Source: Erwinia sp. E_sp_B01_1
Lineage (GTDB): Bacteria > Pseudomonadota > Gammaproteobacteria > Enterobacterales > Enterobacteriaceae
Direction: 5' to 3'
Assembly: GCF_036865545.1 (NCBI RefSeq)
Contig: NZ_CP142208.1
Coordinates: forward strand, 2,418,001 to 2,482,000
Length of the DNA: 64,000 bases
Below the pieces are notes generated by a model that searched no databases, had not been told where the DNA came from, and was given only the letters and a program-made list of their open reading frames with translations. This document shows positions 1 to 64,000 of this stretch, one piece after another. The first letter of the stretch is position 1. Each line of letters begins with the position of its first letter. The position numbers were made by a program, and so were the translations under genes.

Positions 1-841
1 ATATCGTCATTTGATCGGTCGCGACCGGCAGTTCGAAAGCGAAAAGCGATCCCCTTATATGGGCATTGATCACCGGCTGCGAATTCAGGAAGGCTTCAGA
101 TACCGGTGCTATCAGTTCAGAAGCCTGAGCCACGGCCAGCGCGGCAGCAAAACCCGGCACCACAGCAGCCACCTTACGTTCAAGACCCGATGCCGCGAGC
201 GCGATATCCAGCGGCCCGTGGATTAGCCCACGGCGGGAGGTCACCACATGACTCCAGGCAACGAGCTTTTCCGCAGTGACCTCGGGTTCTCGCGCCAGGG
301 GATGGTCTTTTCTGACCACGCCCACAAAGCGATCTCTGAACAGAGCCTGAATCTTGACCTCCGGCCCCATTTCCCCCAGCACCCCGATCTCAAGGTCAAT
401 CTGCCCTTCACGCAGCGGAACGCTGCTCTTCTCAGGCTTGGGAGCAAAACGCAGAAGCACGTCCGGCGCGACAGCACAGGCGGCAGCAATCAGCGTGGCG
501 CCAAAAGTTTCCACAAAGCCATCGTTGGTTCGCAGCGTAAAAACGCGATTCAGGGAGGAGAGATCAAATTCGTCGACAGCGGGACGCAGTACGGAACGGG
601 CTTCGAAGACGGTGTTATGTGCCCGTTCACGAAGGGCTTCAGCTCCGGGCGTTAACACCATGCGGCGCCCTGCCCGCACCAGCAAAGGGTCGCCTGTCAC
701 CGTTCGTAGCCGACCCAAAGTCCGGCTCATGGCGGAGGCGCTTAACCCCAGACGACGGGCAGCCGCGGCCACGCTGGCCTCTGCCAGCAGGACATCAAGC
801 GCTATCAGTAAGTTCAGATCGGGATCGTTCATGGCAGCCAT
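1..841 (-). CDS. LysR-family transcriptional regulator (3' end beyond window)
   Basis: On the minus strand an uninterrupted frame runs from ATG at 841 off the left edge, giving about 280 residues. The first 60 or so residues form a LysR winged helix-turn-helix (NLLIALDVLLAEASVAAAA, then RRLGLSASAMSRTLGRLR), followed by the start of the co-inducer domain. An alternative ATG lies at 832. The start is 156 bp from a divergently transcribed SDR gene, the classic LysR/target arrangement, so it probably controls that gene; this is inference. The effector is unknown and the C-terminus is not visible. Confidence 0.9.
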   Translation of the reverse strand, partial: MAAMNDPDLNLLIALDVLLAEASVAAAARRLGLSASAMSRTLGRLRTVTGDPLLVRAGRRMVLTPGAEALRERAHNTVFEARSVLRPAVDEFDLSSLNRVFTLRTNDGFVETFGATLIAAACAVAPDVLLRFAPKPEKSSVPLREGQIDLEIGVLGEMGPEVKIQALFRDRFVGVVRKDHPLAREPEVTAEKLVAWSHVVTSRRGLIHGPLDIALAASGLERKVAAVVPGFAAALAVAQASELIAPVSEAFLNSQPVINAHIRGSLFAFELPVATDQMTI

Positions 842-997
842 ATTATCCCGCGCCCCTCAATGTGGGAAGGCGTTTGGTGCAGGTTATCAGTGCAGGCGTT
901 GCGTCTTCCGCCTTATCTCTGCCGGGGCTATATTTTCTTCACTGACACAGACTGAAGAGAAAACACTTTTTTCAGCTGAACTATGAGGAATGCATCC

Positions 998-1696
998 ATG
1001 TCCAGATTAGAACAAAAATCTGCCCTGCTGATTGGCGCTTCACGCGGTTTGGGCCTGGCGATGGTGGAAGAGTACCTTCATCGCGGCTGGAAAGTCACAG
1101 CCACTGGCCGCAGTAACTCAATTGATAAACTCCTGGCGCTGGCCGATATACACCCCGATCTCAGGGTGGAAACCGTCGATATTACCCTTCCAGAACAAGT
1201 GGCTGCGTTGCACCAGCGGCTTGGCGATCTGCGAGTGGACCTGCTTTTTATCAATGCTGGCGTTAAAAATAGCGACGGTGAAACCATTGCCGATGTATCC
1301 ACTGACGAATTTATCCGGGTGATGGTCACCAATTCCCTCAGCCCGCTGCGGGTGATTGAAGTGTTCAAGGATCGGGTGGTGGAGACCGGCACGATTGGCG
1401 TTATGTCTTCCGGTCAGGGAAGCCTGACGAATAATACCAATGGCAATTACGAAGTGTACCGGGGCAGTAAAGCCGCACTGAATATGTTTATGCGCAGTTT
1501 TGCGGCGCGGCACAGTGAAGATCCCCGTACGCTGTTGCTGATGGCTCCCGGTTGGGTTCGCACAGATATGGGGGGATCGCAGGCACGGCTGACTATCGCT
1601 GAAAGCATTCCGGCGTTAATAAATACCATGACGGAATATCAAGGACGTTCAGGCCTGCACTATCTGGACTATCAGGGGAAAGTGGTTCCCTGGTGA
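998..1696 (+). CDS. SDR-family oxidoreductase
   Basis: Short-chain dehydrogenase/reductase of 232 residues. It has a Rossmann nucleotide-binding motif near the N-terminus (GASRGLGL), an NAG-like strand (LLFINAGV) and the catalytic Tyr-x3-Lys in NYEVYRGSKAALN. A frame opens at 983, but GAGGAA at 985-990 lies at ribosome-binding distance from ATG 998, so I choose 998 (MSRLEQKSALL). It is divergent from the LysR gene, which is its likely regulator. The substrate cannot be told from sequence; SDRs of this size commonly reduce carbonyls with NAD(P)H. Confidence 0.87.
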   Translation: MSRLEQKSALLIGASRGLGLAMVEEYLHRGWKVTATGRSNSIDKLLALADIHPDLRVETVDITLPEQVAALHQRLGDLRVDLLFINAGVKNSDGETIADVSTDEFIRVMVTNSLSPLRVIEVFKDRVVETGTIGVMSSGQGSLTNNTNGNYEVYRGSKAALNMFMRSFAARHSEDPRTLLLMAPGWVRTDMGGSQARLTIAESIPALINTMTEYQGRSGLHYLDYQGKVVPW

Positions 1697-1790
1697 TCGG
1701 GGTTTTCAGTGTGCGAAATACCTTGAGGACGTGGTGTCCAGGTCATCAAGGCAGGCTGTGTGCGAATCGCCTCGGGGAAGCAGCGCCTGG

Positions 1791-1820
1791 AAAAAATGGC
1801 TCCGTTCAGGAGCCATTTTC
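1791..1820. terminator. Bidirectional hairpin terminator between the SDR gene and fhuE
   Basis: An 11-bp perfect stem (AAAATGGCTCC at 1793-1803 pairs with 1809-1819) with a 5-nt loop. On the minus strand it is followed by a T run, fitting a Rho-independent terminator for fhuE, which ends at 1828. The A/T-rich flanks could also terminate the SDR transcript from the other side. Confidence 0.75.
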
Positions 1821-1827
1821 AACATTA

Positions 1828-4065
1828 TCAGAACTTGTAGTTGGCGCTTACCGAGAAGTTACGCGGTTCACCGTACTGCGCGTAGATATTGTCTACGGTG
1901 GTGTCATATTTCTTATCAAACAGGTTATTCAGGTTGGCCTGCACGGAAAGTTGCTTTGTCACCTGATAGCGGCTGAACAGGTTAACCAGCGCATAACTGC
2001 CCTGCTCGGCATAACGCGTGCCCACGCCTTCCGGCCCGTCGATTTCATCCCAGACATGCGTCTGCCAGTTCACGCCGCCACCCAGGGTGAGATCCTGCAA
2101 CTGAGGCAGGCGGTAGCTGGTGAAAAGCTTTAACTGAGTGCGTGGCAGTTGAGGATTTACCGCGGTGCCATCGCGCTCTTCAGCGATGTAACGCGTGCCG
2201 CCAAAGGTCATCTGCCAGTTATCGGTAAGGGCGCCGTTGATTTCAAACTCCACGCCACGGCTAACCGTGCCATCTTTGCCCTCATAGGCGGTGTCCTGCG
2301 TCCCGGGGATAATCTGCCCCGTGCTCTGACCAACATTGTCCAGCTCGGCACGGAACACCGAAAGCGAGGTGGTCAGGCGGCTGTTAAACCAGTCTGATTT
2401 CACCCCGGCTTCGTAGTTTTTGCCTTCGACTGGCGACAGATAGGCACCATTGATGTCGCGGTAGGTCTGTGGCTGGAACACGTTGGTATAGCTGGCATAG
2501 GTTGACCAGTTTTCATTGATATCAAACACCACTCCGGCGTAAGGCGAGATGTTGTTTTTTTCCAACTCTTCGGTCAGCGTGTGCGTGCTCCAGCGGGTAT
2601 AGCGGGCACCCAGGATCAGGTGCAGCGGGTCAGCCAGCGAGAGGCGGGTGGCCAGGTAGCCCGACCTCTGACGGATGGTATCCTGCTGTGAAAGCGAACG
2701 TGGACCCCAGTCGGTTTCCGGGAAATCGCTGCTGAAATTGTTAAAGTTGCCAATGTCTTCCGTAGAAAGATTGGCAAAGGCGCTGTAATAGGTGTTTTCC
2801 TGTTTGGTGTAATTCACCCCCACCATCAGCTCATGCTGGCGTCCAAACAGCTCATAGGGGCCGCTGGCGTAAGTATCAACGGCGTTCACTTCACGTTTGC
2901 CGCTGTTATAGCCTGTTCCGCCCACGACCGGATAGCCGGCATAACGTGAAACACCAGCACCGGTGTTTTTATCGAAATAGCCGTCAATGTAGAGCTGCTT
3001 GCTGTTAATAAAGGTGACGTTATGCGTGGCGTTGAGATTAAGTTGCCAGCCATTGTCGAAACTTTGCTTCAGATTAGCAAAGAGCTTTGAACTCTCTTTG
3101 TCGTTGTAAGCCCAGTCTGGCGCAGTGTTGTAGCCACGGCGATAATCCGTTTTGCTGCCATCCAGATACCAGCGCGGTGCCCCACCCCAGGTTGGGCGAT
3201 TGGCATTGGTTTCCTGGAATTCGTATCCCACGGAGAGGGTGGTGGAATCGGTCAGATCGGCATCCACCGTGCCGTAAAAGAATTTCTTCTCTGCGCTGTA
3301 ACGCTCAACGTAGCTGTCATTGTCCTGATAACCGGCAACAACACGGCCACGCACGTTGCCTGATTCACTCAGCGGTGCGGAGAGGTCGGCCACATAGCGC
3401 TGTTTATTCCAGCTACCATAGGTTGCGGTGACATCGCCTTTGAACTCGCGGCTGTCAGCATGTTTGCGGATCATGTTTACCGAGGCTGAAGGATTGCCTG
3501 TACCGGTCATCAAGCCGGATGCGCCACGCACCACTTCAATACGCTCATAGAGCGCAGAGTCCGTCTGGGAATCGCCCAGGTTCCAGCGTGGCTCAAACAC
3601 GGTTGGAATACCATCGACCATATAGTTGTCGATCAGAAAACCCCGCGAGTAGTAGGTTTTGCGATCCAGATCGGCGGTCTCTTCCTGAATGGCGGTGGTG
3701 TTATACAGCACCTGCCCCAGCGACTGGAGCTGCTGGTCTTCCATACGCTGTTGGCTGATGATACTGACCGATTGCGGAATGTCGCGTGCAATCATCGTCA
3801 TTTTGGTACCGGCACTGGTCACCGGCACGCTGTAATCGGTGGCGGCCGTGTCAGATGCGCTGCCAGTGGTGGCATTAACCGTCAGCGTTTGTCCGGTACT
3901 GGTATTTGCCGCTTCGGGTGTGGGGGTTTCCGTTGCGGCTGAGGCATAAGGAACCTGCAAAGCCGCCGCAACCAGTGCGGCGACCAGAGTATAGCGGGGT
4001 GCAATGCTGGAGCCAGCTTCACTGATGAAGCGCTTTTCCCTGATACGGCTTGAAGCAAAAGACAT
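1828..4065 (-). CDS. fhuE: TonB-dependent ferric coprogen/rhodotorulate receptor FhuE
   Basis: Outer-membrane siderophore receptor of 745 residues. An N-terminal signal peptide ends near residue 44 (VPYASA). The plug domain carries FhuE-typical stretches (AGTKMTMIARDIPQS, IDNYMVDGIPT, ERIEVVRGASGLMTGTGNPS). A 22-strand barrel region ends in a terminal Phe (SANYKF). By recall the whole length aligns closely to E. coli FhuE, which takes up ferric coprogen, ferrioxamine B and rhodotorulic acid with TonB-ExbBD energy. It is monocistronic, with a Fur-box-like sequence upstream and a terminator immediately downstream. No siderophore biosynthesis or ABC permease gene is nearby, so it serves xenosiderophores and depends on fhuBCD elsewhere (inference). 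Confidence 0.93.
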   Translation of the reverse strand: MSFASSRIREKRFISEAGSSIAPRYTLVAALVAAALQVPYASAATETPTPEAANTSTGQTLTVNATTGSASDTAATDYSVPVTSAGTKMTMIARDIPQSVSIISQQRMEDQQLQSLGQVLYNTTAIQEETADLDRKTYYSRGFLIDNYMVDGIPTVFEPRWNLGDSQTDSALYERIEVVRGASGLMTGTGNPSASVNMIRKHADSREFKGDVTATYGSWNKQRYVADLSAPLSESGNVRGRVVAGYQDNDSYVERYSAEKKFFYGTVDADLTDSTTLSVGYEFQETNANRPTWGGAPRWYLDGSKTDYRRGYNTAPDWAYNDKESSKLFANLKQSFDNGWQLNLNATHNVTFINSKQLYIDGYFDKNTGAGVSRYAGYPVVGGTGYNSGKREVNAVDTYASGPYELFGRQHELMVGVNYTKQENTYYSAFANLSTEDIGNFNNFSSDFPETDWGPRSLSQQDTIRQRSGYLATRLSLADPLHLILGARYTRWSTHTLTEELEKNNISPYAGVVFDINENWSTYASYTNVFQPQTYRDINGAYLSPVEGKNYEAGVKSDWFNSRLTTSLSVFRAELDNVGQSTGQIIPGTQDTAYEGKDGTVSRGVEFEINGALTDNWQMTFGGTRYIAEERDGTAVNPQLPRTQLKLFTSYRLPQLQDLTLGGGVNWQTHVWDEIDGPEGVGTRYAEQGSYALVNLFSRYQVTKQLSVQANLNNLFDKKYDTTVDNIYAQYGEPRNFSVSANYKF

Positions 4066-4133
4066 CGTACTACCTCAGAATTTTCTCTTATTTATTATTT
4101 TGAGCGACGATGTAGCCACTGCCCCGCCTTTGC

Positions 4134-4160
4134 TCAAATGCGAATGAGAACTATAATTTT
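4134..4160 (-). promoter_or_regulatory. Fur-box-like site upstream of fhuE
   Basis: A run of imperfect NATWAT-type hexamers (AATGCG AATGAG AACTAT AATTTT) lies about 70-95 bp upstream of the fhuE start, where a Fur operator is expected for a siderophore receptor. The match to the 19-bp consensus is only partial, so this is a candidate by position and composition. Confidence 0.45.
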
Positions 4161-4546
4161 TTTTATTTAGTATGTAAAAGAATATTAGGGAACTTTTCAG
4201 AATTTTGTAAGACGCCGGGGGGATGTGTCTGTTGAAGCGTTTGAAAGCAGGCATTTCCGGGATTCATCAGGATGATAAAACCCGGTAACTTCATTAATTA
4301 CAGGGATAAATTGACAACGATACGCCGTTCTATCCTAGCTGCCTGCATACGGGCAAAAATGTCATTGATGTTATTCAGGGGGTTCAACCAGCCAGGGGGG
4401 CCAGTAAATTCGTACAACCGCCAGTACTGTCTTACAAGTCCTGGCGATATTGGAGAATAACCGGACTAACGATGATCCTGAATGCTCTCCGCTACGCTGG
4501 CCAGCATCTGATTGACCGGGTTACTGCCAGATCCCCATCCTGAAAC
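4161..4546. other. Intergenic stretch between fhuE and the VF530-type gene
   Basis: Beyond the Fur-like site I see no convincing gene, repeat or RNA. A 62-codon frame at 4272-4460 has no spaced ribosome-binding site and no recognisable protein. Confidence 0.6.
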
Positions 4547-4831
4547 TTATTCTTTCTTTTTCCAGTTAGCCCAGGGGCTGTCGGCGGGCAGCTCTGGTTC
4601 AGGGGCTGCTGGTTCATCCAGCGAGGCAATATAGAACTCTTCCACTTCTTTGCGCGCCCACGGCGTGCGGCGCAAAAACTTCAGGCTGGATTTGATGCTT
4701 GGATCGCTCTTGAAGCAGTTGATATTGATGCGTGCAGCCATCTCTGCCCACCCATAGCGAGCCACCAGCGCATTCAGCAGGGCTTCAAGCGTCAGGCCGT
4801 GCAGGGGATCTTTCGGTGAATGAGGTGTCAT
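4547..4831 (-). CDS. VF530-type DNA-binding protein (DUF2132)
   Basis: Small basic protein of 94 residues. It matches the VF530/DUF2132 family through [35 protein letters not shown] and [12 protein letters not shown]. The family member from Vibrio fischeri has a solved structure and is described as DNA-binding; its physiological role is unknown. The last 20 residues are an acidic/Pro-rich tail with lysines at the end (WANWKKKE), beyond the usual domain. The gene lies downstream of ahr on the same strand but is separated from it by a terminator and a long stem-loop, so it is probably transcribed independently. Confidence 0.85.
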
Positions 4832-4845
4832 AGTGCATCCTGTTA

Positions 4846-4904
4846 ACAGGGAGAAATTGCCGACACCATACTGAATGGTGCCCGTCAGTGCAATTCTCCC
4901 CTGT
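4846..4904 (-). other. Long imperfect stem-loop in the leader of the VF530-type gene
   Basis: Two 14-nt imperfectly complementary arms (4846-4860 and 4890-4904) enclose an inner hairpin CACCAT/ATGGTG. It sits directly before the ribosome-binding region (AGGATG) of the gene starting at 4831. There is no T run, so it looks more like a structured leader or a repeat-derived hairpin than a terminator. Confidence 0.4.
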
Positions 4905-4910
4905 TTCTGA

Positions 4911-4935
4911 CAAAAAAAACAGCGCCTGTGCGCTG
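4911..4935 (-). terminator. Rho-independent terminator of ahr
   Basis: Read on the minus strand, CAGCGC-loop-GCGCTG (4935-4920) is followed by eight consecutive T (4919-4912). It lies 30 bp after the ahr stop. This is a textbook intrinsic terminator. Confidence 0.85.
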
Positions 4936-4964
4936 GTTTAAACCGGTTTGAAGACCTTAAAGGA

Positions 4965-5981
4965 TCAGAAATCGGCTTTCAGTACCACACGGAAGTTAGC
5001 TTTACCGGCACGGACGTGGTCCAGCGCTTCGTTGATTTTCGACATCGGGAAGAATTCAACGGTGGGGGCGATATTGGCGCGGGAAGCCAGTTTCAGCAGC
5101 GAACGTAGCTGGCCCGGCGATCCTGTAGAGGAACCCGTCAACGCCTTGTCGCCCATGATCAAATCAAACGCGCCGACCTGGAAGGGTTTCATCACTGCGC
5201 CTACGGTGTGGAATTTCCCTTTTGGTGCCAGTGCGGCAAAGTAAGGTTTCCAGTCAAGATCTACCGCTACGGTGCTGATGATCAGATCAAAACGCCCTGC
5301 CTGCGCCTTCAGTGCCTGAGGATCGCGGCTGTTGATCACCTCATCAGCCCCCATATCCAGAATCGACTGCTTTTTGTCCGGCGTGGAACTGAAAGCCACA
5401 ACTTCCGCCCCCATTGCACGCAGGATTTTAATCGCAATGTGTCCCAGACCACCGATACCGATCACGCCCACACGGCTGGTTGCCGTAATATTGCTCATCA
5501 GCAGCGGTTTGAAGACGGTAATGCCGCCACACAGTAAAGGACCGGCACTTGCCAGATCCAGCTTCTCCGGAAGCGGGATCACCCACTGCCAGTCTGCACG
5601 CAGTTTCTCAGCAAAGCCGCCGTGGTTCAGAATGGTTGGCGTGGTGCCCTTTTCACAGTTGACCTGCTCGCCGTTGATACAGGCATCGCAGTGCTGACAG
5701 CTTTTGGCCGTCCAGCCGATCCCCACGCGCTGGCCCACTTTCAATCCTTTGGATTGCGCAGACTCACCCAGTGCAGAAACACGTCCAATCACTTCATGGC
5801 CGGCAATGGTAGGGAATCGGGAGATGCCCCACTCGTTGTCGATCATTGAGAGGTCAGAATGGCAGACTCCACAGTATTCAACCTCGACTTCCACTTCTTC
5901 TGTACTCAGTTCACCCGGATCGTACTCGTACAGTTCAAGCGCCTGACCGGCTTTCATCGCTGCGTAACTTTTAATTTTCAC
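4965..5981 (-). CDS. ahr: Zinc-dependent NADPH aldehyde reductase/alcohol dehydrogenase Ahr
   Basis: Medium-chain dehydrogenase of 338 residues, by recall very close to E. coli Ahr (YjgB), which reduces a broad range of aldehydes with NADPH. Catalytic zinc ligands appear in [11 protein letters not shown] and AGHEVIGR. The structural zinc lobe is [15 protein letters not shown]. The Rossmann motif is [14 protein letters not shown]. Length and C-terminus (FRVVLKADF) match the family. It is probably cytosolic and involved in aldehyde detoxification. It has its own terminator and no operon partner. Confidence 0.92.
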
Positions 5982-6142
5982 TCTTCACCTCGGATTGGGA
6001 AATACCCTGAGAAGTTTAGCAAAGCCCAAATAGTCGCAATGCACCGAAACGAGGCATCCTTGCTGCTTCGTTTGTATCTGCATGTAAATAGTGCTGGTTT
6101 TTCAGTCACTACTGGCGATTAAGCCACCATCCGCCTCTCAAT

Positions 6143-7462
6143 TTAATCCGTCAATTTATTTGTCACGTTACCTATAGCCTCCACAACCTGAGCAGAATTG
6201 GCCTGGATATCGACAATCACATCCCCGGCTTCGCGCACGAGATGCACGCCCTCATCAGCGCGGATCAGGTTTGCGGTGATATTTTTCTGGGCCAGACTGG
6301 CAAGTTCATGATTGCGGTCGACAACACCACTGATCTCCTGGCTGGCGGTATGAATATTGGCAGCAAGGCTGCGGACCTCGTTAGCCACCACCGCAAAGCT
6401 GCGGCCATGCGTGCCTGCCCGGGCAGCTTCAATAGCCGCGTTCAGCGCCAGCAGGTTAGTCTGGCTGGCAATGGAGCGGATGGTTTCAACAATCACGCCG
6501 ATCTGTGCGGATTGAGAACTCAGGCCATTAATATCGTTAGAGACTTTCCGCAGCTCCCCGGCGATCTCATTCATTTTCCTGACGCTGTTTTCAATAACGT
6601 TGACGCCCACACGCGTGTTTTCGCTGGTCTCCAGCGCGGCCTGATAAGCATGCTCAGCCGCTTCACGATCCTGTTGATTCTTCAGCACCTGGGGAGAGAC
6701 GTCGGTGGCAAACTTCACCACTTCATACAGTTGATCGTTTTCATCAAAGACCGGGTTATAAGTAGCACGCAGCCAGATCGTTTTGCCCTGCCGGTTCACG
6801 CGGGCGAACTGGCCGGAAACAAAGTCACCCCGACGCAGCTTTTTCCAGAATTCAGCGTACTCTTTGCTGTTTCGGACTTCAGGAGGACAAAACATGCCGT
6901 GATGTTTGCCCACCACCTCAGCCGCCTGATAGCCCATGGTTTTCAAAAAATTGTCGTTAGCACGAAGCACCTGACCGGTAAGGTTAAATGCAATTACCGC
7001 CATTGAACGATTAATGGCATTCGTCATCGCCCGCTGCTCCTGCGCATCCAGGATATGGTCGGTGATATCGGTGGCAAGCTTGACGATTTTGATCACTCTG
7101 CCATGACGATCCTGTACCGGGACATAATTCGCCTCCAGCCACAAGGGGCGGTTATTTTTCGCCACTCGCAGAAATTTATTGCTGAAGCTTTCTCCCCGGC
7201 CTAATCGCTGCCAGAAATGGCTGTATTCAGGTGAACTGACCAGTGCAGGCGTGCAGAACAGGCTGTGATGCTGGCCAATGACTTCGTGAAATTCGTAGCC
7301 CATTTTCTCCAGGAATAGCGAATTAGCCCCCAGAATTAATCCTTCCGGTGTAAATTCAATCATGGCGATGGCGTCATTTAGCGAGCTAAGCGTTGCCTGC
7401 GAATGCCGTGAAGCGCTGTGAAAAACTCGCGATAAAACCCCTGATTTAATCGTGCTGATCAT
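6143..7462 (-). CDS. Soluble PAS-PAS methyl-accepting chemotaxis protein, BdlA-like
   Basis: 439 residues with no transmembrane segment. PAS domain 1 spans about 25-140 ([17 protein letters not shown]...), PAS domain 2 about 145-265 ([19 protein letters not shown]...), both followed by PAC-type sequence ([18 protein letters not shown]). A methyl-accepting signalling domain follows, with the conserved hairpin tip [17 protein letters not shown] near 330-350. The order matches Pseudomonas BdlA, a cytosolic sensor linked to biofilm dispersal. The protein stops soon after the tip, so the adaptation bundle is short and has no CheR-docking pentapeptide. It lies alone between ahr and srfABC. PAS ligand (haem, FAD or none) is not evident from sequence. 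Confidence 0.88.
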
Positions 7463-7817
7463 GTTGTAACCTTATTGTCATATTTTTGGTATTCGTCACA
7501 AATACACTATCGGCAAATAAGGCATTTATTTAAGTTGTATTTAATAGCTATGTTTAATTTTTGTCCGGTAAATTTTATTACCTTTCTGACGACCACGGAT
7601 AGCTCAGAGGTTCCCCCACGCCGGGAGGAAGTTCCCCAGCTAAACCCAGTGATTTTGATGGGATGCGTGGCCCGTAGACATTCTGCAATCTCATTGCGAA
7701 AGTAATCACCTCTTTACCCCCTTATTTCCGCCTTTGCTTTAAGTCAAATTCCACTACAGTATCGGCAACACTGGAGAATAATTTATTTTCCGCTTCTGAC
7801 AAAAAGGTCCTTTTTGC
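7463..7817. other. Intergenic region between the chemoreceptor gene and srfA
   Basis: It must hold the divergent promoters of both genes. A weak sigma-70-like pair (TTGCTT at 7734-7739, CAGTAT at 7757-7762, spacing 17) could serve srfABC. A 76-codon frame at 7475-7705 has no family resemblance and no clear ribosome-binding site, so I do not call it. No RNA element was recognised. Confidence 0.45.
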
Positions 7818-9272
7818 GTGGCAAAATCATTCTTACGCAGCGGAAGTCTGGATGCGGTTCTGCCTCTCGGCGAGAACGGTCAGCCCGTTTATCTTTCCGC
7901 TTTGCAACTGCGCGAAACGCTGCGCCTCAGAAAGCAGCCGCAGATTGCAGACTGTCTGGCCATTCCTCAGTCCAATGATGCCGGAGACCGTCTGGACTGG
8001 TATTCCCCGGTTTCAGGCAAAGTCACCTCCTGGGCTGCTGCCAGTGACAGCGCCCGCACGCACGCGCTTAATCAGCTGATTGCCTGCCAGCAGGCGGTGG
8101 CCGACATGTGCCAGAAGGCGCAATACGCTGAAAAAACCAGCCAGAAACTTTTTGGTGCCCTGCTGGCCAAAGCCATACAGTTCCCCGATCAGAATTTTGT
8201 TTATCTGGTCGGCGGCAAGCCGGTCCTGACGTTCTGGGGGTTTGTCAGCCTTGAGAAAAAATCCCGTCTGGATGCGCTGGACTGCCTGCGTGCCGCCGAA
8301 GATGACGAGCCGCCATTAAACCTTTCTAAACTTTCTGCCCCGATAGTGCCTGAAGTTGCCGCCCTGCCGGTTGCCCCAGTCGTTATTCCGGCCGTTATTG
8401 CGGCCCCGGTTGTGGAACCTGTCGCAGCCGCCGCGGAACCAGTTGCTGAGCCACAGAGTCTGGAGCAAAAGCCCGCGCCTAAACATGCCCTGATCCGCTA
8501 CGGCTGGATGTTACCTGCCGCCGCCCTGCTGATCGCCTTTGGCGTGCAGATCAAAGGCTGTGTCTCACAGCCGGAACCGGCTAAAACGCAGGCGGCGTCC
8601 GAAGCGAAAGCCCCTCAGCCTGCGGTGGACGATCAGAGCAAGGCTGAGGCCGCTAAGACCCCGGCTAAACCAGAAACGCCAACGGCCACAGCCGTTATTC
8701 CGGCTCCGGCACAGCCCGAAGCCGTGGCCGAAAACGCCAAATCTGCTCCGGTACAACCTCAGCCAGCGGCTGTAACTGCACAACCTGGCCCGGCAGATCT
8801 GCCGGTCGATGCGGCCAGCGTGCCGGCCACGGCAGTAGCGACTGAAGCAGCCCCGGAACAACCCGCTGTTGATGTTCCTCCTGCGGCTAAAGACGATCTG
8901 GTGATGCCTGCGGATGCCGTCAAACTGGGGTCAACCAAATTCCTGAACGGCAACTGGCGCGTGATTGTGGGCGGCAAGAACCCGCTTACCGGCAAGCCAC
9001 CCGTGTTGCGTTATCAGATTAAAAATGGCAAAGGCGTGGCTAAAATTGTTCAGGGCGGCGGCATCAGCTGTCGCGTGGATGTCTATGCCGGGCTGATGAG
9101 TTCGGGCAATCTGGTGATCAACAGCCGTACCAAATCCCGGTGCAGCGACGGTTCCCGCTATCAGATGCCTGAACTGGTGTGTAAACAAGGCGCCACTGGC
9201 GCAGCAGAGTGTAGTGGCCAGTATGATGCCAGTACGGTGTTACCGATGACGATGAAGCGCGAGAGTAAATGA
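7818..9272 (+). CDS. srfA: SrfA-family protein (membrane-anchored, first gene of srfABC)
   Basis: 484 residues from a GTG start with AAAAAGG upstream. The N-terminal domain spans about 1-150. An Ala/Pro/Val-rich linker follows at 167-220. One hydrophobic segment lies near 228-246 (GWMLPAAALLIAFGV), then a second long Ala/Pro/Gln linker, and a C-terminal domain (about 370-484) with Cys residues (ISCRV, SRCSDG, LVCKQG, AECSG). The layout suggests a single-pass protein with a cytosolic head and a periplasmic Cys-containing domain. It overlaps srfB by ATGA. Named for the Salmonella SsrB-regulated factors; biochemical function is not established. Identification rests on gene order with srfB and srfC and overall architecture. 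Confidence 0.8.
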   Translation: MAKSFLRSGSLDAVLPLGENGQPVYLSALQLRETLRLRKQPQIADCLAIPQSNDAGDRLDWYSPVSGKVTSWAAASDSARTHALNQLIACQQAVADMCQKAQYAEKTSQKLFGALLAKAIQFPDQNFVYLVGGKPVLTFWGFVSLEKKSRLDALDCLRAAEDDEPPLNLSKLSAPIVPEVAALPVAPVVIPAVIAAPVVEPVAAAAEPVAEPQSLEQKPAPKHALIRYGWMLPAAALLIAFGVQIKGCVSQPEPAKTQAASEAKAPQPAVDDQSKAEAAKTPAKPETPTATAVIPAPAQPEAVAENAKSAPVQPQPAAVTAQPGPADLPVDAASVPATAVATEAAPEQPAVDVPPAAKDDLVMPADAVKLGSTKFLNGNWRVIVGGKNPLTGKPPVLRYQIKNGKGVAKIVQGGGISCRVDVYAGLMSSGNLVINSRTKSRCSDGSRYQMPELVCKQGATGAAECSGQYDASTVLPMTMKRESK

Positions 9273-12259
9273 TGATGCTGGCGACGATCGCTGATTTTAA
9301 ACCGAATATGACGCTGATTCAGAACAGCGGCATTCAGTTCCTCGACTTTGCGCTGACGCCGGATCATGATGCCGAGCTGCCGGGGAAATTTGTCCGCCAG
9401 ACGGCCAACGGCCCTTTGCTGCGTCTGAACCTTAATACGCAAAACGGCAAATATCTGCTGCCGGTGAATGCAGGCGATATGCCGGAAGTGGTCAAGCCTG
9501 AATTCAGCTTCCCGCTGGAGCAGTCGCTGCGCCTGCTGGATGGCATCTGGCTACCGCTGCCCTATTTCCGTTTCACTCCCCCGCGCACCTTTATTGGCGG
9601 TCCTGATAACTGGGCGCGTGTGCAGATTGTCGCCCTGGATAAACCGGATCAGAACGGCAACACGCACCGTATTTGTCTGGCTTTTGAAACCCGGACCTGG
9701 GCCGAAGGCGAAGATGAGTCGCTGGCGCTGAATGAAAGCGATGTCAAAAATGGCGTCAGCTTCGCGCTGGCTCACCGCAGCAATGAGCTGGGTGAGTTCC
9801 TCGACCATACCTGGATCGATGGCTGGCTGCGTGAAATTTTCAGTCAGCAGGCCTCCTCAGTGGAACAGCGTCCACAGGTGAATATCCGCACCGCCCTGCG
9901 TGAATTTGAATATCAGGCTCACTACCTGAATATCCTGCATATGCTGGGCCATCAGCTTTCCATGCCGGAACTGAAGATCAGTGCAGCCACCCTGCAGGAA
10001 CCAGCCATCCCGGTGGATTTGATCCTGGACGTGGGCAACTCTCATACCTGCGGGATCATGGTGGAAGATCATGTTGACGATCATCACGGGCTGAAACATA
10101 CCTATGAGCTGCACCTGCGCAATCTCAGCGAGCCGCATCAGCTGTTTAACGAGCTGTTTGAGAGCCGCGTGGAGTTTGCTCAGGCCAATTTTGGCAAACA
10201 GAATTTCTCGATGGAGAGCGGTCGCGAAGATGCCTTTATCTGGCCTTCCATCACCCGTGTAGGCCGTGAAGCGAGTCATCTGGCCCTGCAACGTCTCGGA
10301 ACCGAGGGCGCTACCGGTATCTCCAGCCCACGCCGTTATCTCTGGGATGAAGAGAGCTACACGCCGGGCTGGCGCTTCAGCCGCACGCCGGGCAATGCCG
10401 CTCAGGAGCCGCTGGCTACCGCTGCCCCGATGACCAACCTGGTGAATGACGAAGGCCAGCCTCTTTACAACCAGCCGCTGGATGAGCGCCTGCCGGTGTT
10501 CTCGCCGCAGTACAGCCGCAGCTCGGTGATGAGCTTTATGCTCTCTGAACTGCTGGCTCAGGCGCTGATGCAGATGAACAGCGCGGTGCAGCGCCAGAAG
10601 ATGCTGCACAGCAGCGCCCCCCGTCAGTTGCGTAACATTATTCTGACATTACCTTCTGCGATGCCTAAACCGGAGCGGGAGATTTTCCGCCGCCGGATGC
10701 ACGAAGCGATCGCGCTGGTGTGGAAAGCCATGTGCTGGCACCCGGCCGATGACGATTTCACCACCGCCAAAGACAAAGCCAAAAGCCAGGTACCCGTGCC
10801 GGAAGTGCAGATGGAGTGGGACGAAGCGACCTGCGGTCAGATGGTTTATCTCTATAACGAAACCCAGGTGAACTTTGGTGGCCGTGCCGAAGCGTTCTTC
10901 GTCAGCATGGCGCGCCCGGATCGTGCCCGCGCGGCAGATGAGCAGCCAGGCAAAACCCTGCGCATCGCCTCGATTGATATCGGTGGCGGCACCACGGATC
11001 TGGCGATTACCCAGTACCGTCTTGATGATGGCGTGGGCACTAACGTGAAAATCATGCCTCGCCTGCTGTTCCGTGAAGGGTTCAAGCTGGCGGGTGACGA
11101 CATTCTGCTGGATGTGATCCAACTCTATGTGTTGCCTGCGCTACAGGCCGCCTTTAAACAGGCGGGCATGATCAATCCGGAAGGGGTAATGACCCGGCTG
11201 TTCGGCCACGAGGGGCGGCTCGATGGTCACTCCACATTGCGCCAGCAGGTGACATTGCAGATCTTTATTCCGGTTGGCCAGGCTATTCTGGAAGCTTACG
11301 AGCAGTTTGACCCGCTGGAGCTGAATGCCGAAGTCGATGCGCGTTTTGAAGAGCTGCTGGCGCTGCCCCCCACCAGAAAGCTGCTGGACTATATCAACCG
11401 CGAGATCCAGCGTGAGCTGCCGGGCGAAGCCGCAGAGTTTGATATCCTGCGTGTCCCGCTGGTGGTCAAAATGAGCAAACTTCACGCGGAGTTCCTGTCG
11501 CCGCGCATGAATATTACTCAGAGCCTGCGCTCAATGTCCGAAGTTGTCGCGGTGTATGACTGCGATGTTCTGCTGCTGACCGGCCGCCCTTCACGCTTCC
11601 CTGGCGTTCAGGCGCTGTTCCGCCATCTGCAGCCTTTACCGGTCAGCCGTATTCTCTCTCTGGACGGCTATCACACCAATGACTGGTATCCGTTTAACAA
11701 ACAGGGCCGGATTGAGAACCCGAAATCCACCGCGGCGGTCGGCGCGATGCTTTGCCTGCTGTCGCTGGATCTGCGTCTGGCTAACTTCTGGTTCAAGGCT
11801 GGCGATTTCCAGCCCTATTCCACCATCCGCTATCTGGGGATGCTGGACAGCAACGGGGCACTGGGCAGCGATAATGTCTGGTATGGCGATATCGATCTGG
11901 ACGACGCGGAATTCCGTCTGGATGCCCGCCAGCGGTTCCAGGTCCGTGGCGCGATGACGCTGGGCTTCCGTCAGCTGGATAATGACCGCTGGCCAGCCTC
12001 ACCGCTCTATACGCTGTCGATTGCCGATCCGCAACTGGCGCGCAGCGTGGCAGGTGATAAGGTGCTGAAAATTAAACTGGCGGTGGCTAAAGAGTCCGGC
12101 GAATTTGGCCCGGAACGATTTGAAATTGCTGATGCCACGTTAGATGATGGCAGCCAGGTCCCGCTGGAGCATTTACGTCTCAGGCTGAACACCTTGGCCA
12201 GCAGCGGATCGGGAATCAGCCATTACTGGATTGACAGTGGGAGCGTATACAAGAAATGA
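9269..12259 (+). CDS. srfB: SrfB-family protein with actin/Hsp70-like ATPase motifs
   Basis: 996 residues, the size of the SrfB virulence-protein family. Two phosphate-binding motifs typical of the actin/Hsp70 fold are visible: LDVGNSHTCG near residue 254 and IDIGGGTTDLAI near 570. The spacing, larger than in Hsp70, indicates a large insertion between the lobes. No signal peptide or membrane segment is seen, so it is presumably cytosolic. The start ATG overlaps the srfA stop and the srfB stop overlaps the srfC start (both ATGA), implying translational coupling and fixed stoichiometry. ATPase activity is inference from the motifs; the biological role is not settled. Confidence 0.88.
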   Translation: MMMLATIADFKPNMTLIQNSGIQFLDFALTPDHDAELPGKFVRQTANGPLLRLNLNTQNGKYLLPVNAGDMPEVVKPEFSFPLEQSLRLLDGIWLPLPYFRFTPPRTFIGGPDNWARVQIVALDKPDQNGNTHRICLAFETRTWAEGEDESLALNESDVKNGVSFALAHRSNELGEFLDHTWIDGWLREIFSQQASSVEQRPQVNIRTALREFEYQAHYLNILHMLGHQLSMPELKISAATLQEPAIPVDLILDVGNSHTCGIMVEDHVDDHHGLKHTYELHLRNLSEPHQLFNELFESRVEFAQANFGKQNFSMESGREDAFIWPSITRVGREASHLALQRLGTEGATGISSPRRYLWDEESYTPGWRFSRTPGNAAQEPLATAAPMTNLVNDEGQPLYNQPLDERLPVFSPQYSRSSVMSFMLSELLAQALMQMNSAVQRQKMLHSSAPRQLRNIILTLPSAMPKPEREIFRRRMHEAIALVWKAMCWHPADDDFTTAKDKAKSQVPVPEVQMEWDEATCGQMVYLYNETQVNFGGRAEAFFVSMARPDRARAADEQPGKTLRIASIDIGGGTTDLAITQYRLDDGVGTNVKIMPRLLFREGFKLAGDDILLDVIQLYVLPALQAAFKQAGMINPEGVMTRLFGHEGRLDGHSTLRQQVTLQIFIPVGQAILEAYEQFDPLELNAEVDARFEELLALPPTRKLLDYINREIQRELPGEAAEFDILRVPLVVKMSKLHAEFLSPRMNITQSLRSMSEVVAVYDCDVLLLTGRPSRFPGVQALFRHLQPLPVSRILSLDGYHTNDWYPFNKQGRIENPKSTAAVGAMLCLLSLDLRLANFWFKAGDFQPYSTIRYLGMLDSNGALGSDNVWYGDIDLDDAEFRLDARQRFQVRGAMTLGFRQLDNDRWPASPLYTLSIADPQLARSVAGDKVLKIKLAVAKESGEFGPERFEIADATLDDGSQVPLEHLRLRLNTLASSGSGISHYWIDSGSVYKK

Positions 12260-14649
12260 AACCGTTGACGCCTAAACAGTTGTCCGGGCCGTTCGGCAAA
12301 AAACTGGAAGCCCTGACCAAAGGCATCGAACAGTCGGTAGCCTGGCTGGACAGCGCCCGTGAAAGTTCGCCGCGCCTGAATATGGAAGCCGATCGTCTCA
12401 GCGTCCGGCTTCAGCGCCAGCGTAATAAAGCGACCCGTTTGCTGGAGGCCGCCGGAAAAGAGTGCGCCATCGGCTTTTTTGGACTTTCCCAGGCGGGAAA
12501 GTCCTATCTGATCACCGCGCTGGCTGCCAGTGAGAAAGGCAGAACCGAGATTGCGCTGGGCAACACCACGCTCGATTACAGCCAGCTCAATCCGCAACAG
12601 TTAACCGGCACTATGGTGACCCGTTACAGCGGTCAGCAGCTGCGGGTGGATAACGAGTGGCCGGTGCAGATTGCGCTGTTAAGTGAAGAAGAACTGGTGG
12701 CGATTCTGGCCGATCTCTGGGCACGCCGTTCAGGCGAACGGGCGAGCGTGCTGGATGAACAGCAGATTTCGGAGCGGCTGAAAACCGTCTCTATGTACCG
12801 TCAGGCTGAAGCCATCGACGGGATGAACACCCATGATGTGGTGGCTCTGTGGGATCGCCTGGCGACGGCTCAGCTCTGCGTCAGTAAAGCGCTGGAGTCG
12901 CATTTCTGGCCGCTGGCGGTTGAGCTTGCACCCATGCTGGGCGTGGACGACCGTGCGCGGCTGTTTTCCCTGTTATGGGGAGAGGATCGTGAACTCACCG
13001 CCCTTTACCGCCAGCTTGCGCATGTGCTGCACCATGTTTCCTGCGTGCCCCGCGTGCTGGCACCGCTTTCGGTGCTGGACGATTCGTCGCTCAGCGTGCT
13101 GAACACCCACGGCTTGCGCTATTTCAATGCCTCATCCGATCGGGTCATTCAGGTGGTGCCACAGCATAATGGCCGCAATCTTCAGCCGGTCAACCTGCCG
13201 TTAGCCGAGCTGGCGCTGCTTGGCCGGGAAGTTGTGATGCCGCTCTACAGCGCCCCGCGTGAAAATTTATTTGAGCAGGTCGATCTGCTGGACTATCCCG
13301 GCTTTGAAACGCCTGCCGTGGTGCCGGATGATGAACAACATGCGCTGGCGCTGGACTTTATCACCGCCAAACGCCCTTTCCTGCTGACCCGTTCCGCGGA
13401 ACATCAGGAAGTGAATTTACTGATGGTTTGCAGCGCCGTCGGCCAGCGTACCGACACCCGCACCGTGGGCCGCGTGCTGGATAACTGGGTCAGGCAGACT
13501 CAGGGGGAAAATAGCCAGATTCGCAACGGGCGCAAACCCGGCCTGATCTGGGCATTGACGCCCTTCGACCAGCGTATTACTCACGGGCAAAACTTTGACG
13601 CTGCCGTTCAGCGTTACGTCGGTAACCCTGGCGATGCCTGGGGGTCGATGCTGGCGATGGATGAGAAAGGCGTCAAACGTATGGCCGGCTGGCTGGTAAG
13701 CGAAGTCCGCCGCGAGAGCAAGCTGGAACGCCTGCAGGAGCAGCGTGAGGAGATCCGCCGCGAGCTGAGCGAAAACTTATTGGGCCGCTGGCATCTCGCT
13801 TCTGAAAAAGAGGAACCTCAGGCCCGACTGCGCATTGCGGGAACGCTGCTGAAGTCGTTGCAGGCGCGTACCGGCGTCCACGGTGAGCTGCTGGAACGTT
13901 TACTGCCCTCGCGTGAGACGCTGCGCCACCTGTTCCTGCAACGGCAGAATCCTGGCCAGCGCCCGCTGGTTGAAGAATATGCGCTGAGCGAGGAGGATCC
14001 CTTCGGCATCGGGATCAGTATTGATCTGCTGAGCGATGAGCCGGTGGCAGGTTTACTCAATCCGGAGGAGAAACCCGCGCAGGAAGAACCTGAAGCTGAG
14101 TTTGCCCAGCAGGTTTATCGTCACTGGATCAATGTGCTTCGTCAGTTACCGGATCAGGGGCCGCTGCTGGAGCTGCTTGGCGTCACCAAGCCCACGCTGG
14201 AGATGCTGACCGAGGAGCTGGTAACAGCCAGTATTCGTCTGGACATTGAAGCCGCGCTGGTAAAAATGCTCACCGATCATGAAGCGCCAGGTACGCCGGT
14301 AGAGATGATGGCCGATCGTCAGGTTTCCCGCGCGCTCAGCGTGATGGGCGATTTTGTCGCCTGGCTTGGCTTCCAGCATCTGCCCGAAGCACAAAGGCCG
14401 GAGAGCAAGATTAACCGGGGGCAGAAAATTTTTGCCAAACCGGAAACGCAGACGGCAAGTCTTGGCCCCGGGCAGCGACTGACCAGACTGGATCTGAAAC
14501 CCAATAATTATGCCGCCTGGTATATTTATGACTGGCTGGTTGGCCTGAACGAGATGATCCTGCAGAACGCCGGTTACTCTGCCGCGCGCGAGATTGACGC
14601 AGAACATCGCGAGCAGCTGGCCGCGATCCTCAAGCAAATCGGGCGTTAA
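12256..14649 (+). CDS. srfC: SrfC-family putative virulence factor, P-loop GTPase-like
   Basis: 797 residues. A Walker A/G1 motif (GLSQAGKS, residues 76-83) and a G3-like DYPG at 346-349 (LLDYPGFETP) suggest a dynamin-like or other large GTPase with a long insert between G1 and G3. The C-terminal half (about 480-797) is mainly helical and charged, with no membrane segment. It is the third gene of the coupled srfABC operon and is followed by a GC-rich hairpin. The family is annotated as a bacterial virulence factor; nucleotide specificity and activity are inferred from motifs only. I saw no classical NKxD box, so GTP versus ATP preference is open. Confidence 0.85.
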   Translation: MKPLTPKQLSGPFGKKLEALTKGIEQSVAWLDSARESSPRLNMEADRLSVRLQRQRNKATRLLEAAGKECAIGFFGLSQAGKSYLITALAASEKGRTEIALGNTTLDYSQLNPQQLTGTMVTRYSGQQLRVDNEWPVQIALLSEEELVAILADLWARRSGERASVLDEQQISERLKTVSMYRQAEAIDGMNTHDVVALWDRLATAQLCVSKALESHFWPLAVELAPMLGVDDRARLFSLLWGEDRELTALYRQLAHVLHHVSCVPRVLAPLSVLDDSSLSVLNTHGLRYFNASSDRVIQVVPQHNGRNLQPVNLPLAELALLGREVVMPLYSAPRENLFEQVDLLDYPGFETPAVVPDDEQHALALDFITAKRPFLLTRSAEHQEVNLLMVCSAVGQRTDTRTVGRVLDNWVRQTQGENSQIRNGRKPGLIWALTPFDQRITHGQNFDAAVQRYVGNPGDAWGSMLAMDEKGVKRMAGWLVSEVRRESKLERLQEQREEIRRELSENLLGRWHLASEKEEPQARLRIAGTLLKSLQARTGVHGELLERLLPSRETLRHLFLQRQNPGQRPLVEEYALSEEDPFGIGISIDLLSDEPVAGLLNPEEKPAQEEPEAEFAQQVYRHWINVLRQLPDQGPLLELLGVTKPTLEMLTEELVTASIRLDIEAALVKMLTDHEAPGTPVEMMADRQVSRALSVMGDFVAWLGFQHLPEAQRPESKINRGQKIFAKPETQTASLGPGQRLTRLDLKPNNYAAWYIYDWLVGLNEMILQNAGYSAAREIDAEHREQLAAILKQIGR

Positions 14650-14657
14650 TCACCAAA

Positions 14658-14691
14658 CCGGCCCGGAGAGTAAATTAACTGTCCGGGCCGG
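14658..14691. terminator. Hairpin after srfC
   Basis: A perfect 10-bp GC-rich stem (CCGGCCCGGA at 14658-14667 with 14682-14691) follows the srfC stop by about 10 bp. There is only a weak T tract. It lies between convergent srfC and the barstar gene, so it may act on both strands. Confidence 0.6.
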
Positions 14692-14773
14692 CCTGTCATT
14701 TCCTCCCAGCCTTGATGTTCAGGCTGCGAATCGGGAAGAGTCTTGTAACTTAATGAATTCTTTCCTGTCACTC

Positions 14774-15043
14774 TCAGCGAATACGCAGGCTGAACTTGCC
14801 GTTCAGTTCGGCTTCCGCCTCACGCAGTACCGCAATAATGCCCGCGAACTGCTGCGCATCTTTATGCTGATCCAGATGGCGGAAGGTAACGTGCGCGGGT
14901 AATTCGATCATGCCGGTCAGCGCATCCCATAACGCATCAAGATTGGCCCCAAAGGCCATTTCAATAGCGAACTTGCGGGTAAACTGGCGGTAGAAGTCCG
15001 GGACATCAGCGATCTGGTCAAAATCAAAACTGATCGTGTTCAT
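14774..15043 (-). CDS. Barstar-family ribonuclease inhibitor
   Basis: 89 residues starting at ATG 15043 (MNTISFDFDQI). An upstream in-frame start at 15064 would lie inside the preceding gene and is less likely. The signature stretch FGANLDALWDALTG matches barstar FGENLDALWD-type sequence. It keeps the acidic helix with the two Asp residues equivalent to barstar Asp35 and Asp39, which plug the barnase active site. The gene starts one base after the stop of the barnase-like gene, so the two are co-translated. It is cytosolic and presumably protects the cell from its own ribonuclease before export. Confidence 0.9.
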   Translation of the reverse strand: MNTISFDFDQIADVPDFYRQFTRKFAIEMAFGANLDALWDALTGMIELPAHVTFRHLDQHKDAQQFAGIIAVLREAEAELNGKFSLRIR

Positions 15044-15044
15044 C

Positions 15045-15587
15045 TCAGTACACCTGTTCAACATGGCGGTAGTGATCGCGGGTGACGTAAATCATGCCGT
15101 CGCTGGAATAGAGCATACGATCGCTGCCGCGTCGGCCACAGTCATAGTTCACATCCGCTTCAAACCAGCGTCTCCCCTGCTTTTCTGGCAGTACCTTTTC
15201 CCGGTTTGAAAAATGATCCCCGCCAATCGCCCGGCCTGGCAGGATCTGGCAAAGATTGCCTTTGCTGGGTTCCCAGCCCTGACGCCGGGCCTGTGATTTG
15301 GTGAGGTAATAAGAAGGCAGCCGCTGATGCTGGTGCAGATAATCAGCCACCCGCTGTAACTTAGTCAGTTCGGTGATATCGCTGCCGGAGCCGACAGTAT
15401 TGTCGCGGCTCTCTGAAGATGAACGTGGGAAGGCCTCATCGCTGCTCTCCGCCGATGCGTGCCGGCCCGTCTGCTGCTGAGTCGTCTCCTGGCTTTCTGT
15501 AGAGTGATGTTGTTCGGCTGGATGACGCAGCCCGGCGGCGGTGGCAACAATCGCCAGGATCGCCGCAATAATCAGTTTTTTATTCAT
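15045..15587 (-). CDS. Barnase-family secreted guanyl-specific ribonuclease
   Basis: 180 residues. A hydrophobic N-terminal export segment (LIIAAILAIVATAAG) precedes a Ser/Thr/Gln-rich linker (about 25-70) and a C-terminal barnase-type domain (about 72-180). Family landmarks are VADYLHQHQRLP, SKGNLCQILPG, GGDHFSNRE, FEADVNY, RGSDRMLYSSDG and TRDHY. The residues corresponding to barnase Glu73, Arg83, Arg87 and His102 are all present, so it should be an active RNase. The product is exported or membrane-tethered. Its inhibitor is the next gene. A role in RNA scavenging or competition is possible, and neither is shown by the sequence. Confidence 0.9.
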   Translation of the reverse strand: MNKKLIIAAILAIVATAAGLRHPAEQHHSTESQETTQQQTGRHASAESSDEAFPRSSSESRDNTVGSGSDITELTKLQRVADYLHQHQRLPSYYLTKSQARRQGWEPSKGNLCQILPGRAIGGDHFSNREKVLPEKQGRRWFEADVNYDCGRRGSDRMLYSSDGMIYVTRDHYRHVEQVY

Positions 15588-15620
15588 CGGCGGAGTTTAC
15601 CCCGCCGGGAGAATTAGCGT

Positions 15621-16541
15621 CTATTCCTTATCAACGTATTTCTGCAACGTGGCTGGGGTGACCAACTCAAACGGGATCCAGTAGTAAGGGTCAAGTTTTT
15701 CGCCTCTGATCATGCGCTGGGCGACATCCACCGAGGCTTTGCCCTGACCGATAGCATCCTGAAAAACCGTGACCTGCATCCTGCCACTGGACATCGCCTT
15801 CAGGCCGTCCGGGGTGGCATCAATCCCACCAATCAGGATTTTGCTCTCTTTTTTGCCCGCCTGTTGCAGACCCATGATCGCCCCAATAGCCATTTCGTCA
15901 TTATTGGCCGCAACGATATCGATCTCCTCACCATTGGTCATCCAGTTGAGCATCAGATCCATCCCCTCATTGCGGGAATAGTTGGCGGTCTGTTTCTGCA
16001 CCACTTTCATTTTCGGGTATTTGGCAACCACCTGCTCCACATCTTTAGTCCGCTGGATGGCACCCGCATCGGTCAGATTGCCAATCATCACCGCCACGTT
16101 GCCCTGATAGTTTGCCAGTCGCGCCAGCTCCTCCATCTGCAGCGTCCCGGACTGTTTCTCATCGGAACCGACAAACACCACGCCATCTGGCAGTTTTTTA
16201 TCGCCAGGCGTGCGGTTAACGTAGACCAGCGGGATTTTCGCAGCGGTAACCAGTCTGGTCATTGCGGGTGTGCCGGCGGAATTTACCGGGTCAACAATGA
16301 TTGCATCCACACCGGCGCTGATAAAGCTCTGGACCTGATCGGTCTGCCTGCCCACATCCCCCCGCGCATCTTCAAACTGCACGGTGATGCCTCTGGCTTT
16401 GGCCTCTTTATCTATAGAGTGGCGGATAATAGTCAGAAAGTTTTGGTCGAAATAGGCCATTGAAACGCCGATTGTCTCCGCCAGCGCGGAAGCGGAACAG
16501 CTCAGCGAAACGACCAGCAGCAGGGCTTTACAGGTTTTCAT
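15621..16541 (-). CDS. Periplasmic sugar-binding protein (LacI-like fold, ABC type)
   Basis: 306 residues with a signal peptide (LLLVVSLSCSASALA) and a type I periplasmic-binding fold of the ribose/rhizopine family: IGVSMAYFDQNFLTIIRHS, VDAIIVDPVNSAGT, VAANNDEMAIGAIMGLQQAG and IGGIDATPDGL. It would deliver a sugar or cyclitol to an ABC transporter or chemoreceptor. No permease or ATPase gene is adjacent, so it is an orphan. The ligand is not predictable by eye. It lies just upstream of the barnase pair on the same strand, but a 33-bp gap leaves operon membership uncertain. Confidence 0.85.
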   Translation of the reverse strand: MKTCKALLLVVSLSCSASALAETIGVSMAYFDQNFLTIIRHSIDKEAKARGITVQFEDARGDVGRQTDQVQSFISAGVDAIIVDPVNSAGTPAMTRLVTAAKIPLVYVNRTPGDKKLPDGVVFVGSDEKQSGTLQMEELARLANYQGNVAVMIGNLTDAGAIQRTKDVEQVVAKYPKMKVVQKQTANYSRNEGMDLMLNWMTNGEEIDIVAANNDEMAIGAIMGLQQAGKKESKILIGGIDATPDGLKAMSSGRMQVTVFQDAIGQGKASVDVAQRMIRGEKLDPYYWIPFELVTPATLQKYVDKE

Positions 16542-16683
16542 TATTCTTCTCCAGAGTCAGGATCGGCCTGCCTCGCCTGCCGGTGCAAACGAAACAAATA
16601 AACCGATTAAAGAAGATAATGAAATAAATACTCTTACCGCAAGCACCCCGCGTTGAATCCGCAAGGCCGCTCACATTTCCTCG

Positions 16684-17637
16684 TCAGACGAGGTCCATCA
16701 CCATCAGCAGCACGGGCGTGGTCACCGCTGAGAAGATCGTCGACAGCAACATACTGGTGGCTGCCGGGCCTTTCAGCACATTAAACTGTTGTGACATCAG
16801 ATAGACGTTGATGCCGACGGACATCGATCCCAGCAACACCACCACTTTGCTCTCCAGCGGCGGCAGACCAATCAGCCAGGCCAGCGCCCAAATCACCAGC
16901 GGCTGAACAATCAGTTTCAGCAGGCAGATGGCATAGCTCTCTCGCAGCCCCTCTTTCATCTGATAGGCCGCCAGGCTCATCCCCAGTGCCACCAGCGCCA
17001 GCGGAACGGCGATTTTGCCCAGCATACTGATGGGCTGATCCACCATCTGCGGTAGCGGTACTCCGGTAAGGCTGAACAGGGTGCCGGAGAGGATGGCGAT
17101 AATCAGCGGATTTTTCAGCACGCTAATCGCCGTTTTGCCAAACCCTTTCAGATTCAGCGCGCCATGTTTGAACCATTCAACGGAGACTGTCGCCAGCGTC
17201 CAGAGGATCAGCCCATTGAAAACCAGCACCAGCGCGACTGACGGAATGGCCCGTTCGCCCAGCATCACGGTGGCAATCGGCAAACCAAGCATAACGTTAT
17301 TGGAAAATATTCCACCCAGCGCGAAAACCGAGCCAGAGATACCGTCGAGTTTAAATACGCGGCTGGCGATCAGCCTTCCCAGCACAAAAACAATCAGGCA
17401 ACTGCCAAAAAAAGCGATTAACAGGCGGGCATCAACCGGGGGACTTTTGCTGAAATCACTCATCAACCTGAACAGCATGGCGGGCAGCGCAATCTTAAAC
17501 ACCACGCGATTCAGGGCTTCGGTGATGCTTCCGGGCCATTTCTGCCAGCGAACCAGCAACCAGCCCAGGGCAATCAGAATAAACAACGGCATAGAAAGCA
17601 GGATTTGGTGCAGCAACGTATCCAAAAGCGCAGGCAT
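16684..17637 (-). CDS. AEC-family (auxin efflux carrier-like) transporter
   Basis: 317 residues with about ten hydrophobic segments. Family features are ILIALGWLLVRW at the N-terminus, the central GGIFSNNVMLGLPI stretch with conserved Asn/Gly, and AVPLALVALGMSLA in the second half. Bacterial AEC proteins move dicarboxylates such as malate or malonate, or other organic anions. No adjacent catabolic gene identifies the substrate. It appears monocistronic, with hairpins on the upstream side at 17725-17741. Confidence 0.85.
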   Translation of the reverse strand: MPALLDTLLHQILLSMPLFILIALGWLLVRWQKWPGSITEALNRVVFKIALPAMLFRLMSDFSKSPPVDARLLIAFFGSCLIVFVLGRLIASRVFKLDGISGSVFALGGIFSNNVMLGLPIATVMLGERAIPSVALVLVFNGLILWTLATVSVEWFKHGALNLKGFGKTAISVLKNPLIIAILSGTLFSLTGVPLPQMVDQPISMLGKIAVPLALVALGMSLAAYQMKEGLRESYAICLLKLIVQPLVIWALAWLIGLPPLESKVVVLLGSMSVGINVYLMSQQFNVLKGPAATSMLLSTIFSAVTTPVLLMVMDLV

Positions 17638-17724
17638 GTGGGGCTCAACAGTCAGTCGTTTTCTCTACCATAAGGTCGATGGATAGCGGGGTAAAGCCCG
17701 GATATGGATCGCAGAATAAAAACA

Positions 17725-17741
17725 GGCCGGAAAAACCGGCC
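17725..17741. terminator. Short GC hairpin between the AEC and AI-2E genes
   Basis: GGCCGG-AAAAA-CCGGCC at 17725-17741. A second hairpin (CGCTGCC/GGCAGCG, 17821-17841) lies just after the AI-2E gene stop. Either could end the AI-2E transcript on the minus strand. Neither has a long T run. Confidence 0.45.
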
Positions 17742-17846
17742 CCGGAAGAGAGAGTTAGCTAAAACTGCCAGCGATAAACTTCGTCACAGCGCGGGCAGTT
17801 TTGCAGTGGGAGAATGCGCACGCTGCCGCTTTCTGGCAGCGCGAAA

Positions 17847-18866
17847 TCAGATTAACCGCGCCAGACGCAGTTCGCTTTTCAGGTAGGCGTAGTAAACCGG
17901 CGCGGCAACTACGCCGGCCAGACCGAAGGCCGATTCAAACACCAGCATTGCCAGCAGGATTTCCCAGGTTTTGGCATTGATGCGGCTGCCAAAAATGCGC
18001 GCATTGATAAAGTATTCCAGTTTGTGCACCAGTATCAGGAAGATCAGGGCAATCACCGCCGCTTTCAACGAGATAGAGAGACCGATCAACACAATCACCG
18101 TATTGGAAATCAGGTTACCGATAATCGGCAGCAGCCCCGCCACGAAGGTCAGCACCACCACAGTTTTGGCAAACGGGAAGTGCAGGCCAAACAGCGGCAG
18201 CACGCCAAACAGGAAGCCACAGGTCAGCACGGTGTTAACCAGCGAAACTTTGATTTGCGCAAACACCACGTTATGGAAGGAAGCGGCCAGGATAGTCAGA
18301 CGATCCAGCAGCGCGTGTTTAAGAGGCGCATCACGGGTATTCAGGCTGCTGACGCGCAGTGAGATGATCGCCCCCAGCAGCATACCAATCAGCATGGTGG
18401 CAAAGGTGTGCGCCGCTGTGCGTCCCAGTGTTTGCACTACCACCAGATGCTCACGCAGCCAGGTGATAACCTGATGCTGGAGCTCATCAATGTCCGCGGG
18501 CAGATAACGTGTCACCACCGGAGAGAGCGTGCGTTGGGCATCCTCAAGCAGCTTGCTTGCCGCAGCATGGAAGGCTGCCGGGTTCTGGAAATCATGCAGT
18601 AAAAACCCAATCAGTTTGGTGACCCCGCCCGCCAGCGCCACCAGGATGATTACCGTCAGGAAGAAGATAATGATCCAGCGGGCCAGCGGGCCTTTCACCA
18701 GCCTCTCCACCCAGGGGGTTAACGCAAGGATAGTTTCATAGACAATAAATCCGGCAAGAAAACAGGGCAGCAGCCGCAGGGGGAAAATCAGAAACAATGC
18801 CCCAAACACCAGTAAGAAACTGGCAGCCTCGCAAATACCCTGTTTATTCAGTTTCCCCAACTCCAT
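17847..18866 (-). CDS. AI-2E family transporter (TqsA/PerM-like)
   Basis: 339 residues with seven to eight hydrophobic segments in the AI-2E family pattern: a four-helix N-terminal part, a soluble middle (about 105-150) and the conserved C-terminal block FVAGLLPIIGNLISNT and GSRINAKTWEILLAMLVF. Family members include E. coli TqsA, reported to export autoinducer-2, and others linked to Na+/H+ exchange, so the exact cargo is open. It is probably transcribed alone; 76 bp separate it from the upstream metI-like gene. Confidence 0.87.
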   Translation of the reverse strand: MELGKLNKQGICEAASFLLVFGALFLIFPLRLLPCFLAGFIVYETILALTPWVERLVKGPLARWIIIFFLTVIILVALAGGVTKLIGFLLHDFQNPAAFHAAASKLLEDAQRTLSPVVTRYLPADIDELQHQVITWLREHLVVVQTLGRTAAHTFATMLIGMLLGAIISLRVSSLNTRDAPLKHALLDRLTILAASFHNVVFAQIKVSLVNTVLTCGFLFGVLPLFGLHFPFAKTVVVLTFVAGLLPIIGNLISNTVIVLIGLSISLKAAVIALIFLILVHKLEYFINARIFGSRINAKTWEILLAMLVFESAFGLAGVVAAPVYYAYLKSELRLARLI

Positions 18867-18942
18867 GATGATCCCTGTCTGAAAGATATTAAAAATCAGT
18901 GTGATTCAGACAGTATACAACGCGTTGTCAGGTTCTTCTCTG

Positions 18943-19614
18943 TTATCGACGGTGAGCCAGTGATGCCACCAGTCGATCGCCAATAAACTGCGTTCCCTGT
19001 ACCAGTACGATTAACACCGCGACCGTGCCGATCATCACCGGCTGGTTAAAGCGTTGATAGCCATAGCGGATAGCCAGATCGCCTAATCCTCCGCCGCCAA
19101 TCACTCCGGCCATAGAGGAGAAGCCAATCAGCATCACCAGCGTCAGGGTGATGCTTGCCAGTAAAGCAGGTAAAGCTTCAGGGAGTAACGCCTTGCTGAT
19201 CACCTGCCAGTCAGACCCGCCCATCGACAGAATGGCCTCAATGCGCCCTTTATCCACTTCATCCAGCGCGTTTTCCACCAGGCGGGCAAAGAACGGGATC
19301 GCCCCGATAGTGATTGGCACTATGGCAGCAGTACTGCCAAGCGTGGTGCCAATAATCAGCCGGGTGAAGGGGATCAGGGCGATGAGTAATACCACGAAAG
19401 GTAACGATCGCCCGATGTTCACCACCGTAGCCAGTAAAGTGTTTACCTGAGGTAGGGGTTTCAGGCCTTTACGGCGGCTGATAAATAGCATCACGCCCAG
19501 CGGCAGACCGACCAGTACGGTAAAGAATCCGGCCAGGCCCACCATATATAAGGTTTCAAGGGTGCCATTGCCGAGCAGAGCCAGATACGTATTCCAGTCC
19601 AGGTTACCGCGCAT
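18943..19614 (-). CDS. MetI-like ABC transporter permease
   Basis: 223 residues with five to six membrane segments and the ABC permease coupling loop ([25 protein letters not shown]). It also has the MetI-family C-terminal block ([16 protein letters not shown]). It overlaps the upstream ATPase gene by 11 bp and is the last gene of a four-gene operon (dioxygenase, binding protein, ATPase, permease). By family the transporter handles methionine or a related sulfur or amino-acid compound. Because this looks like a second, divergent set rather than the housekeeping metNIQ, I leave the symbol blank. Confidence 0.87.
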
Positions 19615-20413
19615 AACTGAATTCCTTCTGGTTGACCTGTTGCATCACATCCAGTCCATGACGGCGCAAAAAGGCGCGTTCTTCTTCCTGATCGTGCAGT
19701 AAAGCCCCGCGCAACTGCGAATGCGGATTGAGAAGCAGCTCCTGCAACGATCCTTCTTCCGTCACCCGGCCCTTCTCAATCAGGGCTGCCCGATCGCAAA
19801 TGGCTTTCACCACCTCAATCTGATGGGTAATCATCACAATGGTCAGTCCCAGTTGCTGATTAATCTCTTTCAGCAACGCCAGTACCGAACGGGTGGTTTC
19901 GCCATCCAGCGCACTGGTGGCCTCGTCACATAACAGATAATCAGGCCTTACGGCGAGCGCGCGGGCAATCCCTACCCGCTGCTTTTGCCCACCGGAAAGC
20001 TGAGAGGGAAAAGCCGATGCCTTGTCGCTCAGCCCTACCAGCGACAGCAGCTCCGTCACGCGGGCTTCACGCTGCTCACGCTGTATCCCGGCAATCTCCA
20101 GCGGCACCGCCACGTTGTCCGCCACGCTGCGGCTGTGCAGCAGATTAAAGTGCTGAAAAATCATGCCGCAACGCTGGCGATGACGGCGCAGCAAAGCGCT
20201 GGAGAACCGGGTAATGTCTTCTCCATCGACCAGAATCCGCCCGGACGTGGGCTGCTCAAGCAGATTCAGACAGCGTATAAGCGTGCTTTTACCCGCTCCA
20301 CTGCGCCCGAGGATCCCGTATATCGCCCGGTCTGGCACGGTAAGAGAAACCTGCTCCAGTGCCGGAGGCTGACCCAGGGTGTAATATTTGCTGACGTCGT
20401 CAATCACGATCAT
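19604..20413 (-). CDS. MetN-like ABC transporter ATPase lacking the regulatory NIL domain
   Basis: 269 residues with Walker [11 protein letters not shown]-loop ([15 protein letters not shown]), signature LSGGQKQRV, Walker [12 protein letters not shown] and the switch His in MITHQIEV. E. coli MetN is about 343 residues with a C-terminal NIL/ACT-like domain that binds methionine and inhibits transport. Here the protein ends shortly after the ATPase core, so that feedback domain is absent. It starts 2 bp after the binding-protein gene and overlaps the permease gene. The cytosolic ATPase subunit assignment is secure; the substrate is not. Confidence 0.9.
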
Positions 20414-20415
20414 GG

Positions 20416-21216
20416 CTATTGCCCCGCTACAGGGATCACCGACCCGTTGTAATTTTTGCGAATAAAGTCGGCCACCTGCGGGGATTCCAGGTCAGCTGCC
20501 AGCTTTTTGATCTGCGGATCGTTTTGCAGGGCCGGCGTGGTCACCAGCAGATTGGCGTAAGGATTATGGCTAGCGCTTTCAAGGCCTAACGCATCCTTTG
20601 CCGGGACCAGACCCGCCTCCAGCGCATAGTTACCGTTGATTACCGCTAAATCGACATCATCCAGCGACCTGGGGATCTGCGGTGACTCCACTTCGAGGAT
20701 TTTAAGATGTTTGGGGTTCTCTGCAATGCCCTGCGGCGTGGCCTGATTTTTGGCCGGATCGGTAAAACCCTCTTTAAGTTTGATCAGGCCGTTTGCCTGT
20801 AACAGATAGAGCGCGCGACTGAGATTCGTCACGTTGTTTGGCACCGCCACGGTGGCTTTATCCTTAACATCTTTTAAATTTTTGACCTTGTGGGAGTAGA
20901 TCCCCAGCGGTTCGATATGCACCGTTGCCACCACTGCAAATTTTTGACCCAGCGCCTTTTCCTGATCGTGCAGATAAGGCGCATGCTGGAAATAGTTGGC
21001 CTGCACATCACCGTTGGCCAGCAGTTCGTTGGCATTGATGCCACTGGTGAGTTCGATCACCTTCAGGTCCAGGGAAGGATCGATTTTTTTCACATAATTC
21101 AGGATTTCGGCATGAGGCACCGGATCGGCCGCCACACGCAGTTCAGCCGCCTGAACGTTTAAAGCCAATGCCACAGACAGAGCAATCCCTGCCACAGAAA
21201 AAGAGGCATAACGCAT
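20416..21216 (-). CDS. MetQ/NlpA-like substrate-binding protein
   Basis: 266 residues of the NlpA/MetQ family: [41 protein letters not shown], and a C-terminus of the family type. The signal sequence ([16 protein letters not shown]) is followed by AELRV with no lipobox cysteine, so it should be a soluble periplasmic protein, unlike the usual MetQ lipoprotein. It sits between the dioxygenase and the ATPase genes in one operon. The ligand is probably methionine-like or a sulfur-containing organic compound (inference). Confidence 0.87.
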
Positions 21217-21232
21217 AGATAAAATCCTTGTT

Positions 21233-22261
21233 TTAGTAAGTCGTTTCGGGTGTTGTCAGCAGATCGCTGTACCAGCGAGCCGCCACATCAGGATGGGAGC
21301 GCAGACGCCCCTTGAGGTAATTCCAGCCCACATCCCGTAACAATGGATTGTGGGGATCGCTGGCCGGGCCGGTTGCCAGGCGGGCAATCTCTTCGCGGAG
21401 CTGGTAGACGGGCACTACAGCATCCAGTTGTGCCCCAAGGAAAAACGCGACGGAGAGCCGATCCCGGTCGGCCTGCGGAGAGATAACCCGATGCACGGTG
21501 GCGCGCAGATAGCCATTGGTTGCCAGCTCCAGCAGTTCGCCGATGTTGACCACAAACGCGCCTTCGCGTGGCAGCGCATCAATCCAGTGGTCAGGCTCCA
21601 CTTCCACCTGTAATCCACGCTGCCGATCCTGCAAAAGAAAACTCAGAAAGCCGGAGTCTTTATGGGCACCCACGCCCTGACTTCCCCCTTCTGCGGTCTG
21701 CCCCGGATAGCGAATCAGTTTGACGTGCTCGTTGGGTTTCTCCCCGTACAGGGCATCGAAAGCCGTGACCGGCAACGCAAGAGCTTCAGCAAAGGCACGC
21801 AGCAGGTGCAGTGACATGCTGGTCATCTGAGCCTGCCACTTAAGCAGTACGGTTTGCAGTTCCGGCAACGATGCCGGCCACAGATTGGGGCCCTGCAGTC
21901 GCTTCCAGCCCGCATCGCCCGCTTTGAGAGGCAAAGCCGGGCGCTCTGCACCTATGTCGAACTGTTCCCGCCAGTCTGGCTGGTTGCGGGTAATCTCTGA
22001 GCCAGCGCGGTTATAACCACGGAAATGCGGCGAGTGGAACATCGCCACCTGCTGTTTCTCTTCTTCAGGGAGCGCAAAAAATTGCCGGGAAACTCGCTGA
22101 ACATCGGCAGAAAGTTGTTGATCGACGCCGTGATTAATCAGATAGAAAAATCCAACTTCACGCGCACTCTTGCTCAGCTCGTTGAGAAAAGTCTGCCGCT
22201 GGGTTTTGTCTCCCTGAAGATGGGAAAGATCGAGTACCGGCAAAGTTGTGGGAAGAGTCAT
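21233..22261 (-). CDS. Isopenicillin N synthase-like 2-oxoglutarate/Fe(II) dioxygenase
   Basis: 342 residues with the DIOX_N segment (VLDLSHLQGD, GFFYLINHGV) followed by the double-stranded beta-helix core. The iron triad is visible: His200 and Asp202 in GAHKDSGFLS, and distal His257 in TVHRVIS. The RxS motif for the 2-oxoglutarate carboxylate is RLSVAFF. It is the promoter-proximal gene of an operon with a MetQNI-like transporter, 16 bp ahead of the binding-protein gene. That context suggests oxidative processing of the imported compound. The reaction is unknown; bacterial members of this family hydroxylate or oxidise small molecules. Confidence 0.88.
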   Translation of the reverse strand: MTLPTTLPVLDLSHLQGDKTQRQTFLNELSKSAREVGFFYLINHGVDQQLSADVQRVSRQFFALPEEEKQQVAMFHSPHFRGYNRAGSEITRNQPDWREQFDIGAERPALPLKAGDAGWKRLQGPNLWPASLPELQTVLLKWQAQMTSMSLHLLRAFAEALALPVTAFDALYGEKPNEHVKLIRYPGQTAEGGSQGVGAHKDSGFLSFLLQDRQRGLQVEVEPDHWIDALPREGAFVVNIGELLELATNGYLRATVHRVISPQADRDRLSVAFFLGAQLDAVVPVYQLREEIARLATGPASDPHNPLLRDVGWNYLKGRLRSHPDVAARWYSDLLTTPETTY

Positions 22262-22494
22262 AATGCCCCCGTAGCAGGATTATCAGGTGAAGGCGAGGAA
22301 ACCTGGCCTTTTCTGCTGCCACTATTATGTTTTTTCGTCACAAGGAGAAATATCAAATACAGCTAAGATTTGCCGGGCAAAGACTATGTGGAGGGGTGGG
22401 TTTGTCGGGCTGGAAGGATGGAAATTCAAGCGGTTTTTGGTTGAACAGTGGCTCACAGCGGGCTGGCACGCCCGCTATTGAGCACTACGGAAAT

Positions 22495-22836
22495 TTACTG
22501 GCAGGCGCTGACCTGAACCTGACGACGCCATGCGCCAGGTGACTGACCAAACTGGCGTTTGAAACTGCGGTTAAACGATTGTTGCGAATCAAATCCGAAA
22601 GAGATCGCCACATCCAGAATCGGCTCACCACCCGTTGCCAGGCGCTCAGCGGATTTTTTCAGACGACGGGCGCGAATATATTCACCCAGGGCATGACCCG
22701 TATGCTGTTTAAACATGCGTTGCAGGTGCCATTTCGAATAGCCGGCACGGTCAGCCACCGTATCCAGATCCATCTTCCCTTCAATATGCGTATCAATCCA
22801 CTTTACGAGATCGCTTATGAAATCATCATGACTCAT
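22495..22836 (-). CDS. rarA: RarA-type AraC/XylS transcriptional activator (MarA/SoxS/Rob group)
   Basis: 113 residues, essentially only the two-HTH DNA-binding domain of the MarA group: AGYSKWHLQRMFKQHTGHALGEYIRARRL and FGFDSQQSFNRSFKRQFGQSPGAWRR motifs in pieces. It is divergent from oqxAB, exactly as rarA is in Klebsiella, where RarA activates oqxAB and multidrug resistance. SoxS, MarA and RamA have similar sequences; the genomic position next to oqxA decides the name. Single-domain members are controlled by abundance rather than a ligand. Confidence 0.85.
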   Translation of the reverse strand: MSHDDFISDLVKWIDTHIEGKMDLDTVADRAGYSKWHLQRMFKQHTGHALGEYIRARRLKKSAERLATGGEPILDVAISFGFDSQQSFNRSFKRQFGQSPGAWRRQVQVSACQ

Positions 22837-23200
22837 TGTTCTTCCCCTCAGGCGCTTTTTGTTATTGGTCGGTCTTGACCTCTCCCCCGCAGCAGGGTAA
22901 AAGGTAACTTTAATGAATGCACATATATACGCTAAAGCACCCGCCCCAATAATGCAAGTTTAATTGTTGCATTAAATGCGGTTCGCAGGCATTCTTCTTC
23001 GAAAGTTCACTCTCCTTAGCCAGACCCCTCATTCACAGTTTGTAAAACGTCCTGACAAGAAAGTGCTAAAAGCAACAATAATACTTGCACTTTACGATCG
23101 CGCTTCTTACACTCCCCCTGTTTAGTGTATTTATCTTAAGTACATATTATGCCGTGCACCCTTTTCACGTCGTCAAGCATCTGCAACAGGGACTACCAAT
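22837..23200. promoter_or_regulatory. rarA-oqxA divergent control region
   Basis: This 364-bp A/T-rich gap contains a 25-bp inverted repeat at 22950-22974 (arms TAATGCAA/TTGCATTA, 9-nt spacer) and TTGCACTTTA at 23085-23094. The latter is repeated exactly upstream of oqxR (30060-30069). An AAAGTGC copy on the opposite strand around 23060-23066 makes a loose inverted pair with it. These are candidate binding sites for OqxR and RarA. Promoter elements were not resolved. Confidence 0.5.
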
Positions 23201-24364
23201 ATGATTTCAATCACCTCTTCGCGTCTGCGCACTGTCGCGCTGCCGCTGCTCTCCGCCTTCTGGCTGATGGGCTGTGATTCCAAAGGGGCTGAACAGAGCG
23301 CACCGCCTGCCCCACAGGTCAGTGTGGCCGAAGTGAAGCAACAAACCGTCAGCCAGTGGGATAACTTCAATGGACGCATTGAAGCGGTACAGAGCGTTCA
23401 GCTTCGTCCGCGTGTTACCGGCTACATTGATAAAGTGAACTACACCGAAGGCCAGGAAGTTAAAAAAGGCGACGTGCTGTTCACTATTGATGACCGGACT
23501 TATAAAGCAGAGCTGGAACGCGCAGAGGCTGACCTCGCCAGCGCCCGCACTCAGGCATCGCTGGCGCGCAGCGAATCTGGCCGTACTGAAAAGCTGATTG
23601 GCAGCCAGGCTATCTCCCGCGAGGTCTGGGAACAGCGTCGTTCTGCCGCCACCCAGGCTCAGGCTAACGTGCTCTCCGCTCAGGCAGCGGTTGATATGGC
23701 AAAACTCAACCTCGATTTTACCCGCGTAACCGCACCGATTGATGGCCGGGCCAGCCGGGCGATGATCACCTCCGGAAATCTGGTCACTGCCGGTGACAGC
23801 AGCAGCGTGCTGACCACGCTGGTGTCGCTGAAGACGGTGTATGTCTATTTTGATGTCGATGAAGCCACGTTCCTGCGCTATCAGCAAATCACCCGCCAGG
23901 GTGACAGTGCCGCCAATGCCCGGCACGCGCTGCCGGTAAAAATTGGTCTGGTTGGCGAACAGGGTTATCCGCATAACGGCAAGGTTGATTTCACCGACAA
24001 CCAGCTCACCGCCAGCACCGGCACTATCCGCATGCGCGCCCTGCTTGATAACGATCGGCGTCTTTACACGCCGGGGCTCTTCGCCCGTGTTCAACTTCCT
24101 GGCCGTGCCGACTTCCCTGCTCTGCTGATCAGTGACAAAGCGGTGCTTACCGATCAGGATCGCAAGTATGTCTGGGTTATTGATGCCCAGAACAAAGCCC
24201 AGCGTCGGGATATCAAGCCGGGCCAGCTGGCCGAGGGGTTGCGTATTGTCCAGCAGGGTTTGCAGTCAGGCGATCGGGTGATCGTTGACGGCGTTCAGAA
24301 AGTGTTTATGCCGGGTATGGCAGTCAATGCCAAACCGGTGCCGATGGCACCAGCCTCCCTTTAA
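23201..24364 (+). CDS. oqxA: RND efflux periplasmic adaptor OqxA
   Basis: 387 residues. A lipoprotein signal (LLSAFWLMGC) places it on the periplasmic face of the inner membrane. Membrane-fusion-protein domains follow: barrel-sandwich hybrid (GYIDKVNYTEGQEVKKGDVLFTIDD in two motifs), an alpha-hairpin (about 100-165), and beta-barrel/MP domains ending PGMAVNAK. By recall it is closely similar to Klebsiella OqxA, including WDNFNGRIEAVQSVQLRPRV in two overlapping parts. It is co-transcribed with oqxB 20 bp downstream. The pump exports quinoxalines, fluoroquinolones and chloramphenicol in known systems, using an outer-membrane TolC encoded elsewhere. Confidence 0.93.
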   Translation: MISITSSRLRTVALPLLSAFWLMGCDSKGAEQSAPPAPQVSVAEVKQQTVSQWDNFNGRIEAVQSVQLRPRVTGYIDKVNYTEGQEVKKGDVLFTIDDRTYKAELERAEADLASARTQASLARSESGRTEKLIGSQAISREVWEQRRSAATQAQANVLSAQAAVDMAKLNLDFTRVTAPIDGRASRAMITSGNLVTAGDSSSVLTTLVSLKTVYVYFDVDEATFLRYQQITRQGDSAANARHALPVKIGLVGEQGYPHNGKVDFTDNQLTASTGTIRMRALLDNDRRLYTPGLFARVQLPGRADFPALLISDKAVLTDQDRKYVWVIDAQNKAQRRDIKPGQLAEGLRIVQQGLQSGDRVIVDGVQKVFMPGMAVNAKPVPMAPASL

Positions 24365-24384
24365 TCCGGACTGCGGGAACTGTT

Positions 24385-27300
24385 ATGGATTTTTCCAGGT
24401 TTTTCATCGACCGGCCCATTTTTGCGGCCGTACTGTCGATTCTGATCTTTGTCTCGGGGCTGATTGCCATTCCGCTGCTGCCCATCAGCGAGTACCCGGA
24501 TGTGGTACCGCCAAGCGTGCAGGTGCGTGCTGAATATCCGGGTGCTAACCCAAAAGTGATTGCTGAGACCGTGGCGACGCCGCTGGAAGAAGCGATCAAC
24601 GGCGTCGAGAACATGATGTACATGAAATCGATTGCCGGTTCGGACGGCGTGCTGGTGACCACCGTGACCTTCCGTCCGGGAACCGATCCCGATCAGGCGC
24701 AGGTTCAGGTGCAGAACCGTGTGGCACAGGCTGAAGCTCGCCTGCCTGAGGATGTGCGTCGTCAGGGTGTGACCACTCAGAAGCAGTCGCCAACCATGAC
24801 GCTGGTGGTGCATCTTGACTCCCCATCGGGCCGTTATGACTCGCTCTACCTGCGTAACTACGCGCAGCTCAAGGTCAAAGATGAGCTGGCGCGTCTGCCT
24901 GGCGTGGGTCAGGTGCAGATCTTCGGCGCAGGTGAATATGCCATGCGTATCTGGCTTGATCCGACCAAAGTGGCAGCCCGTGGCATGACCGCTGGCGACG
25001 TGGTAACGGCGATACAGGAACAGAACGTACAGGTTTCTGCCGGTCAGCTTGGCGCAGAGCCGATGCCCAACAAGAGCGATTTCCTGCTGTCGATCAATGC
25101 TCAGGGTCGTTTACAGAGTGAAGAAGAGTTCGGCAATATCATCCTGAAAAATGGCGAAGACGGGCAGATCGTGCGCTTGCGCGATGTCGCACGCATTGAG
25201 ATGGGTTCGGGCAGCTACGCGCTGCGATCTCAGCTCAATAATAAAGATGCGGTTGGGATTGGTATCTTCCAGGCACCTGGCGCTAACGCCATCGATCTCT
25301 CTGATGCCGTGCGGGCCAAAATGGCGGAGCTGGCTACCCGCTTCCCGGATGGCGTGGAGTGGAAAGCGCCTTACGATCCCACTATTTTTGTACGCGACTC
25401 GATCAGCTCCGTGCTGCATACCCTGCTGGAAGCGGTGTTGCTGGTAGTTCTGGTGGTGATCCTGTTCCTGCAAACCTGGCGTGCTTCGATCATCCCGCTG
25501 CTGGCCGTGCCGGTTTCGGTGGTCGGCACCTTCTCGGTGCTCTATCTGCTGGGCTTCTCGCTAAACACCCTGAGCCTGTTCGGGCTGGTGCTGGCGATAG
25601 GTATCGTGGTGGATGATGCCATCGTGGTGGTGGAGAACGTCGAGCGAAATATCGAAGAGGGGCTGGAACCCAGGGCCGCTGCCCATCAGGCGATGCGGGA
25701 AGTTTCAGGGCCGATCATCGCTATCGCACTGGTGCTTTGTGCGGTCTTTGTGCCGATGGCGTTCCTGTCCGGCGTGACCGGGCAGTTCTATAAGCAGTTT
25801 GCGGTGACCATCGCTATCTCTACCGTGATTTCAGCGATTAACTCCCTGACGCTTTCCCCGGCGCTGGCTGCTCTGCTGCTGAAGTCGCACGGGGCGGCGA
25901 AAGATCGCCCTACCCGCATTATTGATGCGCTGTTTGGCTGGCTGTTCCGCCCGTTCAACCGCTTCTTTAACCGTAACTCCCAACGTTATCAGGGTGGCGT
26001 CTCCCGCTTTCTGCGGCGTCGTGGTGCGGTGTTCGGCGTCTATATTCTGCTGCTGGTTGGCGCAGGCATGATGTTTAAGCTGGTTCCCGCTGGCTTTATT
26101 CCCACTCAGGACAAGCTTTACCTGATTGGTGGGGTGAAAATGCCGGAAGGATCCTCTCTTGAGCGTACCGATAAAGTCATCCGTCAGATGAGCGATATCG
26201 CCATGCACACTGAAGGCGTGGCAGATGCGGTGGCCTTCCCTGGTCTGAATGCGTTGCAGTTCACCAACACGCCTAATACCGGCACGGTGTTCTTTGCGCT
26301 GAAACCGCTGAATCAGCGCACACGTTCAGCCGCCGAGATTAACGCTGAGATCAACGCGAAGCTGTCGCAGATTCAGGAAGGTTTTACCTTCTCGATTATG
26401 CCGCCGCCGATCCTGGGTCTGGGCCAGGGCGCGGGCTATTCGTTGTATATTCAGGACCGCGCAGGACTGGGCTATGGCGCACTGCAGGATGCCGCTAATG
26501 CGATGGCTGGCACAATTATGCAGACGCCGGGACTGCACTTCCCGATCTCAACCTATCAGGCTAACGTCCCGCAGCTGGATGCACAGGTGGATCGCGATAA
26601 AGCCAAAGCGCAGGGCGTGGCGTTAACCGATCTGTTTGGCACCCTGCAAACCTATCTGGGCTCCTCTTACGTCAATGACTTTAACCGCTTTGGCCGGACC
26701 TGGAAGGTGTACGCCCAGGCCGATGGCGAGTTCCGCGACAGCATTGAGGATATCGCTAACCTGCGTACCCGCAATGCCAGTGGCGAGATGGTGCCAATCG
26801 GCAGCATGGTGCATATCGCCACCACTTATGGCCCTGACCCGGTTATCCGTTATAACGGCTTCCCGGCGGCGGATTTGATTGGCGATGCCGATCCCAGGGT
26901 GCTCTCTTCCGCCGAGGCGATGCAGGCCGTTCAGGGGATTGCCGATCAGATCCTGCCCAACGGCATGAATATCGAATGGACCGATCTGAGTTATCAGCAG
27001 TCTACCCAGGGCAACGCAGCGGTGATTGTCTTCCCGGTGGCGATACTGCTGGCCTTCCTGGTACTGGCGGCACTCTACGAGAGCTGGACGCTGCCGCTGG
27101 CGGTGATCCTGATTGTGCCGATGACGATGCTTTCCGCGCTGTTTGGCGTCTGGATGACCGGCGGTGACAATAACGTCTTTGTGCAGGTAGGACTGGTGGT
27201 GCTGATGGGCCTGGCCTGTAAGAATGCGATCCTGATTGTGGAGTTTGCGCGGGAGCTTGAAATGCAGGGCCGGACTATTGTGCAGGCCGCTCTGGAAGCC

Positions 27301-27546
27301 TGTCGCCTGCGTCTGCGCCCGATTGTCATGACCTCCATCGCCTTTATCGCCGGGACTATCCCGCTGATGCTGGGCCACGGTGCCGGTGCCGAAGTGCGTA
27401 CCGTAACCGGGATTACGGTTTTCGCCGGGATGCTGGGCGTGACGCTGTTCGGGCTGTTCCTGACGCCGGTATTCTATGTTGCCCTGCGTAAGCTGGTGAA
27501 AAAAGAAGAACCCGTGCCGGAGCAGAAACCTGCCCTGGAGAGTTGA
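24385..27546 (+). CDS. oqxB: RND multidrug efflux permease OqxB
   Basis: 1053 residues, the full length of the HAE1-RND family, with twelve membrane helices in two repeats and large periplasmic loops. It begins MDFSRFFIDRPIFAAVLS. The proton-relay region is present (GIVVDDAIVVVENVERN in TM4 with two Asp, GLACKNAILIVEFAREL in TM10 with the Lys). Long stretches match Klebsiella OqxB as I remember it. Together with OqxA and TolC it forms the tripartite pump. No frameshift or truncation is seen. It is followed by a strong bidirectional terminator. Confidence 0.94.
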   Translation: MDFSRFFIDRPIFAAVLSILIFVSGLIAIPLLPISEYPDVVPPSVQVRAEYPGANPKVIAETVATPLEEAINGVENMMYMKSIAGSDGVLVTTVTFRPGTDPDQAQVQVQNRVAQAEARLPEDVRRQGVTTQKQSPTMTLVVHLDSPSGRYDSLYLRNYAQLKVKDELARLPGVGQVQIFGAGEYAMRIWLDPTKVAARGMTAGDVVTAIQEQNVQVSAGQLGAEPMPNKSDFLLSINAQGRLQSEEEFGNIILKNGEDGQIVRLRDVARIEMGSGSYALRSQLNNKDAVGIGIFQAPGANAIDLSDAVRAKMAELATRFPDGVEWKAPYDPTIFVRDSISSVLHTLLEAVLLVVLVVILFLQTWRASIIPLLAVPVSVVGTFSVLYLLGFSLNTLSLFGLVLAIGIVVDDAIVVVENVERNIEEGLEPRAAAHQAMREVSGPIIAIALVLCAVFVPMAFLSGVTGQFYKQFAVTIAISTVISAINSLTLSPALAALLLKSHGAAKDRPTRIIDALFGWLFRPFNRFFNRNSQRYQGGVSRFLRRRGAVFGVYILLLVGAGMMFKLVPAGFIPTQDKLYLIGGVKMPEGSSLERTDKVIRQMSDIAMHTEGVADAVAFPGLNALQFTNTPNTGTVFFALKPLNQRTRSAAEINAEINAKLSQIQEGFTFSIMPPPILGLGQGAGYSLYIQDRAGLGYGALQDAANAMAGTIMQTPGLHFPISTYQANVPQLDAQVDRDKAKAQGVALTDLFGTLQTYLGSSYVNDFNRFGRTWKVYAQADGEFRDSIEDIANLRTRNASGEMVPIGSMVHIATTYGPDPVIRYNGFPAADLIGDADPRVLSSAEAMQAVQGIADQILPNGMNIEWTDLSYQQSTQGNAAVIVFPVAILLAFLVLAALYESWTLPLAVILIVPMTMLSALFGVWMTGGDNNVFVQVGLVVLMGLACKNAILIVEFARELEMQGRTIVQAALEACRLRLRPIVMTSIAFIAGTIPLMLGHGAGAEVRTVTGITVFAGMLGVTLFGLFLTPVFYVALRKLVKKEEPVPEQKPALES

Positions 27547-27610
27547 GTAAAGGGACAGTGCCGTTCGACCCTTTATGAATCCAGGGGTTGATCGGCTATC
27601 AAAAGAATTA

Positions 27611-27639
27611 AAGCCGGGCATCATCACGATGCCCGGCTT
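27611..27639. terminator. Bidirectional terminator between oqxB and the SDR gene
   Basis: A perfect 12-bp stem AAGCCGGGCATC (27611-27622) with GATGCCCGGCTT (27628-27639), loop ATCAC, followed by TTATTTATTT. It separates convergent oqxB and the SDR gene. A near-copy lies at 29421-29448. Confidence 0.85.
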
Positions 27640-27641
27640 AT

Positions 27642-28379
27642 TTATTTAAATACAGCGACCGCATCCGCACCAGCAGGGATACGCATCGGGCTGGTTGGGT
27701 CATTGACCGCGTGCCATACCGCTTGCGAGACATCCAGTGATTTGGTTATCTCAGTAGCGGGCGCTTTTAGCATGGCAAACACTGACTCAGCAAAATCCTT
27801 GTAAGCCGGTGGGAATTCACCGATTCGTGGCCCGGCATTTTCTGCAAAGCGGGTTTCCGGGGCCTGACCGGGCAACACGATTTTTAAGCGGATATTAAAT
27901 TGCTCAAGTTCCAGCGCCAGAGATTCGGTAAAGGCATTTACAGCAGCTTTACTGGCGGTGTAAATGGGCAGCATCGGCAAAGGTTTCAACGTAACGCTGG
28001 AGGTGACATTGACGATCGTTCCGGCCTGCTTCTCCCTGAACTGCGGCAGAACAGCCTGGATCATCGCCATGGTGCCAAAGGTATTAGTTTCGAAAATCTC
28101 GCGGGCCGTTTCCAGAGAGTAATTCTCAAAAATACCAAAAGCCCCTATTCCGGCATTGTTCACCAGCACGTCAATCGGCCCGGCCGCTTCAACAGCTTTG
28201 CGGATGCTTTCAGCACTTGTCACGTCCAGCGCGAGAATTTTAAGCTTATCAGATCGGGGTAACAGATCTTCATCCGGTGTACGCATGGTGGCTATGACGT
28301 GCCAGTCCCGGTCAAGAAAATAGCGCGCAATATCAAGACCAAATCCGGAAGAACAGCCGGTAATCAGAACAGTTTTCAT
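27642..28379 (-). CDS. SDR-family oxidoreductase
   Basis: 245 residues from ATG 28379 (MKTVLITGCSSGFG). An upstream in-frame start at 28526 would overlap the divergent AraC gene and adds non-homologous sequence. It has the cofactor motif TGCSSGFG, VLVNNAGIGAFG and active-site YTASKAAVNAF. This type (classical SDR with GCSSGFG) is often annotated as ketoreductase-like with no fixed substrate. It is divergent from an AraC activator 100 bp away, its probable regulator. The pair interrupts the usual oqxB-oqxR neighbourhood. Confidence 0.87.
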   Translation of the reverse strand: MKTVLITGCSSGFGLDIARYFLDRDWHVIATMRTPDEDLLPRSDKLKILALDVTSAESIRKAVEAAGPIDVLVNNAGIGAFGIFENYSLETAREIFETNTFGTMAMIQAVLPQFREKQAGTIVNVTSSVTLKPLPMLPIYTASKAAVNAFTESLALELEQFNIRLKIVLPGQAPETRFAENAGPRIGEFPPAYKDFAESVFAMLKAPATEITKSLDVSQAVWHAVNDPTSPMRIPAGADAVAVFK

Positions 28380-28479
28380 AAGGTTTTCCAGGGTGTTGTG
28401 AGCAGAAAAATAACAATAGGCTGAATAATCCGGACTTGCTACCATCAAACGTCCGCCATTCATTAGCAGGAGTCCAGCC

Positions 28480-29415
28480 ATGATCGATCCCCTTGCCGAC
28501 GTCGTTACCTTACTGCGGCCCGGCACCCCCTATTCTAAAATGGTGGATGCCGCAGGGACCTGGGCCGTCCGGCGATCCGTTTCCGGCGACCCTTTTTACT
28601 GCGTTATCCTTCAGGGTTCCTGCTGGCTCTCGGTAGACGGAAAAGAGCCCCTGCTGCTTCAGGAGGAGGATTTTGTGCTAATCCCTGCCGCCGAAGGCTT
28701 CATCCTGTCCAGCCATCTTCCGGTAAAGCCTGAAGATTTCACTATGCCTGTCGCCCTTGCACCGGGGTATTTCCGCACGGGTTTGCAAAGCGGGCCCCCT
28801 GAGGTGCAAACCCTGGTGGGCCATTGTCTTTTTGGTTCGCCGGATGCCGGCCTGCTGGTGTCACTGTTACCGGATCTGGTGCATGTTCGGGGCGAGAAAA
28901 GGCTGGCGACGCTCCTGCAACTGGTGGGTGAAGAGTGTCGCGTGCAACGCCCTGCCAGAGAAGTTGTGCTGGCCAGGCTGCTGGAGGTGCTGTTGATTGA
29001 AGCGCTGCGGTCGACCACCGAAGCCTCAGCCTCGCCGGGGTTGTTACGGGGCATGGCCGATGAGCGACTGGCAACGGCAATCAAAAGGATGCATGAGATG
29101 CCAACCAGGGCCTGGACAGTGGCACAACTGGCCAAAGAAGCAGCCCTTTCACGCTCAACCTTCTTTGAACGTTTCCGTCAGGCGGTGGGCGTTGCCCCTA
29201 TGGCGTATCTGCTGGCCTGGCGGATGGCGATGGCCAAAAATCTGCTGTTGCGTAAACAGGGAAGCATAGCTGAAGTGGCCGGCCGCGTGGGCTACAGCTC
29301 CGCAAGTGCTTTCAGCGTTGCCTTTACCCGCTACGTGGGTGTGCCGCCAGCGCGCTACACCGGCGAAGATCCTGCACTCCCACCGGATGAAGTGACCGCC
29401 TGGCAACAGACGTAA
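28480..29415 (+). CDS. AraC-family transcriptional regulator (cupin-6 sensor type)
   Basis: 311 residues. The N-terminal AraC-type cupin domain (about 1-190) includes FYCVILQGSCWLSVDG and an allied helix. The C-terminal double HTH spans about 205-300 (TVAQLAKEAALSRSTFFERF, GSIAEVAGRVGYSSASAFS). Members with this N-domain often control divergent oxidoreductase genes and respond to aldehydes or quinones. Here the divergent gene is the SDR at 28379, the likely target. It ends 20 bp before a terminator that is shared with convergent oqxR. Confidence 0.87.
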   Translation: MIDPLADVVTLLRPGTPYSKMVDAAGTWAVRRSVSGDPFYCVILQGSCWLSVDGKEPLLLQEEDFVLIPAAEGFILSSHLPVKPEDFTMPVALAPGYFRTGLQSGPPEVQTLVGHCLFGSPDAGLLVSLLPDLVHVRGEKRLATLLQLVGEECRVQRPAREVVLARLLEVLLIEALRSTTEASASPGLLRGMADERLATAIKRMHEMPTRAWTVAQLAKEAALSRSTFFERFRQAVGVAPMAYLLAWRMAMAKNLLLRKQGSIAEVAGRVGYSSASAFSVAFTRYVGVPPARYTGEDPALPPDEVTAWQQT

Positions 29416-29420
29416 AAAAA

Positions 29421-29448
29421 CCGGGCATCCTGACGATGTCCGGCTTCT
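29421..29448. terminator. Terminator between the AraC gene and oqxR
   Basis: A 9-bp stem CCGGGCATC (29421-29429) with GATGTCCGG (29435-29443), one G-T wobble. It has a T-rich tract after it and an A run before it. It resembles the terminator at 27611-27639 over about 27 bp. Confidence 0.8.
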
Positions 29449-29466
29449 TTTTCCCTGAAAGCAGAA

Positions 29467-29949
29467 TTATGACTCTGCTGCTTCCCTGGCTCTGGTCGCT
29501 TCACAGCTGCCTTCAGGATTACGGCGATCGCGCTCATAAATCTCGGTCAGCGTATCTGCCACCGTGCGTTTAGCCAGCACGTTCATCGAAGCCTGTTCCG
29601 CTTCGCGCGCCAGTTCTTTGAAGAACCAGCAGGTATTGGCACTGACCAGGCAACGGGCCGGGACTTCAGGACGTCCTGCCAGCAACGGTTTATCTTCCAG
29701 CACTGAAGTATAAATATCACAAAGAGTAATCTCTTCAGCCGGGCGGCCCAGCCGGATGGTCCCCGTCCGGCCCAGTGTCGAAACAATGATGCCATCGCGG
29801 GTAAGCGGCACCATCATTTTACGAACAAAACTGGGATTGGCCTCCAGGCCTGCTGCCAGAATTTTGCTGGTGCTGCGTTTACCTTCCCGCTCTGCCAGGG
29901 CTATGCTGAGCACCATTTGTAAGGCTGTAGGAAAACGAATATCAAGCAT
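29467..29949 (-). CDS. oqxR: Rrf2-family repressor OqxR
   Basis: 160 residues of the Rrf2 family: an N-terminal winged helix (FPTALQMVLSIALAE, LEANPSFVRKMMVPL), the wing (GIIVSTLGRTGTIRLGR) and a dimerisation helix. By recall it is closely similar to Klebsiella OqxR, the repressor of oqxAB and rarA, loss of which raises fluoroquinolone and tigecycline resistance. Cys77, Cys100, Cys107 and Cys149 are visible, but the IscR spacing for an iron-sulfur cluster is not matched. It is convergent with the AraC gene. Intact here, so pump repression is presumably functional. Confidence 0.88.
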   Translation of the reverse strand: MLDIRFPTALQMVLSIALAEREGKRSTSKILAAGLEANPSFVRKMMVPLTRDGIIVSTLGRTGTIRLGRPAEEITLCDIYTSVLEDKPLLAGRPEVPARCLVSANTCWFFKELAREAEQASMNVLAKRTVADTLTEIYERDRRNPEGSCEATRAREAAES

Positions 29950-30169
29950 GTTCAGATCCTTGCTTTTAGCTGTGCGACACCTTTTTTAAGGCGGTCTTAA
30001 AAAGCATTAAAAATCAGTCAACTAGGAAAAACACTACCCGCTTAATATAACAAATATGGTTGCACTTTAGAAGGCGCGGCTTGAGCGATTACTGCTATTC
30101 CCCTTATCACCATGAATAATATGGGATTATGATCGCATTATTCAGCCGATCCCAGACCGGCTGCTGCTG

Positions 30170-31042
30170 TCAGCCTGTTTTCTCACTCAGATAGCGATAG
30201 ACCACTGAAAGGTCTTTTTCGCCGTATCCTGCTTCTACCGCCTCCTGCCAGACGTTGGAAATCAAACTCAGTCCCGGCAATTCGCTGGTTTTCGACGCCG
30301 CCAGCGCCAGGTTGACGTCTTTTAATGCCCAGGTCAGGTGCATCTGCGGCTCGAAGCTTCCCTCTTTGATCATCTCCAGTTTGCCTTTGACGTAAGGCAC
30401 TGCCAGCGGGCCGCCCTCCAGCACTGACCAGAGATCGTCGGGGGAAAAACCAAACTCTTTCGCCATCTGAGTGCTTTCTGATAATCCCTGAACCATCGAA
30501 ATCAGCCAGGCATTGACCACCAGCTTCATTTTGGTCGCCGAGCCAGCCGCGCCCAGCCATTTTGTGCCTTTTGAAATGGCAGCGAATACCGGTTCCACAG
30601 CGGCTGCACGCTCACGATCGCCGCTGGCAAGTACCACAATCTGCGCATTTTCAGCCGGGGTTTTGGTGCCGGAGACGGGCGCATCCAGGAATACCACGTC
30701 AGGACGCTGCTGCTGGAAAGTGGCGATCAGTTTTTCGGTTGATTCCACGCCGATGGTGCCCATCTGCACCACTATGGCACCCTGCTTCAGCGTGCTTATG
30801 GCCTGATCCAGCACCGATTCTGTGATACTGGCATCTGCCAGCATGGCGATCACCACATCAGCCTGTTCCACCGCCTGCTGTGGCGTATCAATCAGCCTGA
30901 GTCCGGCGTTTTCCAGATCTTCCCCACGGGCTCTGGTGCGGTTCCAGCCATAAGTGGTGAAGCTGTTTTTCAGTAAATTAGCGGCAAAGGCATGGCCCAT
31001 AGCACCTAATCCCAATACGGCTACAGAGGGACGTTGAGTCAT
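30170..31042 (-). CDS. NAD(P)-dependent beta-hydroxyacid dehydrogenase-like protein
   Basis: 290 residues starting at ATG 31042 (MTQRPSVAVLGLGAMG) with AAAGGAA upstream. An upstream frame to 31120 adds unrelated sequence. The Rossmann motif GLGAMGHAFAANLL, the substrate loop DAPVSGTK and the catalytic Lys region ATKMKLVVNAWL match the 3-hydroxyisobutyrate dehydrogenase/imine reductase superfamily. Retention of the Lys favours a hydroxyacid dehydrogenase over an imine reductase. It is divergent neither from nor with an obvious partner; the next gene on the same strand is an XRE regulator. Substrate unknown. Confidence 0.85.
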   Translation of the reverse strand: MTQRPSVAVLGLGAMGHAFAANLLKNSFTTYGWNRTRARGEDLENAGLRLIDTPQQAVEQADVVIAMLADASITESVLDQAISTLKQGAIVVQMGTIGVESTEKLIATFQQQRPDVVFLDAPVSGTKTPAENAQIVVLASGDRERAAAVEPVFAAISKGTKWLGAAGSATKMKLVVNAWLISMVQGLSESTQMAKEFGFSPDDLWSVLEGGPLAVPYVKGKLEMIKEGSFEPQMHLTWALKDVNLALAASKTSELPGLSLISNVWQEAVEAGYGEKDLSVVYRYLSEKTG

Positions 31043-31185
31043 AGCAAGAGTTCCTTTTGTTGTTGACGGGTGCGGCACGTCGGCCACCCTTCTTGATCCA
31101 GGGTAACGTAATGTCCGCAAAATTTCCTGTTTTATCAGGCATCAAACCGGTGGGAAATGCGTAAAAGAGTATGACCGTTTTAACA

Positions 31186-32040
31186 TTATTCTGCGGTTAT
31201 CTGGCTTAACGCGCGGGCGCTTATTTCATCATCAGGGATATAAACCAGCAGCCTTTCACCGTTCCTGGGCGCGGAGAACCAGTTATTCTGCCGCAGCGTC
31301 ATCGCGCCCACGGAAGGGTGAAAGAAGCGTTTTATCTGGTTTTCGATCGCCCTGATTTCGTAACGCTGCCAGATATCCCGAAACTCACCGGAACAGGCCA
31401 GCAACCGTTCGACCATCTCTTTCCAGTGCGGATCTTCCAGGTTATCGCCCATCTGCGCCCGAAATCTTGCCACCATTGTGGGCATCACGCTTTCCCAGTC
31501 CAGCATGGCATCGCGCCACGCCTGATGAGTAAATGCCAGAAAAATGCAGTTACGGTCTTCAGGAGGAAGGCTTTCTAAATTAACATTGACCAGACGCTGC
31601 CAGGCCTGGTTATACCCCAGAATATCAAAGCGGGCAGACTGGATTACCGCCGGCAACGGATTCAAAGCATCCAGGGTAATCTGCCCCTGTGCGGAGACCT
31701 TTGCGCAAACTTTAGCGGCTGCCTGCATCGGGAACTGGTGCCCCGCCAGCGAAAACAGGTGGCGGGTTTCCGCCTCGTTACACTGTAACGCGGCGGCGAT
31801 AGCGGTCAGGGTTTTCGTCGAGGCTTTGATCTCCCTTCCCTGTTCCAGCCAGGTATACCAGGTGACCCCTACATCCGCGATTTGAGCCACTTCCTCCCGC
31901 CTTAAGCCAGGCGTGCGACGATTTCGCATACGTGCCAGACCCAGCCTGTTGGGATCCAGACTTTCACGCCGGCGACGGAGAAAGGCACCAAGCAGCTGGC
32001 GATTATTTTCAGTAACAGGAATAACGGTAAATTCAGGCAT
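31186..32040 (-). CDS. XRE-family regulator with MmyB-like ligand-binding domain
   Basis: 284 residues. An N-terminal helix-turn-helix spans about 12-80 (TPGLRREEVAQIADVGVTWYTWLEQGREI). The C-terminal MmyB-like domain runs from about 105 to 270 (NPLPAVIQSARFDILGYNQAW, with typical WRDAMLDWE and LEDPHWKEMVERLL). Members of this group usually repress or activate a neighbouring oxidoreductase or exporter gene. Here it is divergent (about 117 bp) from a 14-TM exporter and upstream of the dehydrogenase-like gene on the same strand, so both are candidate targets. Confidence 0.87.
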   Translation of the reverse strand: MPEFTVIPVTENNRQLLGAFLRRRRESLDPNRLGLARMRNRRTPGLRREEVAQIADVGVTWYTWLEQGREIKASTKTLTAIAAALQCNEAETRHLFSLAGHQFPMQAAAKVCAKVSAQGQITLDALNPLPAVIQSARFDILGYNQAWQRLVNVNLESLPPEDRNCIFLAFTHQAWRDAMLDWESVMPTMVARFRAQMGDNLEDPHWKEMVERLLACSGEFRDIWQRYEIRAIENQIKRFFHPSVGAMTLRQNNWFSAPRNGERLLVYIPDDEISARALSQITAE

Positions 32041-32157
32041 GGCAAGGCCTCCGGCCGATACAGGTAGCTTTTATACCATGATAATCAAAAACTGGTACCC
32101 GTTTTACAGATCGCCGATGCTATGCCTCATTCTGCTTTCCGACAAGGTTTCCACCTG

Positions 32158-33564
32158 ATGAATAACTCAACCCTGGGCCGTAGCGGCCTGTTGGTTCTGC
32201 TGGCCGGGCAACTTCTGCCGATGATCGACTTTTCCATTGTGAATGTGGCGCTGGATGCCATCTCCTCTACCCTTCATGCCTCGCCGATTCAGCTTGAACT
32301 GATCGTGGCGGTTTATGGCATTGCTTTTGCTGTCAGCCTGGCGATGGGCGGCAGGCTCGGTGATAACTATGGCCGCCGACGCGTATTTACTTTGGGTGTG
32401 GTGGTGTTTGGCTTCGCATCGCTGCTGTGCGGCGTGGCGGGTTCGGTCTGGCTGCTGCTAATAGCGCGCGCCTTACAGGGCATTGGCGCGGCGCTGGTCG
32501 TTCCGCAAATTCTTGCAACGCTGCATGTATCCCTGCACGGGCGCGCCCATGCCCGCGCTATTGGCCTGTACGGCGGCATTGGCGGTCTGGCTTTTATCAT
32601 CGGCCAGGTGCTGGGCGGTTTTCTGATTGCAGCAGATCCAGGCGGCTATGCCTGGCGCAGCGTATTTCTGATCAATATTCCCCTTTGCGTACTGATCGTC
32701 ATGTTTGCGGCGAAAAGCATTCCGGAAACCAAAAAAGCGCAAAAGGTGTCGTTAGACCTGTCAGGGACATTGCTGCTGGCCAGTGCCATTGGCTGTCTGC
32801 TGATGGCGCTGGCATTAGGGCCTTTATTGCACTGGTCATGGCCTTGTATTCTGCTGCTCGCCGCTTTCCCTGTTCTGCTGATCCGCTTGTGGAAAGTTGA
32901 AGTTAAGCTGGAACAACAACAGGGAGCGCCGCTACTGCCGCCCAGCCTGATGCGGCTGAACGGCGTGCGTTTCGGCCTCTCGATTGCGGTTCTGTTCTTT
33001 TCCTGCTGGAGCGGATTTATGTTTGCTGTAGCCCTGACGTTGCAGTCCGGGTTGCACCTGACGCCCTTCCAGTCCGGTAATGCTTTTATCGCCCTGGGCG
33101 TGGCCTATTTTATCGGTTCAATCTGTTCCACGCGTGTAGTGGAGAAACTGGGCAGACTGGCCACGCTGTTGACCGGATGCGGCGTTCAGATGAGCGGCCT
33201 TGTGGTGCTGATGGCCACCTTTAACTGGGGCTGGCCAGACGTGGGCATTCTGGCGCTGATCCCGGCTACCGTGCTGATTGGCGCGGGACAATCGTTTATC
33301 GTCAGCTGTTTTTACCGCATTGGATTGTCTGATGTGCCTAAAGAACACGCTGGCGCAGGAAGCTCAATGCTTTCGACCGTACAGCAGGCAGCCTTTGGTC
33401 TGGGTCCAATGCTGTTAGGAACCCTGTACAGCCAGGTGCTGCAACATAACGGCAGTTATCATGATGCGGTGCTGACCGCCCTGGCCGCCGAGCTGTTCCT
33501 GATGATGCTACTGGTTATCCGCGCGGTAATGACCCGCCGGCGCCTGCAGATTCAGGCTGGCTGA
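32158..33564 (+). CDS. MFS drug:H+ antiporter, DHA2 (14-TM) family
   Basis: 468 residues from ATG 32158 (MNNSTLGRSG), preceded by an AAGG ribosome-binding site. A frame from 32122 is open but lacks one. About fourteen hydrophobic segments. DHA2/EmrB-QacA features are LLPMIDFSIVNVALDAIS (motif D1), GGRLGDNYGRRRVFTLG (motif A) and ALQGIGAALVVPQI (motif B). It is an inner-membrane exporter of hydrophobic compounds. The divergent XRE regulator is its probable controller. Substrate range not inferable. Confidence 0.88.
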   Translation: MNNSTLGRSGLLVLLAGQLLPMIDFSIVNVALDAISSTLHASPIQLELIVAVYGIAFAVSLAMGGRLGDNYGRRRVFTLGVVVFGFASLLCGVAGSVWLLLIARALQGIGAALVVPQILATLHVSLHGRAHARAIGLYGGIGGLAFIIGQVLGGFLIAADPGGYAWRSVFLINIPLCVLIVMFAAKSIPETKKAQKVSLDLSGTLLLASAIGCLLMALALGPLLHWSWPCILLLAAFPVLLIRLWKVEVKLEQQQGAPLLPPSLMRLNGVRFGLSIAVLFFSCWSGFMFAVALTLQSGLHLTPFQSGNAFIALGVAYFIGSICSTRVVEKLGRLATLLTGCGVQMSGLVVLMATFNWGWPDVGILALIPATVLIGAGQSFIVSCFYRIGLSDVPKEHAGAGSSMLSTVQQAAFGLGPMLLGTLYSQVLQHNGSYHDAVLTALAAELFLMMLLVIRAVMTRRRLQIQAG

Positions 33565-33699
33565 GTCTGACTGAAAAGTGACCTCCTGACTGCGCATGTC
33601 TTAAAAAACGTTACATTATCCCTGAGCGCGCAATGCTCACTTATTACGCTGTCGCTGTATCGGGCTGGAACAATTAATGAATCTGTCTATACTCAGCAG
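33565..33699. other. Intergenic region upstream of the candidate small RNA
   Basis: It follows the MFS gene and contains a possible -10 element TATACT at 33688-33693, with a poor -35 (CTGGAA at 33665-33670, spacing 17). No protein-coding frame is convincing. Confidence 0.4.
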
Positions 33700-33805
33700 C
33701 CGGCAGTTTTTTGCGTGGTAAAGGGCGATATCAGAAACAGGACTGCTTCAGGTGGTGACTGCAAAACCACATTGCTGTTCTGATTTACAAAATATCGCCT
33801 TTTTT
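33700..33805 (+). ncRNA. Candidate structured small RNA with intrinsic terminator
   Basis: The outer stem GGCGATAT (33724-33731) pairs with ATATCGCC (33792-33799). A second stem CAGAA(A)CAG pairs with CTGTTCTG, and an apical GTGGT/ACCAC hairpin caps it. Six T follow at 33800-33805. This nested fold ending in a U tract resembles a Hfq-type small RNA, about 106 nt if transcription starts near 33700 after TATACT. It could instead be an elaborate terminator of the upstream MFS gene. I recognise no known RNA family. Confidence 0.4.
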
Positions 33806-33887
33806 CGATGTCTTCTGCCGGATAAATAAAACACAATAAGCGCTCTTTTCTGGATTCCGCCCGATGTGGGATTAACTTTTTATCAAC

Positions 33888-35090
33888 ATGTCGTTAACTC
33901 CAATGCAATCAAATAGTCTTGTATCACGCAAAACGGCGTGGCTACGTGTTGTTATGTTAGCCATTGCTGCCTTTATTTTTAACACCACTGAATTTGCTCC
34001 TGTAGGTCTGCTGTCAGATATTGCGGCCAGTTACGCCATGAATACCGCCCAGGTTGGGTTGATGCTGACCATCTATGCCTGGGTAGTGGCGCTGCTCTCT
34101 CTGCCGATGATGCTGTTAACACGTCAGGTTGAACGGCGTTTTCTGCTGATTGCTATCTTCACGCTGTTCATTGCCAGCCATGTGCTGTCAACTTTTGCGT
34201 GGAGTTTCAATATCCTGGTGCTGTCACGTATCGGAATTGCGCTTTCCCATGCAATTTTCTGGTCGATCACCGCCTCGCTGGCCATTCGCGTGGCACCGCC
34301 GGGTAAAAAGACGCAGGCGTTGAGTATGCTGGCTACAGGCACAGCCCTGGCAATGGTGCTGGGATTACCGATAGGTCGTCTGATCGGTCAGTATCTTGGC
34401 TGGCGGATGACCTTCGGCATTATTGGCGTAGTGGCCCTGATCACCATGCTGTGCCTGGCGAAATTACTGCCTAAACTGCCAAGTGAACATACTGGTTCGC
34501 TAAAAAGCGTGCCGATTTTATTTAAGCGTCCGGCGCTGGTGTCGCTTTATTTACTGATTGCCGTTGTGGTCACCGCCCATTATACGGCGTACAGCTACAT
34601 TGAGCCGTTCCTGCAAAGCGTTGCTGCAATGGGGGGCAATTTCACTACCTTCCTGTTATTAATATTTGGCGCAGCCGGCATTGTGGGCAGCATATTGTTC
34701 AGCACCCTCGGCAATAAATTCCCGGCATTCTTTTTACTGGGGGCCATTGCTTTAATTTCACTTTGTATGCTGACGTTATTTGTGGCGGTAACCCACAGCG
34801 TGGCCATTTCGACGCTCTGTATTATCTGGGGAATGTCGATGATGATTATCGGGCTGGCTGTGCAGGTTCGTGTGCTGGCGCTGGCACCGGATGCCACCGA
34901 TGTTGCGATGTCGCTGTTGTCCGGAATTTATAATCTGGGTATCGGCGGCGGTGCACTGCTTGGCAACCAGGTCAGCCTGCATTTGAGTATGCAGAACATC
35001 GGCTATGCGGGCGGGATTATCGGTCTGATTTCACTGGCCTGGTGTGGCTGGAGTATGCGCCGTTATCCGCAGTTAAGGATCAACGGTTGA
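33888..35090 (+). CDS. sotB: Sugar/arabinose efflux MFS transporter SotB
   Basis: 400 residues with twelve membrane helices, matching E. coli SotB (YdeA) through most of its length: [83 protein letters not shown] and [19 protein letters not shown]. SotB exports arabinose, IPTG and related sugars. The start is either 33888 (MSLTPMQSN) or 33903; neither has a strong ribosome-binding site. It is followed by a terminator shared with rhaM. The link to the neighbouring rhamnose locus may be coincidental. Confidence 0.92.
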
Positions 35091-35096
35091 GATGAC

Positions 35097-35129
35097 AAAA
35101 CGGGACGAAATGATTCGCCCCGTTTTTTT
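35097..35129. terminator. Bidirectional terminator between sotB and rhaM
   Basis: A 13-bp stem with one mismatch (AAAACGGGACGAA at 35097-35109 against 35114-35126) followed by T run on the plus strand and by T run on the minus strand. It lies between convergent genes and overlaps the rhaM stop region. Confidence 0.85.
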
Positions 35130-35442
35130 ATGCCAGATAAAATACCGGTTTCAGTTCGGTGCTGACTGGGCTGCAATCCTCATTGGAAGGCATCAGTTCA
35201 CACATCGATCGCCACCAACGCTGACAGACATCCGTCTGTGCTACCGCATTCCAGCGCGCTTCCGATTCAATCTCCACCACCGCAAACAGCAGACTGCGCT
35301 GCTCGTCGAGAAAGATGCTGTAATGGTGTGCGCCGTGCGCTTTCAGCGTCTCAGCCAGTTCAGGCCAAATCGGATCGTGGCGTTGCTGATATTCCCGGTG
35401 TTTGTCAGGATGCACCTGCATCACAAAAGCTTTACGCAACAT
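35128..35442 (-). CDS. rhaM: L-rhamnose mutarotase RhaM
   Basis: 104 residues, full family length: [42 protein letters not shown] and [13 protein letters not shown] in short pieces. RhaM interconverts the alpha and beta anomers of L-rhamnose to feed the isomerase. The conserved His in VHPDKH and the Trp pair are present. It is the last gene of rhaBADM, overlapping rhaD by 11 bp. Cytosolic. Confidence 0.95.
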
Positions 35443-36274
35443 GAGGATGCGTTGCCTCCAGCGCGGCCTGCCAGGGTTTCACACCGAAACGTTCTCCCAG
35501 CGCGATCAGTTCCTGAGTGGTGATACTTTGCTTCATGCCGCCCATCGACAGCACTTTAACCACCACCTCGGATGACTTCTCAGCGGTATCAATCAGGCCA
35601 AAGGTTTCATCCAGAGTTGGCCCAGCCCCGAAGATGCCGTGGAAAGGCCACATCACCAGGCTGTGCGAGGCCATCTGTTCCGCCGTTTTCTCGCCGATAC
35701 CGTCGGTGCCGGGCACCATCCAGGGGACAATCCCCACGCCATCAGGGAACACCACCAGACACTCGGTGCTGCCTTCCCACAACAGACGGGTGAAGCTGGC
35801 GGAATCAAGATCCACCACGTAACTCAGGGACATAAAGTGAGTGGCATGGCAGTGCATGATCACCCGGTCAACGCCACTGCTCGCCTTGATGCGCACGCTG
35901 TGAGACTGGAAGTGCGAAGCCAGCTCTGACGTTGGCAGGCCGCCGTTGCTCAGGCCCCAGTAGATGCTGTAGGCACGGCCATCCTCACTGACCTGCAACA
36001 GCACCAGGCTGTCTGCCGGATCGAGCTGGACATTGCGGAAAAATTTGCCGGAACCGGTGACCAGAAACCAGCAGTTGGCCAGTGCGGGAGCGGGCTGAGT
36101 CAGCTCCACCGTGCGTGGCACAGGATAGAAATCCCCGGCGAAAGGTTTGACCTCCTCCTCCAGCAAACGCAGGCTGACGTTGCCGCCATTACGCTCGTCC
36201 CAGCCTTTCAGCCACATATCCGTGGTGGCTTTGACCATTCCCTGCACAAACCAGGCATTCAGAATATTTTGCAT
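35432..36274 (-). CDS. rhaD: Rhamnulose-1-phosphate aldolase RhaD
   Basis: 280 residues, class II aldolase of the AraD/FucA fold. It cleaves L-rhamnulose-1-phosphate to dihydroxyacetone phosphate and L-lactaldehyde. Zinc-binding His residues are visible in [11 protein letters not shown], and [11 protein letters not shown] is the phosphate-binding stretch. Length and C-terminus are normal. It starts 9 bp after rhaA. The lactaldehyde it makes is the substrate of AldA encoded at 42469-43908. Confidence 0.95.
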
Positions 36275-36283
36275 GTGACTTCC

Positions 36284-37540
36284 TTAGCGTTTGCTCAGCA
36301 CTTGTTGTTCATAATGACGGACATCACCCAACCAGCCAGCGCCAGCCGGAACATCGTGACGCAGACAGTAAGCTTCCCAGACGGCCTGCCACGGCAGGGA
36401 TTTCTGCTCTTCCAGCAGCGCCAGACGGCTGGTGTAGTCCCCTTCCTGCTCAAGTTTTTGCAGTTTTGCGACCGGTTCCAGCAGGGCGCGCAGCAGCGCT
36501 TTTTTCGCGTTGCGGGTACCTATCACCCAGGCTGCTATGCGGTTGATGGAGGCATCAAAGAAATCCAGCCCGATATGCACTTTATCGAACAGCCGCTGGC
36601 GAACGATCTCACTGGCGATCGCCTGAGTTTCATCGTCCAGAGTGACTACATGGTCACTGTCCCAGCGCACCGGGCGGCTGACATGCAGCAGCAGACGCGG
36701 CACGTAAAGCATTGCCGTGGAAATTTTGTCGGAGATCACTTCAGTGGGATGGAAATGCCCGGCATCCAGGGTCAGGGCCGTCTGGCGGCTGCTGGCATAA
36801 CCCAGACAGAATTCATTGGATCCCACGGTGTAACTCTCCGCACCAATACCAAACAGCTTGCTTTCGACCGCGTCGTAATGATGGGCAGGATCCAGCTTCT
36901 CGCTGATAATGTCATCCAGCGAATTCATCAGGCGCTCGCGCGGGCCAAAGCGATCGACAGTCTGATCTTTCATGCCGTCCGGCACCCAGATGTTCATGAT
37001 CGAAGGCGTCCCCAACTGCTCACCGAACGAGGCTGAAATTTTGCGGCTGGCTTTGCAGTGTTCAATCCAGAACTGGCGGATCTCAGGATTGCTGTGGGCC
37101 AGCGTAAAACCGTCTTCGCTCAACGGGTGAGAGAAGCAGGTCGGATTGAAATCCAGCCCCAGCTCGTTGCGCTTCGCCCACTCTACCCACTGGCTGAAAT
37201 GTTCTGGCCTGATGTCGGTGCGATCCACCGGACTGTCGCTTTCAAGGTAGATGGCATGAAGATTCAGGCGTTTCGGGCCGGGAATCAACGCCATTGCCTG
37301 GTCAAGATCGGCGCGTAGTTCAGCGGCGTTACGGGCCTTGCCGGGATAATTACCGGTGGCCTGAATGCCGCCTGTCAGGGCGCCCTGGGGGTTCTCAAAC
37401 CCTTTCACGTCGTCCCCCTGCCAGCAGTGCATGGAGACAGGCAGCTTATCCAGCTGTGCCATCGCAGCGTTAACATCAATGCCGATCTCAGCGAAACGCT
37501 GTTTCGCCAGCTCAAACGCCTGCTCGATTGCTCGGGTCAT
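36284..37540 (-). CDS. rhaA: L-rhamnose isomerase RhaA
   Basis: 418 residues from ATG 37540 ([16 protein letters not shown]). A longer frame to 37588 exists, but AAGGAG at about 37550 is well spaced only for 37540, whose ATG overlaps the rhaB stop (ATGA), and E. coli RhaA begins at the equivalent point. Family blocks are [68 protein letters not shown] and [17 protein letters not shown]. It converts L-rhamnose to L-rhamnulose with Mn2+/Zn2+; the His and Asp/Glu ligands of these blocks are present. Confidence 0.95.
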
Positions 37541-39009
37541 ATACATAGCTCCTTTGCCTTGTGTGTCAGTGACTGAAAACGTGGCCAACTGCGGCGGTAC
37601 GCGTCACTGGCGTGAGGGGTATAGGTTTTTAATGAGAAGTTTTGTTTGATCAGTTGTCGCAGGTGCGTAACGTCCCGGATCTCTCCACTGGCCATCAGCT
37701 GGCTACCGATATTGCCCAGCGTGGAGGCCTCGATGGGACCGGCGATCACCGGTATGCCACAGGCATCCGCACAGAGCTGATTCAGCAGCGGGTTCTGACA
37801 ACCCCCACCCACAATGTGCAGCCAGCTGAAGGGTGACCCGCGCAAATCCTCAAGTTCGTGCAGCACCTGCCGGTAATAAAGCGCAAGGCTGTCAAAAATG
37901 CAGCGGGCCAGCGTTGCCGCATCCTGAGGCGCAGGCATTCCCTGCTCTACGCAGGCATCCTGAATTTCCCGCACCATATTGACCGGGTTGATGAAGCGGT
38001 CGTCGTTGGGATTGATCAGCGAACGGCAGGCAGGCTGCTGCTCTGCTGCACTCACCAGTTCGCTCAAATCATTGAGGGTCAGCTCGTGACAGATGCGCTG
38101 CAGCAGCCAAAGCCCCATGATATTTTTCAGCACGCGGTAACGCCCTTCCGCGCCCCCTTCGTTGGTGATGTTCAGCGCCAGCGCCGCCTTTCCGGTAAAA
38201 GGTTCAACGCTCTCAAATCCCATCAGCGACCAGGTGCCGGAACTGAGCCAGGCGGCGTTGGTTCCGGCGACGGGGGCGGCCAGCACCGCACTGGCGGTAT
38301 CGTGGGTGGCTACGGCAATCACCGGTACGGCCTCGCCTGCCGCGGTTTTCCATTCACCTACCCGGCTGCCGGGTGGTGAAGGCTGACCAAACCAGCTGGC
38401 CCTGGCCCCGGCCCACGCCAGCAGGGTTTCATCCCAGTTGCCGCTCTGGATATTCAGCAACTGCGTGGTGGTGGCGTTGGTGTACTCCCAGTTCAGCCTG
38501 CCGGTCAGCCGGTAATGGAAATAGTCGGGGATCATCAGCACATGCTGAACCTGGTCCAGCCAGGCAGGCTGTGAGACGGTCAGGGCGCGAAGCTGATAAA
38601 GCGTATTGAAAGGCAGAAACTGAATGCCGGTACGCTGATAGATCGCTTCGCGGCTCAGCGCTTCGCAGGCTTGTTGCATCACCCCCTGCGTACGGCCATC
38701 ACGATAAGCCACCGGCAGGCCCAGCCTGTTGCCTTGCCCGTCCAGCAACACATAATCCACGCCCCAGGTATCAATGCCGATGCTGTCAGGAACGATGCCC
38801 TGTGCGACCAGCTTATTCAGGGACGTCAGGATAAAACTTTCCAGCGCATCCACATCCCAGCACTGACGCTCTTCAACCGTCACCAGCCGGTTCACACAGC
38901 GGGCGACTTCTTCCAGATGGAGGGAGCCAGTTTGTGAGTTAAAACGGGCCAGCATAACGCGGCCGCTGGAGGCGCCGAGGTCGATGGCTACACAATGTCG
39001 CATGCTCAT
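37537..39009 (-). CDS. rhaB: Rhamnulokinase RhaB
   Basis: 490 residues of the FGGY carbohydrate kinase family: N-terminal [16 protein letters not shown] (phosphate 1), [26 protein letters not shown] and [16 protein letters not shown] near the C-terminus (adenosine region). It phosphorylates L-rhamnulose at O1 with ATP. It is the promoter-proximal gene of rhaBADM. Upstream lie a 17-bp-spaced sigma-70 promoter and a CRP-like site. Its stop is fused to the rhaA start, coupling their translation. Confidence 0.95.
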
Positions 39010-39029
39010 AGCAGTGGCTTCCTGTCAGT

Positions 39030-39058
39030 TCGATAGCCACAGTTTAAAAGCCTGACAA
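39030..39058 (-). promoter_or_regulatory. Candidate rhaB promoter
   Basis: On the minus strand TTGTCA (39058-39053) and TATCGA (39035-39030) are separated by 17 bp, giving a start site near 39023, about 14 bp before the rhaB ATG. The region just upstream, to about 39115, is where RhaS half-sites would be expected; I could not align them with confidence. Confidence 0.5.
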
Positions 39059-39118
39059 TTTGTCACCTTCCCCTAACTGCCAGCCCTGGCCCCCGCCTGG
39101 CACTCCGGCAAAGATGAA

Positions 39119-39134
39119 CGTGAATCAGCTCACA
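39119..39134. promoter_or_regulatory. CRP-binding site candidate in the rhaS-rhaB region
   Basis: CGTGA-ATCAGC-TCACA matches TGTGA-N6-TCACA at 9 of 10 positions. Its centre is about 103 bp upstream of the inferred rhaB start, compared with about 92 bp in E. coli rhaBAD, i.e. roughly one helical turn further. It sits between the two divergent rha promoters. Confidence 0.7.
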
Positions 39135-39202
39135 CTTCTGTTTTTCACTGCTTTCGCGCGCAGGTGTGACATGCCGCTCAATTCTGTTATTTCACCGGGG
39201 CT

Positions 39203-39252
39203 TTCTTGAAAAATGTGCCGCAATGCGCCGAATTTCTGTCGGATTTTCAAGG
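39203..39252. promoter_or_regulatory. Candidate RhaR operator of rhaSR (large inverted repeat)
   Basis: Two inverted half-sites, TCTTGAAAAAT at 39204-39214 and its near-complement ATTTTCAAGG at 39243-39252, are separated by about 28 bp. They lie 57 bp upstream of the rhaS start. E. coli RhaR binds long inverted half-sites at the same relative place. Confidence 0.55.
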
Positions 39253-39308
39253 TGAACGCCCCCCGTCGGACAGTAGACTCCGTCGATACCATGCAAAGAG
39301 GGCCGATC

Positions 39309-40136
39309 ATGACCGTATTACACAGTGTGGATTTTTTCCCCGGCGGCGGGCTGCCGATAGCCATCGAACCCCGGGCTCCTCAGGGGGCTTTTCCGGAACA
39401 TCACCACGACGATTTCCATGAGATTGTGATTGTCGAGCAGGGGGCGGGGATCCATATCTTTAACGGAGAACCAAGACCCCTGTGTGGCGGGTGTGTCTGT
39501 TTCGTGCGCGATCACGATCGCCACCTGTATGAGAATACCGAGCGGCTCATTCTGACTAACGTGCTCTACCGTGGCCCGGAGGCCTTTCGCTTTGTCACCG
39601 GCTTTCAGCATCTGCTGCCACAGGAGATCGAAGGCAGCTACCCTTCTCACTGGCGCATTGGCAGCAAAGTCCTCGCCCAGGCCAAAACGCTGATCGCAGG
39701 GATTGAAATACCCATCGGTCAACCCACTCTGGAAAATCAGGCCGAGCAGGAGATGCGGTTTATGCAGCTGCTGGTCTTACTGCGACGGGGATGCAGTGAA
39801 CTGCCAGGAGAGGATCAGGATGGCCGGATGCGGGGGTTGCTGAACTGGCTGGCAGAACATTTCAGTGAGGAAGTTGACTGGGAAGCGCTGGCTTCACGTT
39901 TCTCATTATCCTTGAGAACGCTGCACCGGCAGCTCAAGCAACAGACTGGCAGCACGCCGCAGCGCTATCTTAATCGTCTGCGTCTGCTTCAGGCGCGGCA
40001 TCTGTTACGGCACAGCGACATCCGTATAACCGATATTGCTTTTCAGTGTGGATTTGGTGACAGCAATCACTTTTCCACACTGTTCAAGCGCGAGTTTGGC
40101 CTCTCACCGCGTACCATCAGACAAAACGATCTCTGA
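39309..40136 (+). CDS. rhaS: L-rhamnose-responsive activator RhaS (AraC family)
   Basis: 275 residues from ATG 39309 ([14 protein letters not shown]), preceded by AGAGGG. An in-frame start at 39213 lies inside the RhaR operator region and is rejected. The cupin sensor domain includes [18 protein letters not shown] and [14 protein letters not shown]. The C-terminal double HTH includes [17 protein letters not shown] and [19 protein letters not shown]. By recall it is very close to E. coli RhaS, which activates rhaBAD and rhaT with rhamnose. It is followed by rhaR 8 bp later. Confidence 0.94.
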
Positions 40137-40144
40137 GGTGAACC

Positions 40145-41017
40145 TTGACTCAACCCCTTCGCCTGGCGCAAGCCGACTATTTTCCTTCTGAACTTATGCC
40201 GGTGGCGGTGGCCGATCGTGCGCCTCAGCCCTGCTTTCCGCCTCACGTTCATGAGTTCAGCGAACTGGTGATTGTCTGGCGGGGTAACGGGCTGCATGTC
40301 ATGAACGACCAGCCGTGGCTAATCACCTGTGGCGACCTGTTCTATCTTAAGCCAGACGACTGCCACAGTTTTCAGTCGGTCAATGAACTGGTGCTGGACA
40401 ATATTATCTATTGCCGGGAGCGCTTCAGCCTGGGGCTGGACTGGGATCGGTTCCTGCCGGTTGAGCCCGGCTCCGCCTGGCGATTAACCACCCGGGGAAT
40501 GGCGCTGGCGAGGGGAGTGATTCAGCAACTGGCGCAGGAGAGCCGCAAAAGCGATCAGCTTTCCAGACAGCTAACGGAAACGCTGTTTCTTCAGCTGGCG
40601 CTCACGTTACAACGTCACCGATATTCTGCTGACAGCGCCTGTCAGTTGCCCGAGGGGGAACAACTGGATCTGTTAATGTCAGCCATCCAGGGTCAGATTG
40701 CCACCAGTTTTGATCTCAGCGCTTTCTGCCATCAGCACCATCTTTCCGAACGGGCTATTAAACAGCTCTTCCGCCAGCAGACAGGCATGACGCCAGGGCA
40801 CTATATTCGTCAGTTACAGCTGTGCCGGGCAAAATTTTTACTGCGCAGCAGCGGCTGTCTGATTGGTGAAGTGGCTGCCCGCTGTGGCTTTGACGACAGT
40901 AATTACTTTTCAGCGGTGTTTACGCGTGAAACCGGCATCACGCCAAGCGCATTCCGGCAGCAGTTTGAACAGGCCAGTCAGAGGAAGATTCCACTGGTGA
41001 TGCAGAATAAAGGATGA
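40145..41017 (+). CDS. rhaR: L-rhamnose-responsive activator RhaR (AraC family)
   Basis: 290 residues from a TTG start at 40145. GAGGTGA overlaps the rhaS stop at ribosome-binding distance, and the N-terminus [15 protein letters not shown] aligns with that of E. coli RhaR, so the rare start is supported. Sensor-domain blocks are [22 protein letters not shown] and [14 protein letters not shown]. The C-terminal HTH pair is [17 protein letters not shown] and [16 protein letters not shown]. RhaR activates rhaSR. The TTG start may keep RhaR levels low relative to RhaS. Confidence 0.92.
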
Positions 41018-41063
41018 CCACCACTTCCCGGTGGTGGCCGTGTTGTGTGGCAGGGAGTGCCAC

Positions 41064-42098
41064 TCAGGACATCATGCCCATCCCAACGATATTGGCGGCG
41101 ATAATAATCACAAAGCAGCCCCCGCACAGCACGCTGACTGGCCGACGCCCGACGTTTTTCCACTCCCTGAGCACCAGCCCCACCAGCCCACCGCAGAGCA
41201 CATAGAAGCTCATATGTAACATCCAGCTGATAAAATCATACTGCGCCGGAATGCGGGCGTGGCCCCAGGCATAGAAGAAGAATTGCAGATACCACATGGT
41301 GCCCCCGAGGATGGAGAGCAGGACGTTGCTGATCAGCAGCGATTTCGCCACCGAAAAATCGGCTTTTATTGAAAGGTTCGATTTGGTCGCCAGCCGGATA
41401 AAACAGAAGCCGAGGTTGACCAGCGCCCCGCCCCCCATGATCACCACATAGCTGGGTAGTGCGATATAAAGCGGATCGATGCCCAGCGCCGCCGCCGCAT
41501 CGTGCATCGGTTTTGCAGCATTCATGGCGAATGACATGCCAGCCGAGAACACACCGCAAAGCACGGCCAGCATTAACCCTTTTCTGAGATTAAACTCTTC
41601 AGCCGTAATGCCCATCGCCCGCTCTTTAAGTAAACCGGCACGGGAGACGATGGCTACACCGATAAGCGCTACCAGTACCCCCAGAAGGGTCATCCTGCCG
41701 CCGGCAGAGCTGAACAGCTCCACAAAGCGACCCTGCAACAGGGGCGTCATAAGCGTGCCCACCACCAGAGTAATGCCGATAGCAATCCCTATCCCCATCG
41801 ACATGCCCAGATAACGCATGGTCAGGCCATAGTTGATGTTCCCTATGCCCCACATGGCACCAAAGAGAAACACCGGTAACAGCTGTGAAAGCGAAAAGCT
41901 GCTGTAGTACCCCCAGAAGTTCGGCAGCAGCACGGCGCTCACTGCCCAGGGTAGAATGATCCATGATGCGATACCGCCAACTGACCACATGGTTTCCCAT
42001 GACCAGTGGCGGACTTTTTTGAATGGTGCATAAAAGCAGGCGGCGCTTGCTGCGCCTACCAGATGCCACAGAATGCCTGAGAGGATTGCCTGACTCAT
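41064..42098 (-). CDS. rhaT: L-rhamnose:H+ symporter RhaT
   Basis: 344 residues with ten membrane helices. It begins [22 protein letters not shown]. Family stretches are [36 protein letters not shown], and [21 protein letters not shown]. It imports L-rhamnose with a proton across the inner membrane. It is convergent with rhaR, as in E. coli, and divergent from aldA. Confidence 0.94.
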
Positions 42099-42468
42099 TA
42101 TTGTTTTCCTTCGTAGGTGGGTAAGGTTCCCGGTACAGGCAGTCTACGAAGGATCGTCCCCCCGCCACCTTAGGCTGGCTGCCCGCTCTTAAACAGATCT
42201 GGCAAAATTCAGTGCCTTCTGCTGTCCGCGATCACAAATCCAGCTTCTGACATTCCAGCGCCCGATTCGGGCAATATCCAATTAATTGTCTGTTTTTAAA
42301 GCATTTATACTTTTCTGGCCTTCCCCGGCTACCGTTCTTCTGATTTCTGCCATCTGACGGTCACGGCTGGCAGTCACAGAAAGGTCATCAACGCGCGCTT
42401 CGGGCACTCTTTTATAGCGCAACATTTTATTAACCTCACTATAAAATAACGTTAACGGAGAGTCTGTT
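42099..42468. other. rhaT-aldA divergent intergenic region
   Basis: 370 bp that must hold both promoters. I could not identify a clear CRP or RhaS site by eye. No gene, repeat or terminator recognised. The aldA ribosome-binding site is AACGGAGAG at about 42455-42463. Confidence 0.5.
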
Positions 42469-43908
42469 ATGAGCCCACGCCAGCATCGCCTTTATATCCA
42501 GGGTCAGTTTGTTGAAAACCGCAGCGACCGCTGGATTGATGTGATCAATCCAGCCACGGAAGAGTGTTTATCTCAGGTCCCGCAGGGAAGTCGTGAAGAC
42601 GCCGACCGGGCGATTGAAGCAGCTGAAGCGGCCCAGCCAGCCTGGGAGGCTCTGCCAGCGGTAGAGCGCGGAAACTGGTTACGCAAAATTTCAGCCGGGA
42701 TCCGCGAGCGTGAAGCTGAAATCACCCGGACTATCGTCGCCGAAGGCGGAAAGACGCAGCAACTCGCCCAGACAGAAGTGCTGTTTACGGCGGATTATCT
42801 CGACTATATGGCCGAATGGGCTCGCCGCTATGAAGGGGAGATTGTGCAGAGCGATCGGGTCAATGAAACCATCATGGTGTTTAAAAAAGCTATCGGCGTG
42901 ACCACAGGTATCCTGCCGTGGAACTTTCCTTTCTTCCTGATTGCGCGAAAAGCCGCCCCGGCACTGGTAACCGGCAACACCATCGTCATTAAACCCAGCG
43001 AGCTGACGTCGAATAACGCCATGCTGTTTGCCGAAATAGTGGATGCTGTGGGGCTGCCCGCCGGGGTGTTTAACCTGGTGACCGGGTATGGCCCGGAAGT
43101 TGGCCAGGCGCTGGCGGCTAACCCCAAAGTGGGCATGGTCAGCTTGACGGGCAGCGTTGGGGCCGGCGTGGCTACCCTGCAGGCTGCCGCACCGAACATC
43201 ACCAAAGTTTCACTGGAGCTGGGCGGCAAAGCCCCGGCCATTGTGATGCAAGATGCCGATCTGGATCTGGCGGTGAAAGCCATTGTCAGTTCCAGAATGA
43301 TCAATACCGGGCAGGTCTGTAACTGTGTAGAGCGTCTGTATGTGCAGCGGGATGTTTATGATGAGATGGTGGCACGGCTGGCTGAAGCCTTTGAACGGGT
43401 CACCAGCGGGAACCCCGCAGAAAAAAACGACGTGGATATGGGGCCATTGATCTCTGCTGATGCGCTTAAACGTGTTGAGCAGAAAGTCGCTTTCGCTGTT
43501 GAGCAGGGAGCGAAAGTGGTTACCGGCGGTAAACGTATTGGCGACCGTGGTTTCTTCTTTGAACCCACCTTACTGACGGAGGTTCACCAGCAAATGGCCA
43601 TCGTGCAGGAAGAGACTTTTGGTCCTGTGCTGCCAGTGATCCCCTTCAACACGCTTGAAGAAGCTATAGCGATGGCAAATGACAGTGAGTATGGCCTGAC
43701 TTCCTCGCTTTTCACCCGCGATTTGAACGTAACCTTGCAGGCTCTCGGGCAGCTTAAATTTGGCGAAACCTATGTAAACCGTGAAAATTTTGAAGCGATG
43801 CAGGGATTCCATGCAGGCTGGCGTAAGTCCGGCATCGGAGGAGCGGATGGCCGTCACGGTCTGGAAGAATATCTACAGACGCATGTCGCCTATCTGAATT
43901 ATCATTAA
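42469..43908 (+). CDS. aldA: Lactaldehyde dehydrogenase AldA
   Basis: 479 residues of the NAD-dependent aldehyde dehydrogenase family, by recall close to E. coli AldA over its length. It has GILPWNFPFFLIARKAAPAL, the cofactor motif LTGSVGAGVA, the general base Glu in VSLELGGKAP and the catalytic Cys in TGQVCNCVERLYV. C-terminal KSGIGGADGRHGLEEYLQT is typical. It oxidises L-lactaldehyde from rhamnose (or fucose) breakdown to L-lactate. Its position next to rhaT completes the pathway in one locus, unlike E. coli where aldA is elsewhere. The A7 run at 43421-43427 is read without a shift. Confidence 0.95.
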   Translation: MSPRQHRLYIQGQFVENRSDRWIDVINPATEECLSQVPQGSREDADRAIEAAEAAQPAWEALPAVERGNWLRKISAGIREREAEITRTIVAEGGKTQQLAQTEVLFTADYLDYMAEWARRYEGEIVQSDRVNETIMVFKKAIGVTTGILPWNFPFFLIARKAAPALVTGNTIVIKPSELTSNNAMLFAEIVDAVGLPAGVFNLVTGYGPEVGQALAANPKVGMVSLTGSVGAGVATLQAAAPNITKVSLELGGKAPAIVMQDADLDLAVKAIVSSRMINTGQVCNCVERLYVQRDVYDEMVARLAEAFERVTSGNPAEKNDVDMGPLISADALKRVEQKVAFAVEQGAKVVTGGKRIGDRGFFFEPTLLTEVHQQMAIVQEETFGPVLPVIPFNTLEEAIAMANDSEYGLTSSLFTRDLNVTLQALGQLKFGETYVNRENFEAMQGFHAGWRKSGIGGADGRHGLEEYLQTHVAYLNYH

Positions 43909-43933
43909 TTCTGGTTCTCTTTCCAGTAATAGA

Positions 43934-43959
43934 GCAGCCGGTATTTTTTAACCGGCTGC
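43934..43959. terminator. Hairpin after aldA
   Basis: A 9-bp perfect stem GCAGCCGGT (43934-43942) with ACCGGCTGC (43951-43959), and an A/T-only loop. It lies 25 bp after the aldA stop. There is no T run after it, so intrinsic termination is plausible but not certain. Confidence 0.6.
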
Positions 43960-44429
43960 AACCAGTCATATCAGGCCGCACCGCAGACATTCAGCCCTCT
44001 TAAGCCGCGCGCCAGGAATAAGCCCATAAAGCAAAATTTTTAACCAGTAATGAATTACGGATGTGAATGTGTGTTTTTTACTGTGTCCTGGTTAACATTT
44101 TCACCGGTTAAAAAAGAGAGGCTTTAATCTAACCCACTGAAAAAAATCATCTTGTATTTTGAAATTCAATTATAAACTATTAGCACCAATCATTACTTAC
44201 CCGGCCTGACCAAAATTTAATAAAGTAACGTGTACAGGAAATTCCTAAACTAATTAATGTTGCGTTTTACATATAGCAATCAATGAGTCACCCGGTTAAT
44301 GTATTACCACACACAGAGCACGGCAGTGCTAATGTGTTAAAAGAAAGACGCACACAGCAGCCTTATTACAAAGAGGCCCGAAAAGGGCCCAATAATTCAG
44401 TCCATATAACAAATATTATTTAAATGGAT
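43960..44429. other. A/T-rich region between aldA and the acyltransferase gene
   Basis: About 470 bp of markedly A/T-rich sequence compared with its neighbours. It contains a GGCCC/GGGCC hairpin (44375-44389) and two very short frames (44258-44287; 44299-44340, MYYHTQSTAVLMC), neither with a ribosome-binding site. The promoter of the downstream gene should lie here. No larger gene is seen. Confidence 0.5.
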
Positions 44430-44464
44430 AAAAACCCTCCCTCACCGTTCGCGGTGAGGGTTTT
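44430..44464 (+). terminator. Terminator/attenuator hairpin in front of the acyltransferase gene
   Basis: CCCTCACCG (44439-44447), a TTCG tetraloop and CGGTGAGGG (44452-44460) are followed by TTTT. The outer AAAACCC/GGGTTTT can extend or re-pair the stem. It ends 27 bp before the ATG at 44491, leaving no room for a promoter downstream, so the gene appears to be read through it. Confidence 0.6.
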
Positions 44465-44490
44465 CCCTACACAGCACCGGGGTCCTTTAA

Positions 44491-45534
44491 ATGAAAAACA
44501 ATATTCTCTCCATAACCTGGCTACACGCCGTGGCCTGTCTGCTTATTGTTCTCTGTAATGCAGAAGGATTCGTCAGAGAATTGTCCGTAGATAAATTCAG
44601 TGGATTATCAGGTTACGGTACCGCGATGGGTCAACTTGGCGTTTTCATGTTTTTTATGACCAGTGGATATCTGACCGCCAGCCTGCACTGGAGGGATTTT
44701 GGTGAGGGAAGAGTGGCCAACTTTATTAAAGGAAGACTGATCAAGTTACTTCCGGTCTATTATCTCTTTACCTTAGTGACCATCATTTTCTGGATTATCA
44801 ATCCTGACTGGTTCCCGTCCATTTCACTCACGCCTGCGGACAACCTTTTATCGCTGATTTTCATCCCTTCTGTCTTCAGCCAGGAGCTTAACTCACTGAC
44901 GCCGGTGCTCTCAGTAGGCTGGATTTTCTGCTATGAAATTCTCTTTTATGCGATTTTTTCCATCGGATTACTCTTTGCCCGTCGCTCCGGGCTGACCTGG
45001 ATTTTCCTCAGCATGCTGGTGCTGGCAGCCGCCAGTCAGACCCTGCATTACGATAATCTTTGGTTCAGGTTCTACACCAACCCCATTATTCTCTATTTCC
45101 TGAGCGGCGTATTTTGCTTTGCTCTGCAACCGAGGTTATCTATCCCCTGGTATCACAACCGGTACTCTTTGTTTACGGTCAGCCTCTTGATTATTATGGC
45201 CACCGCTTATTTGCAGGGGATTGCCCAGCTGATGGTGCTGACCATCGCCTTCTTCCTGTTGACCTTCTTTAGTTTCAATACCCGTAAAGCTTCACATACG
45301 GGCAGAACATTGACCGCTATCGGTCTGGCTTCATATTCAATCTATGCCTGTCATGTTCTGCTGATGGGCGGTCTGAAGAAGGCTCTGACATTCTTCACGC
45401 CGGAAGGCAGCGGCAATGTCACCATGTTTATGTCAGTGGCAGTATTAACGTTGTGCTCGGTTGCGCTGGGCTATCTTATTTACCGGCTGGTTGAACGTCG
45501 CGCTTCCTTCATGTTGTGGACGAAAGTCCGCTAG
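44491..45534 (+). CDS. Acyltransferase-3 family membrane protein (atypical active site)
   Basis: 347 residues with about ten hydrophobic segments. The AT3 pattern is visible: WLHAVACLLIVLCNAEGF in TM1, FMFFMTSGYLTASLHW, GRLIKLLPVYYLFT, and AIGLASYSIYACHVLL near the end. Most members use a TM1 His (in VV..H) and an RxxR motif to transfer acyl groups to surface polysaccharide or glucans. Here the aligned TM1 residue reads Asn and the RxxR motif reads RLIK. So function may be altered or the alignment may be off by a turn. No polysaccharide gene is next to it. Isolated gene flanked by terminators on both sides. Confidence 0.8.
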   Translation: MKNNILSITWLHAVACLLIVLCNAEGFVRELSVDKFSGLSGYGTAMGQLGVFMFFMTSGYLTASLHWRDFGEGRVANFIKGRLIKLLPVYYLFTLVTIIFWIINPDWFPSISLTPADNLLSLIFIPSVFSQELNSLTPVLSVGWIFCYEILFYAIFSIGLLFARRSGLTWIFLSMLVLAAASQTLHYDNLWFRFYTNPIILYFLSGVFCFALQPRLSIPWYHNRYSLFTVSLLIIMATAYLQGIAQLMVLTIAFFLLTFFSFNTRKASHTGRTLTAIGLASYSIYACHVLLMGGLKKALTFFTPEGSGNVTMFMSVAVLTLCSVALGYLIYRLVERRASFMLWTKVR

Positions 45535-45562
45535 GAAGAAAGGTTCGGTTAAGGTCTGCCCC

Positions 45563-45602
45563 AATAACGTCCCGGCGGAACGGTCGCCGCCGGGACGTTA
45601 TT
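45563..45602. terminator. Bidirectional terminator between the acyltransferase and MFS genes
   Basis: A perfect 16-bp stem AATAACGTCCCGGCGG (45563-45578) with 45587-45602, 8-nt loop, then TT. It lies between convergent genes and abuts the MFS stop. Confidence 0.85.
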
Positions 45603-46874
45603 TTAACTTCTGAGGGTAAACTGGCTTCTGTACAGCGCCCAGCCACTGACGACTGCCAGCACCATCAGGTAATAGCTGGGGGCGAGGCTGGTACCGGTTG
45701 CGGTAATAAGCAAGGTACAAATCAGTGGCGCAAACCCACCAAACACGGTGACGGCAATGTTGTAGCTGATTGCCATGCCGCTGGCACGCGTCGAGACCGG
45801 GAAGAGATCGGCCATCATTGAAGGGACGGTGGAGAAATAGACCGATTTAAGCAGCGCCATCCAGCCTACCAGTAACAGAAGGTTACCGGGCGTTGGGTGA
45901 TTGACCACCAGTAAAAAGGCGGGATAAATGGTCAAAATCAGTAAGCCAAGCGATCCCCACATCAGCGGCCTGCGGCCAACTTTCTCAGCCCACAACCCCA
46001 TCAATGGCGTCACTACCGTCAGAATCACTCCGGCAAGCAGTGTGGCAGTAAAGGCCGCCGATCCCGACAGATGCAAACTTTTAGTCGCGTAGGTCGGCAC
46101 ATAATTCAGCATGTAGTTGATGCCGGTGGAGATCACCATCAGCCCGATAGCCAGCAGCATCAGATTTTTTTGCTGTCCGGCCAGCTGTTTCAGCGGTGAG
46201 TGGGTTTTCTGTACTTTGAACGTGGCCGGTTCATGCACATGACGGCGGATATAGAGCCCGACCGGGCCAATCAGCAGGCCAAAGGCAAAGGGAATACGCC
46301 ATCCCCAGTCCTGGATCTGCGTTTCGCTGAGCCAGTGGGTCAGCCCCAGACCAAAAGCGGACGCCATCAGCGTGCTAGCTCCCTGAGTGGCAAACTGCCA
46401 GCTTGCGATAAACGCTTTGCGGTGCGGGAAATGCTCCACCAGAAAGGCGGTGGAACTGCCAAATTCTCCCCCGGCAGAAAAGCCCTGAATCAGACGCGCC
46501 AGCAGGATCATAACGGGAGCGATCAGGCCGATAGTGCTGTAAGCAGGCATCAGCACGATAATCAGCCCGCCCACCATCATCAAAGTGATCGACAGCATCA
46601 ACGCCTTTTTCCGCCCGACCCGATCTGCGTAAGCACCGAGCACGATTGCCCCTAGCGGCCTGATCAGGAACGATACGCCGAAACTGCCAAAGGTCAGCAG
46701 CAGGGAGACCGCAGGATCCTGAACAGGGAAAAAAGCGTGAGCAATGTAGCTGGCGAAAAATCCATAGACCGCAATGTCAAACCACTCCAGTGCATTGCCC
46801 ACGCAGGTGGCGAAAAGGGTTTTATAGAGGTTGGGCGCCGTGGCGACTTCACCCGTTTGCGTCAGAGAGCTCAT
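45603..46874 (-). CDS. MFS transporter, metabolite:H+ symporter (MHS) family
   Basis: 423 residues with twelve membrane helices. MHS-family stretches are VGNALEWFDIAVYGFFA at the N-terminus, GAYADRVGRKKALM, GFSAGGEFGSSTAFLVEH, and AFLVVNHP between helices. Relatives carry proline, betaine, shikimate, alpha-ketoglutarate or citrate. It overlaps the M20 peptidase gene by 4 bp (ATGA), so the two form one operon. It probably imports the peptide or N-acyl amino acid that the peptidase splits, or exports its product; the substrate is inference. Confidence 0.88.
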   Translation of the reverse strand: MSSLTQTGEVATAPNLYKTLFATCVGNALEWFDIAVYGFFASYIAHAFFPVQDPAVSLLLTFGSFGVSFLIRPLGAIVLGAYADRVGRKKALMLSITLMMVGGLIIVLMPAYSTIGLIAPVMILLARLIQGFSAGGEFGSSTAFLVEHFPHRKAFIASWQFATQGASTLMASAFGLGLTHWLSETQIQDWGWRIPFAFGLLIGPVGLYIRRHVHEPATFKVQKTHSPLKQLAGQQKNLMLLAIGLMVISTGINYMLNYVPTYATKSLHLSGSAAFTATLLAGVILTVVTPLMGLWAEKVGRRPLMWGSLGLLILTIYPAFLLVVNHPTPGNLLLLVGWMALLKSVYFSTVPSMMADLFPVSTRASGMAISYNIAVTVFGGFAPLICTLLITATGTSLAPSYYLMVLAVVSGWALYRSQFTLRS

Positions 46875-48301
46875 TGGCCACCCTCTTTCTGCTGCTGATA
46901 CTGGCGGTGGCTGGCAAGCAGTGCTTCACCCTGTTCACCCAGTTCCCAGAAGAGCTGCGTCATAATTTGCAACCCTTCGCGGGCGATGGACTTAAGCATA
47001 TGTTCATCCACCGCGTGCTGGCCGCAGGCCGGATAGGAGTGCGGAACCCAGAGCGTTGGCAGACCGAGGATTTTTGCAAAGACATCGTTTGGCAGTGAAC
47101 CTCCGAGATTCGGCAACAGCGCCGGTTTTTTACCGCTGGTTTCAGCCATAGCTTTAAGTGCCCAACCCACCAGCGGATCGCGGGGGTCCAGCCGGGTAGC
47201 AGGCGAACCGCGCAGAAACTCCACTTCTACCTGCGTAAAGCCTCTGGCATCCAGATGCTCACGAAGGTGACCGGCAATATTTTCCCAGTCGGTGCCCACC
47301 ACAAAACGAAGCTGGCAAACCGCCGTGGCATTGCCTGGGATGGCATTCATTGGTCGCGCCGGGTTACCGGTAAGGAAAGAGAGCACCTCAAGCGTATTCC
47401 AGCCATAAAGACGTTCCGTTGGCGTCAGACCCGCCTCGCCCCAGTTGGCATCGATTGCCGGGCCATCGCTGCTCTCCTGAACATCGATATCACTCAGGAT
47501 TTGGCGCACAGCCTCTGAGATCGCCGGGGGTTTCAGCGCCGCCACCTGTAGCTGCCCCTGCTGATTGACCAGACAAGCCACTGCATTCGCCAGTTGCGTG
47601 CCGGGATTGGTCAGCAGGCCGCCCCAGTTACCGGAATGATAATCGCGATCGCGGGCGTTAATGCTCAGCCTGACGTTAACGGCGCCGCGCGATCCCAGAA
47701 ACAGCGTCGGCCGTTCCGCATTCAGCCTTGGCCCATCAGAGGCGATAAAGAGATCGGCACTCAGCAGTTGCTGGTGGTCACGACAAATTTGCGCCAGTCC
47801 GGGTGAACTGATCTCTTCGCCCATTTCGAACAAAAATTTGCAGTTAAAGCCCAGCGAACCGCCTCGCGCGGCAAAGATCTGCTCCAGCGCGGCAATATTC
47901 ACCGAATGCTGCCCTTTATTATCGGCGCTGCCACGGCCATACCAGCGATCGCCCTCTTCAGTCAGTTGCCACGGCAACAAGCCTTCCCGCCAGTTCTCGT
48001 CATCACCGAAGACCACGTCACCATGCCCATAGCAGAGCAGCGTGGGCAGGCTCTCATTTTCAATGCGGGTGGCGACCAGGAATGGACGAGCCTCCGCCTG
48101 AGGATTGGCCAGCTCCGTCAGCTCAAAACCCAGCGCCAGCATGGCAGGCGCTATTTCCTCATCGAGATAACGTTGAAGTTCGCTGTCGCGATCCTCGCGC
48201 TGGCTTTCAGAACGTATGGCAATACGTCGTGCCAGCACCTGCTGAAATTCACCCCGGTCAAAATACGCTGTTGCCTGTGCCACTGCCTGTTTAGCGGTCA
48301 T
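46871..48301 (-). CDS. M20-family metallopeptidase
   Basis: 476 residues of the M20 dipeptidase/deacylase family. Metal ligands are seen in LLCYGHGDVV (His, Asp), RGSADNKGQ (Asp), FEMGEEISSPG (Glu-Glu), and a C-terminal His in GQHAVDEH. A dimerisation domain fills about 205-330 (RDRDYHSGNWGG). Cytosolic, two divalent metals expected. The gene leads the operon with the MHS transporter and is divergent from a LysR regulator 153 bp away, forming a small catabolic unit. The exact substrate (dipeptide, carnosine-like, or acyl amino acid) is not decidable by eye. Confidence 0.88.
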   Translation of the reverse strand: MTAKQAVAQATAYFDRGEFQQVLARRIAIRSESQREDRDSELQRYLDEEIAPAMLALGFELTELANPQAEARPFLVATRIENESLPTLLCYGHGDVVFGDDENWREGLLPWQLTEEGDRWYGRGSADNKGQHSVNIAALEQIFAARGGSLGFNCKFLFEMGEEISSPGLAQICRDHQQLLSADLFIASDGPRLNAERPTLFLGSRGAVNVRLSINARDRDYHSGNWGGLLTNPGTQLANAVACLVNQQGQLQVAALKPPAISEAVRQILSDIDVQESSDGPAIDANWGEAGLTPTERLYGWNTLEVLSFLTGNPARPMNAIPGNATAVCQLRFVVGTDWENIAGHLREHLDARGFTQVEVEFLRGSPATRLDPRDPLVGWALKAMAETSGKKPALLPNLGGSLPNDVFAKILGLPTLWVPHSYPACGQHAVDEHMLKSIAREGLQIMTQLFWELGEQGEALLASHRQYQQQKEGGQ

Positions 48302-48454
48302 AATCCTGCCTGTTGTGTTTGATTATTTTGTTATACAGACCATCTAAGCTAAAATCGCGCTTTGCCACAATCATCAAAATATCAAATAAGCTTTGCTACA
48401 AAAGCAAAGCTATATTGCACGTTCAGGCAGCATGCACCAAAAGGAAGCAAGTCC

Positions 48455-49378
48455 TTGCAGAGTTCAGAAATCCGCTATTTTCTTGCCGTGGCAAATACCG
48501 GCTCACTGAGCGCGGCCAGCCAGCAACTCTTTGTGGCCGTCTCGGCTATCAGTCGGCAGATCCAGCGTCTGGAGGCGGAAGTGGGCGCTCCGCTGTTTGA
48601 TCGCCATGCCAGAGGTATGGTGCTGAATGATGCCGGGAAGATTTTTGAGAATCACGTCCGCAGAAGCCTGATGGATATGGAGCACGCGCTGGCGGAGATC
48701 AAAGGGCTGAAAGCGGTGAGGAAGACCGCCCTGCGCCTGGCCTGTACCGATGGCATGGCCTTCAGCCTGCTGCCCACGCTCTGTTCGCAGTTTCGGCAGC
48801 TTCACCCTTCGGTAAGCTTCAACCTGAAGGTAAGCAGTGCGCTGGAGGTAGCGGAGATCCTCCGGCAGGGAGAGTGTGACGTCGCATTTCAGTTCAGCCT
48901 CCATCCTGAGAGAGGCGTGGATGTTATCGCTTCTTATCCGGCGCCGGTGCTGATTGTCATGCACCAGTCGCACCCGCTGGCCACGCGCCCTTTCAGCCTC
49001 CAGGATTTGCTGGCGTTCCCGGTTGCGCTACCTGACCAGGGAACAACCGTGCGTCAGTTATTTGATCTCTCCTGTCAGATGAGCGGTACTTTTATCGAGC
49101 CTGCGATGACCTGCAATAATTTCAGTACGCTCTATACCTTTTTGCAGCAAAATCCGCTGGCGGTGACCATTTGCAGTCAGTTCACCCTGCTTTACCACGC
49201 CAGAGAGCAAGGACTGGCTCTGCGCTCAATGGGCATCGATCAGCTGACCCAGAGAACGCTTCAGGTACAGACGGTGAATGGCCGCCAGCGTTCGGCGGCC
49301 CTGAATCTGTTTCTGAGTTACGTCAGCGAGCAGCTACAGCAGCAAAACGAAGCTTTTCGTAAGGAGTATGGCTTTTGA
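48455..49378 (+). CDS. LysR-family transcriptional regulator (TTG start)
   Basis: 307 residues if it begins at TTG 48455, where the sequence MQSSEIRYFLAVANTGSLSAA is typical of a LysR N-terminus and AAGGAAG lies at 48440-48447. A longer frame to 48362 has no ribosome-binding site. The HTH spans about 4-62, and the co-inducer domain about 90-295 (LRLACTDGMAFSLLPTL). It is divergent from the M20/MHS operon, its probable target. Confidence 0.87.
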   Translation: MQSSEIRYFLAVANTGSLSAASQQLFVAVSAISRQIQRLEAEVGAPLFDRHARGMVLNDAGKIFENHVRRSLMDMEHALAEIKGLKAVRKTALRLACTDGMAFSLLPTLCSQFRQLHPSVSFNLKVSSALEVAEILRQGECDVAFQFSLHPERGVDVIASYPAPVLIVMHQSHPLATRPFSLQDLLAFPVALPDQGTTVRQLFDLSCQMSGTFIEPAMTCNNFSTLYTFLQQNPLAVTICSQFTLLYHAREQGLALRSMGIDQLTQRTLQVQTVNGRQRSAALNLFLSYVSEQLQQQNEAFRKEYGF

Positions 49379-49409
49379 TCTTCTGCAGGCGCACTGGCGT
49401 CAACAGCAG

Positions 49410-50252
49410 TCAGAAAACGCCGATAATCACTCCCAAAGCTGCGATGGCTAACAGAATAATCATCGCCTTAACCGACGAGACGTTTCTCTTTGCCATCAGA
49501 TACCAGGTGCCGGTAACCACCAGCAAAGGCAGCAGTTTAGGGAATATCCCGTCCAGCATGGTCTGGATGGTAATATTTACCCCTTCGGAAGAGACAAAGC
49601 TCAGCGGAGTGGAGAGCGTGATATAGCTTGCCGCCAGCCCGCCCATCACGAATATCCCCAGCAGAGACATCGCTTCACGCAGCCGTGTGGATCGGGAACT
49701 GACCAGTTCCTCTATTGAGCCGGTGCCAAGCCGGTAGCCCTTCATAAACAGGGACCAGGAGCCGATCAGCATTATCGAACACCAGCTCACAATGTAGAAG
49801 ATCGGCCCTAACATACTGCCGCCATCGGCCAGCGCCATTCCGATACTGAGTAATATCGGGATCAGCATGCCGGGGATCATTGAGTCGCCGATTCCGGCAA
49901 TCGGCCCCATCAACCCGACTTTAAGGGTATTGATCACTTCGCCATCAATAGGTTCGCCATTGGCTCTTTTCTCTTCCAGCCCCACCACCAGGCCATTGAT
50001 AATGGCACCAATCTGCGGCTCGGTATTATAGAAAGAGGTGTGCCGTTTCAGAGCCTCCCTGCGCTGAGCCTCTTGCGGATATAGCTTTTTAATCACCGGC
50101 ATCATGCTCAGGCAAAAGCCAAAAGATTCGAAGCGTTCGAAACTCATTGAGCAAAGGTTGTACATGATCCAGCGTCGCCAGCAGGAGAATAAATCCCCTT
50201 TGGTCAGGGTGATGGTTTTTGCCGGGGCCAGGTTTGTCAGGTTATCAGTCAT
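49410..50252 (-). CDS. PTS mannose-class permease subunit IID
   Basis: 280 residues of the ManZ/SorM-type IID family: LTKGDLFSCWRRWIMYNLCSM, FNTEPQIGAIINGLVVGLEE pattern, and LMGPIAGIGDSMIPGMLIPIL. Several membrane segments are present in the C-terminal half. It is the last gene of the PTS operon and shares one base of its start with the IIC stop (TGATG). Part of the inner-membrane translocation complex with IIC. Confidence 0.9.
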   Translation of the reverse strand: MTDNLTNLAPAKTITLTKGDLFSCWRRWIMYNLCSMSFERFESFGFCLSMMPVIKKLYPQEAQRREALKRHTSFYNTEPQIGAIINGLVVGLEEKRANGEPIDGEVINTLKVGLMGPIAGIGDSMIPGMLIPILLSIGMALADGGSMLGPIFYIVSWCSIMLIGSWSLFMKGYRLGTGSIEELVSSRSTRLREAMSLLGIFVMGGLAASYITLSTPLSFVSSEGVNITIQTMLDGIFPKLLPLLVVTGTWYLMAKRNVSSVKAMIILLAIAALGVIIGVF

Positions 50253-51046
50253 CAGAATTCATCCTCACTGCTGTCCATTTTTGTGGCAGTCGCCGCCGCC
50301 GGTTCCTGTTTATAGTTGAAGTGAATCAGGGAAAACAGCGTGCCCAGCATAACCAGCGCGACCATATTCAGCTTCAGAAAAACAATGCAGACAAACCCGA
50401 CCAGAAAATAGATCATCAGCGCATTACTTTTAATTATTTGCTTAAGCAGAATGGCAATGCCAACGGCAGGTAACATGCCGCCGACCACCGTCATGGTTTT
50501 GATTATCCATTCCGGCAGTGAATCCATTAATCCCTGTATATATTGCGCGCCAAAATAGACCGCGATAAAGGTTGGCACAAAACGCAGCAGAAAGTGAACG
50601 GCCTGAGGCCAGACAATACAGGTCAGAATAATTCCTTTTTCGTCGCCTTTATTTACCGCCTTGTCGGCCTGATGGTTCCAGTAGGAATTCAGTAGCATCA
50701 TAAGGTTGAAAACCAGGGTGCCGACAATACCGATAGTCGCCGCAATCGCCACGGCCACTTCGGGATTTTTACCTGAGAGGATCCCCAGGGCTACTGCCGG
50801 CCAGGCCACAAAATTCAGATCCGCAGGCATTGAGCCGCCCGGTGTGACCATCGCAATGTAGACCGCCTGAACGGAGACGCCAATCAGGATCCCCGTTTTC
50901 ACGTCGCCGACGATAAGCCCGATGATCATCCCTGAGACCAGCGGACGACTCAGGGTATACCATCCCCCGGTCAGACCCATAACCCACGGGGTGCTGAGCG
51001 CACCCAGATAACAGAACAGCCCAATCAGGGCCGATTCAATCAGCAT
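50252..51046 (-). CDS. PTS mannose-class permease subunit IIC
   Basis: 264 residues from ATG 51046 (MLIESALIGLFCYLGALST), which has GGAGGAAG immediately upstream. A longer frame to 51163 runs into the IIB gene and is rejected. Hydrophobic throughout, with family stretches GLTGGWYTLSRPLVSGMIIG and GIVGTLVFNLMMLLNSYW. It forms the sugar pathway with IID. The start is 1 bp after the IIB stop, so translation is coupled. Confidence 0.9.
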   Translation of the reverse strand: MLIESALIGLFCYLGALSTPWVMGLTGGWYTLSRPLVSGMIIGLIVGDVKTGILIGVSVQAVYIAMVTPGGSMPADLNFVAWPAVALGILSGKNPEVAVAIAATIGIVGTLVFNLMMLLNSYWNHQADKAVNKGDEKGIILTCIVWPQAVHFLLRFVPTFIAVYFGAQYIQGLMDSLPEWIIKTMTVVGGMLPAVGIAILLKQIIKSNALMIYFLVGFVCIVFLKLNMVALVMLGTLFSLIHFNYKQEPAAATATKMDSSEDEF

Positions 51047-51047
51047 T

Positions 51048-51554
51048 TTAGCTTCCTCCATTAAGCAGTTTTTTCTGCGCGGCTGGCCAGTCATAGCTTT
51101 TGCCATCCGGTACCAGACGAAAATCCATTTTATAGCCCTGGTTCGCCAGGTCGTTAAATGCACTGATTTCCTGCTGGGTGACCGACTGGTTAGGCCCGAT
51201 GATTATCGTGCCCTCTCTGGCGCTCATCGGGCCGACGTTGATGCATTTATTATCATTCCTGATGCTGATCCCGGCTTTGATCAAATGCGATAAGGTTTCG
51301 GGCGTTTTACAGATAACAAAGTATTTCTTTTCGCTCGCGATGACCTTAGGCAGTTTCTCCAGGGCTTCTTTCCGGGTAAATAGCCAGACTTTGACATCTG
51401 AAACGGCCCCTTTCATTACCTGCGATAAAAAGGGATCGTTAGCCACGCCATCATCAATGGCAATAATGCCCTGACAGGGAAACTCCTTGGCCCAGCGCGT
51501 TATTAACTGCCCATGAATGACGCGGTCATCAATTCGTATAAATGAGATAGCCAT
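51048..51554 (-). CDS. PTS mannose-class subunit IIB
   Basis: 168 residues. IRIDDRVIHGQLITRWAKE contains the phosphorylatable His14 in the VIHGQ signature of mannose-family IIB proteins. Cytosolic; it takes phosphate from IIA and gives it to the incoming sugar. It sits 9 bp after the IIA gene and 1 bp before IIC. Family relatives serve mannose, fructose, sorbose and other hexoses or amino sugars. Confidence 0.92.
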   Translation of the reverse strand: MAISFIRIDDRVIHGQLITRWAKEFPCQGIIAIDDGVANDPFLSQVMKGAVSDVKVWLFTRKEALEKLPKVIASEKKYFVICKTPETLSHLIKAGISIRNDNKCINVGPMSAREGTIIIGPNQSVTQQEISAFNDLANQGYKMDFRLVPDGKSYDWPAAQKKLLNGGS

Positions 51555-51563
51555 AATTTTTCC

Positions 51564-51992
51564 TTAAAAATCTTCTGTGGTGTCATGAATAACAGGAAGG
51601 GCATGGACGACAAGGTCAGGAACCTGAGCAATAAGTTGTTCGGCCACGAAATTCGGATCGGCAACCTCGCTGTATTCCTGCGCCAGCAGCAGCAGAGGCA
51701 GGCTGACGCCACTGAGCACCGCTACACGCTGCGCTTTTTCAGGGTGAAAGGCGTAGCCAGAGGCCACGTTCCAGGGCGTGCCGCTGAGCAGGTCACATAA
51801 CACCAGAACCCCTTCGTGAGCGGCCAGAGCACCGTCTATTCTCTCTGTAAGCTGATGACGAAAGCCTTCGATCCCGCCCTCGTTGGTCAGGGATACCGCT
51901 GAAACACCGGCAAGTTCACCAAAGATCATCTCTGCACTTTCAATCAGCGCCACGCTGAGCGGACCGTGAGTTGCCACAATGATTTGAAGCAT
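51564..51992 (-). CDS. PTS mannose-class subunit IIA
   Basis: 142 residues. The N-terminus MLQIIVATHGPLS carries the phosphorylatable His9. VLVLCDLLSGTPWNVA is the second family motif. Encoded as a separate protein rather than fused to IIB as in ManX. It receives phosphate from HPr. It begins 2 bp after the isomerase-like gene. Confidence 0.92.
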   Translation of the reverse strand: MLQIIVATHGPLSVALIESAEMIFGELAGVSAVSLTNEGGIEGFRHQLTERIDGALAAHEGVLVLCDLLSGTPWNVASGYAFHPEKAQRVAVLSGVSLPLLLLAQEYSEVADPNFVAEQLIAQVPDLVVHALPVIHDTTEDF

Positions 51993-51994
51993 GA

Positions 51995-53761
51995 TTATCC
52001 CCTTACAAAGGCTTTGATGGTGGCCAGGGTTTTCCCTGCAGATTCACCACAGGGAGCGATCTGATAGCATTCCACGCCGGCCGGAATTATGAAGGTTTCA
52101 GCGTAATGCACGATAAAGGGCGCAAACGCCTGGGTCGGACTTTCAACAATCGCCTCTTCGCCTTCAATCAGGTTAAGAACGTTCACGGTGCCTCCCGTGG
52201 TATGCATGACGGGCTTGCTGAACCAGTGCCTGCGCGTTTCAATAAACTCCCGCTCGTGCAGGCCGGTACGTTCTTCCCGCCAGCCTTCTCCCTCCGCCAG
52301 GCATTCAACACGGTTGATCAGGTTCTGCTCCACCCAGCTGGTATCCCTGTCCCACTGAATCACCTCCTGCCCATGATCGATATGTACCGGGCGCGGCAGG
52401 CCATCCATGCCCTTGCGGCCCCAGTCCCAGAGTTTGAAGGTAAAGATGTAAGGCGTGGCGCTGATCTCTAACACCAGCGAGCCGCTGCCTGCACAATGAA
52501 TGGTGCCCGCAGGGATCAGGAAGTGATCGTGTTTTTTGGCCGGAAACTGATTGATGTATTTCCGGTCATCAAAGGATTGCTGAGTCTTCTGCGCGGCACG
52601 GAGTACGCCGAGCATTTCATCAGCAGTGGTATGGGGTTTGGTGCCGAGATAAACCACCGCGTCCTCTGCGGCATCCAGCATGTAATAACTCTCATCCTGG
52701 GTGTAATGCATCCCGAACTCTTGCTGGATGTAGTCGGTGAGCGGATGCACCTGTAAGCTCAGGTTCTGCCCTTCAAAGGTGTCGAGGAAATCAAACCGGA
52801 TTGGGAACTCTGCGCCAAAACGCGCATGCACCTGGTCACCCAGTAATGCCTGGGGTTCCAGCAACACCAGGTTAATTGCCGGGGTCTCCAGAGTCAGCGC
52901 GCCGAATTGCAGGTTGAGGCTGTTCTCCTCAGGGACGCAATCAAAACCCCAGGCGTAATTCTGTTTATCCTGGTCAAGATTGCAGACCTCTTTCATCCAC
53001 TGACCGCCCCAGACGCCCTCGTCAAAAAACGGCACAACCCGGAATGGCTGAGTGGTAAGACTTTTCAATGCCGCCAGATAATCCGCGGTGTTTACCAGCA
53101 CCGGGGCCAGAGGTTTGCTGGTATCCAGGTAGTAATCTGCCTGCGGCAGGACTTTTACCTTAAAACGATCGAATACCCGCCACTCAATAAAGAAGGCGCG
53201 TTTGTAACGGCGTAAAATATCTTCCGAAAAATTACTGGCTCCCCAGTTATCCAGCTCTCCCCGCCGAAAACGCTGCTGGATCTCCCAGCGAGGCATATCA
53301 GCATAAAGGCTGATATCCCCCTGATGGATCAGCGAAGCGCCCGTCCCCATTACCACCACGATCCCCTGCTCTGCTGAGGCAATTTTTTCCCTGAGCGCGC
53401 GGATTTTCTGCGGTGAGAAAAAGTCGTCGAGTTTATGCGGAGCCAGATAGCCGAACACGCGATCGTCGGTGATAAAGCGGGCCAGCATTGAATCTATTGC
53501 ACTTTGTTCGAGCCTGGCATCGTCGGCAGCCAGCACCAGTGCCGGATTCAGCGCGGCTGTCAGCAAGTTTCGCACCTCATCCAGCGCTACACCGTGGTAG
53601 CACTCAACTGTCACCACCGTGCTTTTCTGCCCGCGAAACAGAATGTCCGCCTTAATCTGTTGAACAATATTTTCCCATCCCAGCCTGGCGGATCCCTCCG
53701 AAGCACTGACCTTCATACTGGGCGATTTATCATAATTCGCTTTGCCCACCCGATACTTCAT
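51995..53761 (-). CDS. Two-domain class I mannose-6-phosphate isomerase-like protein
   Basis: 588 residues, about 190 longer than ManA. The C-terminal part (about 230-588) is a type I phosphomannose isomerase: SLQVHPLTDYIQ with the Gln-x-His metal pair, LIPAGTIHCAGSG, and HWFSKP further on. The N-terminal part (about 20-215) has nucleoside-kinase-like texture (MPRWEIQQRFRRGELD, DRVFGYLAPH) but I see no Walker A, so it may be a degenerate kinase domain. AAGGAGG precedes the ATG. It leads the PTS operon and probably isomerises the PTS product to fructose-6-phosphate or a related ester (inference). Confidence 0.83.
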   Translation of the reverse strand: MKYRVGKANYDKSPSMKVSASEGSARLGWENIVQQIKADILFRGQKSTVVTVECYHGVALDEVRNLLTAALNPALVLAADDARLEQSAIDSMLARFITDDRVFGYLAPHKLDDFFSPQKIRALREKIASAEQGIVVVMGTGASLIHQGDISLYADMPRWEIQQRFRRGELDNWGASNFSEDILRRYKRAFFIEWRVFDRFKVKVLPQADYYLDTSKPLAPVLVNTADYLAALKSLTTQPFRVVPFFDEGVWGGQWMKEVCNLDQDKQNYAWGFDCVPEENSLNLQFGALTLETPAINLVLLEPQALLGDQVHARFGAEFPIRFDFLDTFEGQNLSLQVHPLTDYIQQEFGMHYTQDESYYMLDAAEDAVVYLGTKPHTTADEMLGVLRAAQKTQQSFDDRKYINQFPAKKHDHFLIPAGTIHCAGSGSLVLEISATPYIFTFKLWDWGRKGMDGLPRPVHIDHGQEVIQWDRDTSWVEQNLINRVECLAEGEGWREERTGLHEREFIETRRHWFSKPVMHTTGGTVNVLNLIEGEEAIVESPTQAFAPFIVHYAETFIIPAGVECYQIAPCGESAGKTLATIKAFVRG

Positions 53762-53778
53762 AAAACCTCCTTTTAATG

Positions 53779-53794
53779 GGTTAATCGATTAACC
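53779..53794. promoter_or_regulatory. Operator O1: perfect palindrome before the PTS operon
   Basis: GGTTAATCGATTAACC is a 16-bp perfect palindrome with the central CG typical of LacI-family operators. It lies 18 bp upstream of the isomerase-like gene start, between its ribosome-binding site and the expected promoter. Confidence 0.75.
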
Positions 53795-53845
53795 AGCACA
53801 ACATACTCCGGTTGAATTAATTTTTATCTGAGGCTCGTCACAGAA

Positions 53846-53867
53846 CAGGTTAATGGGTTAACCTGTA
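53846..53867. promoter_or_regulatory. Operator O2: palindrome before the LacI-family gene
   Basis: ACAGGTTAA-N4-TTAACCTGT is a 22-bp palindrome with 9-bp arms that shares GGTTAA/TTAACC with O1. It lies 31 bp upstream of the regulator start. Centres of O1 and O2 are about 70 bp apart, near seven helical turns. Confidence 0.7.
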
Positions 53868-53897
53868 GCAAATTTGCACATCAGCAGGATGTTTAAC

Positions 53898-54917
53898 ATG
53901 GCGAAAGTGACGGTTTCCGATCTGGCTAAGGAGTGCGGTGTTTCAACAGCAACCGTGTCGATGGTGCTGTCAAACAAGGGTCGAATTTCCGCTCAGACGC
54001 GGCAGAAAGTGATGAGTGCCATTGAGAAGCTGGGCTATGTCTATAACCAGCAGGCCGCCAATTTTCGCAGCCAGACCAGCAATCAGGTTGGACTACTGTT
54101 ACAGGACATCACCAACCCTTTTTACAGCGAACTGATGGCGGGGTTGAGTCACCAGACTGAAGTTAACGCCCTGATGATGTTTATCGCCAATAGCGAAGAA
54201 TCCACCGGGCGACAGCAAAAATTTGTTGAGGCGATGGGCAGAAACAGCGCCTGTGGGCTGGTGTTATGCCTGGCGAGAAACACGCCAGCCGCTTTTATTG
54301 CAGGGCTTAAAAACTTACGCTTCCCGGTGATTCTGGTGGCCCGACCTTCACCGGAGCTGCCCTTTGATTATGTGGGCACAGACAATTTTTCCGGTGCCCG
54401 GCTGGCGACCGATCATCTGCTCAGCCTGGGTCACAGGAATATTGCTTTTATTGGCGGAATGCCCGATTCGGTAACGCGTGAACACCGTATTGCAGGTTAC
54501 ACCAGCCGTCTGAAAGAGGCGGGAATTGCACCCGATGATGACTGGATAATCTCCTGTGAATCTACCAGAGTGGCAGGCGCTGAATCTGTTACGGCACTGC
54601 TGAGCCGTTATCCGCAGATTACCGCGATTGTGTTTCACCAGGATATTATCGCGCTCGGCGCGGTGCAGGGCTTAAGAAGAATGGGCAGGATAATCGGTAA
54701 GGACATTTCTGTTATTGGTTTCGATGATGTCCCGGAAGCCTCGCTGATTGAACCTTCCCTGACCACGATTTCCGTTGAGGCCCGGGAGATAGGCCGAATG
54801 GCGGGAGAACTGCTGCTGAGCAGGCTGGCGGGTAATCAGCAACCCCCTCAAACAATCATTCTCTACCCCACATTAATTAAACGTCATTCATGCGGTCTTT
54901 GCCCGACAGAGTGCTAA
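53898..54917 (+). CDS. LacI-family repressor of the PTS operon
   Basis: 339 residues from ATG 53898 (MAKVTVSDLAKECGVS). AGGA at 53886-53889 fits this start better than the in-frame ATG at 53889 or the frame start at 53874. The HTH is VTVSDLAKECGVSTATVSMVL and the hinge follows near 50-60. The effector domain (about 63-335) has VGLLLQDITNPFYSEL, HLLSLGHRNIAFIGG and ISVIGFDDVPEASL. It is divergent from the PTS operon with two palindromes between, so it should be an autorepressor and the PTS repressor; the effector is probably a phosphosugar. Confidence 0.9.
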   Translation: MAKVTVSDLAKECGVSTATVSMVLSNKGRISAQTRQKVMSAIEKLGYVYNQQAANFRSQTSNQVGLLLQDITNPFYSELMAGLSHQTEVNALMMFIANSEESTGRQQKFVEAMGRNSACGLVLCLARNTPAAFIAGLKNLRFPVILVARPSPELPFDYVGTDNFSGARLATDHLLSLGHRNIAFIGGMPDSVTREHRIAGYTSRLKEAGIAPDDDWIISCESTRVAGAESVTALLSRYPQITAIVFHQDIIALGAVQGLRRMGRIIGKDISVIGFDDVPEASLIEPSLTTISVEAREIGRMAGELLLSRLAGNQQPPQTIILYPTLIKRHSCGLCPTEC

Positions 54918-55113
54918 TAAATAGCCCTCAACCTGTTAATTAACTCCTGTAATAGCTTAATTTAATTTTCACATTATTAATATAATTAAGCTTATAACAA
55001 TTCATATATTTCACAGTGGGAAATCATATGGTTTCAATTGTTTTTTAATATTTTATTCATTACTATTCCCTTTCTGAAGTGATATAACTTCTTTTTGGAC
55101 ATGGAATGTCTTT

Positions 55114-56791
55114 ATGCAAAACTTACCCATACTTACTCGCCTCCCTCTCATTTTCCTGAGTTTAATGCTCTTATTTTCCCGTCCTGTTTTTGCTAATTCT
55201 CAAGCTGTAATCAATCAACAGCAACGACAGAACGCGCTGGATAATCAACTGATGCCTGTTGGTCGCAGTGTTTCTCTCTCCTCATTTAAGGGCGATAAAA
55301 ACCGTATTTCCTTTCCTGAAGAACGGGCATGCTTTTCTGTCAATCAGGTTATTCTGGAGGGGAGCAGCGCATTACCAGGCTGGATCCCCTTACGCAAAAT
55401 AATCCGTCAGGCTGAAGGCCGGTGTCTGGGGGGAAAGGCATTAATTTGCTGATGAAAACGTTGCAAAACAAGCTGGTGGAGGCGGGATATATTACCTCAC
55501 GTATTGTCGCACCGGAGCAGGATCTGAACCGGGGTCAGTTAAAACTTAAGCTGATACTGGGCCGCATCGGGGAGATCAAATTCGCTAAAGAGAGCAGCCA
55601 TTATCTCAATCTGTTTACCGCCTGGCCTGCACACCATGATGACCTGTTAAATCTTCGCGATCTGGAACAGGGGCTGGAAAATCAGTTACGTCTGCCGACG
55701 GTGGAAAGTGAGATGAAGATTATTCCGGGTACTCATCAGGGGATCAGCGATATAGAAATTAACTGGCGGCAGACAAAGAAATGGCGGCTTGATTTGTCGG
55801 TTGATGACGGAGGGTTGATAAGCACCGGACGCTATCAGGGCAGCCTGACGCTTTCCCTGGATAACCCCTTTGCACTCAGCGATTTACTTTATTTCTCCAC
55901 CAGCCGGGAAGTAGAGCAAGGGAATAAGAAAAAAACCGCTATCGTGCAGCGCACTACTCTCTGCCTCTGGGGTACTGGCTGATGGGGATGACGTGTAGCC
56001 AGTACCGTTATCAGCAAAACATCGCAGGCCTGTTCACTGATTACCGATACCGGGGCGAGATGGATACGTTGGATATCTGGCTGAGAAGGACCCTTCATCA
56101 CGATGCCCTGCAGAAAACCACGCTCACCGCCAATGTGTTGGCCAGGCGTTCACGCAATTTTCTTGAAGAGACGGAGCTGGAGATCCAAAGGCGTCAGACA
56201 TCAACCTGGCGTCTGGGATTACAGCATGAACACCGCATTGGCTCAACCTCGCTGCTCCTGGGTGCCAGTTACCAGCGTGGAACCCGCTGGTTTGGCGCAC
56301 GGCCTGCACCTGAAGAGAGGTCAGGACAAGCTACGGCTCTGGGCAAAACAGTGCAGCTGAATGCCCGTCTCAACCAGCCTTTTCAGCTCTCAGGCCAACA
56401 ATTCCGCTATAACGCCAGCTACTTTCGTCAACTCTCTCCCACTCCGCTGACGCCACAGGATCAGCTGGCGATTGGTAATCGCTGGACCGTCCGGGGATTT
56501 GATGGCCAGCGAACGTTAAGTGCCAGCAAAGGGTGGTATGTCCGTAACGACCTTGCCTGGCGCACCCCTGTGTCGCTGCAGGAGCTCTATCTGGGCTTCG
56601 ATTATGGTGAAGTCAGCGGCTACAGCCTGACTTTGCTGGCCGGTAACAGACTTTCCGGCAGTGTTATTGGCCTGCGCGGGAACACACTGAATATTGGCTA
56701 CGATCTGTTTGCCGGTATTCCCCTCTCCAGACCGGAAGGTTTCATTACCAGTAAGGTGACCTACGGTTTTAATGCCAACTGGAGTTTCTAA
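55114..56791 (+). pseudogene. Two-partner secretion transporter TpsB (FhaC/ShlB family), two -1 frameshifts
   Basis: Read as one gene it would encode about 559 residues, the normal TpsB length. A signal peptide (LIFLSLMLLFSRPVFA) is followed by a POTRA region (CFSVNQVILEGSSALPG, then LMKTLQNKLVEAGYITSRIV), then the 16-strand barrel with the conserved VRGFDG motif. The frame is broken at a G6 run (55428-55433; LGGK.. continues as GINLLM after a -1 shift) and at an A7 run (55929-55935; continues as HYSLPLGYW after a -1 shift). Pieces are 55114-55452, 55422-55982 and 55982-56791. Possible causes are decay, programmed or slippage-based shifting, or sequence error. TpsB would export the TpsA protein encoded next. 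Confidence 0.85.
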
Positions 56792-56812
56792 CTCACTAAT
56801 AAGGATATTATT

Positions 56813-58698
56813 GTGAACATTATCTCTGAGCAAAAAATAACGGGTGCTGCAAAAAGCTCCCCTGCAGAAAAAAACGCACGCTTCAGCAACTTTGCCGACT
56901 GAAAACACTCAGCCTGGGAATGTTACTGGCTTTTGGGGCGGTTCAACCTGTCTCTGCTGGTATTGTCGCTGACGGTAGCGCAGCCCGGGCGCTTCAGCCT
57001 TCCGTAAGTGAAAGTACATGGGGTGTTCCTCAGGTCAATATTCAGAAACCCAACGCTGACGGTGTTTCCAGGAATGTGTACAGCGAGTTCGATGTCGATC
57101 GGCGTGGCGTAATCCTGAATAACGCCCGTGATAACACTTACTCCTATCTTGGTGGTGAGATTGCAGGAAACGCTGCGCTTGCCCAGGGGGAAGCCCGCAT
57201 TATCCTGAATGAGGTCAATTCCAGAGATCCAAGCCAGCTGAATGGCATTATAGAAGTGGCCGGTCAGCGGGCGCAGGTAGTGATAGCCAACCCTTCCGGA
57301 ATTACCTGTAACGGATGTGAGTTTATGAATGCCTCACGCGCTACCCTGACAACCGGCCAGGCCATGCTGGAAAATGGCGTCCTGACGGGTTATAAGGTGA
57401 ATGAGGGTACGGTTAAGGTTACCGGAAACGGGTTATATGGTGCCGATGATTACACCGATATTATTGCCCGTTCGGTGAAAATCAATGCAAAAGTCCAGGC
57501 TAACGACCTGAAAATCACCACCGGGCGTAACCAGGTTGACGCCAACAATAGCACCGTGACAAAACTGGCAGACGACGGTAGCGTAAAACCCGAACTGGCC
57601 CTGGACGTGACCCGTCTTGGCAGTATCTATGCCGGTAAAATCCGCATGATTGGTACTGAAAATGGCGTTGGCGTACACAATGCTGGCTACATTAATTCGC
57701 CGGGTGATGTCGTAGTTACCGCAGACGGTAAAATTACCAATGACGGCGCCATAGCCTCTTACACCAATCTGCAGCTTTCAGGACAGGAGATTCATAACCA
57801 CGAGGTGCTGGAAGCCGCAAACATCACGCTCGATAGCGAACGGTTGGTAAACACCTCTGCCATTCTTTCCTACAGCGGTAATATTGATATTAACAGTGGG
57901 TCAGTCGATAACCGTGGGGGCGAAATCTACGGAAATGAAATCCATATTCAGGCTGCCGACATCAGTAATGAATCAGGAAGTATTGCTGCTAACAACGCAG
58001 TGGTCCTGAAAACCACCAGCCTGAAAAACCAGGATGGCCGGATTGAATCAGGAAGCCTGTTGAAATTAGACGTGGCTGACGGAAAAGATCCTCAGGGTAC
58101 AGTGATAGCAGCAGGGGAAATCATTTCGTGGGGCGATGAGGGTCAGAAAGAGGCTGATACTCCCGATCTCACTCCTGAGCCTGATGAAACTCAGCCTGAT
58201 GTTGCTCCGTGGCCTGACATTTCTCCTGAACCTGATGTTGTTCCGGGCCCTGACATTTCCCCTGAACCTGATGAAACTCAGCCTGATGTTGTTCCGGGGC
58301 CTGACGTTTCCCCTGAGCCTGATGAAACTCAGCCTGATGGTGTTCCTCAGCTTGATGAATTCGGTAAAGTTGCCGAAACGGATGAGGGCGTGGCCATTCG
58401 CGACATCACCAAGTTCACAAAGGATTACAACCTTTGGAAAAAAAGTTCAGGGTTCGACGAGAAACTCTGGCAATTACTGCGGGACAGAGGCGTTAAATCC
58501 AACGGCTCATTTGATGATGTTATGTCTTATCTCTGGCTGAATTTTGCCAGCGAGACAGAGATAACCCCTGAGATGATCGGCGGCATCAGTAATATGTTGT
58601 TTGGCGGATTACAGGATAATAAAACGGCCGAGAACATTGAGACGGTGACCCAACTCACCGAATTAATGGGTACCTGCTGGAAAAATGGCTGTAAATAA
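56813..58698 (+). pseudogene. Short hemagglutinin-type TpsA exoprotein, one -1 frameshift near the start
   Basis: A GTG at 56813 with AAGGA upstream begins MNIISEQKITGAAKSSP. At the A7 run 56868-56874 the frame must step back one base to continue KKRTLQQLCRLKTLSLGM into LLAFGAVQPVSAG (long signal peptide) and the open frame that runs from 56920. The TPS domain follows (VPQVNIQKPNADGVSRNVY, VVIANPSGITCNGCEF, ASRATLTTG), then FHA-like beta-helix repeats to about residue 420. A Pro/Asp/Glu repeat (PEPDETQPDVVPGPD units, about 51 bp each) comes next, and a 115-residue C-terminal domain of unknown family ending CWKNGC. About 627 residues in all, short for a TpsA. It needs the adjacent TpsB for secretion. 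No immunity-type gene follows. Confidence 0.8.
58180..58345 (+). repeat. Tandem repeat encoding Pro-Asp-Glu-rich linker in tpsA
   Basis: About three imperfect copies of a roughly 51-bp unit encoding PEPDETQPDVVPGPDVS-like sequence. The middle copies are nearly identical at DNA level, indicating recent expansion and a region likely to vary in copy number between strains. It separates the beta-helix from the C-terminal domain. Confidence 0.75.
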
Positions 58699-58711
58699 GT
58701 CACTTCAGAAT

Positions 58712-58754
58712 GGGCTGACAGAACCAGATTAATGGGTCTCTGTCAGCCCCTTTT
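58712..58754 (+). terminator. Terminator after tpsA
   Basis: An 11-bp stem GGGCTGACAGA (58712-58722) with TCTGTCAGCCC (58739-58749), followed by TTTT. It lies between convergent tpsA and the DppA-like gene. Confidence 0.8.
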
Positions 58755-58775
58755 CGTTAACGTGCACTCACCCTG

Positions 58776-60368
58776 CTATTTTAAATCCACCTGATAGAAA
58801 ATGTGTTTACCAAAGGGATCGACTTCATAGCCTGTGACCTCTTTGCGTACCGGCTCGAAGATGGTCGAATGCGCAATCATCACCGCGGGAGCCTGATCGT
58901 GCATGATTTGCTGCGCCTGACGGTAAAGCTGAATACGTTTGTTATGATCCTGCTCTGCCCTGGCTTCGGTAATCAGCTTTTCAAACGGCTTGTAGCACCA
59001 TTTCGAGGAGTTAGAGCCGCCATTGGCGGAAGTACAGCTGAATAACGGACCGAAGAAATTATCCGGATCGCCGGTGGCGGTGGTCCAGCCCATCAGCGCC
59101 GCCTGATGCTCGCCGCTCTTCACGCGCTTGAGATATTCCCCCCACTCAAAGCTGACAATATTGGCCTTAACCCCTACTTTCGCCCAGTCTGCCTGGATCA
59201 TCTCAGCCATGCGGCGGGCATTCGGGTTATAGGGACGCTGTACCGGCATCGCCCATAAATCGATGGTCGTTCCCGGTTTGATCCCGGCTTCTTTCAGCAG
59301 CACTTTGGCTTGTTCTGGATCGTAGTCGTAATCCTTCAGATCCTGATCGGCACTCCAGACGCCTGGCGGCAGCAGATTTTTCGCTGCGGTGCCGGTGCCC
59401 TGGAAGACGGCCTGAATGATTGCCGGTTTGTTGATCGCCATGGTCAGCGCCTGACGGACTTTCACGTTATCCAGCGGCGCTTTTTGCGTATTAAAGGAGA
59501 GGAATCCGGTATTGAGCCCCGCCTTCTGCATCATGGTCAGATCTTTGTTTTCCTTCATGCGCGGCAGATCGGCAGGATTCGGGAACGGCATTACCTGGCA
59601 CTCATTCTTTTCCAGCTTGGCATAACGCACCGAAGCGTCCGGCGTGATGGAGAACACCAGGCGGTCGAGCTTCGCTTTACCCTGCCAGTAGTCCGGGAAG
59701 GCTTTATATAAAATACGGGAATCTTTCTGGTACTGAGCCAGTTCAAATGGGCCGGTGCCAATCGGAACCTGATCCACTTTTTCCGGCGTGCCTGCTTTCA
59801 GCATCGCATCGGCATATTCTGCGGAAAGGATCGAGGCAAAGTACCAGCCTAAGTCAGCCAGGAACGGTGCTTCTGCATGGGCCAGCGTAAAGCGCACGGT
59901 GTGCTCATCCACCTTCTCAATGTTCTGGATCAGCGAGCCAAATTCCAGGCTTTCGAAGTTGGCATAGGTACCGTTGGAAACATTATGGTAGGGGTTTTTG
60001 GGATCCTTCTGGCGCATAAACGAGAAGATGACATCGTCGGCGTTGAAGTCACGGGAAGGTTTGAAGGCTTTGTTGCTCTGGAATTTCACGCCCTTGCGCA
60101 GATGGAAGGTGTAAGTTTTGCCATCAGGGCTGATTTCCCAGCTCTCCGCGAGGCTGGGTATCAGCTCCGTGGTGCCCACTTTAAAATCGACCAGACGGTT
60201 ATAAATCGGTACGGCGCTGGCATCCACACTGGTGCCGGAGGTATACAACTGCGGGTTAAAGTTTTCTGGCGAGCCCTCTGAACAAAAAACCAGAGTTTTC
60301 GCCGCAGCCCCAGAGGCCACAGCCAGCGTCAAAGCTGCAACAGCCGTCCTTAATACAGATGTTCTCAT
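58776..60368 (-). CDS. DppA-like dipeptide-binding protein (orphan)
   Basis: 530 residues from ATG 60368; GAGAGG is well spaced for it, whereas ATG 60374 is too close. A signal peptide (LTLAVASGAAA) precedes KTLVFCSEGSPENFNPQL, nearly as in E. coli DppA. Further matches are GTGPFELAQYQKDSRI, ITPDASVRYAKLEKNECQVMP, VQRPYNPNARRMAEMIQADW and CYKPFEKLI. The family binds dipeptides (and haem in DppA) in the periplasm. No dppBCDF genes are adjacent, and differences from DppA suggest a paralogue that shares the Dpp or another permease. The symbol is left blank for that reason. Confidence 0.88.
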   Translation of the reverse strand: MRTSVLRTAVAALTLAVASGAAAKTLVFCSEGSPENFNPQLYTSGTSVDASAVPIYNRLVDFKVGTTELIPSLAESWEISPDGKTYTFHLRKGVKFQSNKAFKPSRDFNADDVIFSFMRQKDPKNPYHNVSNGTYANFESLEFGSLIQNIEKVDEHTVRFTLAHAEAPFLADLGWYFASILSAEYADAMLKAGTPEKVDQVPIGTGPFELAQYQKDSRILYKAFPDYWQGKAKLDRLVFSITPDASVRYAKLEKNECQVMPFPNPADLPRMKENKDLTMMQKAGLNTGFLSFNTQKAPLDNVKVRQALTMAINKPAIIQAVFQGTGTAAKNLLPPGVWSADQDLKDYDYDPEQAKVLLKEAGIKPGTTIDLWAMPVQRPYNPNARRMAEMIQADWAKVGVKANIVSFEWGEYLKRVKSGEHQAALMGWTTATGDPDNFFGPLFSCTSANGGSNSSKWCYKPFEKLITEARAEQDHNKRIQLYRQAQQIMHDQAPAVMIAHSTIFEPVRKEVTGYEVDPFGKHIFYQVDLK

Positions 60369-60568
60369 CTCCATCCTCTCTTTATGGTTTGTCTGTCCTG
60401 AACTGCTAACAATTTAATCGGTTATCGCGCAGGGAGCCAGTAAAAAGAGGGTTTTTTAACCATAACTTTTGGTTATATTTCAGCGATTTAATATCAGATA
60501 AGGGCTGTAATTTAGTGGGATGTACGCAGAGTGAAGCCGTGGGGACCGACAGAGGTGGAAAATACATT

Positions 60569-60612
60569 CCCCGCCCTGATAGCGGGGAACGGTCGGCGGC
60601 CGTAACGCCGCC
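60569..60612 (-). terminator. Two consecutive GC hairpins after osmC
   Basis: GGCGGC/GCCGCC (60595-60612) and CCCCGC/GCGGGG (60569-60587) lie just after the osmC stop, read on the minus strand. The second is followed by a modest T-rich stretch (TATTTTCC). Probable osmC terminator. Confidence 0.6.
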
Positions 60613-60623
60613 GGACTGAAGGA

Positions 60624-61052
60624 TTAGTTCAGTTTGTACTCGAGGGTGATTTCAGCGTTCATCAACTGAGATACCGGACAGCCAGCTTTTGCCTGATTGA
60701 TAATTTCATCAAATTTGCTGCTGTCGATACCTGGCAGTTTGACCTGGCTTTGCAGCGCAATTTTGGTGATTTTAAAGCCGTCGCCTGCTTTATCCAGCGA
60801 CACATCGGCCACGGTATCAATGCTTTCAGGAACGAAGCCAGCATTGCCCAGCATCAGGGAGAGCGCCATGGAGAAGCAGGCCGAGTGGGCCGCGCCAATC
60901 AACTCTTCCGGGTTAGTACCTGGTTTACCTTCAAAACGGGTATTGAAACCATAAGGCTGCTCTTTCAGCGCGCCGCTTTCGGTGCTGATGGTGCCTTTAC
61001 CCTGCTTAATGTCGCCTTCCCAGTGTGCCTGCCCTTTCTTATGAATGGTCAT
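60624..61052 (-). CDS. osmC: Organic hydroperoxide reductase OsmC
   Basis: 142 residues. MTIHKKGQAHWEGDIKQGKG and ELIGAAHSACFSMALSLMLG match E. coli OsmC almost exactly, with the two redox Cys residues in AHSACFS and KAGCPVS. It detoxifies organic peroxides; in E. coli it is induced by osmotic stress and stationary phase via RpoS and other regulators. AGGAGG precedes the ATG. Monocistronic. Confidence 0.95.
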   Translation of the reverse strand: MTIHKKGQAHWEGDIKQGKGTISTESGALKEQPYGFNTRFEGKPGTNPEELIGAAHSACFSMALSLMLGNAGFVPESIDTVADVSLDKAGDGFKITKIALQSQVKLPGIDSSKFDEIINQAKAGCPVSQLMNAEITLEYKLN

Positions 61053-61228
61053 GACAATCCTCCTGTTTGTTTATCAAGAACATTCAGTATAGTGGCTTCT
61101 CAGCGCTTCGCCGGGCAATCTCTGCTAACTGCTCAGTTCATGAGCGCACCCCCGGCTTTGACCTGCGCCTGACTCTCTGATAGTTATAACAAATCAGTTA
61201 CACCCCATCACAGACACAGGAAGACAGG

Positions 61229-62461
61229 ATGAATCAGGAACTGGCCACCCAGCTCAGCAAACGTTTTTACCGTTACCTTTCCGTCACCAGCCAGAGCGAT
61301 GCTTCTGCCAGCGTGCTGCCCAGCACGCCAGAGCAGCATGATATGGCGAAGATGCTGGCCGAAGAGCTTCGCAGCCTGGGTCTTAAGGATGTGGTGATTG
61401 ATGAGTTCGCTACCGTCACCGCCATTAAGCCCGGTAACCGCCCTTCTGCACCCCGCATCGGCTTTATTACCCATATTGATACCGTTGATGTGGGCCTTTC
61501 GCCGCATATTCATCCTCAGACGCTGCGCTTTGAAGGCCAGGACCTCTGCCTGAATGCCAAAGAAGATATCTGGTTGCGCACCGCTGAACACCCTGAAATC
61601 AACGCTTATCACGGTCAGGAAATCATTTTCAGCGACGGCACCAGCGTGCTGGGTGCGGATAATAAAGCGGCGGTGACCGTGGTGATGACGCTGATGGAAA
61701 ACCTGACGCATGACACGCCGCACGGCGATATTGTGGTGGCGTTTGTGCCGGATGAGGAGATTGGCCTGCGTGGGGCTAAAGCGCTGGACCTGAAAGCCCG
61801 CTTCGACGTCGATTTTGCTTATACCATCGACTGCTGTGAACTGGGCGAAGTGGTGTATGAAAACTTCAACGCGGCAGCGGCTGAAATTTTGCTGACTGGC
61901 GTAACGGCTCATCCAATGTCAGGGAAAGGCGTGCTGGTGAATCCACTGCTGATGGCGATGGACTTCGTCAGTCACTTTGACCGAGCCGAAACGCCGGAAC
62001 ACACTGAAGGACGTGAAGGCTACGTCTGGTTTAATGATATGAGTGCTAACGCCAACGCTGCACGCTTAAAAGCCTCAATCCGTGATTTTGATCTGACGAG
62101 CTTTGAACAGCGTAAGCAGAAAATTGCGGACGTGGCAGACTTGATTCGTAAGCAGTATCCCACCGGCAAAGTAGAGTTCAACATCACTGACACCTACAGC
62201 AACATCAGCAATGCGATTGGTGAAGATCGTCGGGCCATCGATCTTATCTTTGCCGCGCTGGCGTCTCTGGATATTACGCCAAAGGTCACGCCGATGCGTG
62301 GCGGAACTGACGGCGCAGCCCTCTCTGCCAAAGGGTTGCTGACGCCAAACTTCTTTACCGGCGCGCACAACTTCCATTCTAAGTTTGAATTCCTGCCGGT
62401 GCCGTCGTTCGTGAAATCCTATCTGGTGGCGGAAAAACTCTGCCTGCTGGCGGCGGAATAA
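61229..62461 (+). CDS. pepT: Peptidase T (tripeptide aminopeptidase)
   Basis: 410 residues of the M20B family. Zinc ligands and catalytic residues are in GFITHIDTVD (His), GADNKAAV (Asp), VPDEEIGLRGA (Glu-Glu), TIDCCELGE (Asp) and FTGAHNFHSKFEFLP (His). It removes the N-terminal residue from tripeptides in the cytosol. The start ATG 61229 has AGGAAGACAGG upstream. In related bacteria it is FNR-induced under anaerobiosis; I did not identify a clear FNR box here. It is divergent from osmC. Confidence 0.95.
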   Translation: MNQELATQLSKRFYRYLSVTSQSDASASVLPSTPEQHDMAKMLAEELRSLGLKDVVIDEFATVTAIKPGNRPSAPRIGFITHIDTVDVGLSPHIHPQTLRFEGQDLCLNAKEDIWLRTAEHPEINAYHGQEIIFSDGTSVLGADNKAAVTVVMTLMENLTHDTPHGDIVVAFVPDEEIGLRGAKALDLKARFDVDFAYTIDCCELGEVVYENFNAAAAEILLTGVTAHPMSGKGVLVNPLLMAMDFVSHFDRAETPEHTEGREGYVWFNDMSANANAARLKASIRDFDLTSFEQRKQKIADVADLIRKQYPTGKVEFNITDTYSNISNAIGEDRRAIDLIFAALASLDITPKVTPMRGGTDGAALSAKGLLTPNFFTGAHNFHSKFEFLPVPSFVKSYLVAEKLCLLAAE

Positions 62462-62503
62462 TCTTCAGGACAAATAAAAGGGCGGTTTCTGAGACGATCG
62501 TCC

Positions 62504-62587
62504 CTGTCAGAACCTTGCCTGACAGGATATATTCTCCAGAAAATCCGCCCCCGGTCACTCTGAATCCCCCTGCGCGCGGGGATTCAG
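62504..62587. terminator. Two hairpins between pepT and the amino-acid binding protein gene
   Basis: CCTGTCAG/CTGACAGG (62504-62526) and CTGAATCCCC/GGGGATTCAG (62560-62569 with 62578-62587). They lie between convergent genes. T runs are short, so the termination role is likely but not certain. Confidence 0.55.
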
Positions 62588-62651
62588 TGTTATCGCCATC
62601 TTTCGCTCACAGCCCGTTTTGTGAATCGCCCCAGCGTGAGGATCCAATCAC

Positions 62652-63431
62652 TTACTCTTTCACTGCCACATCAATACCCGGGAAGAACTTCGCCGCCAGT
62701 TTGGTGACGGTGCCGTCAGCCTGCACTTTGGCGATGGCAGCATCCAGCTCCTGCTTGCGCTTAGAATCATCTTTACGCAGGCCAAAACCGATCCCCACGC
62801 CCAGCACCTGAGGGTCTTCCACCGGGCCACCGGCAAAGGCAAACTCTTTACCCTGAGGTTTTTCCAGGAAGCCAGACTGGCCCGCAGCGGACATCACCAG
62901 CGTGCCATCCAGACGGCCAGCCACCATGTCGTTGTACACCTGGTTCTGATCCTGGTAAGGCGTGATCGTCACACCCTGTGGCTCCCAGTGTTTCTTGGCA
63001 AAAGTTTCCTGCACGGAACCCTGCAATACACCGATGTTTTTGCCTTTCAGTGACTCAACGGTGGGCTGCAGGCTTGATCCTTTTTTGCCAATCAGCTGGC
63101 TGGGGATACGGTAAATGGGGTTGGTGAAACCAATGCTTTTCATCCGCGCTTCGGTGATGTTCATCGCCGAGTTGATGGCATCGAATTTTTTCGCCGACAG
63201 TGCCGGGATCAGGGCATCAAAGCTGCTCTCAACCCAGCTGCATTTGAAATTCCCTGCCTGGCAGATCGCCTTGCCCAACTCGATATCAAAGCCTTCAAGC
63301 TCACCGGAAGCATTACGGCTTTCAAAGGGCGGATACTGCGACTCAAGACCATAACGCAGCGTTTCCTGCGCCATCACCGACAGGGATGACAACAGGCCTG
63401 CAGCCACCAACAGTGCACTCAGTTTCTTCAT
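62652..63431 (-). CDS. Polar amino-acid ABC-type binding protein (ArgT/HisJ-like)
   Basis: 259 residues with signal peptide (LLVAAGLLSSLSVMA) and family-3 solute-binding fold: LRYGLESQYPPFESRN, GFDIELGKAICQ, WVESSFDALIPALSAKKFDAI, NITEARMKSIGFTNPIY and a Cys pair (QAGNFKC). The pattern fits basic amino-acid or opine binding. No permease or ATPase gene adjoins; it sits 21 bp from the aminotransferase gene upstream on the same strand, so the pair could be co-transcribed. Confidence 0.87.
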   Translation of the reverse strand: MKKLSALLVAAGLLSSLSVMAQETLRYGLESQYPPFESRNASGELEGFDIELGKAICQAGNFKCSWVESSFDALIPALSAKKFDAINSAMNITEARMKSIGFTNPIYRIPSQLIGKKGSSLQPTVESLKGKNIGVLQGSVQETFAKKHWEPQGVTITPYQDQNQVYNDMVAGRLDGTLVMSAAGQSGFLEKPQGKEFAFAGGPVEDPQVLGVGIGFGLRKDDSKRKQELDAAIAKVQADGTVTKLAAKFFPGIDVAVKE

Positions 63432-63452
63432 TAACTTACCCTCAAAAATAGG

Positions 63453-64000
63453 TTAGCGAGGCTTCACCTGGCACAGCGCCTTAGCGCCAGCCTCAAGTGT
63501 GGCTTCGTCTTTTGCAAAAGAGAGACGGATCAGTTTATTGTCGGTACCATCCGTGTAGAACGCCGAAAGCGGGATAGTTGCCACACCGTAATCAACAATC
63601 AGACGTTTTACCATTTCACTGTCTGATTCGTCACTGAAATCTGCATAGCTGGCCAACATAAAGAAGGATCCGGCAGACGGCAGCAGACGGAATGGCGACT
63701 CTTTCATCAGTTCCACCAGCCTGTCACGCTTGCGCTGATAAAACTCACCCAGCCCCAGATAGTTTGCCGGTTCACGCAGATAGTCGGCAAAAGCGTACTG
63801 CATCGGCGTGTCAGCGGAATACATCATAAACTGGTGGACCTTTACCAGCTCTGCCATCAGCTCTGCCGGGGCAAGGCAATACCCCACGCGCCAGCCGGTC
63901 ACATGGAAGGTTTTGCCAAAGGAAGAGACGATCACGCTGCGCTGAGCCAGCTCCGGATGCGTAGCCATGCCCTGATGCTGGCGGCCATCAAACAGAATGT
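63453..64000 (-). CDS. Methionine/aromatic aminotransferase, YbdL-like (5' end beyond window)
   Basis: The C-terminal part of a fold-type I PLP aminotransferase. The frame is open to the right edge: ten more residues (ILFDGRQHQG) precede the internal Met at 63968, so the true start lies outside. SSFGKTFHVTGWRVGYC contains the PLP Lys. IRLSFAKDEATL contains the carboxylate-binding Arg. By recall it resembles E. coli YbdL, a methionine-preferring aminotransferase. It may share a transcript with the amino-acid binding protein gene downstream. Confidence 0.87.
   Translation of the reverse strand, partial: ILFDGRQHQGMATHPELAQRSVIVSSFGKTFHVTGWRVGYCLAPAELMAELVKVHQFMMYSADTPMQYAFADYLREPANYLGLGEFYQRKRDRLVELMKESPFRLLPSAGSFFMLASYADFSDESDSEMVKRLIVDYGVATIPLSAFYTDGTDNKLIRLSFAKDEATLEAGAKALCQVKPR

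What the first reader, a model, noticed from the sequence alone, without database searches (positions are those of the whole stretch)
55114..56920. Three same-sense frameshifts, all in homopolymers, in both partners of a two-partner secretion locus
tpsB is broken at G6 (55428-55433) and A7 (55929-55935), and tpsA at A7 (56868-56874). Every break needs the same correction, a -1 step or one extra base, to restore full family-length proteins. No other gene in the window is broken. Two of the three sites read, in the zero frame, as X XXY YYZ slippery heptamers (G GGG GGA and A AAA AAC). Options are phase variation by tract length, slippage-based expression, recent decay, or sequence error. A contingency-type on/off control of a secreted adhesin would be a real finding.
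Basis: partly seen in the sequence, partly recalled or inferred. Interest (0 to 1): 0.7.

Follow-up and report, generated by a model that had tools for sequence, protein, structure and literature searches.

The report
False frameshifts from miscounted base runs
Two neighbouring genes of a protein-secretion pair look broken in three places, but the same genome assembly breaks ordinary housekeeping genes in the same way, so the breaks are most likely base-counting errors in the sequence and not a genetic on/off switch.

Summary
Contingency switching and programmed slippage find no support. I compared 1.2 Mb of the window's own genome with 1.2 Mb of same-genus G018. In the own assembly 18 of 574 conserved genes have a -1 class break at a run of five or more, well inside the gene; with G018 as target it is 1 of 588 (Fisher p 2.9e-5). 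Internal stop codons show no excess (7 versus 12), and MutS and MutL are whole. Broken genes include AcnA, AdhE, FeoB, PanF and MlaF. TpsB has a long open frame in 79 of 80 named relatives, and no relative examined carries a tract of 7 or more at the tpsB sites (0 of 92, 0 of 101). Best reading: homopolymer under-calls in the assembly. What remains is an ordinary accessory two-partner secretion locus with a short TpsA and an orphan C-terminus. Three in one locus is more than a uniform error rate predicts, so real decay cannot be excluded without reads.

The parts
55114..55452 (+). tpsB piece 1: leader and start of the POTRA_2 domain; leaves the family frame at the G run 55428-55433
   Evidence: (POTRA_2 positions 1-36, E 7.8e-4, below the curated cut-off for this short piece)
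55422..55982 (+). tpsB piece 2: rest of POTRA_2, POTRA_3, start of the ShlB barrel; leaves the family frame at the A run 55929-55935
   Evidence: (ShlB E 9.6e-18, POTRA_3 5.7e-15, POTRA_2 1.9e-12)
55982..56791 (+). tpsB piece 3: ShlB barrel, ShlB positions 85-311
   Evidence: E 6.5e-65; best named relative 67% identical, Raoultella terrigena L031
55428..55433 (+). G6 run at the first frame change
   Evidence: longest G run here is 2-6 in the 92 relatives examined of 109 loci held
55929..55935 (+). A7 run at the second frame change
   Evidence: longest A run here is 1-6 in the 101 relatives examined of 109 loci held
56813..56902 (+). tpsA leader frame from GTG 56813 with an upstream AAGGAT motif, closed by TGA at 56900; contains the A7 run
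   Evidence: read; no ESPR-type leader as in the 14 relatives printed (the name ESPR is recalled)
56868..56874 (+). A7 run at the third frame change
56920..58698 (+). tpsA ORF: TPS secretion domain, short beta-helix stretch, Pro/Asp-rich repeat linker, 114-aa orphan C-terminus ending in CWKNGCK
   Evidence: TPS E 1e-50; TIGR01901 1.1e-22; 51-bp repeat at 58231-58346; C-terminus in 1 of 392 family genomes, its own
54907..58768 (.). stretch absent from this site in same-genus G018, where lacI and the solute-binding-protein gene matches are 61 bp apart (G018 has TPS-like matches elsewhere)
   Evidence: (G018:C1:2300277-2303184 and 2303246-2304851)

Best explanation
The three frame changes are consensus errors of the genome assembly: runs of identical bases called one base short. 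In the living organism tpsB most likely encodes one whole ShlB/FhaC-type outer-membrane transporter. tpsA most likely encodes a short exoprotein whose TPS domain is exported by it. Shown: the assembly has a one-sided excess of the same lesion class in conserved genes, without an excess of stop codons. Inferred: that these particular three belong to that class, and that the locus is functional.
For: In the own genome 18 of 574 conserved genes have a -1 class junction at a run of 5 or more, at least 45 residues from the ORF start; with G018 as target 1 of 588; Fisher p 2.9e-5; -1 versus +1 class at runs 18 to 2, p 4.0e-4 (a looser count gave 19 and 1). Internal stops 7 versus 12. Broken genes, whole in G018, include AcnA, AdhE, FeoB, BcsG, BcsC, PanF, CsrD, a calcium/sodium antiporter and MlaF (places). 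The same run types fail: G/C6 in 7 of 70 tracts, A/T7 in 2 of 74. Three junctions lie in 2.9 kb at G000:526291-529191 (KdsC, antiporter, MlaF), two of them of this class; the KdsC one is +1 and not at a run. MutS and MutL are whole. The tpsB pieces cover the family domains and carry coding signal throughout. Passages of PMC12007338 and PMC8011154 describe such gene-fragmenting run errors in long-read assemblies.
Against: No reads, and no second genome of this species. At the measured per-tract rates the exact pattern here has p 2.1e-4, and about 0.25 clusters of 3 or more per 3.6 kb are expected genome-wide, so three in one locus is more than a uniform rate gives. None of the 43 window genes with a G018 counterpart is broken. 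Retention of conserved TpsB columns (201 of 251; by my subtraction about 201 of 240 without out-of-frame tails) is below each of 79 relatives in leave-one-out (lowest 0.847, L106; median 0.98). TpsA is short and lacks the extended leader, which fits a reduced locus as well. The sequencing method is unknown, and no gene that I know to be essential was among the breaks at runs.
Confidence: 0.75

Rival explanations
1. Plain recent decay: the accessory locus is a pseudogene in this strain, and some or all of the three run-length changes are real mutations.
For: The locus is absent from this site in G018, TpsA is short, no acyltransferase gene is present, and conserved TpsB columns are kept less well than in 79 relatives. 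Three in one locus is p 2.1e-4 under the measured error rates.
Against: All three lesions are of the class that the assembly shows in conserved genes; I saw no stop codon or larger lesion beside them; coding signal is strong in most of each piece.
Confidence: 0.2
2. Contingency (phase) variation: slippage in the three runs switches both partners on and off in the population.
For: Runs lie inside both genes; phase variation of surface proteins by tract slippage is an established mechanism (recalled).
Against: Runs are only 6-7 bases, and such runs occur through the window; no run of 7 or more at the two tpsB sites in the 92 and 101 relatives examined; three separate switches would have to be on together; the same lesions occur in central-metabolism genes of this assembly.
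Confidence: 0.03
3. Programmed ribosomal slippage at slippery heptamers gives the full-length products.
For: Two of three runs are in the X XXY YYZ phase (read).
Against: Chance phase gives this with p 0.26; no stimulatory fold downstream (z 0.12, 0.96, -0.49); relatives need no slippage in tpsB (79 of 80 open); two events in series within tpsB would leave little product.
Confidence: 0.02

Closest known systems
Type Vb (two-partner) secretion, ShlB/FhaC-type TpsB with TPS-domain TpsA
   Same: POTRA_2, POTRA_3 and ShlB domains, TPS domain PF05860, gene order tpsB-tpsA
   Different: deposited frames broken; TpsA only 592 aa; no extended leader; orphan C-terminus
Class IV CDI loci (cdiB-cdiC-cdiA; PMC8510554, passages seen)
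   Same: the closest named relative of the TpsB barrel, L031, has an HlyC-family gene (PF02794, 6.2e-35) between tpsB and tpsA
   Different: no such gene here, no long CdiA, and only 77 bases between the tpsA stop and the next gene, so no room for an immunity gene
Gene-fragmenting homopolymer errors of long-read assemblies (PMC12007338, PMC8011154; passages seen)
   Same: single-base deficits at runs, genes of all kinds hit, no excess of stop codons
   Different: platform of this assembly unknown

Membership tests
Homopolymer under-call artefact | same lesion class in unrelated conserved genes of the assembly, one direction | tested here: met
   18 of 574 conserved genes against 1 of 588 in control; -1 to +1 class at runs 18 to 2
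Homopolymer under-call artefact | raw reads show longer runs than the consensus | not testable with these tools
   no reads held
Homopolymer under-call artefact | not explained by a mutator | tested here: inconclusive
   MutS 859-aa and MutL 678-aa open frames, no stops; other repair genes not tested
Contingency (phase-variable) locus | hypermutable tract kept in relatives | tested here: not met
   0 of 92 and 0 of 101 relatives with 7 or more at the two tpsB sites; the tpsA site was not compared
Contingency (phase-variable) locus | mixed run lengths within a population | not testable with these tools
   no reads or isolates
Programmed -1 frameshift | slippery site in phase plus stimulatory structure | tested here: not met
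   two of three in phase (chance 0.26); folds at chance level
Two-partner secretion pair | TpsB with two POTRA domains and ShlB barrel; TpsA with N-terminal TPS domain | tested here: met
   pieces searched apart
Class IV CDI locus | HlyC-family gene between the partners | tested here: not met
   only 21 bases between 56791 and 56813

The most novel reading that the evidence does not exclude
The three short runs are real and variable in the population, so that both partners of this secretion pair are under combined contingency control, with product only in the rare cells where all three are in frame.
Probability: 0.03. Interest if true: 0.6.

Novelty: not a real feature. Interest (0 to 1): 0.1.

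Why it matters
It is a caution. At the rate measured here this one-contig genome would hold about 120 false gene breaks (assuming 87% coding), so a 'pseudogene' or 'contingency tract' reading from it needs the assembly-wide control first. If the runs were real, both partners of a secretion system would be under multi-tract control, which I would expect to be unusual.

Tried and rejected
Look for a closer ortholog: among 37 genus genomes, own included, 30 match and the best non-own match is 68% over about 660 bases, so no same-species comparison was possible. E. coli genomes gave no match in 'near' mode. The orphan C-terminus was sought in 392 family genomes (1 match, its own), in PDB sequences (best E 0.26), in NCBIfam (best E 0.027), in plasmids (none at E 0.01) and in loci L002-L110 (best E 0.69).

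Mutator explanation for the many breaks: MutS and MutL are whole. Stop-codon excess as a sign of true decay: none (7 versus 12). A first, unfiltered frame scan mixed in antisense and paralogous matches and was replaced. In one search, 26 junctions remain deep in genes of the own genome (22 of the -1 and 4 of the +1 class) and 7 in G018 (4 and 3). Four of the 22 are not at runs of 5 or more; one of these is the boundary of two formate dehydrogenase subunit genes that are one ORF in G018. Both +1 class junctions at runs are at G6 and measure as two bases short. The recount moved the odds slightly: error 0.77 to 0.75, decay 0.18 to 0.20. L109 (open frame 438 aa) was left out of the conservation count.

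Papers: no paper in the held library has both 'two-partner secretion' and 'programmed frameshift'. 'Two-partner secretion', 'phase variation' and 'homopolymeric tract' together gave 3 papers, and 'Erwinia', 'two-partner secretion' and 'phase variation' gave 7; I saw listings only.

Full report
What is there. The window lies in a one-contig genome of 4,803,726 bases, G000:C1:2418001-2482000. Its genus is Erwinia by inference: matches of the solute-binding-protein gene have nearly the same contig coordinates in same-genus genomes G020, G009 and G015 as in the genomes of named loci L085 (Erwinia rhapontici), L083 (E. endophytica) and L106 (E. phyllosphaerae). The finding is a tpsB-tpsA pair between a lacI-type regulator gene and a solute-binding-protein gene. 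tpsB lies in three frames, and the tpsA leader in another frame than its TPS domain. Pieces searched apart match successive parts of the same domains. A hexamer coding score trained on other genes of this genome, window held out, changes frame at the stated places. Of 103 relatives with a TPS match, 98 run off the held DNA; of the 5 that close inside it, three are short too (500, 376 and 242 aa).

It is the only TPS locus found in this genome by PF03865 and PF05860. In same-genus G018 the two flanking matches are 61 bp apart, so the locus is accessory; G018 has TPS-like matches at another place. The closest named relative of the TpsB barrel, L031, carries an HlyC-family gene between the partners, as in class IV CDI loci (PMC8510554, passages); this one has none.

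The test that decides. If the breaks were special to this locus, other genes of the assembly should be whole. I compared 1.2 Mb of G000 (a quarter of it) with 1.2 Mb of G018 taken from similar positions, using ORFs of each genome to read the other. With G000 as target there are 574 conserved genes (608,144 aligned bp); with G018 as target, 588 (606,094 bp). Counting only junctions at least 45 residues from the ORF start and with both sides aligned, G000 has 26 (22 of the -1 and 4 of the +1 class) and G018 has 7 (4 and 3). At runs of five or more the numbers are 18 and 2 in G000 against 1 and 1 in G018. Genes with a -1 class junction at a run: 18 of 574 against 1 of 588, Fisher p 2.9e-5. Internal stop codons: 7 against 12. 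The broken genes include aconitase AcnA, AdhE, FeoB, BcsG, BcsC, PanF, CsrD, a calcium/sodium antiporter and MlaF, with 79-98% identity on both sides of these breaks. One-sided single-base deficits at runs, in well-kept genes and without extra stop codons, are what homopolymer under-calls look like. I would expect decay to bring stop codons and a mutator to bring both signs (recalled, not tested); MutS and MutL are whole. Passages in print describe such errors in long-read assemblies (PMC12007338; PMC8011154).

Does it cover this locus? The same run types fail elsewhere: G/C6 in 7 of 70 tracts and A/T7 in 2 of 74. At those rates the pattern here has p 2.1e-4, and about 0.25 clusters of three or more per 3.6 kb would be expected over the genome, so the locus is denser than a uniform rate predicts. 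But junctions are uneven: three lie within 2.9 kb at G000:526291-529191 in KdsC, the antiporter and MlaF, although the KdsC one is of the +1 class and not at a run. The 43 window genes with a G018 counterpart have none. I therefore keep real decay of some of the three as the main rival, at 0.2.

Switching and slippage. No relative examined has a run of 7 or more at the two tpsB sites: 0 of 92 for G and 0 of 101 for A, out of 109 loci held, the rest dropped because their match did not cover the site. 79 of 80 named relatives have an open tpsB frame of 560-623 aa; the exception is L109 at 438. The window has 25 runs of G/C 6 or more or A/T 7 or more, 21 of them outside the pair. Two of three runs are in slippery phase, with chance 0.26, and the 67 bases after each run fold no better than shuffles.

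Against my reading. Conserved TpsB columns are kept in 201 of 251 cases, or about 201 of 240 without the out-of-frame tails, lower than each of 79 relatives in leave-one-out (lowest 0.847, L106; median 0.98). The window's TpsB is either simply divergent or under relaxed constraint; the data do not separate these. TpsA lacks the extended leader seen in the 14 relatives printed. No gene that I know to be essential was among the breaks at runs, so the artefact is not proved by lethality. No reads and no second strain were available.

How it would work if whole: TpsB as the outer-membrane transporter recognising the TPS domain of a short TpsA, whose repeat linker and C-terminus with two cysteines would stay at or leave the surface. 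This is inferred from the families and was not tested.

Noticed in passing
G000:C1, e.g. 2513532, 2585126, 2622722, 371445, 473313, 528605, 529191: Single-base deficits at homopolymers break conserved genes in this assembly (18 of 574 examined); other 'broken gene' findings from the same genome should be checked against this.
   Followed up: yes
58354-58698: The 114-aa C-terminus of TpsA, ending in CWKNGCK, has no relative in 392 family genomes, plasmids, PDB or NCBIfam; two cysteines at the extreme C-terminus recall HMW1-type surface anchoring (recalled, not tested).
   Followed up: partly
58194-58346: In-frame Pro/Asp-rich tandem repeat (51-bp unit, 2.3 copies, 93% match) between the beta-helix stretch and the C-terminus of TpsA.
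   Followed up: no
54907-58768: Present here but absent from the same site in G018, where the flanking matches are 61 bp apart.
   Followed up: partly
G000:C1:124289-145722 (L166, L167): Four frame junctions in and near the cellulose synthesis (bcs) genes of the own genome; the G018 copy of the synthase gene is itself split differently.
   Followed up: no
L109 (Mixta tenebrionis): The only named relative of 80 with a short tpsB open frame (438 aa).
   Followed up: no
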